This document shows positions 1 to 34,724 of a stretch of 34,724 nucleotides of DNA, in pieces. The stretch lies in contig JAFRTL010000003.1 in the NCBI GenBank assembly GCA_017427065.1, forward strand, positions 1-34,724, written 5' to 3'. Each line of letters begins with the position of its first letter. Position 1 is the first letter of the stretch. The stretch is from Bacteroidaceae bacterium. Its GTDB lineage: Bacteria > Bacteroidota > Bacteroidia > Bacteroidales > Bacteroidaceae. A program made the translations under genes and the position numbers. The notes beneath the pieces are model-generated. The model made no database searches and was not told the DNA's origin. It saw nothing but the letters and a program-made list of their open reading frames with translations.

Positions 1-504
1 ATAAGGAATGGCGGCACCGAACATACGGATACCTTCAAACATCCAAACACCCTTGATGAACTTAGCCTGGGCAATGATTTGGTCAGGGTTGGCAATCTTG
101 TCGCCAGCCTTGCCTACCATGTCAATCACGTTGTTGCAACGCTTTACAGCCTCATAGACACCTGCCCACTTACCCTGAATGTAAGAGTTAGCAGCAGAAA
201 ATGAATAAACCTCAATAGCGGTGAAGTCTGACTGGTCTGAAGACTGGGAACCCTTGTTGGCATCTGCACCTGCAACGTCACCGAAGCAGTAGTTAGCCAA
301 TGAAGCATAACCCATCCAACCGGTCTGATTCATGTTGTTCAGAGAAGCATAAGCACCTGTCAGCACCATGTCAATACCGCTCTCAGTGGTCAGCGTACCC
401 TCAGACACAGAACCAGCAGGGTCGAGCACCAGGAAGTCGTCGCCGCAGCTGCTCATTGTCAGGGTAGCAAGAGCCATTGCTGAATATAATATCGCTTTTT
501 TCAT
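1..504 (-). CDS. SusD/RagB-type nutrient-binding outer-membrane lipoprotein, N-terminal part (runs off left edge)
   Basis: Only the first 168 codons are present; the gene continues beyond base 1. The protein starts MKKAILYSAMALATLTMSSC: a lipoprotein signal with lipobox MSSC (Cys20), followed by GDD, an acidic pattern typical of surface-exposed Bacteroidetes lipoproteins. The next region (GAYASLNNMNQTGW..., then AVKRCNNVIDMV and AKFIKGVWMFEGIRMFG) matches the N-terminal helical-repeat part of the SusD/RagB family. SusD proteins cap a SusC TonB-dependent transporter on the cell surface and bind its substrate, usually a glycan or peptide. The gene lies 60 bp downstream of the susC-type gene on the same strand, so the two form one operon. 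The substrate cannot be told from the sequence. Confidence 0.93.
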   Translation of the reverse strand, partial: MKKAILYSAMALATLTMSSCGDDFLVLDPAGSVSEGTLTTESGIDMVLTGAYASLNNMNQTGWMGYASLANYCFGDVAGADANKGSQSSDQSDFTAIEVYSFSAANSYIQGKWAGVYEAVKRCNNVIDMVGKAGDKIANPDQIIAQAKFIKGVWMFEGIRMFGAAIPY

Positions 505-534
505 ATTGTTCTTTTTATTTATTATTGGTTATTT

Positions 535-569
535 AATTTTCAATTCTCAATTCTCAATTAAAAATTAAA
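535..569. repeat. Five 7-bp tandem units at the susC/susD junction
   Basis: Consecutive 7-bp units read AATTTTC, AATTCTC, AATTCTC, AATTAAA, AATTAAA. The last unit overlaps the TAA stop codon of the susC-type gene. The same 7-bp period, with different unit sequences, recurs at other gene junctions in this window. Function unknown. Confidence 0.7.
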
Positions 570-3500
570 AGTCAATGTTCACACCGAACAAGTACTGACG
601 TGGCATACCGTATGCACCATAGTCAATACCCTTTGACTGGTCACCTGATACGTTGTTAACTTCAGGATCCAGACCTTCGTAACCGGTGAGGGTGAATACG
701 TTAGACAGCTGGAAGTACAGACGGATGCGAGACAGAGTCAGCTTCTGAACAACCTTACGTGGAAGGGTGTAACCAAACGTCAGGGTCTGCATACGCAGGT
801 AAGAACCGTCGGTTACATAGTCAGAGTGTGACTCAGTGTTCTCTGCGTGAGTGTCACCGAATACCCACAATGGAAGAGTTCCGTTTGGATTGCTTGGGCT
901 CCATGCGTTGTTTACACGCTCGTAGCTGTATACGTTTCCAAGGTTACCCCACAGGGTATAGTACTCATAGTGCTTGTAGATATCGTTACCCAATGAGTAG
1001 TACAGGTAAGTGCTCAGGTCGAAGTTCTTCCAGTTCAGGCTGATGTTAACACCACCTGTCAGGTCTGGATGAGGATTACCGATGATGGTACGGTCGTCGG
1101 CATTAACCTTGCCGTCACCATTGAGGTCCTTCCACTTGTAGTGACCTACGTAGTTCTTTGCTGTAGGTTTAACCTCTGTTCCGTCAGGAAGAGTACCGCC
1201 AGTAAGGTAGATCATGTTTGTAACACCGTAAGGCAGAGTGCCGTAGTTAAGTACTTCGCTCTCGCTCTTGTAGATACCGTCGTCTACATAACCGTAGAAC
1301 ATACCTACTGGCTGACCAACGGTCGTGATGGTCATCTGTGAGATACGAGAAGAATAGAACAGGTCAGAAGCACCCAGCTTAACTACCTCGTTCTTGTACC
1401 AAGAAGCGTTGGCGTTGATGTTGTAAGACACCTGACCGATCTTGTCTCTCCAACCAATTGAGAAGTCGATACCGGTGTTCTTGATCTTACCCTGGTTGGT
1501 GTTTGGCTTGGAAGCGGCACCTGACAGAGTGGTCCAAGAAGCTGGAACCAACATGTCGGAAGTATTCTTGATATAGAAGTCGAAGGTTGAAGTCAGACGG
1601 TTGTTCAGGGCGGTCAGGTCATAACCTACGTTGAACATCTTGATGGTCTCCCACTTGGCATTCTTGTCACCCAGAGCTGAGATACCGTAACCGGTTGCAG
1701 CGGTGGTGTTGTCACCAACGATACCATAGAGGTAGCGGGTTGGGTTAGAGTACTGGAATGCGTAGTTGTAAGCACCGATGTTGGAGTTACCGGTGGTACC
1801 GTAACCGGCGCGGAGCTTCAGGTCATCCAACCAGGTCTCATGGGCCTTGGCCATGAATGGCTCGTCTGAGATACGCCAACCAAGAGAAATTGATGGGAAG
1901 GTACCCCAACGGTTAGCCTCAGCGAACTTGGAAGAGGCATCACGACGGATGGTAGCTGTTACCAGGTACTTGCCCATGTAAGAGTAGTCCAGACGGCCGA
2001 AGAGACCGAACATGGTGTTCACTGAACCCATGCCACCACCGTTACCGATTGAAGAAGTACCACCATTGCCGATGGTCCAGGTGTTGGTGTCATCCTCGAA
2101 CACGTAGTCGTTACGCCATGCATTGATGTTGCGGCCGATACCCATCTTCAGGGCCTCGGTACCACCCAATACTGTGAAGTCGTGGTTCTCAGCTACGGTG
2201 AACTTATACTGTGCGGTGTTGGTCCACTGCCAGCCGAAGCCCCAAGAACCGTTCTCTGACAACTGGTTGCGAGAGCGACCTTCCTTATCGTACATGATGG
2301 AGATCTTGCCCATTGACAGACCCCAGCCACCGTTCAGGTTAACTGCGAACTGAGAACGGAGAGTCAGGCCCTTGATCCAAGGATCCTTCAACTCTGCGAA
2401 GAATGAAGACTGCAGACGGAAGTTACGGTTCCAGTTGTCATAGCCGTTTACAACGCTTGACAGTGCTGATACGTTACGGCCGCCATTACCCTGAGAACCT
2501 GCGAAGTCGCCGCCTACGTTGTAGGCTGGTACCCATGAGTTCATGGTATAGGTCTGACCGAAGGTTGAACCGTCACCCTGACCACCACGCTCACCGCGAG
2601 TCAGCATGATAGCTGCATTGGTGTTCTGTCCCAAGGTGAAGTGCTTGGAAGGATTGAAGGTGGTGTTCACGCGGAGTGAGTAACGCTCGAAGCTTGAACC
2701 CTTGATCGTACCGTTACGGTCCTGGTAGGCGAATGACATGGAGTACTGGCCCTTCTCGCCGCCACCCATTACTGACAGCTCGTGGTTCTGTGACCAGCCT
2801 GTCTGGGTTACGAGGTCGTACCAGTCGGTACCACGGCGGGCCTCAGCCTCTGAACCGTGAAGGATTTCCTTGATATAATAGTATGAAGACAGGGCATATG
2901 AGTCACCGCCGTTTGGCTTGTAGGCCTCTACCATACCCTCGTAGGAGCCGAAGCGTGCCATAGCTGCACTCTTGCTCAGACCAGCTGGAACGATGGTGTA
3001 AGGCATGTTGTTCTCGATGCTCATGCCTACGTAGTTGCCGTTGGCATCGTAAGCTGAACCGAACTGCTGATGACCAACTTTAAGTGGGTCGCCATCGCGA
3101 ACATCAACCAAGTTCTTCTGACCTTCACCGATTGCCATCATGTAGTCGTATGCACCAAGAGTGGTGAAACCGTCGTTGGCCATCGTGGAGGCACTGATGT
3201 AACCAGAATAAGATACGCGTACCTTGCCCTCCTTGTTACCCTGCTTGGTGGTGATGATGATGACACCGTTAGCAGCACGGGCACCGTAGATGGCGGTGGC
3301 TGCAGCATCCTTCAATACCTGGAAGGAATCGATATCGTTAGGGTTCACTGAGTTCACGTCTACACCCTGAACACCGTCAACGATGATCAGAGGGTCGGAA
3401 CCGTTCACACCACCGACACCACGTACACGGATAGTCGTTGATGCACCTGGGGCACCACCACCGGATACGTATACACCGGCTGCACGGCCCTGCAATGCCT

Positions 3501-3981
3501 CAGAGAAGGTTGCCACTGGCTGCTCGGCGATAGCGTCGCGTGAAACGACTGCCACAGAACCTGTGATGTCCTTCTTGGCCTGAGTACCGTAACCTACCAC
3601 TACCACTTCTTCCAGAGTCTCAGAATCTTCGCGAAGTAAAACATCCAGAGTAGTCTGGTTGTTCTGGAGTGCGATTTCCTGGGTGATGTAACCCACGTAA
3701 GAAACCTGGATTGTAGCGTTGTTTGGAACGCCCTGAATCACGGCAACACCGTCCATGTTGGTAATACCACCGATGGTAGTACCCTTCACCAGCACGTTGG
3801 CACCGATCACCTCTCCCATAGCATCCTTAACAGTCACGGTCACTGTGCGGCCGTTCTGCTGGATACCCTGAACTCCGTTTGTCTCATTCACACTTGCTGA
3901 TGCATTCATAGGCATGCAAAAAGCAAGCATTAAAGGCAATGCATAGAGTCCCAATTGCTTTCTAAAAAGATTGTTTCTCAT
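565..3981 (-). CDS. SusC/RagA family TonB-linked outer-membrane transporter
   Basis: The 1138-residue protein imports a substrate across the outer membrane, powered by TonB-ExbBD, with the SusD-type lipoprotein encoded downstream as its lid. Residues 1 to about 29 are a signal peptide ending ASA. Residues about 45-125 are a carboxypeptidase-regulatory-like (CarbopepD_reg) beta-sandwich (DAMGEVIGANVLVKGTT...). A TonB-box-like segment EEVVVVGYGTQ follows, then the plug domain (VSGGGAPGASTTIRVRG, LIIVDGVQG, VLKDAAATAIYGARAANGVI) and a long beta-barrel. The C-terminus ends in an aromatic strand (YLFGVNIDF), as expected for barrel assembly. Length and order are normal for the family. ATG at 3981 is the first start and precedes the signal peptide directly. 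No cognate regulator or glycoside hydrolase is visible here, so the substrate is unknown. Confidence 0.97.
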   Translation of the reverse strand: MRNNLFRKQLGLYALPLMLAFCMPMNASASVNETNGVQGIQQNGRTVTVTVKDAMGEVIGANVLVKGTTIGGITNMDGVAVIQGVPNNATIQVSYVGYITQEIALQNNQTTLDVLLREDSETLEEVVVVGYGTQAKKDITGSVAVVSRDAIAEQPVATFSEALQGRAAGVYVSGGGAPGASTTIRVRGVGGVNGSDPLIIVDGVQGVDVNSVNPNDIDSFQVLKDAAATAIYGARAANGVIIITTKQGNKEGKVRVSYSGYISASTMANDGFTTLGAYDYMMAIGEGQKNLVDVRDGDPLKVGHQQFGSAYDANGNYVGMSIENNMPYTIVPAGLSKSAAMARFGSYEGMVEAYKPNGGDSYALSSYYYIKEILHGSEAEARRGTDWYDLVTQTGWSQNHELSVMGGGEKGQYSMSFAYQDRNGTIKGSSFERYSLRVNTTFNPSKHFTLGQNTNAAIMLTRGERGGQGDGSTFGQTYTMNSWVPAYNVGGDFAGSQGNGGRNVSALSSVVNGYDNWNRNFRLQSSFFAELKDPWIKGLTLRSQFAVNLNGGWGLSMGKISIMYDKEGRSRNQLSENGSWGFGWQWTNTAQYKFTVAENHDFTVLGGTEALKMGIGRNINAWRNDYVFEDDTNTWTIGNGGTSSIGNGGGMGSVNTMFGLFGRLDYSYMGKYLVTATIRRDASSKFAEANRWGTFPSISLGWRISDEPFMAKAHETWLDDLKLRAGYGTTGNSNIGAYNYAFQYSNPTRYLYGIVGDNTTAATGYGISALGDKNAKWETIKMFNVGYDLTALNNRLTSTFDFYIKNTSDMLVPASWTTLSGAASKPNTNQGKIKNTGIDFSIGWRDKIGQVSYNINANASWYKNEVVKLGASDLFYSSRISQMTITTVGQPVGMFYGYVDDGIYKSESEVLNYGTLPYGVTNMIYLTGGTLPDGTEVKPTAKNYVGHYKWKDLNGDGKVNADDRTIIGNPHPDLTGGVNISLNWKNFDLSTYLYYSLGNDIYKHYEYYTLWGNLGNVYSYERVNNAWSPSNPNGTLPLWVFGDTHAENTESHSDYVTDGSYLRMQTLTFGYTLPRKVVQKLTLSRIRLYFQLSNVFTLTGYEGLDPEVNNVSGDQSKGIDYGAYGMPRQYLFGVNIDF

Positions 3982-4084
3982 ACCTTTTTCGTTGTAAGGT
4001 TAATTAATAATTTGTTAGTTATTTAAATAGATTGTTTCCTAAAATCCATTTCACGGTGTAAAATTATCTTAAATGCCATCATAG

Positions 4085-4114
4085 AACTTGTCTTATTTTT
4101 AAATAAACTTGTCT
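4085..4114. promoter_or_regulatory. Pair of AACTTGTCT direct repeats upstream of the susC-type gene
   Basis: AACTTGTCT occurs at 4085-4093 and again at 4106-4114, exactly 21 bp apart (two helical turns), each followed by an AT-rich tract. The pair lies about 105-133 bp upstream of the susC-type start codon. Spacing by whole helical turns fits binding by a dimeric regulator, but none is encoded nearby. I found no clear TAnnTTTG box for the operon; the nearest approximation is TAATTTTA on the minus strand. Confidence 0.4.
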
Positions 4115-4158
4115 AATATTTATAAGCTGTATATAGGTCTAGTAAAGACGCAAAAACA

Positions 4159-4184
4159 GGGGACATGCCTTACGGCATATCCCC
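4159..4184 (-). terminator. Hairpin, probable terminator of the LysE-DUF4924-nhaC transcript
   Basis: GGGGA (4159-4163) pairs with TCCCC (4180-4184) and ATGCC (4165-4169) with GGCAT (4174-4178), with one C-A mismatch and a 4-nt loop. On the minus strand the hairpin is followed by TGTTTTTGCG. It lies between nhaC and the susC-type gene, which are on the same strand, so it could insulate them. A plus-strand role (followed by GTTAATTTT) is also possible. Confidence 0.5.
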
Positions 4185-4283
4185 CGTTAATTTTACACCT
4201 TATTATATATATATAAGAGTGGAGAATGTTCATAGCACCGATATGCAGGAAGTTACTCCTATGGAGGTACCTAGTACTCTAAC

Positions 4284-4325
4284 TGTGGACAAAAATGTCC
4301 ATAGTTATGAACAAAAATGTCCACA
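4284..4325. repeat. Inverted repeat TGTGGACA...TGTCCACA
   Basis: TGTGGACA at 4284-4291 is matched by TGTCCACA at 4318-4325. Inside it GGACA-AAAA-TGTCC (4287-4300) forms its own small palindrome, and ACAAAAATGTCCA is repeated. The GTGGACA unit is the same one that builds the large inverted repeat at 33819-33899. Function unknown. Confidence 0.55.
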
Positions 4326-4380
4326 GCGATGAAAATTTATGAGCATAAGTGTATATTTACAAATTCTACGTTTGGTTGTT

Positions 4381-4665
4381 TTTACCTTCACCCTTCACCT
4401 TTAAAGCATAAGTACCTGATTTTAAACATACTAAGTGGGTGAAGGAGAATGCCGCCACCTTCACCTTACCTTCACCCTCCTTCACCATCGTGTTTTGAGA
4501 GAACAGAAACTAATGTTGCTCGAAGAAGGTATAAAGAGTATTACGCAAGGCTGTTTAAAGGTGAAGGTAGGTGAAGGTAAGGTGAAGGTAGAGCCTTTTA
4601 CTTTCACCAACCTAACTTGTTGATATTAAGTTTATTAAGCACAGAAGGTGAAGGGTGAAGGTAAA
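4381..4665. repeat. Nested inverted repeats made of GTGAAGG units, 3' of nhaC
   Basis: The outer arms 4381-4401 and 4645-4665 are a perfect 21-bp inverted repeat, each holding two GTGAAGG units 7 bp apart. The inner arms 4457-4486 and 4560-4589 are inverted repeats with two mismatches, each holding three units about 10-11 bp apart. The right outer arm ends one base before the nhaC stop codon, so the nhaC transcript would carry the whole structure in its 3' UTR. An open frame through this region (4435-4623) is only the repeat translated. No other gene is visible between 3982 and 4666. Confidence 0.75.
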
Positions 4666-4666
4666 T

Positions 4667-6100
4667 TCATTTTGTTTCGTCGAATTTCCTGAAAACCTTA
4701 TACCCAATAAACGCCACGCAAATGCTCATCAGCGGACTGATGAAATTGAAGAAGCAATAAGGGAGGTATGTAAGTGTGGGTACACCGAGGATGGTGGCTT
4801 GCGTCATACCACAACTGCTCCAAGGAATCAGTGGAGAAGTGACAGTACAGCTGTCTTCGATGCTACGGCTGAGCAGGCGGTTCTCATACCCGTTTTCGTT
4901 ATAGATGCGCTTAAACATATTGCCCGTGAGGATGATGGAAAGGTATTGGTCGGCCACCATGGTATTGAGCAACATGCCTGTGGAAACCGTCGTTGCCACC
5001 ATGCCTGTGCGACGGCGACAAAGCGGCACCAAAAGACTGGTGATGCGACGAAGCATCCCACTGGCAGTCATACAAGCACCGAAAGTCATGGCAGAAATGA
5101 TCAACCATACCGTTCCCAGCATCCCCGCCATGCCTGATGTAGAAATCAAGTCGTTGATGGCTGCCACACCCGTCTCAATCTGCGTCTCGCCATAGATGCT
5201 GCGAATCATGCCCGTAAACAATTCCAACCCCCGGGGCGCATCGGTACCTGCCACCTCAAGCAACACATGAGGCTGGAATATCAATGCTGCAATGGCTGCC
5301 AGCAACGTGGATAGGAACAATACGACAAGTGCAGGCATGCGACGTGCAATCATCAAGATGGTAAGCAAAGGGACTACCAACAGCCAAGGAGACAGGTTGA
5401 ACTTCTGCTCCAACGTCTGCACATAGAGTGAAATCTCACCAGCATCGGTGACAGGATGTGCAAAACCCAGTATCGTGAATATCACCAAAGTAATGACCAT
5501 CGTAGGCACTACGGTATAGACCAAGTAACGTATATGACTGAACAACGGCACTTCTGCCATGGTGGAAGCCATCACCGTGGTATCGCTTAAAGGAGACATC
5601 TTGTCGCCAAAATAGGCCCCGGAAATAATGGCACCTGCGATCATGCCTTCACTGAATCCCTGTGCTTCCCCAATACCCAACAAGGCAATGCCGATGGTGG
5701 CAATGGTGGTCCAAGAGCTGCCCGTCATTACGGAAACAAGGCTGCAGATGAGACAGGTGCAAACTAAAAAGAAACTGGGACTGATAATCTGCAAGCCATA
5801 ATATATCAGGAGAGGCACTACGCCACTTAGTATCCACGTTCCAGAAATGGCACCAATGAGCAACAGAATCACTAAGGCAATGCTCACATTCGCCACATTC
5901 TCCTTAATGCCATCTTCCAATGCCTTCCACTTCACCTTGAAATAGGTCATGGCGATGAAGCAACAGAGACCTGCGGCTGCCAACAGAGCCGTCTGACTGG
6001 CACCGGAAAGAGCTGCACTTCCAAAGACATGAATGGTAATGGCCAAGACGGCGATCAAAACCACCACAGGGATAAGCGATATGAGAACGTCTTTTTTCAA
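4667..6100 (-). CDS. nhaC: NhaC family Na+/H+ antiporter
   Basis: A 477-residue inner-membrane protein with about a dozen hydrophobic segments from the N-terminus on. It would exchange Na+ for H+ and help pH and sodium homeostasis. The family signature GDKMSPLSDTT is present at about residues 165-175, preceded by MTGSSWTTIATIG; a second half-repeat carries GMLLNTMVADQYLSIILTGNMF. Length is normal for NhaC. The start is TTG at 6100; I see no ATG or GTG that fits the hydrophobic N-terminus MKKDVLISLIPVV. It follows the DUF4924 gene by 14 bp, with a 7-bp tandem repeat spanning the junction, and is the last gene of the LysE-DUF4924-nhaC unit. Related carriers of this superfamily can move other substrates (e.g. 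malate/lactate), so substrate is by homology. Confidence 0.9.
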   Translation of the reverse strand: MKKDVLISLIPVVVLIAVLAITIHVFGSAALSGASQTALLAAAGLCCFIAMTYFKVKWKALEDGIKENVANVSIALVILLLIGAISGTWILSGVVPLLIYYGLQIISPSFFLVCTCLICSLVSVMTGSSWTTIATIGIALLGIGEAQGFSEGMIAGAIISGAYFGDKMSPLSDTTVMASTMAEVPLFSHIRYLVYTVVPTMVITLVIFTILGFAHPVTDAGEISLYVQTLEQKFNLSPWLLVVPLLTILMIARRMPALVVLFLSTLLAAIAALIFQPHVLLEVAGTDAPRGLELFTGMIRSIYGETQIETGVAAINDLISTSGMAGMLGTVWLIISAMTFGACMTASGMLRRITSLLVPLCRRRTGMVATTVSTGMLLNTMVADQYLSIILTGNMFKRIYNENGYENRLLSRSIEDSCTVTSPLIPWSSCGMTQATILGVPTLTYLPYCFFNFISPLMSICVAFIGYKVFRKFDETK

Positions 6101-6126
6101 TTGTGAATTGTGAATTATGAATTATG
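6099..6126. repeat. Four 7-bp tandem units at the DUF4924/nhaC junction
   Basis: Consecutive units AATTGTG, AATTGTG, AATTATG, AATTATG fill the 14-bp gap and overlap both the DUF4924 stop codon and the first bases of the nhaC TTG start. Confidence 0.75.
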
Positions 6127-6636
6127 GTATTCTTTGGCCAATAGGCTGAGGAAGTTGGAGATCGCCTCTATGGCCTCGGAGGTACCCTGACTGATTTCTC
6201 GCTTCTGCATGCGCATGATCATGGTGAGGTACAGGGCATTGAAGCACGTTTCCAATTCGGGTTCCTCGGTAGGGTCTCCCCCTTTGTGCCTCAACTCCAC
6301 GATGAAAGGCAGGGCCTTGAAATAGGCGCTGCTATAGAAAGGATGCTTATTGTCCGAAAGTAATTCGTTATGCAGTTCTGTCAGTCGTAGGAGCACATTC
6401 TTGTTGATTTGCAGATGTCCTCGTTCTGTGGTACCTTCCAGACGCATCATATTACAAAGATCACTCAGCCAAACCTCATCATCGGCCCTACTTGACTCCT
6501 CACAGGCTGGAAGAATCGTTGTACGGACCCGATCTATGTCGCATCCGTTGGCGCGCAACAGGTCCTCTACTTGCCACATATACAACAGGTATTCGGCAAT
6601 GTTTGTCTTCCTTAGATGTTCAGCTGTATTCTTCAA
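6115..6636 (-). CDS. DUF4924 family protein
   Basis: A soluble, mostly helical 173-residue protein with no signal peptide. I recognise the Bacteroidales family DUF4924 from the start (LRKTNIAEYLLYMWQVEDLLRANGCDID) and from GHLQINKNVLLRLTELHNELL and FYSSAYFKALPFIVELR. No function is established that I know of. The best start is TTG at 6636, giving MKNTAEHLRKTNIAEYL; no ATG lies upstream in frame. It sits between the LysE-type gene (24 bp upstream) and nhaC (14 bp downstream) on the same strand, so it is probably co-transcribed with two membrane transporters. Both neighbouring gaps hold 7-bp tandem repeats. Confidence 0.85.
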   Translation of the reverse strand: MKNTAEHLRKTNIAEYLLYMWQVEDLLRANGCDIDRVRTTILPACEESSRADDEVWLSDLCNMMRLEGTTERGHLQINKNVLLRLTELHNELLSDNKHPFYSSAYFKALPFIVELRHKGGDPTEEPELETCFNALYLTMIMRMQKREISQGTSEAIEAISNFLSLLAKEYHNS

Positions 6637-6655
6637 TGATGAATGATGAATTATG
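6635..6655. repeat. Three 7-bp tandem units at the LysE/DUF4924 junction
   Basis: Units AATGATG, AATGATG, AATTATG lie in the 24-bp gap and touch the DUF4924 TTG start, the same arrangement as at the next junction of this operon. Confidence 0.7.
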
Positions 6656-6660
6656 AGGGG

Positions 6661-7323
6661 TTAGTACCAATATAAACTCCTACCCAATAGGGTGAAGAGG
6701 AAGCCAACGGCAGATACAACCATCACAGTGCCACCTATGATACGGTTCATCCACCAAATGGCATGCAAATTGAACTTATTTCGCACCTTGTTGATAAACC
6801 ATGTGAGGCCGAACCACCAAAGCAAGGCACCTGCAACTATCGAAAGGTATCCTGTCACCGTCTCTGACACCAATTCACCGGGCCCCACAAATGAGAAGCG
6901 GGCAAAAAGACCAATGAAAAGGAAGATGATCAACGGATTGGACAAGGTGACCAGAAAACCTGTCAGGAAATTCTTGTAATAGCTACCTTTCTTCCCCGAT
7001 GGCGGACGAAGTAAATGCAGGGGATTGCTTCGGAACATGTATAATCCAAAGAGGAAAAGCAGGGCACTACCGAAAAGCTGAAGATAGAAGATGTTCTGAC
7101 TGAGGTAATCGAACACAAAACTCATGCCCAAGCCTGTGATAAGGGCATAGATGATGTCGCTCAAGGCTGCCCCACAACCCGTGATAAAACCATACCAACG
7201 CCCCTTATTCAGTGTGCGCTGAACACAAAGCACACCTACAGGCCCCATAGGTGCCGACGCGACAATACCTATCAACAAGCCTTTCCAGATAATGTTCAGT
7301 ATAGTACCCACATCAATTAACAT
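6661..7323 (-). CDS. LysE family translocator (amino-acid or small-molecule exporter)
   Basis: A 220-residue inner-membrane protein with about six hydrophobic segments, typical LysE/RhtB length and topology. The N-terminal signature APMGPVGVLCVQRTLNKGR (about residues 24-42) and LTGFLVTLSNPLIIFLF in the second half are characteristic of this exporter superfamily. Substrate cannot be read from the sequence. I start it at ATG 7323 (MLIDVGTILNI). The open frame extends to 7422, but that would run into the divergent purL gene and past a well-formed promoter at 7328-7358. It is the first gene of the unit that continues into DUF4924 and nhaC. The -7 box ends only 4 bases before this ATG, so the message may be leaderless. 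Confidence 0.88.
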   Translation of the reverse strand: MLIDVGTILNIIWKGLLIGIVASAPMGPVGVLCVQRTLNKGRWYGFITGCGAALSDIIYALITGLGMSFVFDYLSQNIFYLQLFGSALLFLFGLYMFRSNPLHLLRPPSGKKGSYYKNFLTGFLVTLSNPLIIFLFIGLFARFSFVGPGELVSETVTGYLSIVAGALLWWFGLTWFINKVRNKFNLHAIWWMNRIIGGTVMVVSAVGFLFTLLGRSLYWY

Positions 7324-7327
7324 TGTG

Positions 7328-7358
7328 CAAATATCGGACTTTTTTATGAAACTCGCAA
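7328..7358 (-). promoter_or_regulatory. Promoter of the LysE-DUF4924-nhaC operon
   Basis: On the minus strand TTG (7358-7356), 20 nt, then GATATTTG (7335-7328) matches the Bacteroidetes primary-sigma consensus TTG-N19-21-TAnnTTTG in all but the first base of the -7 box. Confidence 0.6.
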
Positions 7359-7367
7359 TTATTTTAT

Positions 7368-7375
7368 TATCTTCG
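7368..7375 (+). promoter_or_regulatory. Probable purL -7 box
   Basis: TATCTTCG differs from TAnnTTTG at one base and lies 24 bp before the purL ATG. No good TTG sits at the -33 position (TTTATG only), so this call is weaker than the divergent one. Confidence 0.4.
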
Positions 7376-7399
7376 CACCAAAATATAAACCTTAAAGTC

Positions 7400-10300
7400 A
7401 TGATTCTATTTTTCAGAACCAAACAACAAAGTGTGATTGCTGTAGAAAGCGACCATCAACTTCCTCAAGAAGAGAATGATAAGTTATGCTGGCTTTTCAG
7501 TGGGGCAACTCCAGATAATGAAGAGAACCTGAAAGGTTACTTCGTAGGACCAAGACGTGAGATGATAACCCCATGGAGTACCAATGCCGTGGAAATCACC
7601 CAGAACATGGGTATGAAAGGCATCGCGCGTATCGAGGAGTATTTCCCCGTGAAAGACGAGAATGCCGACCATGACCCGATGCTGCAACGCATGTATCACG
7701 GACTGGACCAGCGCATCTTCACAACCAACCGTCAACCTGAGCCTATCGTCCACATTGAAAATCTGGAAGAATACAATGAGAAGGAAGGGTTGGCCCTTTC
7801 AAAAGAGGAGATGGACTATCTGAAGAAGGTGGAGAAAGACTGCGGTCGCCCCTTGACGGACAGCGAGGTGTTCGGTTTCGCACAAATCAACTCGGAGCAT
7901 TGCCGTCATAAAATCTTTGGTGGTGTCTTTGTCATCGACGGAGAAGAAAAGGAATCTTCTCTCTTCCAACTCATCAAGAAGACCACCAAGGAGCATCCGA
8001 ATAAGATCATTTCGGCTTATAAAGATAATGTGGCCTTTGCGCAGGGGCCTGTCATCGAGCAGTTTGCTCCTGCCGACCATTCCAAGCCTGATTTCTTCCA
8101 GGTAAAAGACATCGAAAGTGTGATTTCCCTGAAAGCGGAAACGCACAACTTCCCAACAACCGTGGAACCTTTCAACGGGGCTTCTACTGGTACTGGCGGT
8201 GAGATCCGTGACCGTATGGGTGGTGGTAAGGGTTCTTGGCCTATTGCCGGTACAGCCATCTATATGACCAGCTACCCTCGCACTGATAAAGGGCGTGGAT
8301 GGGAAGACATTCTGCCCGTACGCCAATGGCTCTATCAGACACCGGAGCAGATACTGATTAAGGCATCTAACGGTGCCAGTGACTTTGGTAATAAATTCGG
8401 CCAACCACTGATCTGCGGTTCCTTACTGACCTTTGAACATAAGGAAGGCAATGAGGTCTATGGTTACGATAAGGTGATCATGCTTGCAGGTGGTGTGGGA
8501 TACGGCACCAAGCGCGACTGTCTGAAGGGTGAGCCTAAACCTGGCAACAAGATCGTGGTGCTGGGTGGCGACAATTACCGCATCGGACTGGGTGGTGGTT
8601 CTGTGTCTTCTGTGGACACGGGACGCTATAGCAATGGTGTGGAACTGAATGCCGTACAACGTGCCAATGCCGAGATGCAGAAGCGTACCTATAACGTGGT
8701 GCGTGCCCTTTGTGAGGAAGACGAGAATCCGGTGGTATCTATCCATGATCACGGAGCAGCAGGACACGTGAACTGTCTCTCTGAATTGGTAGAAGATTGC
8801 GGCGGTCTCATTGAGATGGACAAGCTTCCTATCGGTGACAAAACGCTTTCTTCCAAGGAAATCATTGCCAACGAGAGTCAAGAGCGCATGGGACTCTTGA
8901 TTCAGGAGAAATCTCTGGAACATGTACGCAAAGTGGCTGAACGTGAACGTGCCCCGATGTACGTCGTTGGTGAAACGACGGGTGGCCATCGCTTTGCTTT
9001 CCAACAGGCAGACGGCGTAAGACCTTTTGACTTGGCGGTCAGCCAGATGTTTGGTTCTTCCCCTAAGACGTACATGATAGACAAGACGGTGGAACGCCAC
9101 TATGAGAATCCGACTTATAAACTATCCAAGCTTCAAGAATACTTAGAGAATGTCTTGCAACTGGAAGCCGTGGCCTGCAAAGACTGGCTGACCAACAAGG
9201 TGGATCGTGCGGTAACTGGTAAGATTGCCCGCCAGCAAACCCAAGGCGAAATACAATTGCCTCTGAGTGATTGTGGCGTGGTTGCCCTAGATTATCGTGG
9301 AGAAAAAGGTATTGCGACCGCTCTTGGTCATGCCCCACAGGTGGCCTTGGCAGATCCTGCTGCTGGTTCTATCATGGCTGTCAGCGAAGCACTGACAAAC
9401 ATCGTCTGGGCACCTATGACCGAAGGACTAGACAGTATCTCACTTTCTGCCAACTGGATGTGGCCTTGTCGTTCCCAAGAAGGCGAAGATGCCCGACTCT
9501 ATAAGGCTGTGCAAGCTTTAAGTGATTTCTGCATCGACCTGAAGATCAATGTGCCTACAGGTAAAGACTCTCTGAGTATGACGCAGCAGTATCCTGATGG
9601 AACAAAGGTCATTGCCCCGGGAACGGTGATTGTCTCTGCTGGAGGTGAAGTGAGCGATGTCAAGAAAGTGGTTTCTCCAGTATTGGTCAATGATCCGAAG
9701 AGTACCATCTATCACATCGACTTCAGTTATGACAAACTGAGACTGGGAGGTTCTGCCTTTGCTCAGCAACTGAACAAGATTGGAGACGATGTGCCTTATA
9801 CCCGCAGTGCAGAGTATTTCCGCAATGCTTTCATGGCCGTGCAGAAGTTGGTAGAGCAAGGCTTGATACAAGCCGGACATGACATCAGTGCCGGTGGTTT
9901 GATCACGACCCTCTTGGAGATGTGCTTCGCCAATGTGGATGGTGGTATGGAAATCAACCTGGATGGCATCAAGGAGAATGACCTTATCAAGATTCTCTTT
10001 GCCGAAAATCCAGGTGTTGTGATTGAAGTCAGCAAGGAACATAAGGCTGCCGTGAAACAAATCCTGTCGGAAGCAGGAGTGGCCTTCGTCAAGTTGGGTC
10101 ATCCTGCAGAAGAACGTCAGATACTGGTCAGCAAGGACGGTGCTACCTACCAGTTCCTTATCGACCACCTGCGTGATGTCTGGTATAGCTCTTCTTACCT
10201 GTTGGATCGCAAGCAAAGCAAGAACGGCTGCGCCAAGAAGCGTTTCGAGAACTACAAGATGCAACCTTTGGAGATCATCTATAACAAGGCATTTACAGGT

Positions 10301-11098
10301 CAGTTCGCCCAATTCGGCATTGATCCTAATCGTCGCACTCCTACTGGTATTCGCGCTGCTGTGATCCGTGAGAAAGGTACCAACAGCGAACGTGAGATGG
10401 CTTATCTGCTCTATCTGGCAGGTTTCGACGTGAAAGATGTGACCATGACCGACCTTGAAAGTGGTGAGGAGACCTTGGATGATGTCAACATGATTGTATT
10501 CTGTGGCGGATTCTCCAACAGTGACGTATTAGGCTCTGCCAAGGGATGGGCAGGTGCCATCCTCTATAATCCGAAAGCGAAGGAAGCCATTCACCGTTAT
10601 TACGAACGAGAAGACACCTTGTCGCTGGGTGTTTGCAATGGCTGCCAGTTGGTGATGGAGCTCAATCTGCTTAGTCCTGAGCGCAAAGATTTAGGTAAGA
10701 TGCTGCACAATGACTCTCACAAGTTTGAATCGGCTTATGTATCTGTGACTATCCCAACGAACCGCAGCGTGATGTTCGGTAGTCTGAGCGGCAGTAAGAT
10801 AGGTATCTGGGCCGATCACGGTGAAGGGAAATTCAAGCTCACAGGTAAGGAGTATGATTACAACGTCATTGCCAAGTATAGCTATGATGAGTATCCTGGC
10901 AATCCGAATGGTTCTGACTATGCCGTAGCAGGACTGGCCAGCAAGGATGGCAGACACGTAGCCATCATGCCTCATCCTGAGCGTGCCTTCTTCCCATGGC
11001 AATGTGCGTTCTATCCGGCAGATCGGAAAGATGACCAAATTACCCCATGGGTGGAAGCCTTTGTCAATGCCCGACGTTGGATAGAAAACAAAAAGTAA
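7400..11098 (+). CDS. purL: Phosphoribosylformylglycinamidine (FGAM) synthase, single-chain
   Basis: This cytoplasmic enzyme performs the fourth step of purine synthesis: FGAR + glutamine + ATP to FGAM + glutamate + ADP + Pi. At 1232 residues it is the large single-chain type that carries its own glutaminase. The N-terminal part shows NSEHCRHKIFGG and the synthetase signature AETHNFPTTVEPFNGASTGTGGEIRDRMGGGKGS. A second half-repeat shows GKDSLSM and HDISAGGLITTLLEMCFAN. The C-terminal class I amidotransferase has nucleophile Cys at about residue 1079 in LGVCNGCQLV and the catalytic His-x-Glu in MPHPERAFFPWQ. I choose ATG 7400 (MILFFRTKQQSVIAVES) because it matches the family N-terminus. The frame stays open to 7292, but that would overlap the start of the divergent LysE-type gene. 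It is monocistronic, ending at a strong terminator. Confidence 0.98.
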   Translation: MILFFRTKQQSVIAVESDHQLPQEENDKLCWLFSGATPDNEENLKGYFVGPRREMITPWSTNAVEITQNMGMKGIARIEEYFPVKDENADHDPMLQRMYHGLDQRIFTTNRQPEPIVHIENLEEYNEKEGLALSKEEMDYLKKVEKDCGRPLTDSEVFGFAQINSEHCRHKIFGGVFVIDGEEKESSLFQLIKKTTKEHPNKIISAYKDNVAFAQGPVIEQFAPADHSKPDFFQVKDIESVISLKAETHNFPTTVEPFNGASTGTGGEIRDRMGGGKGSWPIAGTAIYMTSYPRTDKGRGWEDILPVRQWLYQTPEQILIKASNGASDFGNKFGQPLICGSLLTFEHKEGNEVYGYDKVIMLAGGVGYGTKRDCLKGEPKPGNKIVVLGGDNYRIGLGGGSVSSVDTGRYSNGVELNAVQRANAEMQKRTYNVVRALCEEDENPVVSIHDHGAAGHVNCLSELVEDCGGLIEMDKLPIGDKTLSSKEIIANESQERMGLLIQEKSLEHVRKVAERERAPMYVVGETTGGHRFAFQQADGVRPFDLAVSQMFGSSPKTYMIDKTVERHYENPTYKLSKLQEYLENVLQLEAVACKDWLTNKVDRAVTGKIARQQTQGEIQLPLSDCGVVALDYRGEKGIATALGHAPQVALADPAAGSIMAVSEALTNIVWAPMTEGLDSISLSANWMWPCRSQEGEDARLYKAVQALSDFCIDLKINVPTGKDSLSMTQQYPDGTKVIAPGTVIVSAGGEVSDVKKVVSPVLVNDPKSTIYHIDFSYDKLRLGGSAFAQQLNKIGDDVPYTRSAEYFRNAFMAVQKLVEQGLIQAGHDISAGGLITTLLEMCFANVDGGMEINLDGIKENDLIKILFAENPGVVIEVSKEHKAAVKQILSEAGVAFVKLGHPAEERQILVSKDGATYQFLIDHLRDVWYSSSYLLDRKQSKNGCAKKRFENYKMQPLEIIYNKAFTGQFAQFGIDPNRRTPTGIRAAVIREKGTNSEREMAYLLYLAGFDVKDVTMTDLESGEETLDDVNMIVFCGGFSNSDVLGSAKGWAGAILYNPKAKEAIHRYYEREDTLSLGVCNGCQLVMELNLLSPERKDLGKMLHNDSHKFESAYVSVTIPTNRSVMFGSLSGSKIGIWADHGEGKFKLTGKEYDYNVIAKYSYDEYPGNPNGSDYAVAGLASKDGRHVAIMPHPERAFFPWQCAFYPADRKDDQITPWVEAFVNARRWIENKK

Positions 11099-11102
11099 AA
11101 AG

Positions 11103-11132
11103 AAAAGAGGATGTGCGAACACATCCTCTTTT
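11103..11132. terminator. Bidirectional intrinsic terminator between purL and the oxidoreductase gene
   Basis: A perfect 13-bp stem (AAAAGAGGATGTG at 11103-11115 pairing with 11120-11132) closes a CGAA tetraloop. It is flanked by T-rich sequence on the plus strand and, read from the other side, on the minus strand. It ends purL 5 bp after its stop and lies 21 bp beyond the stop of the convergent gene, so it can serve both. Confidence 0.9.
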
Positions 11133-11152
11133 TTCTTTTATCACCTAAGCGA

Positions 11153-12628
11153 TTAGCAACGCTTGTCGAGGTAAGGCAGCACGTAAGGCTTGCGATACTC
11201 GTAGTAGTACAGACGGTGGGCAGCTGCCTCCTTGTCGTTACCAACGAAGGTACGGGTAGCTGGATTCCACTTCACTGGACGACCAAGCTCATAAGCAATG
11301 TTGCACAAGCAGCAGAGAACTGCGGTACCTGCACCAGCCTCGATAGGAGCAATAGTCTGCTCACGAGAACGGATACAGTCGATGAAGTTCTGAGCGTGTG
11401 GTGAGCTGATCTCATAAGCACCACCAGCTTGACGAGGAGAAGCGTTACGCTGTTGCTGCTGCTGTGGACGAGGAGTACCTGGACGAGTACCACGGATGTT
11501 CTCAGGAATCAGTGACATATCTGAGCACTCGATGTGTGAACGAGATACATCTACATAACCATTTGTACCCATGAACTTCAGACCCTGTGAATTTGGCTGA
11601 TCCTCCAGATAAGCGTGCTCCATCATGATGGTGCCATCAGGCCAACGGCAAGAATATGCCTCACCCTCATTCCAGTAGTTACGTGGATAGTACTCAACTG
11701 GCTGCAGACCGTCGAAGCCCATAGCGCAGTTAGCGATGTCATGCATGTGAGCACCCCAGTCAGCGGTGTAACCGTTACCAGTCTCACGATACCAACGCCA
11801 AGCACCCCAGAAACCTTCGCTCTTGCCAGGGATAACTTCAGTCTTCTTACCCTTCTGGATAGTCTGCTCCAGAACGATCTGTGGGCACAGCTGCTCGTTG
11901 TACTCGATCTTAGGATCGCTCAAAGGGCCTAACCAGAGGTTGAAGTTCAGGTTAGCAGGGATAGGCTGAACACCACCGAACTCCTCATACATCTTCTCGA
12001 TTGGACGTGGAGGATCACCTACCTTAGAGTAGATCTTCTCTACATGGCCGATCTTACCAGCCTGGATGATCTCAATAGCCTTCTGGAAAGTAGCACCTGA
12101 ACGCTGCTGGCTACCAGTCTGGAACACGCGCTTGTTCTGACGAACAGCATCGATCATAGCATAAGCCTCAGTGATGGTATAAGTCAGAGGCTTCTGGCAA
12201 TAAACATCCTTACCTGCCTGGCAAGCGTGGATGGTGTGCAGAGTGTGCCAGTGGTCTGGAGAAGCAACCTCAACAGCATCGATGTCTCTACGCTCGAGGA
12301 GCTGCTCATACTGCTCATAAACGTCGCAACGCTCGTTCATGCCCTTAGACTTCTGCCACTGCTCAACAGTACGGCGGAAGCGCTCAGTCTTAAAGCTGTC
12401 GACATCGCTACAAGCTGCAACCTGTACACCTGCACAAGATGCCAAGCCACGGAAGTCGCTCAGTCCCTGACGGCCAAGGCCGATGAAACCTAATACAACA
12501 CGGTCACTTGGAGCAACCTTCACACCATTCTGTGCCCAGCTAGGCATGATGGTAAGGCTAGACAAACCAAGGGCGGAAATGCGCAGGAAGTTTCTGCGGC
12601 TCATTCCATTCTTACTAGTTTTTTCCAT
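11153..12628 (-). CDS. Tat-exported Gfo/Idh/MocA family oxidoreductase
   Basis: A 491-residue NAD(P)-type oxidoreductase predicted to act outside the cytoplasm. It begins with a twin-arginine signal (SRRNFLRISALGLSSL, about residues 10-25). The Rossmann motif GFIGLGRQG is at 47-55, followed by a conserved ASPDHWHTLHTIHACQAGKDVYCQKPLTYT. The usual catalytic-region EKP motif reads QKP here (145-147). The C-terminal half has the alpha/beta substrate domain (DWGAHMHDIANCAMGF). A low-complexity insert with five glutamines lies near residue 395. The gene follows the isomerase-like gene by 31 bp on the same strand; both proteins carry Tat signals, so they probably act together on a sugar. Sugar type is unknown. 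Tat-exported members of this family normally leave with cofactor already bound. Confidence 0.93.
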   Translation of the reverse strand: MEKTSKNGMSRRNFLRISALGLSSLTIMPSWAQNGVKVAPSDRVVLGFIGLGRQGLSDFRGLASCAGVQVAACSDVDSFKTERFRRTVEQWQKSKGMNERCDVYEQYEQLLERRDIDAVEVASPDHWHTLHTIHACQAGKDVYCQKPLTYTITEAYAMIDAVRQNKRVFQTGSQQRSGATFQKAIEIIQAGKIGHVEKIYSKVGDPPRPIEKMYEEFGGVQPIPANLNFNLWLGPLSDPKIEYNEQLCPQIVLEQTIQKGKKTEVIPGKSEGFWGAWRWYRETGNGYTADWGAHMHDIANCAMGFDGLQPVEYYPRNYWNEGEAYSCRWPDGTIMMEHAYLEDQPNSQGLKFMGTNGYVDVSRSHIECSDMSLIPENIRGTRPGTPRPQQQQQRNASPRQAGGAYEISSPHAQNFIDCIRSREQTIAPIEAGAGTAVLCCLCNIAYELGRPVKWNPATRTFVGNDKEAAAHRLYYYEYRKPYVLPYLDKRC

Positions 12629-12659
12629 ATAAATTAATTAATAAGTGATAAAAAAGTTT

Positions 12660-13706
12660 TTAAAGTAATATCTGACGGGCATAGTTGATGCAAGTACCTA
12701 CTTCCTTCACAGCATTAGACCATGGCTTCACTGGATATTCGAGCTCGACATCGCAGTAGAAAGGCTTCTTCTCGTCGCGGATGTAGTGCAGCAGGTCTTC
12801 CAATGGAGTCTGTCCCTGACCCCAAACCTGGTTAGCATTTGGTTCCTGAGCATCAGGACCAGTCTTGTCTTTCATGTGGATAGAGAAGATACGATCTCCG
12901 TACTTCTTGATGAAATCTACAGGATGCTTACCGGTAGAACCGAAGTAGTGGCCCTGGTCGAAGTTAAGCATGATTTTTGGTGAGATAGCCAAAACTGGAT
13001 CTGGACCATCTTTCCACTCATCAGTAGCATACTGCATGTGGTTGTGGAAGGCAAGAATCATATCGTGCTTCTCTGCAAATGGAGCAACGCGCTTAGCTGT
13101 ATCGAGGCTAAGCTCGGTAGTCACGGCAGGGGCACCCATAGCCTTGGCCAACTTGAAAGCATAGTCAAGGTCTTCGTCAGAGCTGTTGGCTCCTGGGCTA
13201 GTCTTCACGATGTGAATGTCGATGCCCAGATCATTGAAACGCTTACGAACCTCGGCAACCTTGTCCCAATCCATGTTGGCACGCCAAGCCTTTACGGTCT
13301 CCTGATACTTAGCCATCTCTGCCTGTGCCTCTGGGCCCAGTTGGATACGACCTTGTATCTGCTGACCAGCTTTCTCTGCAGCTGCTCTGGCCTCAGCCAT
13401 CAGACGCTGTTGTGGACTCTCTGGAATGCCTAAGCAACCTTCCAAGTCGTTGCCCATAAGCTCAAGATTGCTCACACCTGCGTTCTTGCAGTAACCGAGA
13501 AGATTCTCCAAACCACCAGGGGTACCACGGAAGCTGTAGGTAATACAACCCATGGCTACGCCTGCAAAATTAGAATTTACCTTACCATCGGCAGGAGCTG
13601 CAGCTTTAGTATCAGCTCCGGCACATGATGTCAGTGAAGGCAATACGGTGATACCTGCCAAAGCAGCGGCAGATACTCCTAAAAAATGACGTCTTGATTT
13701 GTCCAT
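12660..13706 (-). CDS. Tat-exported sugar phosphate isomerase/epimerase-like (AP-endonuclease 2 fold) lipoprotein
   Basis: A 348-residue TIM-barrel protein of the xylose isomerase-like superfamily. The N-terminus has a twin-arginine motif (SRRHFLG) and a lipobox LTSC with Cys28, so it is predicted to be exported folded and lipid-anchored. The barrel starts near residue 50 (GCITYSFRG). Strand-end segments carrying likely metal ligands are visible: LELMGNDLEG, LAFHNHMQY, MLNFDQGHYFG, IFSIHMKDK, YCDVELEYP. Family members isomerise, epimerise or cleave sugars and keto-sugars; the exported Bacteroidetes versions often sit beside Gfo/Idh/MocA genes, as here. It is the first gene of the two-gene operon, behind a well-matched promoter at 13766-13797. 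The exact substrate cannot be inferred. Confidence 0.9.
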   Translation of the reverse strand: MDKSRRHFLGVSAAALAGITVLPSLTSCAGADTKAAAPADGKVNSNFAGVAMGCITYSFRGTPGGLENLLGYCKNAGVSNLELMGNDLEGCLGIPESPQQRLMAEARAAAEKAGQQIQGRIQLGPEAQAEMAKYQETVKAWRANMDWDKVAEVRKRFNDLGIDIHIVKTSPGANSSDEDLDYAFKLAKAMGAPAVTTELSLDTAKRVAPFAEKHDMILAFHNHMQYATDEWKDGPDPVLAISPKIMLNFDQGHYFGSTGKHPVDFIKKYGDRIFSIHMKDKTGPDAQEPNANQVWGQGQTPLEDLLHYIRDEKKPFYCDVELEYPVKPWSNAVKEVGTCINYARQILL

Positions 13707-13765
13707 TATTTAATAAAATTAAATGTTAATAATCTCAGTTCTTCTGTTTGATACATAATAGGCTT

Positions 13766-13797
13766 CAAATTTAAGAATAATTAATAACAAAAACAAA
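13766..13797 (-). promoter_or_regulatory. Promoter of the isomerase/oxidoreductase operon
   Basis: Minus strand TTTG (13797-13794), 20 nt, then TAAATTTG (13773-13766): an exact match to the Bacteroidetes consensus. It predicts a 5' UTR of about 50 nt before ATG 13706. Confidence 0.75.
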
Positions 13798-13836
13798 TAT
13801 TCTTTCATTTTTAAAAGCAGATAAGTAGAAAACAGC

Positions 13837-13844
13837 TATCTTTG
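13837..13844 (+). promoter_or_regulatory. -7 box of the first DUF6057 gene
   Basis: TATCTTTG, an exact TAnnTTTG match, lies 27 bp before ATG 13872. There is no clear TTG at -33. Confidence 0.55.
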
Positions 13845-13871
13845 TACTCGATTTTAGGATAATGACTGGTT

Positions 13872-15668
13872 ATGACTTCTAATAATATTATAGAAAAACC
13901 ACATAAATTGTTCCCCTTGTTGTGGGTGACAGGCATACTGATAGCAGCGTGTGTGCTGTTGTTCTACTTTTTGCAGAGTTCTCAGGAATTTTATTATTTT
14001 TACAGGGAACAGCAGCAAATATTCCTTTTTGAAAACGATTATATTCTGAATCTGCTGAAACCCATTGGTGGTTTTGCTGCCATGGTTGGCCAATGGTTAG
14101 TGCAATTCTTTGTACTTCCTTACATGGGCGCCGTGATTTCCACCTTGTTGAGTCTGATGGCAGCCATCTTCTTAGGACTCACATTGAGAAAGTTGGATCA
14201 AAAGAACCTTTGGTGGATTTCATTGACCTTCCTGCCTTTCTTCCTCTATAATGTGTGTTTGCAGGATGTCTATGTGCATTATGACGGCTTGGTAGCATTG
14301 ACCATAGGATGTATTTGTCTGTGGAAGTATGCCATGCTTCCAAAAGACAGGTGGGTATTTAGACTTATAGGTGGCATTGTCTTATCTTTGGTACTATTCT
14401 ACCTGGCTGGTTCCATCGCCGTACTTATCTGTTTGACGATGCTACTGTTCGATTGGCTGCGTAAGGCTCCGAAAGCTTATCTGGGTGTGTTGCCGCTCAT
14501 TTTGGTTTTGCTTATGGGTATTATCGCCGTATATTACGGCTGGATGGTGGATTATAGCTATGCTTTCTGGACGAAAGGCTATTGCGAATACTACTTTGAA
14601 CCTACCTTCACACATACCTTAGCATGGATTTCCATCCCTATCTTGCTTTTGATGGCATGGCTATCTGCCCGATGGGAGTGCAAACGCGCTTGGATACAGC
14701 CGGTTCTGTCTTTGGCACTTCTCGTCTTGATGTTCTTTGGATGCCAAAGTCTGGCTAATGCCCAGAAGAATCATGCCTACTATACATTGCTGAAGCAGAT
14801 TCACTATGCTGATACGGAGGAATGGGATAAACTGACCAAGGTTCTGGACATCAGTGCCTCTAACGAGGTACAGATGAACTACCTGAACCTGGGACTCGCT
14901 CATGAAGGACGACTGCTTTCTGACCTATTCGTTTATCCACAACAAAATATCAACTCTCTAATGACTTCTTATGTGCAATATACTGACATGGGGGTATTGA
15001 TGAGCCGCCTCTATTATCAGATGGGCGTGATAGGAGCAGCGCAATATCAGGCATTCAGCAGCACCGTGGGCATCACTTATGGTAATCCGTCAATGACCAA
15101 ATTGCTTATCAAGACCTATCTCATCAATGGCACCTACCAGATTGCAGAAAAGCAAATCAGACTTTTGGAGAAGAGTTGGTATTATGCCGATTGGGCGAAG
15201 GGTATGCGTAAGTTTCTTTACAATGATGACGCAGTAATGGCAGATCCAGAACTGGGAAAGATGCGTTTAAGTCTGCCAGATAATGATGGATATGCCATGC
15301 TTTATGGTCCTTTGGTGGATTTGCAAACGGTGATGGATGCCAATCCAGACAATCGCGAAGCGGCAGATTACTTTATCGCCATGCTGTTGATAGCAAAGGA
15401 TTACAATGGCATCAACTTCTTCGTTGATCGCTATTATGGAAAGGGTTGCATGACCACCTTACCAGAGCGACTTCAGGAAGCGGTAGTAGCCATCCATGAA
15501 CATGACCCTGAATATTGCCGTGCTCATGGAGTGAGCGAAGAAACGATCAATCGTTTTAGTCAGTTCCGACAAGATGTGTTGACTCTGCGACGAAGCGGAG
15601 CTACCAATATGTCGCGTCTGGCAGCTGGATATGGAAAGACCTTTTGGTATTATATGGTCAAGAATTAA
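13872..15668 (+). CDS. DUF6057 family polytopic membrane protein, copy 1
   Basis: A 598-residue protein of two halves. Residues 1 to about 292 hold roughly nine or ten hydrophobic membrane segments (e.g. about 13-35, 68-106, 163-195, 201-223, 272-292). Residues about 293-598 are soluble and helical, with a repeat-like look (MNYLNLGLAHEGRLLSDLF, MTKLLIKTYLINGTYQIAEKQIRLLEKSW, EAADYFIAMLLIAKDYNGI) that resembles TPR-type arrays. I recognise the N-terminal REQQQIFLF...LLKPIGGFAAMVGQWLVQFF pattern as DUF6057, a Bacteroidales family with no function known to me. It is 79 bp upstream of a CxxCH propeller lipoprotein gene on the same strand, and a close paralogue lies at 18966-20747. ATG 13872 is chosen; an ATG at 13862 leads to a stop after six codons. 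Confidence 0.85.
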   Translation: MTSNNIIEKPHKLFPLLWVTGILIAACVLLFYFLQSSQEFYYFYREQQQIFLFENDYILNLLKPIGGFAAMVGQWLVQFFVLPYMGAVISTLLSLMAAIFLGLTLRKLDQKNLWWISLTFLPFFLYNVCLQDVYVHYDGLVALTIGCICLWKYAMLPKDRWVFRLIGGIVLSLVLFYLAGSIAVLICLTMLLFDWLRKAPKAYLGVLPLILVLLMGIIAVYYGWMVDYSYAFWTKGYCEYYFEPTFTHTLAWISIPILLLMAWLSARWECKRAWIQPVLSLALLVLMFFGCQSLANAQKNHAYYTLLKQIHYADTEEWDKLTKVLDISASNEVQMNYLNLGLAHEGRLLSDLFVYPQQNINSLMTSYVQYTDMGVLMSRLYYQMGVIGAAQYQAFSSTVGITYGNPSMTKLLIKTYLINGTYQIAEKQIRLLEKSWYYADWAKGMRKFLYNDDAVMADPELGKMRLSLPDNDGYAMLYGPLVDLQTVMDANPDNREAADYFIAMLLIAKDYNGINFFVDRYYGKGCMTTLPERLQEAVVAIHEHDPEYCRAHGVSEETINRFSQFRQDVLTLRRSGATNMSRLAAGYGKTFWYYMVKN

Positions 15669-15711
15669 ACATTGAACATTGAATGCTTGCATGAACTATG
15701 CTGAAGCATAG
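15668..15711 (+). repeat. 7-bp tandem repeat and small hairpin between DUF6057 copy 1 and its lipoprotein partner
   Basis: AACATTG occurs twice in tandem (15668-15681). A perfect 6-bp hairpin CTATGC-TGAA-GCATAG (15696-15711) follows, then CCGATAATTTTATT. The hairpin could attenuate transcription into the downstream gene or end a shorter transcript; it is too weak to call a firm terminator. Confidence 0.45.
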
Positions 15712-15747
15712 CCGATAATTTTATTGAACTGGTAACATTTGGATATT

Positions 15748-17220
15748 ATGACATATAAATCTTTTATTTGTCTTATTATGACATTGGTTTTGACCGCTTG
15801 TGAGAAGAGCGATATCACCATAAGTGGTCAGTTGGGTGAGGAAGTAACGATCACTCCAGATTACAAGGATGTGACCATTCCTCCAAACATTGCTCCTCTC
15901 AATTTCCAAACAGAGATAGAAGAGGCCACTTGTCTCATCATTGAAGATGAGCAAGGGAAAAGCTTCCAAGTCCATGCGAAAGAAGGGCTTTTCACCATTC
16001 CCTTGGGCCCATGGAAAGCGCTGTTGCAAGAGAATAAAGGCAAGAGCTTGACTCTGACCGTTTGTAAGGAAGAGGGAGACAAATGGAAGTCGTATAATCC
16101 TTTTACTATTCACGTTACAGAAGAAGAAGCCGATTCTTACATTGCTTATCGACTATTGGTATCATGTTATGGGCAATGGAATCGAATGGGTATTTATCAA
16201 CGTAATATAAGCAATTACGATCAGACCCCCATTTATGAGAATAATCTGACAGATTACAACTGTATCAATTGCCATAGTTTCCCCAATCAAGATCCTACCA
16301 AGCTCTTTTTCCACATGCGTGCAAAAAATGCAGGTACGGTGTTGATACAAAATGGTAACGTGCAAAAACTTAATACCGCTACCCCTGAAACCATGTCGGC
16401 TTTAGTGTATCCTTATTGGCACCCATCGGGCAATTTCATTACAACTTCCGTAAATAAAACATTTCAGAGTTTCTTCTACCATCATGAGAATACGTTGGAA
16501 GTCTATGACACCGACTCTGATGTCGTTATTTACGATGTGGAGCGTCAAGAAGTTTTCTCTAGTCCTGCTTTGAAAGCCGACAGTGTCTTTGAAAGCTTTC
16601 CTACCTTTTCTCCTGACGGACACAGTTTGTATTTCCTCACTGCACGTGCCAAACAGATGCCTGTAGAGTATAAAGACTTACGCTATAGCCTTTGCCGCAT
16701 AGACTTTGATCCTGAAACCCGAACATTAGGGCAGCAGGTAGATACCATTTTCAATGCAGAAAAAGAACATATGAGTGTGTCATTCCCACGAATTTCTCCA
16801 GATGGCAGATTTCTGGTTTTTGGCATGCAGGAGTTTGGGAACTTCTCTGCATGGCATAAGGATTGCGACCTTTATTGCCTGCGTTTAAACGATGGAGAAA
16901 TATATCCGCTTACTGCTGCCAATAGTGATGAATCAGAGAGTTATCACAGCTGGAGCAGTAATAGCCGTTGGATGGTTTTCAGTAGCCGAAGAATGGATGG
17001 ATTGTTTACGCGCACTTATTTCACATATATCGATAAAGATGGAGTGGCGCACAAGCCATTCTTGCTCCCACAAAAGAATCCTGTGCAGTACTATGATGAC
17101 TTGTTGTTAGCGTATAATCTTCCTGAGTTTATCAAGGATAAAGTAGAAATAAACCCTCACAAGATTGCTACGGTCATGCGTAACACGGAAGGAGTAAACG
17201 TCACTTATCGCAAAGACTGA
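15748..17220 (+). CDS. Lipoprotein with CxxCH heme-type motif and TolB-like (PD40) propeller, copy 1
   Basis: A 490-residue exported lipoprotein: signal peptide with lipobox LTAC (Cys18). Order of parts: a conserved beta-rich N-terminal region with PDYKDVTIPPNIAPLNF (about residues 38-54), a helix-rich linker, the c-type cytochrome motif CINCH at 172-176, then FFHMRAKNAGT whose His189/Met190 could supply the distal heme ligand. From about residue 210 a WD40-like/TolB-type propeller follows (SALVYPYWHPSGNFI, FPTFSPDGHSLYFLT, FPRISPDGRFLVFGM, SYHSWSSNSRWMVFSSRR). Heme attachment is inferred from the motif alone. ATG 15748 is preferred over the upstream TTG because the signal peptide then starts correctly. 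It converges on its paralogue, 7 bp apart, with no terminator between them. Confidence 0.82.
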   Translation: MTYKSFICLIMTLVLTACEKSDITISGQLGEEVTITPDYKDVTIPPNIAPLNFQTEIEEATCLIIEDEQGKSFQVHAKEGLFTIPLGPWKALLQENKGKSLTLTVCKEEGDKWKSYNPFTIHVTEEEADSYIAYRLLVSCYGQWNRMGIYQRNISNYDQTPIYENNLTDYNCINCHSFPNQDPTKLFFHMRAKNAGTVLIQNGNVQKLNTATPETMSALVYPYWHPSGNFITTSVNKTFQSFFYHHENTLEVYDTDSDVVIYDVERQEVFSSPALKADSVFESFPTFSPDGHSLYFLTARAKQMPVEYKDLRYSLCRIDFDPETRTLGQQVDTIFNAEKEHMSVSFPRISPDGRFLVFGMQEFGNFSAWHKDCDLYCLRLNDGEIYPLTAANSDESESYHSWSSNSRWMVFSSRRMDGLFTRTYFTYIDKDGVAHKPFLLPQKNPVQYYDDLLLAYNLPEFIKDKVEINPHKIATVMRNTEGVNVTYRKD

Positions 17221-17227
17221 CTCCTCT

Positions 17228-18715
17228 CTACGGCTGTGCACTGAAACTGACGTCAATCCCGTTGGTTTCTTTCATCATACGGGCGATATCCTTCTGATCG
17301 AATTCCACCTTATCACTGATGAATTCTGGAATATTGTAGCAGAAAAAGAGGTCCTCGTAAAACTCTACAGGGTTTTTCTGTGGCAAAAGGAAAGGTTTAT
17401 GTGCCACTCCGTCCACATCGATATAGGTAAAGAAAGGACGTGTGTAGAGGTCACCCATTCTTCGACTGCTGAAAACCATCCAACGGCTATTACTGCTCCA
17501 TGAGTGGTAACTATCTGTGCCATCCGGACTATTAGCTTCCGTGAGTGCACGCATCTCACCGCTCTGTAGATCGATGATATAGAGGTCGGCCTCAGAGTGC
17601 CAGATAGAGAAATTGCCCGCATCATGCAAAGTCACCACCATGAAACGTCCGTCAGGTGAAATGCGGGGGAAAGATACACTGCGTCCCTCTGCCTTAGCAT
17701 TATAAAGCGTATCAACCTTGCTTCCGAAAGTACGGCTCTCTACGTCCACATCGATGCGACAAAGACTGTAGTGTACATCTTTGTAGGTCAGCGGAAGACT
17801 ATCCACCTTGGCTGCAGAGCAGAAATAAAGGCTTCTGCCATCGGGAGAGAACGTTGGGAACGTTTCAAATGCATCATCCGACTTCAGCAGCGGAGTGCTG
17901 AACACTTCGTGACGATTCACATCATAAACCACCACATCAGAGGCATTATCGAACACTTCCAGGACATTCTGGTTATGCGCAAAGAAAGACTGATGTGTGT
18001 CATTGACGGAGAAAGCGATATATTCACTCGTAGGATGCCAAAACGGATAAACTAATGCAGAGATGGTTTCATCGGTCTTGGTGTTCAGCTTCTCGGCATT
18101 CTTTCCTTGACGTAATACCGTACCTGCATGCTTTGCCCTCATGTGAAACAACATCTTTTCTGGATCACGTGAAGAGAAACTATGGCAATTGACGCAATTG
18201 TAATCGGTAAATGCATTCTCATATACAGGCATCTGCTCAAAAGACTCCAAATCGCGCTGATAAATGCCCATTTCATTCCAGAAAGTATAGGTAGGTTGAA
18301 TGAGGCGGTAAGCGATATAAGGATCTATCTCTTCCTGAGCTACATGTATGCAGAAAGGCAAATAGGCCGTCCATCCATCTTGGGTCTTGTGACAAACGGT
18401 CAAAGTAATGTCTTGCCCTCTATTATGTTCCAATAGGTTCTTCCATTTCTTCGCTGGAATGGAGAACAATCCCTTAGCATCACCTAGCACCTGAATACTC
18501 TCCCCTTGAATGCCAGTTACCAAAAGGGCGACTTCTTCCTGGACTTGAACCTGGAAATTCAGTGGGGCGATGTTTGGCGGAATCGTCACGTCTTTATAAT
18601 CGGGGAAGACGGAAACTTCCTCATCAGACTGCTGAGAGACTTCTATAGTGGAGTTGCATGAAACCAGCAACAATAGCAGTAAAAACTGAAAGATAACATT
18701 GAATCGTATAGTCAT
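17228..18715 (-). CDS. Lipoprotein with CxxCH heme-type motif and TolB-like (PD40) propeller, copy 2
   Basis: A 495-residue paralogue of the protein at 15748-17220, similar over its whole length and equally organised. Lipobox LVSC places the acylated Cys at 20; FPDYKDVTIPPNIAPLNF, CVNCH (174-178), FHMRAKHAGT (His191/Met192) and the propeller repeats (FPTFSPDGRSLYFCS, FPRISPDGRFMVVTL, SYHSWSSNSRWMVFSSRR) are all kept. ATG 18715 is chosen because a signal peptide begins there (MTIRFNVIFQFLLLLLLVSC); the frame is open up to 18880 but that stretch lies beyond the promoter at 18745-18774. The gene points away from its DUF6057 neighbour, unlike copy 1. Function unknown. Confidence 0.82.
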   Translation of the reverse strand: MTIRFNVIFQFLLLLLLVSCNSTIEVSQQSDEEVSVFPDYKDVTIPPNIAPLNFQVQVQEEVALLVTGIQGESIQVLGDAKGLFSIPAKKWKNLLEHNRGQDITLTVCHKTQDGWTAYLPFCIHVAQEEIDPYIAYRLIQPTYTFWNEMGIYQRDLESFEQMPVYENAFTDYNCVNCHSFSSRDPEKMLFHMRAKHAGTVLRQGKNAEKLNTKTDETISALVYPFWHPTSEYIAFSVNDTHQSFFAHNQNVLEVFDNASDVVVYDVNRHEVFSTPLLKSDDAFETFPTFSPDGRSLYFCSAAKVDSLPLTYKDVHYSLCRIDVDVESRTFGSKVDTLYNAKAEGRSVSFPRISPDGRFMVVTLHDAGNFSIWHSEADLYIIDLQSGEMRALTEANSPDGTDSYHSWSSNSRWMVFSSRRMGDLYTRPFFTYIDVDGVAHKPFLLPQKNPVEFYEDLFFCYNIPEFISDKVEFDQKDIARMMKETNGIDVSFSAQP

Positions 18716-18744
18716 AAGAATGTGGTTTTCATTAATTATCCTTG

Positions 18745-18774
18745 CAAAGGTACAGATTATTATTTTCTTTTCAA
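18745..18774 (-). promoter_or_regulatory. Promoter of lipoprotein copy 2
   Basis: Minus strand TTG (18774-18772), 19 nt, then TACCTTTG (18752-18745): an exact Bacteroidetes consensus, predicting a leader of about 25 nt. Confidence 0.75.
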
Positions 18775-18927
18775 CAAATAACCCATGTTTTCTTATATCA
18801 AGGCTTATTCTTTGTTTAAATAATGCGAGAACCTCAAAACATCCAAAGGTTTTTCTTACGATTGGCGAAGGACAAATCATTTAACATATATTAAGAAAAT
18901 CTTTATTATTAATAGGACCATAAGATG

Positions 18928-18935
18928 TAATTTTG
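18928..18935 (+). promoter_or_regulatory. -7 box of the second DUF6057 gene
   Basis: TAATTTTG, an exact TAnnTTTG match, 30 bp before ATG 18966. No TTG at -33. The AT-rich 250-bp gap 18716-18965 otherwise holds only the divergent promoter. Confidence 0.5.
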
Positions 18936-18965
18936 TATGGTATTATTGGTTAATAACGACAGGTA

Positions 18966-20747
18966 ATGAATTCAGATAAATCTTCAAAACTTAGATTGTT
19001 GTTGACAGTAGGCATGCTAATTGCAGTATGTTTATTGTTGTATTCTATTTTGGAGAGTACCCAGAGGTTCGTTTATTATTACAAGGAACAGCAACAGATA
19101 TTCCTTTTCGATCGAGCCTATATCTTCGGTTTATTAAAGCCTATCGGGGGTTTGGCCGTGATGGTGGGACAATGGTTGGTACAATTCTTCGTGCTGCCAC
19201 ACACAGGTGCCTGGATCTCAACATTACTCAGTCTGGTATCTGCCTCCTTCATCTTCTTAAGCTTGCGAAAGTTGGATGCACATGGATGTTGGTGGGTACC
19301 ATTAGTATTCATACCTGTTTTACTATACAACATTTGCTTGCAAGAAAGCCATGTACATTATGATGGATTAGTGGCACTAGCTATCGGAAGTTTCTGCCTT
19401 TGGGTATATTCCTTACTGGCCAAGACTCATTGGGCATTTCGCGTTATAGGTGGTGTGGTGATTGCATTGGCGCTGTTCTATTTGGCAGGTTCAGTGGCTA
19501 TACTCATTAGTCTTTCGATGTTGTTGTTTGACTTGCTTCGTAAGGCTCCAAAAGCCTATCTGGGAGTAGTCCCATTGGCAGTGGTGCTTTTCTTGGGCAT
19601 CTTGGCAGTGTCTTTCAGATGGTTAATGGATTATGATTATGCGTTTTGGACAAAGGGCTACTGCGAATATTACTATGCTCCAACTACCCTACATACTTTG
19701 TCATGGATCTCACTACCTTTACTGATGCTTTTAGTGGGAGTGTCGGCCAAATGGCAGTGGCGCAAGACTTGGATGGAACCAGTATTGGCTGTGGTACTGA
19801 TAGGACTGATGACCTTCGGCTATCTGCGAGTATCAAACGGTGTGATGAACCATGCTTACTATACTTTGCAGGAACAGATACACTATACCGATACGCAAGA
19901 ATGGGATAAGTTGACCACCGTAAAGGGGGTTAGTGCCAATGACGATATACAAATGAACTATTTCAACCTTGGGCTTTCACATCAAGGACGGCTGCTTAAT
20001 GACTTGTTGATCTATCCACAGAAAGGCATGTCATCATTGATGATAGGCGATGTGCAAGATACGGATATGAGTGTACTGATGGCACGCCTGTACTATCAAA
20101 TGGGAATAATAGGGGCAGCCCAATATCTATCTTTTTGTGCGACTGTGGGCATCACCTATGGTAACCCTTCTATGACGAAGTTACTGATTAAGACCTACCT
20201 CATCAATGGCTCTTATCAGATGGCAGAGAAGTATATAAAGATGCTTGAGAAAAGTTGGAATTATGCCGACTGGGCAAACGAACAACGCAAGTTCCTTTAT
20301 AACGATAAGGCAGTAGAAACAGACCCGGAGTTAGGGATGATGCGTCGAGGGCTCTCCATGAATAGTGATGAATTTGTAATAATTCATGGTCCTTTATCAG
20401 ATTTAACCTCAGTATTGGATACTAATCCTGACAACCAAAAGGCGGCCGAATATTTAATAGGCATGCTATTAGTTTCCAAAAATTTCGATGGCGTAATAGA
20501 GTTTGTGGAACGGTATTATGGGAAGGGATGTTTAACCTCTTTACCCGACCGCCTGCAAGAAGCGGTAGTGGCCATAGCAGAGCACGATCCTGATTATTGC
20601 AGGGCACATGGAGTGAGTGAAGAAACCATCGACCGATTCAGTAGTTTCAGGCAGGATGTGATTACCTTGAGAAGGAATGGAGCCTCTAACTTTTCTGGTT
20701 TGGCGGCTAAATATGGCAAGACTTTTTGGTATTACATGCTAAAATAG
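18966..20747 (+). CDS. DUF6057 family polytopic membrane protein, copy 2
   Basis: A 593-residue paralogue of the protein at 13872-15668, alignable without large gaps from end to end. The N-terminal half again has about nine or ten hydrophobic segments, including KEQQQIFLFDRAYIFGLLKPIGG and GQWLVQFFVLPHTG. The C-terminal soluble half keeps QMNYFNLGLSHQGRLLNDLL, GNPSMTKLLIKTYLINGSYQMAEKY and FRQDVITLRRNGASN. Both copies keep HDPxYCRAHGVSEETIxRFS and end in GKTFWYYM. The strongest conservation includes the loops YNxCLQxxxVHYDGLVAL and FWTKGYCEYYxxPT, which may be functional sites. It is divergent from lipoprotein copy 2 and converges on recQ with a 7-bp gap. No function is assignable. Confidence 0.85.
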   Translation: MNSDKSSKLRLLLTVGMLIAVCLLLYSILESTQRFVYYYKEQQQIFLFDRAYIFGLLKPIGGLAVMVGQWLVQFFVLPHTGAWISTLLSLVSASFIFLSLRKLDAHGCWWVPLVFIPVLLYNICLQESHVHYDGLVALAIGSFCLWVYSLLAKTHWAFRVIGGVVIALALFYLAGSVAILISLSMLLFDLLRKAPKAYLGVVPLAVVLFLGILAVSFRWLMDYDYAFWTKGYCEYYYAPTTLHTLSWISLPLLMLLVGVSAKWQWRKTWMEPVLAVVLIGLMTFGYLRVSNGVMNHAYYTLQEQIHYTDTQEWDKLTTVKGVSANDDIQMNYFNLGLSHQGRLLNDLLIYPQKGMSSLMIGDVQDTDMSVLMARLYYQMGIIGAAQYLSFCATVGITYGNPSMTKLLIKTYLINGSYQMAEKYIKMLEKSWNYADWANEQRKFLYNDKAVETDPELGMMRRGLSMNSDEFVIIHGPLSDLTSVLDTNPDNQKAAEYLIGMLLVSKNFDGVIEFVERYYGKGCLTSLPDRLQEAVVAIAEHDPDYCRAHGVSEETIDRFSSFRQDVITLRRNGASNFSGLAAKYGKTFWYYMLK

Positions 20748-20754
20748 GCTATTA

Positions 20755-22461
20755 TCACCTTTTTGAGTTCAGGCAGCAATCACAGATGCCACAGTTATGG
20801 GGATTGTCTTCTCCAAAATAGCGCAGCAACATACGGCTTCGACAAGTCACGTCATTCTCTGCGTAATGGATGATGGCATCTAGTTGTTTTTCTAATCGTT
20901 CCTTGCGCTTTTCATAAATCTCTTTAGAGAAATGGAGATCTTGAAGCTCCATGCGCTCGCGAGTATAAATAACATAAGGAGTCTTCTTTGCAGGGATATA
21001 ACTGATGATATGTAACTTTGCCAAACGGATAAGTCGTGCATAAATGTCTTGTCTGTCCATGTGGAGGCGAATGGAAAGGAGTTCTTCACTGATATAAGCA
21101 TAATCCGTAAAAACTCCCGTATAAGAGCGAAGAATGGTCTGAATAAGACGATCGGTATCTTTATCCGTTTCATGCAAACGGTAAAGTTCATCTCTAGAAA
21201 GAATAAACATCAGTCGGGATGCATTGTCTTGTTCATCCGTGTATTCCAGATAACCGGCTTGCGTAAGTATCTTCAAAGCACTATGCACGGGTACAGGAAA
21301 ATGCTTAAATTTACGACAGAAGTCATCGATGTCAAACACTTTTATGCAACCTATTCCATCTCCCATCGCCATTTGGTAATAGTATTGAAGATGCTCATAA
21401 ACCTGACGAATGTAGTCTTTTTGTGGGAAAGTATCAGGCACACGTCGATGCAAGATGGTCTTGTCGTGCGGATGGTAGAGCAACACAGCATAAGCTTTCA
21501 AACCATCTCTTCCTGCACGTCCAGCCTCCTGGAAATAGGCCTCGATGGAATCGGGCAAATCCATGTGGATAACCAAACGCACATCCGGTTTGTCAATACC
21601 CATTCCAAAGGCATTGGTCGCCACCATCACCCTACTCTCTCCGCTTTTCCAACGCTGTTGTCGCTGGTCTTTGACTGCATCATCCAGTCCTGCATGATAA
21701 AACTCTGCCGTAATATCTGCCGACTGAAGTAATTCAGTGATTTCTTTTGTCCTCCTACGATTACGCACATAGACGATGGCACTACCTGCTGTACGCTGAA
21801 GGATATGAAGCAGTTCCTGGGGTTTGTTCTCTGTCTTTCTTACGACGTAAGCCAGATTCTTACGTTCAAAACTCATGCGAAAGACGTTCTCTCGAGGAAA
21901 CAGCAATTGTTTCTGGATATCTTTGACAACCTCAGGGGTGGCAGTGGCAGTAAGTGCTAATAAGGGTACGTCTGGAAGCAATTCCCTAATTTCTGCTATT
22001 TTCAAATAGGCAGGGCGGAAATCGTAACCCCATTGAGAGATACAATGGCTCTCATCCACAGTGATAAGGCAGATATTCATCTTCTGCACTTTTATGCGGA
22101 AGAGTTCTGTGCCTAAACGTTCTGGAGAGATATATAGGAACTTATAGTTGCCAAAGATACAATTGTCTAAAGTCGTCAGGATTTCCTCATGCGACATGCC
22201 AGAATAGACTGCTAATGCCTTGATGCCCTTATCCCTAAGATTTTGTACCTGATCTTTCATAAGGGCTATCAAAGGGGTAACGACCAGACATAATCCTTCC
22301 ATGCACAGCGTAGGTACTTGGAAGGTAATAGACTTTCCTCCTCCAGTAGGCATTAAGCCAAGCGTGTCACGTTTCTGAAGAATGCTATGGATGATATCTT
22401 CCTGTATTCCTCGAAAAGAATCAAAGCCCCAATACTGCTTTAAAACATTGCGCAGCCTCAT
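20755..22461 (-). CDS. recQ: RecQ family ATP-dependent DNA helicase
   Basis: A 568-residue 3'-5' superfamily 2 DNA helicase for recombination and fork repair. Walker A is at residues 36-44 (MPTGGGKS), motif II is DESHCISQWGYDFRPAY, and motif VI is YFQEAGRAGRDG. A winged-helix-like region follows the helicase core, and a zinc-binding cysteine set (CRSRMLLRYFGE...CGICDCC) lies at the extreme C-terminus. No HRDC domain follows. ATG 22461 is preferred over TTG 22473 because MRLRNVLKQYWGFDSFRGIQ matches the family start. The gene lies 24 bp downstream of recJ, so the two repair genes are probably co-transcribed. Confidence 0.95.
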   Translation of the reverse strand: MRLRNVLKQYWGFDSFRGIQEDIIHSILQKRDTLGLMPTGGGKSITFQVPTLCMEGLCLVVTPLIALMKDQVQNLRDKGIKALAVYSGMSHEEILTTLDNCIFGNYKFLYISPERLGTELFRIKVQKMNICLITVDESHCISQWGYDFRPAYLKIAEIRELLPDVPLLALTATATPEVVKDIQKQLLFPRENVFRMSFERKNLAYVVRKTENKPQELLHILQRTAGSAIVYVRNRRRTKEITELLQSADITAEFYHAGLDDAVKDQRQQRWKSGESRVMVATNAFGMGIDKPDVRLVIHMDLPDSIEAYFQEAGRAGRDGLKAYAVLLYHPHDKTILHRRVPDTFPQKDYIRQVYEHLQYYYQMAMGDGIGCIKVFDIDDFCRKFKHFPVPVHSALKILTQAGYLEYTDEQDNASRLMFILSRDELYRLHETDKDTDRLIQTILRSYTGVFTDYAYISEELLSIRLHMDRQDIYARLIRLAKLHIISYIPAKKTPYVIYTRERMELQDLHFSKEIYEKRKERLEKQLDAIIHYAENDVTCRSRMLLRYFGEDNPHNCGICDCCLNSKR

Positions 22462-22463
22462 GT

Positions 22464-22484
22464 CAATGTTCAATGCTCAATTAT
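22464..22484. repeat. Three 7-bp tandem units at the recJ/recQ junction
   Basis: Units CAATGTT, CAATGCT, CAATTAT fill the gap between the recJ stop and the recQ start: the same 7-bp period as at other junctions. Confidence 0.6.
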
Positions 22485-22485
22485 T

Positions 22486-24207
22486 TTAAACTTCGTTTGG
22501 TTTAATGTCTTCTATCTGCAACTGTACTTCACCTTTTTTATGCGTATTTTCCTCGATAGTATAAACAATATCGAAGCTGCGCTTTGTCTTAATAAATCGT
22601 ACATGCGAACTTTGTCCGAAAGCAATACCGTTCATCACCTTGTTGGACTTGTTGTCCACCAGCTCCAATTTGATATGTTCCTGACCGCGTCCTACCACCT
22701 TACTCGTGCCATAGTCATACACATTGTGGGTGCAGAAAACAGGTTTCTCGTTGTTAGGACCGAATGGGTTGAACTTCTTCAAATCTGCATAGAACTTGTT
22801 GGAGATATCCTTGAAATCTATTTCTGCATTGATGTCGATCACGGGCAACATTTGTTCAGAAGTGATGTGTTCTGCCACAAAAGCCTCAAATCTTTCTCTA
22901 AAGATTGGCACATTCTCTGCCTTCATGGAAAGACCTGCTGCATAAGTATGACCTCCGAAGTTTTCCAACAAATCACGACAAGATTCTACGGCTTTATAGA
23001 CATCAAACCCCGTAACTGAACGGGCAGAACCCGTAGCCAGACCACCTGTATATGTAAGTACCACAGAAGGCTTATAGAAGACTTCCGTCAATCGGGAAGC
23101 TACAATACCAATCACGCCACGATGCCATTCCGGATTATAGAGCACGATGGAATGCTTGTCATTCAATGCCGAATGTTCTGCCACAATCTTATTGGCTTCT
23201 TCCGTCATGGCTTTATCCAGATCCTTGCGCGTCTCATTGTACTGATTGATGGTATTGGCTTTTTCAACAGCCGTAGAAAAATCCTTTTCTGTCAGCAGAT
23301 CCACTGCTTCCTTACCGTTCTGAATACGACCAGAAGCATTGATGCGTGGCCCTATCTTGAACACGATGTCGCTCATTGTAAGCTCTCTGTCATTAAGTCC
23401 ACACACATCAATGATAGCTTTCAGTCCAACACTGGGATTGCTATTGAGCTGTTTCAAACCATGGTAAGCTAAAATGCGGTTTTCACCCATAATGGGTACG
23501 ATATCGCTGGCAATACTCACAGCACAAAGGTCAAGCAAAGGAACCAAGTTATGGAAGTCGATGCCGTTATTAAGGGCAAAGGCCTGCATGAACTTGAACC
23601 CTACGCCACAACCAGAAAGGTGCTCATAAGGATAAGTGTTGTCTTTCCGCTTGGCATTGAGAATAGCCGCAGCAGGAGGAAGTTCATCATCGGGCACATG
23701 ATGGTCGCAAATGATGAAATCTATGCCTTTTTCTTTCGCATAGGCAATCTCCTTCACTGCCTTAATGCCACAATCCAGCACGATGACCAGTTTTACACCA
23801 GTCTCCTCGGCATAATCCACCCCCTGAAAGGAAACGCCATAACCCTCTTCATATCGATCAGGGATGTAATAATCGATATTCGAGTAAAACTGTTGAATAA
23901 ACTTGTAAACTAGCGCTACAGCTGTAGTGCCGTCTACGTCATAATCACCATAGACGAGAATACGCTCCTTGCGCCCCATAGCCAAATTCAGCCTTTCGAC
24001 CGCAAGGTCCATGTCCTTCATCAAAAATGGGTCGAGCAGTTCAGAAAGCTGCGGACGGAAGAACTTCTTCGCCTCCGCCGCCGTCGTGATACCGCGCTCT
24101 ACCAAAAGTCTGCCCAATATCGGACTCATACCCAGGTCTTTGGCCAATTGTTGGCTTGTCTCGACCAGGTGGGGAGATATAGGCAAATAATTCCATTTGT
24201 GAGTCAT
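22486..24207 (-). CDS. recJ: Single-stranded-DNA-specific exonuclease RecJ
   Basis: A 573-residue 5'-3' exonuclease on single-stranded DNA, used in RecF-pathway recombination and mismatch repair. The DHH phosphoesterase core shows DYDVDG at residues 88-93, a later Asp in IVLDCGIKA, and DHH at 168-170 (ICDHHVPDDE). SGCGVGFKFMQA and INASGRIQNG follow. The DHHA1 domain carries GGHTYAAGLSMK near residue 400, and the C-terminal OB-type domain (KPVFCTHNVYDYGTSKVVGRGQEHIKLEL) is intact. Length and order are normal. First gene of a recJ-recQ unit. Confidence 0.97.
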   Translation of the reverse strand: MTHKWNYLPISPHLVETSQQLAKDLGMSPILGRLLVERGITTAAEAKKFFRPQLSELLDPFLMKDMDLAVERLNLAMGRKERILVYGDYDVDGTTAVALVYKFIQQFYSNIDYYIPDRYEEGYGVSFQGVDYAEETGVKLVIVLDCGIKAVKEIAYAKEKGIDFIICDHHVPDDELPPAAAILNAKRKDNTYPYEHLSGCGVGFKFMQAFALNNGIDFHNLVPLLDLCAVSIASDIVPIMGENRILAYHGLKQLNSNPSVGLKAIIDVCGLNDRELTMSDIVFKIGPRINASGRIQNGKEAVDLLTEKDFSTAVEKANTINQYNETRKDLDKAMTEEANKIVAEHSALNDKHSIVLYNPEWHRGVIGIVASRLTEVFYKPSVVLTYTGGLATGSARSVTGFDVYKAVESCRDLLENFGGHTYAAGLSMKAENVPIFRERFEAFVAEHITSEQMLPVIDINAEIDFKDISNKFYADLKKFNPFGPNNEKPVFCTHNVYDYGTSKVVGRGQEHIKLELVDNKSNKVMNGIAFGQSSHVRFIKTKRSFDIVYTIEENTHKKGEVQLQIEDIKPNEV

Positions 24208-24283
24208 TATATATATTATTTTTTATTTTTTCCATTGTATATAAAAATTAGTTTGAGCCTATTAAGGCATTTTAATGAATGTG

Positions 24284-24315
24284 TAAAGATACGGCTTTTA
24301 TTTTAATATATGCAA
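24284..24315 (-). promoter_or_regulatory. Probable promoter of recJ-recQ
   Basis: Minus strand TTG (24315-24313), 21 nt, then TATCTTTA (24291-24284), one mismatch from TAnnTTTG. It would give a leader of about 70 nt. The rest of the gap 24208-24409 is very AT-rich and holds the terminator described next. Confidence 0.5.
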
Positions 24316-24346
24316 GGATATACGAAAAATTTTAGGAAAAATAAAA

Positions 24347-24382
24347 AATCCAGTTAAGTAAAAATATTTTCTTAACCGGATT
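24347..24382 (-). terminator. Terminator of the thioesterase gene
   Basis: Arms 24347-24358 and 24371-24382 pair over 12 positions with one mismatch (A-C). On the minus strand the hairpin is followed by TTTTTTATTTTT, the classic intrinsic-terminator form, 27 bp after the thioesterase stop. Confidence 0.8.
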
Positions 24383-24409
24383 GATTATTTATTTAGTACA
24401 AAATCTGTC

Positions 24410-24874
24410 TTACAATTCCAAAGGCTTTCGTTGATTTCGTCGCACATCCTTACCCTCGAAACGGCAGATAGCCTCTATCCATTCCTGTTTCAACGGCATA
24501 GATTCATGCGCTATCAGATCATAGGTCACCATGACTGACATGCCTTTGCATTTCACTTCACCTGTATCAAGATCGATGACCCGCTGACTTAAATGAAAGC
24601 TCTTGTTACCTATTTCTGTCACAGCGGTCTGCACGGCGATATGATCCGTTTCATAAATCTGGGAAAGGAAGTCAGCTTGCACGTGAACAGCCACAATACC
24701 GTAATTACGCCAGTTCACATGCGGACAGACATGGGCAAAGTATTGACTCTTCCCAAGGTCGTAAAAAGAGAAATACACTTCATTGTTCACATGTCCGAAA
24801 CGATCCACATCATTCCAACGCAACTGGATAGGCATTGTATGGTGATATTGCAACTCTTCTTTTTCTTCTTCCAT
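24410..24874 (-). CDS. Hotdog-fold acyl-CoA thioesterase (4HBT family)
   Basis: A 154-residue cytoplasmic hotdog-fold protein, probably hydrolysing acyl-CoA or acyl-ACP thioesters. The signature RWNDVDRFGHVNNEVYFSFYDLGK (about residues 19-42) holds the catalytic Asp and the conserved GHVNN. The central YGIVAVHVQADFLSQIYETDHIAVQTAV is the long helix/strand region of the fold. Length is normal. It is a single gene, transcribed from one side of a symmetric divergent promoter and ended by a good terminator. The acyl substrate is not predictable. Confidence 0.88.
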   Translation of the reverse strand: MEEEKEELQYHHTMPIQLRWNDVDRFGHVNNEVYFSFYDLGKSQYFAHVCPHVNWRNYGIVAVHVQADFLSQIYETDHIAVQTAVTEIGNKSFHLSQRVIDLDTGEVKCKGMSVMVTYDLIAHESMPLKQEWIEAICRFEGKDVRRNQRKPLEL

Positions 24875-24904
24875 CGATTTTCTTATTACTTTTTCTTATT
24901 TTTT

Positions 24905-24925
24905 TGCAAAAATACTATTTTTGCA
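24905..24925. promoter_or_regulatory. Symmetric divergent promoter core: two back-to-back -7 boxes
   Basis: Perfect dyad: TGCAAAAATA (24905-24914), a central C (24915), and its reverse complement TATTTTTGCA (24916-24925). TATTTTTG matches TAnnTTTG exactly on the plus strand (24916-24923, toward the sua5-like gene) and on the minus strand (24914-24907, toward the thioesterase). No TTG at -33 was found on either side. Confidence 0.6.
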
Positions 24926-24986
24926 TCTAAATTCATGTCCGAATAGTGAAAGAATTAAAAATTCGGATATAAAAAATGTGAAGGCT

Positions 24987-25562
24987 ATGACAAAGGCAAT
25001 GATGGATGAGATTAAAAAAGCCTGTGAGGTGATGCGGCAAGGAGGACTGATCCTTTATCCCACAGATACGGTTTGGGGCATCGGCTGTGATGCCACCAAT
25101 GAGGAGGCTGTGCGTAAGGTCTATGCGCTGAAACAACGTGAAGACTCTAAAGCCATGCTTGTACTGGTGGATAATGCCGTGAAGGTGGATTTCTATGTGA
25201 AGGAAGTACCTCCTGTGGCTTGGGATTTGCTGGAAGTGGCTACCAATCCACTGACTATTATCTATTCAAATGCCCGTAACCTTGCACCCAACTTGTTGGC
25301 AGAAGATGGGAGTGTGGGTATCCGCGTCACTGAAGAGGAATTCTCCAAGCAGCTCTGCTTCCATTTCCGTAGAGCCATTGTCTCCACTAGTGCCAATATC
25401 AGCGGTGAGCCTTCTCCCAGAAACTTTGCTGAAATCAGTGAGGAGGTGAAAAAAGCCGTGGATTACATTGTGAATTATCGACAGAACGACAAACAGAAAC
25501 ATAAACCCAGCAGCATCATCAAATTGGGGCCAACGGGTGAAATCCAAATTATCCGACAGTAA
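24987..25562 (+). CDS. L-threonylcarbamoyladenylate synthase (Sua5/YciO/YrdC family)
   Basis: A 191-residue cytoplasmic enzyme that condenses threonine, bicarbonate and ATP to threonylcarbamoyl-AMP, the donor for t6A37 modification of ANN-decoding tRNAs. YPTDTVWGIGCD (about residues 24-35), KQREDSKAML and STSANISGEPSP are the family's nucleotide-binding motifs. It is the short YrdC-only form without the C-terminal Sua5 domain. I use ATG 24987 (MTKAMMDEIKKACEVM); ATGs at 24999 and 25002 are also possible, and an extension upstream would begin inside the promoter. Its TAA overlaps the next ATG by one base (TAATG), so the channel gene is probably translationally coupled. YciO-type relatives are hard to separate from true TsaC. 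Confidence 0.88.
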   Translation: MTKAMMDEIKKACEVMRQGGLILYPTDTVWGIGCDATNEEAVRKVYALKQREDSKAMLVLVDNAVKVDFYVKEVPPVAWDLLEVATNPLTIIYSNARNLAPNLLAEDGSVGIRVTEEEFSKQLCFHFRRAIVSTSANISGEPSPRNFAEISEEVKKAVDYIVNYRQNDKQKHKPSSIIKLGPTGEIQIIRQ

Positions 25563-27349
25563 TGAATAGTAAAAATAATTGGTTTGAAAGGTTTATCCAT
25601 TGGAGGGAAACACACATCAGCAACCGCCAGTTTATACTGATTCTCAGTCTGTTGGTCGGTATTGCATGCGCACTGGCAGCTTACGTACTTAAGCAGCTCA
25701 TTCATCTGATTCAGACATTGCTGACATCTGGTTTTATTTCTTCTGAAGCCAATTTCCTCTATCTTTTATATCCAGTGATAGGTATTTTCCTCACAGGGGT
25801 ATTTATCAGGCGTGTGGTAAAAGATGATATCAGCCATGGTGTTACCAAAATCCTGTATGCCATTTCGCGTAGAGAAGGACATATCAAGAAACATAACACC
25901 TGGAGCAGCATCATTGCCAGTTCCATTACTATCGGATTTGGTGGATCGGTTGGAGCAGAGGCACCTATTGTACTCACAGGATCTGCCATCGGTTCTACAC
26001 TTGGCTCAACTTTCCGCATGGACCAACGTACGTTGATGCTCTTGGTGGGATGTGGCGCTGCAGGTGCTGTGGCAGGTATCTTCAAGGCGCCCATAGCAGG
26101 CTTGGTTTTCACCATAGAGGTCATCATGCTTGACCTTACCATGTCCTCTCTGTTACCATTACTCATCTCTTCCGTAACGGCAGCGACCATCGCATACATC
26201 ACTTCAGGCACCGATGCCATGTTCCAGTTTGCACAAGATGAGCCTTTTGTATTGTCACGCATTCCTTATGTCATCATTCTAGGTATTGTCTGCGGACTGA
26301 TCTCGCTCTATTTCACGCGTGCCAATATTGCCATTGAGGAGATCTTCAGGAAGCTCAAATCCCCCTATGCCAAATTAGCTTTAGGAGGTGTCATGCTTAG
26401 CGTACTCATCTTTGTCTTTCCTCCCCTCTATGGTGAAGGATACGAGATTATCGAACTGCTGATCAATGGAGCCAACAATGCCGATTGGGAGACAGTGATG
26501 AACAATTCACTTTTCTATGGGCATGGAGAACTCCTGTTACTCTATCTGGTACTGATTATCATCTTCAAAGTCTTTGCCATGACAGCGACCAATGGTGGCG
26601 GCGGTTGTGGTGGTATCTTTGCACCTTCCCTCTTCTTGGGATGCATTGCAGGCTTCGTGTTTGCCCATTTTTGTAATGGTTACGACTGGTCAGAGCCTCT
26701 CCCGGAAAAGAATTTTGCATTGATGGGGATGGCAGGTTTAATGAGCGGTGTGATGCACGCACCATTGACAGGAGTCTTCCTGATTGCCGAACTGACAGGA
26801 GGATACGACCTTTTCCTTCCTCTGCTGATTGTATCCATGGCATCGTACCTAACTATCGTTCTGTTTGAGCCTCACAGCATCTATTCCATGCGTTTGGCAA
26901 AGAAAGGCGAACTTCTTACGCATCATAAAGATAAAGCTGTACTGACGCTAATGAAGATGGATAGTGTGATAGAGAAAGATTTCAAAGTGGTACATCCTGA
27001 AATGGATCTAGGTCAAATGATAGGAGCTATTTCCAACTCTAAACGAAATATCTTCCCTGTGACGAATGCTAATGGTGATTTCTTGGGGATGGTACTAATG
27101 GACAATATTAGAAACATCATGTTCCGTCAGGAACTATACCACCATTTCAAAGTGGAACGTCTCATGACATCCCCTCCAGCACGACTGTATGATACAGATA
27201 GTATGGAACAGGTAATGGAGAAGTTCGATGAGACTGAAGCATGGAATTTACCTGTCATCAATGAAGAAGGGAAGTACTTAGGCTTTGTATCCAAATCGAA
27301 AGTATTCAACGCCTATCGAGAAATGATGGTGCATTTATCTGAGGAATAG
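25562..27349 (+). CDS. ClC family chloride channel/transporter with C-terminal CBS pair
   Basis: A 595-residue inner-membrane protein that conducts Cl- or exchanges Cl-/H+. The ion-path motif GGSVGAEAPIVLTGSAIGS contains the gating-type glutamate in GAEAP. The second hallmark NGGGGCGGIFAPSLFLGC is near residue 340, followed by GMAGLMSGVMHAPLTGVFLIAELTGGYDLFLPLL. Residues from about 460 form two CBS domains (RNIFPVTNANGDFLGMVLMDNIR; AWNLPVINEEGKYLGFVSKSKVF), which usually bind adenine nucleotides. Length is normal for the CBS-bearing bacterial group. It overlaps the sua5-like stop by one base and precedes fmt by 25 bp. Confidence 0.95.
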   Translation: MNSKNNWFERFIHWRETHISNRQFILILSLLVGIACALAAYVLKQLIHLIQTLLTSGFISSEANFLYLLYPVIGIFLTGVFIRRVVKDDISHGVTKILYAISRREGHIKKHNTWSSIIASSITIGFGGSVGAEAPIVLTGSAIGSTLGSTFRMDQRTLMLLVGCGAAGAVAGIFKAPIAGLVFTIEVIMLDLTMSSLLPLLISSVTAATIAYITSGTDAMFQFAQDEPFVLSRIPYVIILGIVCGLISLYFTRANIAIEEIFRKLKSPYAKLALGGVMLSVLIFVFPPLYGEGYEIIELLINGANNADWETVMNNSLFYGHGELLLLYLVLIIIFKVFAMTATNGGGGCGGIFAPSLFLGCIAGFVFAHFCNGYDWSEPLPEKNFALMGMAGLMSGVMHAPLTGVFLIAELTGGYDLFLPLLIVSMASYLTIVLFEPHSIYSMRLAKKGELLTHHKDKAVLTLMKMDSVIEKDFKVVHPEMDLGQMIGAISNSKRNIFPVTNANGDFLGMVLMDNIRNIMFRQELYHHFKVERLMTSPPARLYDTDSMEQVMEKFDETEAWNLPVINEEGKYLGFVSKSKVFNAYREMMVHLSEE

Positions 27350-27374
27350 TGTTGTACTTATTGTTCTATGATCT

Positions 27375-28340
27375 ATGGAAAAAAAGGAGTTAAGAATTGT
27401 CTATATGGGAACGCCTGACTTCGCCGTAGAGTCTCTGCGGTGTTTGGTAGAAGGCGGTTATAATGTTGTGGGTGTCATTACCATGCCCGACAAACCTGCA
27501 GGTCGAGGACATAAGATACAGTATTCCCCCGTGAAACTATATGCCTTGGAACACCAATTACCACTGCTTCAACCTGAAAAGTTGAAAGATGAATCATTCA
27601 TCGAAGCACTGCGGGCATGGAAGGCCGACTTGCAGATTGTCGTCGCTTTTCGTATGTTGCCCGAGGTGGTATGGGCGATGCCTCGATTTGGTACGTTCAA
27701 TCTCCATGCTTCCTTGCTTCCTCAGTATCGTGGTGCTGCTCCCATAAATTGGGCAGTTATCAATGGAGAGACTGAGACTGGCATCACGACCTTCTTCCTG
27801 AAACATGAGATCGACACTGGAGAGGTGATCCAGCAAGTTGCCATCCCAATTGCCGATACCGATGATGTAGGCACGGTGCACGATAAACTCATGGTACTTG
27901 GCGGTAAGCTGGTCATTGAGACTGTAGAAGCTATCCTAAATGGCACCGTAAAATCTATTCCACAGGAAGACATGATTACAGAGTCATTGCGTCCTGCTCC
28001 CAAGATCTTCAAGGAAACCTGCCGCATCGATTGGCAAAAACCCTTGAAGCAGATCTACGACTTCGTACGTGGACTTTCCCCCTACCCAGCAGCATGGACA
28101 GAGTTGCAGAAACCCGATGGTAGCGTAGAGATGCTTAAAGTCTATCAAACCGCCAAAATCCCTGAAGCGCATCAACTTCCTTATGGCACCCTCCGTACCG
28201 ATAGCAAAACCTATCTGCATGTCGCTGTGGAAGGCGGTTTCATAGCCATCTTATCGTTGCAGCTCCCGGGAAAGAAACGTCTGAAAATTGATGAATTATT
28301 GCGTGGCTATAAAATAACCAACGAATTCTGTGTGAAGTAA
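27375..28340 (+). CDS. fmt: Methionyl-tRNA formyltransferase
   Basis: A 321-residue cytoplasmic enzyme that transfers formyl from 10-formyl-tetrahydrofolate to initiator Met-tRNA. The N-terminal formyltransferase domain starts IVYMGTPDFAVESL; the folate/catalytic region FNLHASLLPQYRGAAPINWAVINGETETGITTFFL holds the conserved SLLP...RGAAP pattern and the His in LHAS. LRPAPKIFKETCRIDWQKP begins the C-terminal OB-like tRNA-binding domain. Length is normal. Third gene of the sua5-like-clC-fmt unit. Confidence 0.97.
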   Translation: MEKKELRIVYMGTPDFAVESLRCLVEGGYNVVGVITMPDKPAGRGHKIQYSPVKLYALEHQLPLLQPEKLKDESFIEALRAWKADLQIVVAFRMLPEVVWAMPRFGTFNLHASLLPQYRGAAPINWAVINGETETGITTFFLKHEIDTGEVIQQVAIPIADTDDVGTVHDKLMVLGGKLVIETVEAILNGTVKSIPQEDMITESLRPAPKIFKETCRIDWQKPLKQIYDFVRGLSPYPAAWTELQKPDGSVEMLKVYQTAKIPEAHQLPYGTLRTDSKTYLHVAVEGGFIAILSLQLPGKKRLKIDELLRGYKITNEFCVK

Positions 28341-28352
28341 TCAGGTAATTAG

Positions 28353-28360
28353 TATCTTTG
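28353..28360 (+). promoter_or_regulatory. -7 box upstream of rpe
   Basis: TATCTTTG, an exact TAnnTTTG match, 20 bp before the rpe ATG, suggesting rpe-comEC can be transcribed separately from fmt. No TTG at -33. Confidence 0.5.
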
Positions 28361-28380
28361 TACCAATTAAACGGATAATT

Positions 28381-29031
28381 ATGAAACCCATCATTTCCCC
28401 ATCAATACTTTCGGCAGATTTCTGTCACCTTGGTCGTGAGATAGATATGCTCAACAATAGTGAGGCCGACTGGATACACATCGACGTTATGGACGGTGTC
28501 TTCGTACCCAATATATCTTTCGGTTTCCCCGTCTTGAAGCATGTTGCCAAAGCGAGTACAAAACCGTTGGATGTACATCTTATGATCGTACAGCCCGAGA
28601 AATTTATACAGGAAGTCCGTGCCCTTGGTGCCTTTCTCATGAACGTGCATTACGAGGTATGCCCGCATCTGCACAGAGTGATACAGCAAATCCGCGAAGC
28701 AGGGATGCAACCAGCCGTTACCCTAAATCCTGCCACTCCTGTCTCTCTAGTGAAAGACATTCTTCCCGATGTTTATCTGGTGCAACTCATGGGTGTCAAT
28801 CCTGGTTTCGGCGGTCAGAAGTTCATCGAGCACACTGTGGAGAAAGTCCGTGAACTCCGCGACCTTATCAGTGAAACCAATTCCAAAGCACTCATCGAAG
28901 TTGATGGTGGTGTGAACATGCATACAGGTGCCCGTCTCATCGAAGCCGGTGTCGATGTCTTGGTGGCAGGCAATGCCGTCTTCTCTGCCAATGATCCACA
29001 AGAAGCGATAAGGCAGTTGAAGAATTTGTAA
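28381..29031 (+). CDS. rpe: Ribulose-phosphate 3-epimerase
   Basis: A 216-residue TIM-barrel enzyme that interconverts ribulose 5-phosphate and xylulose 5-phosphate in the pentose phosphate pathway. The barrel's signature segments appear in order: PSILSADF, WIHIDVMDGVFVPNISFG (metal His and catalytic Asp), LDVHLMI (metal His), MGVNPGFGGQKFIEHTVEKV, IEVDGGVN (catalytic Asp) and VAGNAVF (phosphate binding). Length is normal. It is 11 bp upstream of comEC, so the two are co-transcribed. Confidence 0.98.
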   Translation: MKPIISPSILSADFCHLGREIDMLNNSEADWIHIDVMDGVFVPNISFGFPVLKHVAKASTKPLDVHLMIVQPEKFIQEVRALGAFLMNVHYEVCPHLHRVIQQIREAGMQPAVTLNPATPVSLVKDILPDVYLVQLMGVNPGFGGQKFIEHTVEKVRELRDLISETNSKALIEVDGGVNMHTGARLIEAGVDVLVAGNAVFSANDPQEAIRQLKNL

Positions 29032-29042
29032 TACGTCATCCT

Positions 29043-31094
29043 ATGAAGAGCACCTCTTTGCTGCAAAAACATCCCTTATTGAGGTTGCTCCTTCCACTTC
29101 TGTTAGGAATAGTTTTGGCTGACTCTTTCTATCAAGAATTAGCCAGCTATCAAACTACATTACTCCTAATTACCATAGTTTCTTTCTTCCTTTTAGTCCT
29201 TTCTCTTTGGAGGTTTAAAGGATGTTTTCCCGTTTTCTTGCCATTTGTCATCATTGGCATGGGCATGATACTTACAGGCAAGAGTCTGTCAAGATCCTCT
29301 TTCGACTTCACAGAAAGGGATGTCGCTTATCGGGTGCTTATTACCGAGCAACCAGAGGAAAAGGAACGCAGCATCTTATGCAAGTCTGTTGTCTTGGAAA
29401 GAGCCGATACTTTGAGTAAAGTCAAAGATAAAGTCTTTCTTCTGTACTTCGCGAAAGATTCTGCCTCCTTCGCACTTAAAAAAGGAGACTCTTTACTAAT
29501 ATACGCTTCCTTGCAACCAGCATTGAACAGTGGAATTCCCGATGCATTCAATTATCCACGATACCTACGAAGAAAAGGCATTTGTGGTTCTGGATACATT
29601 GCTGCTGACCATTGGAAATTGATTGGACATAACGAACAATTAACTCAAGACAAATTTGCAAAGACTAAAGATTACCTTAAAGGAAGGTATGAAAAACTTG
29701 GCTTTAAAGGGGATGAACTTGCCATACTTACAGCTCTAACCGTTGGCGAGAAAGAGGAATTAAGTGAAGAGATAAAAGAGGTGTATTCTGTGAGTGGAGC
29801 TAGTCATGTTTTAGCTATTTCTGGACTGCATATTGGTTTATTTTATGCGGTCTTATGGATACTGCTCACTCCATTGAGAAAGAGAAAGCATTTTAAATTC
29901 ATGTCAGTCTTGCTTATAGTCAGCACATTGTGGCTATTTGCCGCATTGACAGGATTTCCGGCTTCGGTAGTACGCTCCGTCACGATGTTCTCATTGATGG
30001 CTCTTTCTTCATTGACTCAGGAACGACCACACACCATAAACACATTGGCTTCAGCAGCCTTTGTAATGCTTTTGTTTCAACCTTTGTGGTTATTCGAAAT
30101 TGGTTTCCAAATGTCTTTTGCTGCCGTGTTAGCCATTGTTACTCTAAATCCTTTCTTCTCCTCGTTATGGCCAACAAAAAACAAAATCTTAAGTAGATTC
30201 AGAGATCTATTATCTGTTTCCATTGCTGCACAGATAGGAGTTGCCCCAATCGTTGCCTTCTATTTCCATCGTTTCTCTATTTATTTCATTCTTTCAAATC
30301 TATGGGCGATACCGATGGTAACCTTAATAATGTATATGACCTTACTGATGCTTGGGCTTTCTCCTTTTTTGGCTATTCAGCAAGAGGTCGCTTTCTGTGT
30401 AAACAGACTGATTCACTGGCAGAATGTAGGCCTAGATTACATCAGTCAGTTGCCTCATGCTTCCATTGATCGCCTATGGATAACCATTGGAGAAATTGTT
30501 GGTTTTTATATCGTAATATGGTTTTTCTATCGTTTCTTCAAGAAACGGACAGCCTATCATACACTATGTGCATTGGGCAGTTTGTTCCTTTTATTATTTA
30601 TCCATTTAGGACTTTCCATTTATAACAAATTTAATCCAAGCATTGTCTTTTATAATGTACGAGGATGTCCTGCAGTTCATTTGGTCTCAGATACTGGAAA
30701 CTCATGGATTGGTACAACGGACAGCTTACCAAATTTGGGTACGCTCATGAATCAGGCAAATCCCTATTGGATACATCACCAGTTAGAAATTCCAAAAATG
30801 CTAACTAGCAAAAACCAAATCGTATCTTTTCGTGGGAAGCGAATTTGTTTCATCAATGATGCTCGTTGGAGATGGAAGAAAAGTAATTTGAAACTTTCAA
30901 TTGACTACTTGTATATTTCCAACGGATATAAAGGAACACTCGAAGAACTAACAGAGCTGTTCGATATTAACGAAGTAGTTATTGATGCTTCTTTATCTGC
31001 CTATTACACCAATCGCTTGGTGGTTGAATGTAAAGAAAGAAACATTCCTACACATCATCTTGCGGAAGAGGGTATTCTCCAAATACCCATATAA
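29043..31094 (+). CDS. ComEC/Rec2 family competence-type membrane protein
   Basis: A 683-residue inner-membrane protein of the DNA-uptake channel family. The N-terminal membrane segment and beta-rich DUF4131-like part (residues about 1-200) are followed by the competence domain with the hallmark SGASHVLAISGLHIGLFYAVLW near residue 250 and further hydrophobic helices to about 525. The C-terminal part (SIVFYNVRGCPAVHLVSDTG...) is where the metallo-beta-lactamase-like domain would be, but I see no HxHxDH metal motif, so that domain is degenerate or absent. ComEC passes single-stranded DNA into the cytoplasm in transformable bacteria; no other competence gene is in the window. Confidence 0.9.
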   Translation: MKSTSLLQKHPLLRLLLPLLLGIVLADSFYQELASYQTTLLLITIVSFFLLVLSLWRFKGCFPVFLPFVIIGMGMILTGKSLSRSSFDFTERDVAYRVLITEQPEEKERSILCKSVVLERADTLSKVKDKVFLLYFAKDSASFALKKGDSLLIYASLQPALNSGIPDAFNYPRYLRRKGICGSGYIAADHWKLIGHNEQLTQDKFAKTKDYLKGRYEKLGFKGDELAILTALTVGEKEELSEEIKEVYSVSGASHVLAISGLHIGLFYAVLWILLTPLRKRKHFKFMSVLLIVSTLWLFAALTGFPASVVRSVTMFSLMALSSLTQERPHTINTLASAAFVMLLFQPLWLFEIGFQMSFAAVLAIVTLNPFFSSLWPTKNKILSRFRDLLSVSIAAQIGVAPIVAFYFHRFSIYFILSNLWAIPMVTLIMYMTLLMLGLSPFLAIQQEVAFCVNRLIHWQNVGLDYISQLPHASIDRLWITIGEIVGFYIVIWFFYRFFKKRTAYHTLCALGSLFLLLFIHLGLSIYNKFNPSIVFYNVRGCPAVHLVSDTGNSWIGTTDSLPNLGTLMNQANPYWIHHQLEIPKMLTSKNQIVSFRGKRICFINDARWRWKKSNLKLSIDYLYISNGYKGTLEELTELFDINEVVIDASLSAYYTNRLVVECKERNIPTHHLAEEGILQIPI

Positions 31095-31161
31095 AAAAGA
31101 AGGGGTATCTATCACAGACACCCAATCTCTAATAACCTTAAATCTAATACCATGAAAAACA
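31093..31161 (-). ncRNA. Candidate small RNA with its own promoter and intrinsic terminator
   Basis: On the minus strand, TACCTTTG (31174-31167) is an exact -7 box. A transcript starting near 31161 would be about 70 nt: GTGTTTTTCATGG..., with two GGT(T)ATTAGA blocks separated by TTTAA, then a hairpin (GGGTGTCT pairing with AGATACCC over a 5-nt loop, one G-T pair; 31123-31103) followed by CCTTCTTTTTTAT. Promoter, short body and terminator are thus complete, and no credible protein is encoded. The terminator tract overlaps the comEC stop codon. The sequence seems familiar to me from other Bacteroidales intergenic regions, but I cannot verify that here. Confidence 0.55.
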
Positions 31162-31166
31162 CAGTG

Positions 31167-31199
31167 CAAAGGTAGCAATTTTATGTTATATAACATAAA
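31167..31199 (-). promoter_or_regulatory. Small-RNA promoter with a 20-bp perfect palindrome at the -33 position
   Basis: The -7 box TACCTTTG (31174-31167) is preceded, 5 bp away, by a perfect 20-bp palindrome at 31180-31199 whose half-site is TTTATGTTAT. No TTG is present at -33; the palindrome occupies that place and looks like an operator or activator site. A 6-bp palindrome AAACGC-TT-GCGTTT (31211-31224) lies further upstream and may be a weak terminator of the rlmI-like gene. Confidence 0.5.
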
Positions 31200-31278
31200 T
31201 ACGCTCCGAAAAACGCTTGCGTTTAACAAAAATTAAACATTAAGTTTCGATTTTGCTTTATAGAGTTACCATTTCCCC

Positions 31279-32463
31279 CTACTCTACATAAAGTACCAGT
31301 CCTTTGAGGTATTCGCCTTCGGGATGATAGATGTTCACAGGATGGTCTGCAGGCTGTGTGAGTTGATGTAATATGCGCACACTACGTCCTGTCATAGCGG
31401 CAGCAGTGAAGATGGAAGTACGGAATTGCTCCTTGCTAACAGCTTGTGAGCAGGAGAAGGTGAACAAAATACCTCCGGAACGTATTTTTTCCAAGGCCTT
31501 CACATTGAGCTTGCGGTAGCCTTGAAGAGCATTACGCAAAGCATCACGGTGCTTAGCAAAAGCAGGAGGATCAAGGATAATGAGGTCATAGTGCCCATCT
31601 TCCATCTGATCAAGGAACTTGAAGGCATCTTCAGCATAAGCGGTATGACGCTGATCGTCAGGGAAATTGAGACGGGCATTCTGATTGGTCAGCTCAATGG
31701 CTTTAGCGGAGCTATCTACGGAATGTACCAAATGAGCACCACCTCTTAAGGCATAGACGGAGAAACCACCTGTGTAACAAAACATGTTAAGCACATCACG
31801 GCCACAAGCATAGCGTTCCAATAGAGCACGGTTCTCGCGCTGATCAACAAAGAAGCCAGTCTTCTGCCCTTTCGCCCAATCGATATGAAATTTTAAGCCA
31901 TACTCCAACGCAACATTCTCCTGACTTCCACCAATGAGAAAACCGTTTTCAGCGCCAAGATCAGCCTTATATGGCAAGGTGGTTTCTGATTTATAATAGA
32001 TGTGCTTGATGCTTTCTTTCATTACCTCCAACAGGGCATCGGCTATCTGCTTACGACAACAGTGCATACCTACAGAATGTGCCTGCATCACAGCGGTCTG
32101 CCCATAAATGTCGATAACTAAGCCTGGAAGATTATCGCCCTCGCCATGAACCAGTCGGTAGGTGCTATGGTCGGGACGGGTACAAAGACCGATAGCTTGC
32201 CGCATTTCGAAGGCTATCTGCAATTTACGTTTCCAGAAATCAACGTCAATCTCTTCATCCTCATGGAAGGTTAAGATTCTGACGGCAATACTACCTATCT
32301 GATAATGCCCCCGGGCTATGAAATTGCCCTTGGCCGTATATATATCTACCAATTCCCCTTCTTCTGGAGTACCATCGATATAGGAGATGGCTCCTGAGAA
32401 GACCCAGGGGTGGTAACGTTTCAGTGATTCTTCCTTCCCTGACTTTAAATAGATTCTGTGCAT
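31279..32463 (-). CDS. rlmI: Class I SAM-dependent 23S rRNA methyltransferase (RlmI-like)
   Basis: A 394-residue enzyme resembling RlmI, which methylates a cytosine C5 in 23S rRNA. An N-terminal PUA domain (YLKSGKEESLKRYHPWVFSGAI, EGELVDIYTAKGNFIARGHY) is followed by the linker GLVIDIYGQTAVMQAHS and a Rossmann methyltransferase domain: VLNMFCYTGGFSVYALRGGAHLVHSVDSS (SAM-binding motif I), LIILDPPAFAKHRDAL (catalytic-site DPP) and GGILFTFSCSQAVSKEQF. Length matches the family. Its start overlaps the upstream exonuclease gene by 19 bp. The exact target base is by homology only. Confidence 0.92.
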   Translation of the reverse strand: MHRIYLKSGKEESLKRYHPWVFSGAISYIDGTPEEGELVDIYTAKGNFIARGHYQIGSIAVRILTFHEDEEIDVDFWKRKLQIAFEMRQAIGLCTRPDHSTYRLVHGEGDNLPGLVIDIYGQTAVMQAHSVGMHCCRKQIADALLEVMKESIKHIYYKSETTLPYKADLGAENGFLIGGSQENVALEYGLKFHIDWAKGQKTGFFVDQRENRALLERYACGRDVLNMFCYTGGFSVYALRGGAHLVHSVDSSAKAIELTNQNARLNFPDDQRHTAYAEDAFKFLDQMEDGHYDLIILDPPAFAKHRDALRNALQGYRKLNVKALEKIRSGGILFTFSCSQAVSKEQFRTSIFTAAAMTGRSVRILHQLTQPADHPVNIYHPEGEYLKGLVLYVE

Positions 32464-33083
32464 ATCTCTTCTTCGTTAACTTTCTGAATGACAAAATCGC
32501 CTGTCTGCTTCAGTTCTTCCAGCTTATGGTAGATCTTCAGACAAGCCCATGCATCGATGGCTGCATACTCTTGTTGTGCTATCGTCAACTGCTCTGAATC
32601 CCAGTTTGACAATCGTTGCCCTTTGGAAATCTTCTCTCCAAAAAGGATGGCATAAATTTTCTGCAGACTTTTCTCCTCTATACCGAAAGCACAGACATAC
32701 TCCTGCAGTTCTATATAACCTTCAGGATTGAAGGATGCACGCTTTTTCAGCATCAAGAAGTCGTCTTTCAACGACAATCCTATCTTCAGTAACTTGGGAT
32801 TCTCCAAGAGTCGCACGATAGAAGGTGTTAGTCCTACCTTATTCAGCCGGAAAAGATAAGATACTTCATCGGTGGCAAGCTGAAGTAAAGAAACCAGATG
32901 AACTTCACCTTTTCGGAAGGAGGGACGTGTTTCAGTATCTATGCCTATGATAGAGCATTTTTCAAGAGAGATGGCGGCTTTCTCAATATCCCAAAGATTA
33001 TCCACTACCTTGATTCTGCCCTCGAACGAGACCAAAGGCATGGTGTTGATGGTTTCTTTTTCTATGATATTATGGATAATCAT
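32445..33083 (-). CDS. DEDD-type 3'-5' exonuclease (RNase D-like domain)
   Basis: A 212-residue protein with an isolated 3'-5' exonuclease domain. The three acidic motifs are visible: IIGIDTETRPSF (Asp-x-Glu), GLSLKDDFLML (Asp) and YAAIDAWACLKIYHKLE (Tyr...Asp, DEDDy type). It lacks HRDC or polymerase domains, so its substrate (RNA or DNA) is open. I choose ATG 33083 (MIIHNIIEKETINTMPLVSF) from family resemblance; ATG 33095 is possible and would overlap the DUF5063 stop by 8 bp. It is the middle gene of the DUF5063-exonuclease-rlmI unit and overlaps the next gene by 19 bp, implying coupled translation. Confidence 0.88.
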   Translation of the reverse strand: MIIHNIIEKETINTMPLVSFEGRIKVVDNLWDIEKAAISLEKCSIIGIDTETRPSFRKGEVHLVSLLQLATDEVSYLFRLNKVGLTPSIVRLLENPKLLKIGLSLKDDFLMLKKRASFNPEGYIELQEYVCAFGIEEKSLQKIYAILFGEKISKGQRLSNWDSEQLTIAQQEYAAIDAWACLKIYHKLEELKQTGDFVIQKVNEEEICTESI

Positions 33084-33087
33084 GGGT

Positions 33088-33639
33088 TCAGTCATAGTAC
33101 TTGTCCTCTTCTTCGTCGATGGTATCTGAAGCAAACTTCAACTCATGTAATGCTCGTAACGTGTTCACTAATTTCTGCCCCCAGTAAAGTCTGAAATTCT
33201 CCTGACAAAGGGCCAAGGCATCGTTCATGGTTAGATTCAATCCTTGACGGAAAACAAAAATGAAATTGCAGATGTCCTGATAGATATCTGCCAAATCTTC
33301 GGAAATATGCTTAGCTATAGGGGTGTCACTGTACTTCATGTCTTCCATAAAGACATCAAGATACACATCATCTTTAGTCAAGATGCGGGCGATGTTGGTG
33401 CGGATGTATTCATAATCTTCTTCCGTGACATGCTCTTCGAGCAGTTCATTGCCCATGGTTTCACAGGGTGGAAGGAGCAAGGCTTTGATATAAAGCAAAG
33501 GCAATACTTTCAATGTAGTATCGACAAACTGGTCTTTTTCTGTAGATACAGTTTGCTCCATCAACTTGCAGAACTCCGCTGCCACAGTGACGAAGTCGAT
33601 TACATTCCTATCGAATATTGCCTTACTCTCTTTTGCCAT
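33088..33639 (-). CDS. DUF5063 family protein
   Basis: A 183-residue acidic, helical cytoplasmic protein without signal peptide or membrane segment. I recognise DUF5063 from the N-terminal VIDFVTVAAEFCKLMEQ, the central LKVLPLLYIKALLLPP, and LADIYQDICNFIFVFRQGLNLTMNDALALCQENFRLYWGQKLVNTLRALHEL. No function known to me. It leads an operon with an RNase D-like exonuclease and an rRNA methyltransferase, a grouping that suggests RNA metabolism, but that is only association. The tail is very acidic (DEEEDKYYD). A consensus promoter lies 20 bp upstream. Confidence 0.85.
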   Translation of the reverse strand: MAKESKAIFDRNVIDFVTVAAEFCKLMEQTVSTEKDQFVDTTLKVLPLLYIKALLLPPCETMGNELLEEHVTEEDYEYIRTNIARILTKDDVYLDVFMEDMKYSDTPIAKHISEDLADIYQDICNFIFVFRQGLNLTMNDALALCQENFRLYWGQKLVNTLRALHELKFASDTIDEEEDKYYD

Positions 33640-33658
33640 AGCTTTTGATATTTGGAGG

Positions 33659-33691
33659 CAAAGATAATGTAAATTGTGAGCAAAAGCAAAA
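33659..33691 (-). promoter_or_regulatory. Promoter of the DUF5063-exonuclease-rlmI operon
   Basis: Minus strand TTTTG (33691-33687), 20 nt, then TATCTTTG (33666-33659): an exact Bacteroidetes consensus with a predicted short leader before ATG 33639. Confidence 0.75.
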
Positions 33692-33736
33692 AGGAAGGGT
33701 ATAAACTGTCATATTACTTTCCCCAAATTCCGCTTC

Positions 33737-33802
33737 CCTCACGAGGGAATAAATTTTACCTCACGAGGAAAGTCAAATTTCCTCATGAAACTCCATTTGA
33801 AA
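33737..33802. repeat. Three tandem 22-bp imperfect repeats
   Basis: Units begin at 33737, 33759 and 33781 with CCTCACGAGGGAA, CCTCACGAGGAAA and CCTCATGAAA, exactly 22 bp apart, each followed by an AT-rich tail. The first unit also forms the hairpin TTCCCT-CACG-AGGGAA (33734-33749). They lie about 45-110 bp upstream of the DUF5063 promoter. Possible regulator-binding array; no gene is visible in 33640-33991. Confidence 0.5.
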
Positions 33803-33818
33803 AGAAGGTGGGAAATAC

Positions 33819-33899
33819 ACTGTCCACTGTCCACAACTGTCCACATCCCGAAGGTATGTCTATAAAGCAAAATGTGGACAGTTGTGGACAGTGGACAGT
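33819..33899. repeat. Perfect 28-bp inverted repeat made of three GTGGACA units per arm
   Basis: Arm 33819-33846 is the exact reverse complement of arm 33872-33899, separated by 25 bp. Each arm holds three GTGGACA units, spaced 10 and 7 bp. The same unit occurs in the inverted repeat at 4284-4325. It lies downstream of the right-hand susD-type gene, beyond its terminator hairpin. Confidence 0.85.
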
Positions 33900-33929
33900 T
33901 AATTTTTGTCTATTACACTTAAACAGAAC

Positions 33930-33955
33930 AGGGGCGAACCTCGCGGTTCGCCCCT
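33930..33955 (-). terminator. Terminator hairpin after the right-hand susD-type gene
   Basis: An 11-bp perfect stem (AGGGGCGAACC at 33930-33940 with 33945-33955) closes a 4-nt loop, 37 bp after the susD stop on the minus strand. It is followed by GTTCTGTTT, not a full U-tract, so termination efficiency is uncertain. Confidence 0.7.
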
Positions 33956-33991
33956 GAATTATAGCTTAGAATGTATGTCTAAACTAAAGGA

Positions 33992-34724
33992 TTACTTCCA
34001 GTTCTCATTCTGTACGAAGCGACCCATAGCGGTCTGAATCTCAGTCTGAGGAATTGGGAAGGTTACCCAGTCAGCAGAATAAGCATTACCGAACTTGCCT
34101 GGGAAGAACTGGCCTTCGTATTCACGGTAAGCATTCAGCACGTTAGCAACAGTACCCCAACGGGCAATGTCAAACCAACGGTGACCTTCCATACCGAACT
34201 CTGCACGCATCTCACGAGCCAAAGCGGTCTTAGCCTCTTCCTTGCTAGCAAAGTTAGTATACAGACCAATCTTATAGGTAGCAGCTGCACCAGTCTTAGT
34301 CTCACCATTTACAAGGTCGGTAAATGTCTTACCTGCAGCAGGATTCTCGATAAAGCTGTTAGCAGCACGTGCACGTACCTTATTAATCAAAGTCAGAGCA
34401 GTACCCAGATCACCTTCTTCGATGGCACATTCAGCACGCATCAGCAGGATGTCGGCGAAACGGATTACGTGATAGTTGGCAGCGTTAGAACTGACGGCAG
34501 TAGCCACAGCCGTAGAACCACGGTCAGCCTTGCGGTGCTGATACTTGATGTTCATCTGCAGACCACCATTGGTGTAGTCACGTACCCAACCGTTCAACTC
34601 GGTAGGAATACCATAATCCAGATAAGGAACTCCGAAACGACCTGCGCAGTAGTCCAAACGTGGATCAACAGGAGTATCCAGGTCAGTTACAATCTTACCA
34701 TCTACGATAGTAGTCAAAGGCTGA
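33992..34724 (-). CDS. SusD/RagB-type outer-membrane lipoprotein, C-terminal part (runs off right edge)
   Basis: About 243 codons of the 3' end are present; the frame is open to base 34724. VDPRLDYCAGRFGVPYLDYGI, then NYHVIRFADILLMRAECAIEEGDLGTALTLINKVRARA (the conserved C-terminal TPR-like helix of SusD/RagB) and FGMEGHRWFDIARWG are diagnostic. A ending of IPQTEIQTAMGRFVQNENW is typical of the family. The codon TTG at 34717 is internal, not a start. It belongs to a second susC/susD operon whose susC would lie beyond the right edge. Its N-terminal half, lipobox and substrate are not visible. Confidence 0.93.
   Translation of the reverse strand, partial: QPLTTIVDGKIVTDLDTPVDPRLDYCAGRFGVPYLDYGIPTELNGWVRDYTNGGLQMNIKYQHRKADRGSTAVATAVSSNAANYHVIRFADILLMRAECAIEEGDLGTALTLINKVRARAANSFIENPAAGKTFTDLVNGETKTGAAATYKIGLYTNFASKEEAKTALAREMRAEFGMEGHRWFDIARWGTVANVLNAYREYEGQFFPGKFGNAYSADWVTFPIPQTEIQTAMGRFVQNENWK

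Follow-up and report, generated by a model that had tools for sequence, protein, structure and literature searches.

Paired genes for a DUF6057 membrane protein and a CxxNCH propeller lipoprotein in Bacteroidales, a possible periplasmic redox module

Closest described systems and gene content of the locus

In the Tol-Pal system, TolB connects Pal with TolA, and cytochrome cd1 nitrite reductase is a propeller protein with haem c. The lipoprotein studied here (B) resembles TolB in its PD40/TolB-like propeller, in probably facing the periplasm and in perhaps being linked to an inner-membrane protein, the DUF6057 protein A, whose helical domain is predicted to be periplasmic, but it differs in being a lipoprotein with an extra N-terminal region and a CxxNCH motif. 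The TolB equivalog TIGR02800 gave 27.8 and 45.4 bits for B and its paralogue B', far under the cut-off of 343. As in the nitrite reductase, a c-type haem motif precedes a propeller in one probably periplasmic chain, whereas the pairing with DUF6057 and the lipoprotein nature of B set it apart from haem-c propeller proteins; none of the haem-c propeller families exceeded its cut-off for B or B', and none was among the 25 of 34 families listed for 42 B proteins. B also shares with SusE/SusF and the surface glycan-binding lipoproteins of PULs a gene position closely downstream of SusC/SusD at several loci, but it lacks their acidic export tail, bears a motif resembling that for haem c and is paired with an inner-membrane protein. 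For its part, A is similar to TMTC/PMT-type glycosyltransferases in placing a repeat domain after a multi-helix membrane core, but it has no invariant acidic residue and only a marginal profile match. Pfam assigns DUF6057 no function, and a literature search gave no mention of it.

The window, i.e., the whole stretch of 34,724 nucleotides of Bacteroidaceae DNA that was analysed, contains two DUF6057 genes and two CxxCH/PD40 lipoprotein genes in the order A+ B+ B'- A'+, an arrangement described in the earlier note and confirmed by open reading frames and Pfam (Table 1). DUF6057 spans nearly all of A and A' (cut-off 29.8 bits), and PD40 (PF07676; 35.1 bits for B and 49.1 for B', cut-off 20.9) was the sole Pfam family above cut-off in the two lipoproteins. 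Identity is 65% between A and A' and 58% between B and B', the latter two lying tail to tail with a spacing of 7 bases. A TTG located 9 bases upstream is a possible alternative start of B, and the reading frame of B' stays open as far as 18880. The same genome has a third, shortened A/B pair at another site; this pair and the SusC/SusD link described below had been overlooked in the earlier note.

Table 1. Coordinates of the cassette genes and promoter-like signals in the window.
Feature	Position	Strand	Basis
A, DUF6057 protein	13872-15668	+	ORF, 598 aa; PF19529, 429.7 bits
B, lipoprotein	15748-17220	+	ORF; lipobox Cys18; CINCH, residues 172-176; PD40/TolB-like propeller by profile
B', second lipoprotein	17228-18715	-	ORF; CVNCH; PD40
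A', second DUF6057 protein	18966-20747	+	ORF, 593 aa; PF19529, 427.8 bits
Divergent intergenic B'/A' region	18716-18965		-7-like boxes TACCTTTG (B') and TAATTTTG (A'); weak basis
-7-like box TATCTTTG	13837-13844	+	35 bases 5' of A; weak basis

The order A+ B+ B'- A'+ was also found, with neighbours from the same clusters, in a separate yak-omasum MAG (locus L073), and thus the gene order of the window is not an assembly accident. Identities between the two loci were 87, 92, 94, and 88% for A, B, B', and A', respectively. In the phylogenetic analysis, the B of a different MAG (L072) was nearer to B than B' was, and a clade of B plus B' was rejected (AU p = 4.9e-5), while the A side gave no clear resolution. 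As judged from these trees, B and B' are not mutual closest relatives; the term "duplicated cassette" is right in a loose sense, but one late duplication yielding B and B' is not supported.

The upstream region of B', which had been credited with an exact consensus promoter, turned out to be only near-consensus: TACCTTTG lies 37 bases 5' of the gene with a TTTG box 22 bases and a TTG 19 bases upstream of it, and no match to TTTG-N17-21-TANNTTTG was obtained at this site. The -7-like boxes of A and A' (at -35 and -38) both have no TTG box in reach, and no -7-like box was found upstream of B, which fits co-transcription of A and B. These boxes are weak evidence, since the two strands of the window together hold 21 copies of TANNTTTG.

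Pairing and co-inheritance of A and B

The survey of 198 genomes gave 44 DUF6057 places, including the three of the window's genome, after seven below-cut-off rows were excluded and six split-row pairs were each merged into one place. The genome-neighbourhood check proposed in the earlier note was positive: B was located within 2 kb of A at 38 of the 44 places, and at 33 of them A preceded B on the same strand. With starts as called, 20 of 35 same-strand pairs were spaced by 10 bases or fewer, and nine overlapped by 4. Working sets of 39 A and 42 B were drawn from 49 A and 50 B open reading frame hits, leaving out low-scoring, short, split, and contig-cut hits (shortened As included) and one propeller-only hit of 753 amino acids.

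Comparison of the A and B trees gave a correlation (r = 0.74) that was reached by none of 5000 permutations and by 2 of 20,000 within-genome partner swaps, a match beyond what the genome explains. Where A and B occurred unpaired (G055, G030, and G149), the relatives of the one matched those of the other. In a sample of the phylum, DUF6057 was present in three of 296 genomes, one of them that of the window, and B adjoined A in the other two. Relatives of B were found in records named Parabacteroides distasonis, Phocaeicola massiliensis, and Bacteroides fragilis, and none was found in the viral contigs searched. Because both genes travel together in many Bacteroidales genomes, A and B most likely form one two-part machine; the two-part envelope system suggested previously fits both the pairing and the tree agreement. 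Two orphan families are thereby turned into one testable system: DUF6057 goes with a single partner family, the two probably share a compartment, and genes for glycan uptake are often nearby.

In P. distasonis, a PD40 protein follows DUF6057 in all four cassettes inspected. One P. distasonis cassette has genes for TolQ/ExbB, ExbD, and TonB a few kb upstream.

Compartment, motifs and a putative redox module

The lipobox Cys and PD40 (E up to 0.1) were present in all 42 B proteins, which are 31-92% identical to B of the window, and CxxCH was retained in 40. Both CxxCH-less proteins were also altered at H370 and H400, each of which is altered in four of the 42 (p = 0.007 each); the B of L112 has both histidines altered with CxxCH intact, and at L111 a CxxCH-less B adjoins an A. 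This retention, and the loss along with the propeller histidines, make CxxNCH look like a cofactor site. One member of the set matched the methylamine dehydrogenase heavy chain weakly. In Bacteroidota, acidic residues right after the lipid-bearing Cys are a surface-export signal. At positions +2 to +6, acidic residues number 0.86 and basic ones 0.71 in B, as compared to 2.1 and 0.1 in SusD-cluster proteins of the fetched loci (n = 10), and two or more acidic residues occurred there in eight of 42 B versus all ten SusD-cluster proteins in which a lipobox was recognised, out of 19 in the cluster. Of the surface or periplasmic location originally left side by side, the periplasm is thus favoured, since the mature N-terminus of B is without the acidic tail that surface lipoproteins have and the helical domain of A is predicted to lie in this compartment.

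For A, approximately nine membrane helices are predicted, followed by a helical domain (residues 298-598, approximately) predicted to be periplasmic; a cruder count gave eight helices for A and nine for A'. In the nine-helix layout, all 39 full-size members showed an excess of Lys/Arg on the assigned inside, and the DUF6057 profile matched all 39. The membrane part is reduced to about three helices in the third copy of the genome and about five in B. fragilis, with the helical domain and B retained, and none of its histidines is conserved at 60% or more. AlphaFold single-chain models of A and B, built from shallow alignments of six and five sequences, had mean pLDDT of 48.1 and 49.5, respectively, and were too poor for inference.

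The layout of a membrane core plus repeat domain is comparable to that of GT-C-type glycosyltransferases such as the TMTC/PMT group, whose repeats are C-terminal. A might be such an enzyme with B as its substrate-handling partner, which we consider very improbable. In GT-C enzymes, the first loop on the periplasmic side has a conserved acidic residue. Residue E46 of A sits in this loop, and the PMT_2 profile was matched weakly (hhalign P = 0.0076, probability 5, versus P = 0.52 for an MFS control); however, the membrane part has no invariant acidic residue (in the weighted alignment, E accounts for 61% and Q for 26% at position 46), and A copies without much of this part still retain B. Sub-threshold DUF6057 rows were rejected as a further indication: of five rows read out of seven, only L035 was TMTC-like, and the other four, read by eye, resembled an ABC-permease, O-antigen-ligase-like, chemoreceptor-like, or sodium-symporter-like protein or neighbour, a mixture of protein types that marks these matches as noise. 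A search for PF14264 found nothing in 60 genomes, and nothing in 14 controls either.

Our main reading, with a probability of about 0.45, is that A and B constitute a periplasmic redox module tethered to the inner membrane, in which B is a haem-c propeller docked on A. A would be anchored through up to nine helices and expose its helical-repeat domain to the periplasm, while B would be a lipoprotein of the same compartment carrying one covalent haem c at CxxNCH, with His189 of FHxR as candidate haem ligand. The TolB-like propeller would adjoin the haem, its conserved His/Asp/Arg residues would act with the cofactor, and B would dock onto the helical domain of A. The module could then work as a redox accessory, for electron transfer or as an oxidoreductase, for incoming periplasmic material, often glycans imported by SusC/SusD.

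A rather doubtful alternative is a haem-independent, Tol-like trans-envelope link, in which the propeller of B would bridge the outer membrane and the helical domain of A, and CxxCH would be a disulfide or metal site. In profile comparison, the best-scoring solved relatives of B are mostly TolB-type propellers, and the membrane part, shortened in some As that keep the helical domain and B, behaves as an anchor would, but the retention of CxxNCH in nearly all B, its loss together with propeller histidines, and the low TolB-family score argue against this link.

Cytochrome-c and SusC/SusD context

PF01578 (cytochrome-c assembly) was present in 22 of 23 B-positive genomes, a group including three with partial B hits only (G072, G131, and G157), versus 134 of 175 others (p = 0.023), and the association is weak because the family is common. 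The window's genome has PF01578 at two places, and G011 (61% complete) has A without PF01578. The 155 flanking genes tallied, out of 159 in a set omitting nine loci that were near duplicates or without full cassette, revealed neither a redox partner that recurs nor a second cytochrome among the families listed (first 25 of 85 and of 103). Members of one protein cluster of hybrid two-component regulators lie next to the cassette in L092, L101, and L103 (scan of the L092 member only). Instead of acting as a catalyst, the pair might thus be a haem-based or redox sensor in the periplasm for the state of glycans or oxidants, a role to which a propeller with one haem would be suited. This sensor role is unlikely: the regulator occurs at three of the 45 loci, two of which belong to the same genus, no fused signalling domain was found when A and B were scanned against Pfam, and in B. 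fragilis the locus comes with a FecR and a sigma factor of its own.

Regarding the redox module, SusC/SusD genes were located within 5 kb of 14 of the 45 loci (2.7 expected), directly upstream in some (in B. fragilis the cassette comes after SusD), while the other 31, some of them on short contigs, had none within this distance. A glycan link may also apply to the window copies; their cassette starts 9.9 kb from its own SusC and is not beside SusC/SusD. Four genomes (G018, G023, G137, and G178) have only one or two SusD, yet two to four cassettes each. A link to a 3-keto-glycoside pathway, considered for the Gfo/Idh and TIM-barrel genes beside A at 11153-13706, was rejected, as L073, the near relative, is the one other fetched locus with genes of these clusters; a literature search on this link gave nothing relevant. 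To our knowledge, redox chemistry is not in the usual picture of SusC/SusD-type loci, and if B carries haem c, a cytochrome would be placed inside them. It is conceivable, although we hold it to be rather unlikely, that A and B are a new kind of Bacteroidales periplasmic redox unit, a haem-c propeller lipoprotein on a helical membrane scaffold, which glycan-uptake loci would use as an interchangeable gene pair for oxidising or reducing imported glycans or their breakdown products; we know of no such oxidation or reduction from glycan-uptake loci. Glycoside hydrolase families GH2, 28, 36, 43, 88, 97, and 106 were present in the locus flanks.

Conservation of the A/B gene pair

A search of 198 genomes of the order with the profile of DUF6057 (PF19529; protein A) gave 21 genomes over the cut-off, and a profile built from the three PD40-propeller lipoproteins (protein B) gave 23 at E 1e-20 or better. 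Merger of split rows and removal of rows below the cut-off left 44 A places, of which 38 had B within 2 kb (35 of 41 with the window's own genome excluded); the neighbourhood check put forward in the earlier note thus favours a pair. A preceded B on one strand in 33 pairs, B preceded A in four, and one pair, that of the window's A', was in opposite orientation. With ORF starts as called, 20 of 35 same-strand pairs had a gap of at most 10 bases, and nine overlapped by 4. In the phylum sample, DUF6057 occurred in two further genomes of 296, both with B beside A, and the four Parabacteroides distasonis cassettes inspected in annotated records read 'DUF6057 family protein' followed by 'PD40 domain-containing protein'. 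The P. distasonis 'plasmid' records (L187, L188, L190) carry housekeeping genes (pfkA, argC, rsmI, others) and so may be chromosome pieces.

Two of the six misses sat at a contig end or close to one (G149:C56, G011:C120), one was an A fragment (G105:C79), and three (G055, G030, G108) were in genomes also having an unpaired B, which in G108 has lost CxxCH. In G055, G030 and G149 the relatives of the unpaired A matched those of the unpaired B, so the first two look like split cassettes and G149 like one cut by contig ends. A true exception was a relative with a single A (L071, 5203-6993), with no B within the 17 kb of sequence examined; this A adjoins the RecQ/RecJ genes known from the window, and upstream of it lie members of the SusC/SusD clusters.

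Comparison of the A and B trees over 37 adjacent pairs gave a distance correlation of 0.74, reached in 0 of 5000 permutations and, with partner swaps restricted to cassettes within one genome to remove the shared-genome effect, in 2 of 20,000. As far as trees go, this shows that A and B are inherited as a unit, which by itself is not proof of contact; direct contact is somewhat favoured. A/B is a confirmed gene pair, and we estimate a probability of about 0.9 that the two proteins work as a pair. The literature searched made no mention of DUF6057 or PF19529, and combined searches of PD40, CXXCH or c-type cytochromes with polysaccharide utilisation, and of the Q1F2 strain, gave nothing on the A/B pair.

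Arrangement and history of the block in the window

Features of the window, which is an entire contig (C27)
Feature	Position	Strand	Remark
SusD-cluster gene	1-504	-	downstream of SusC-type receptor; cut by left end
SusC-type receptor	565-3981	-	
Gfo/Idh oxidoreductase and adjoining TIM-barrel protein with Tat-like leader	11153-13706	-	direction away from A
A, DUF6057 protein	13872-15668	+	
B, PD40-propeller protein	15748-17220	+	
B', PD40-propeller protein	17228-18715	-	
A', DUF6057 protein	18966-20747	+	
SusD-like gene	33992-34717	-	close to right end

The four genes were recovered where the earlier note had placed them, and their families matched. B and B' are tail-to-tail, separated by 7 bases, while B' and A' are divergent. 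The arrangement is real and not an artefact, as order and orientation are identical in an independent yak-omasum MAG (L073). The Gfo/Idh oxidoreductase showed a sub-cut-off likeness to glycoside 3-dehydrogenase (113 bits, cut-off 750).

Of the duplication proposed earlier, the two copies of each partner stood, but B and B' are not closest relatives: B clustered with the B of another MAG (L072), and a B+B' clade was rejected (AU p 4.9e-5). The B/B' divergence is thus placed by the tree before the split of the L072 lineage. For the A proteins, a grouping of A with A' was favoured but weakly supported (69/78), and one of A with L072 was not rejected (p 0.06); A/A' may be equally old and later homogenised, or else the cassette was re-paired. 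A third pair, overlapping by 4 bases, lies on contig C19 of the window's genome, which is 2.5 Mb long and 83% complete. Its 348-aa DUF6057 relative has lost much of the membrane part (three helices by hydropathy), but a large portion of the helical domain survives (profile 270-481 of 569), as does the partner, 36% identical to B. Tandem A-B-A-B arrays in L107 and L190 indicate that the cassette was repeated in other lineages without inversion.

Predicted anatomy of A and B

Plain hydropathy counts gave 8 helices in A and 9 in A'. A 9-helix layout, picked from hydropathy and charge and tested against its mirror image only, assigned more Lys/Arg to the inner side in all 39 full-size members (mean 10.9 vs 4.0), which places the C-terminal helical domain, as a prediction, in the periplasm. 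In the membrane part, where the alignment showed no invariant acidic residue, those conserved in at least 60% were chiefly Gly, Pro, Phe, Tyr and Gln78; the conserved residues further included W318, N339, A425, K427, W441, P531 and Q535-E536-A537 in the helical domain, and T590, W592 and Y594 near the C-terminus. Shortened copies had odd helix numbers in the window's genome (G000; 3) and B. fragilis (5); against such parity, L114, L115 and L116 had 6, 4 and 4. One ORF (L097, 6680-7507) was the membrane half alone (275 aa), with no B within the 14 kb examined. Three copies appear broken or reduced (L118 6797-8289, L114 4948-6342, L120 8099-9682): one A is divided between two frames, another A is short, and one B has an internal stop codon.

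In B, the lipobox Cys is invariant, the N-terminal region contains PDYxxVTIPxNIAPLNF, and a TolB-like propeller follows the motif region, where CxxNCH and an FHxR histidine 13 residues past it each occur in 40 of 42 proteins. The two relatives without the cysteines (L111 6156-7667, L094 7062-8459) also have H370 and H400 changed, each of which is changed in 4 of 42, and would serve as natural controls for the haem idea. Their joint loss is no more than suggestive, given the divergence of these proteins and a counterexample (L112) with both histidines changed and CxxCH kept. PF01578 was present in 22 of 23 B-positive genomes vs 134 of 175 others (p 0.023); the one lacking it (G157) had a partial B match only, as had G072 and G131. 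Haem c on B is probable. Surface lipoproteins carry an acidic export signal, for which the literature search gave no source. Positions +2 to +6 of mature B averaged 0.86 acidic and 0.71 basic residues, against 2.1 and 0.1 in those members of the SusD cluster (10 of 19) whose lipobox was recognised. A periplasmic location of both parts, the A domain and B, is quite probable.

SusC/SusD context

SusC or SusD lay within 5 kb in 14 of 45 loci, with 2.7 predicted; no random draw of 200,000 reached 14, which is only a guide because the count takes SusC or SusD, the expectation SusD density with a small margin, and same-genome loci are non-independent. The other 31 loci, the window's own included, had neither within that distance, so SusC/SusD is no fixed companion of the module. 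A role in glycan handling is possible but tentative. Flanking genes include GH2, GH28, GH36, GH43, GH88, GH97, GH106 and a hybrid two-component regulator. B. fragilis NZ_CP018938.1 shows, one after another, FecR, several broken frames of a SusC region, SusD, A (starting 16 bases past SusD), B, GH3-like pieces and a sugar-porter-like gene, where B is a search match and SusC, A, GH3 and the porter are named from our own reading of ORFs, not from annotated features.
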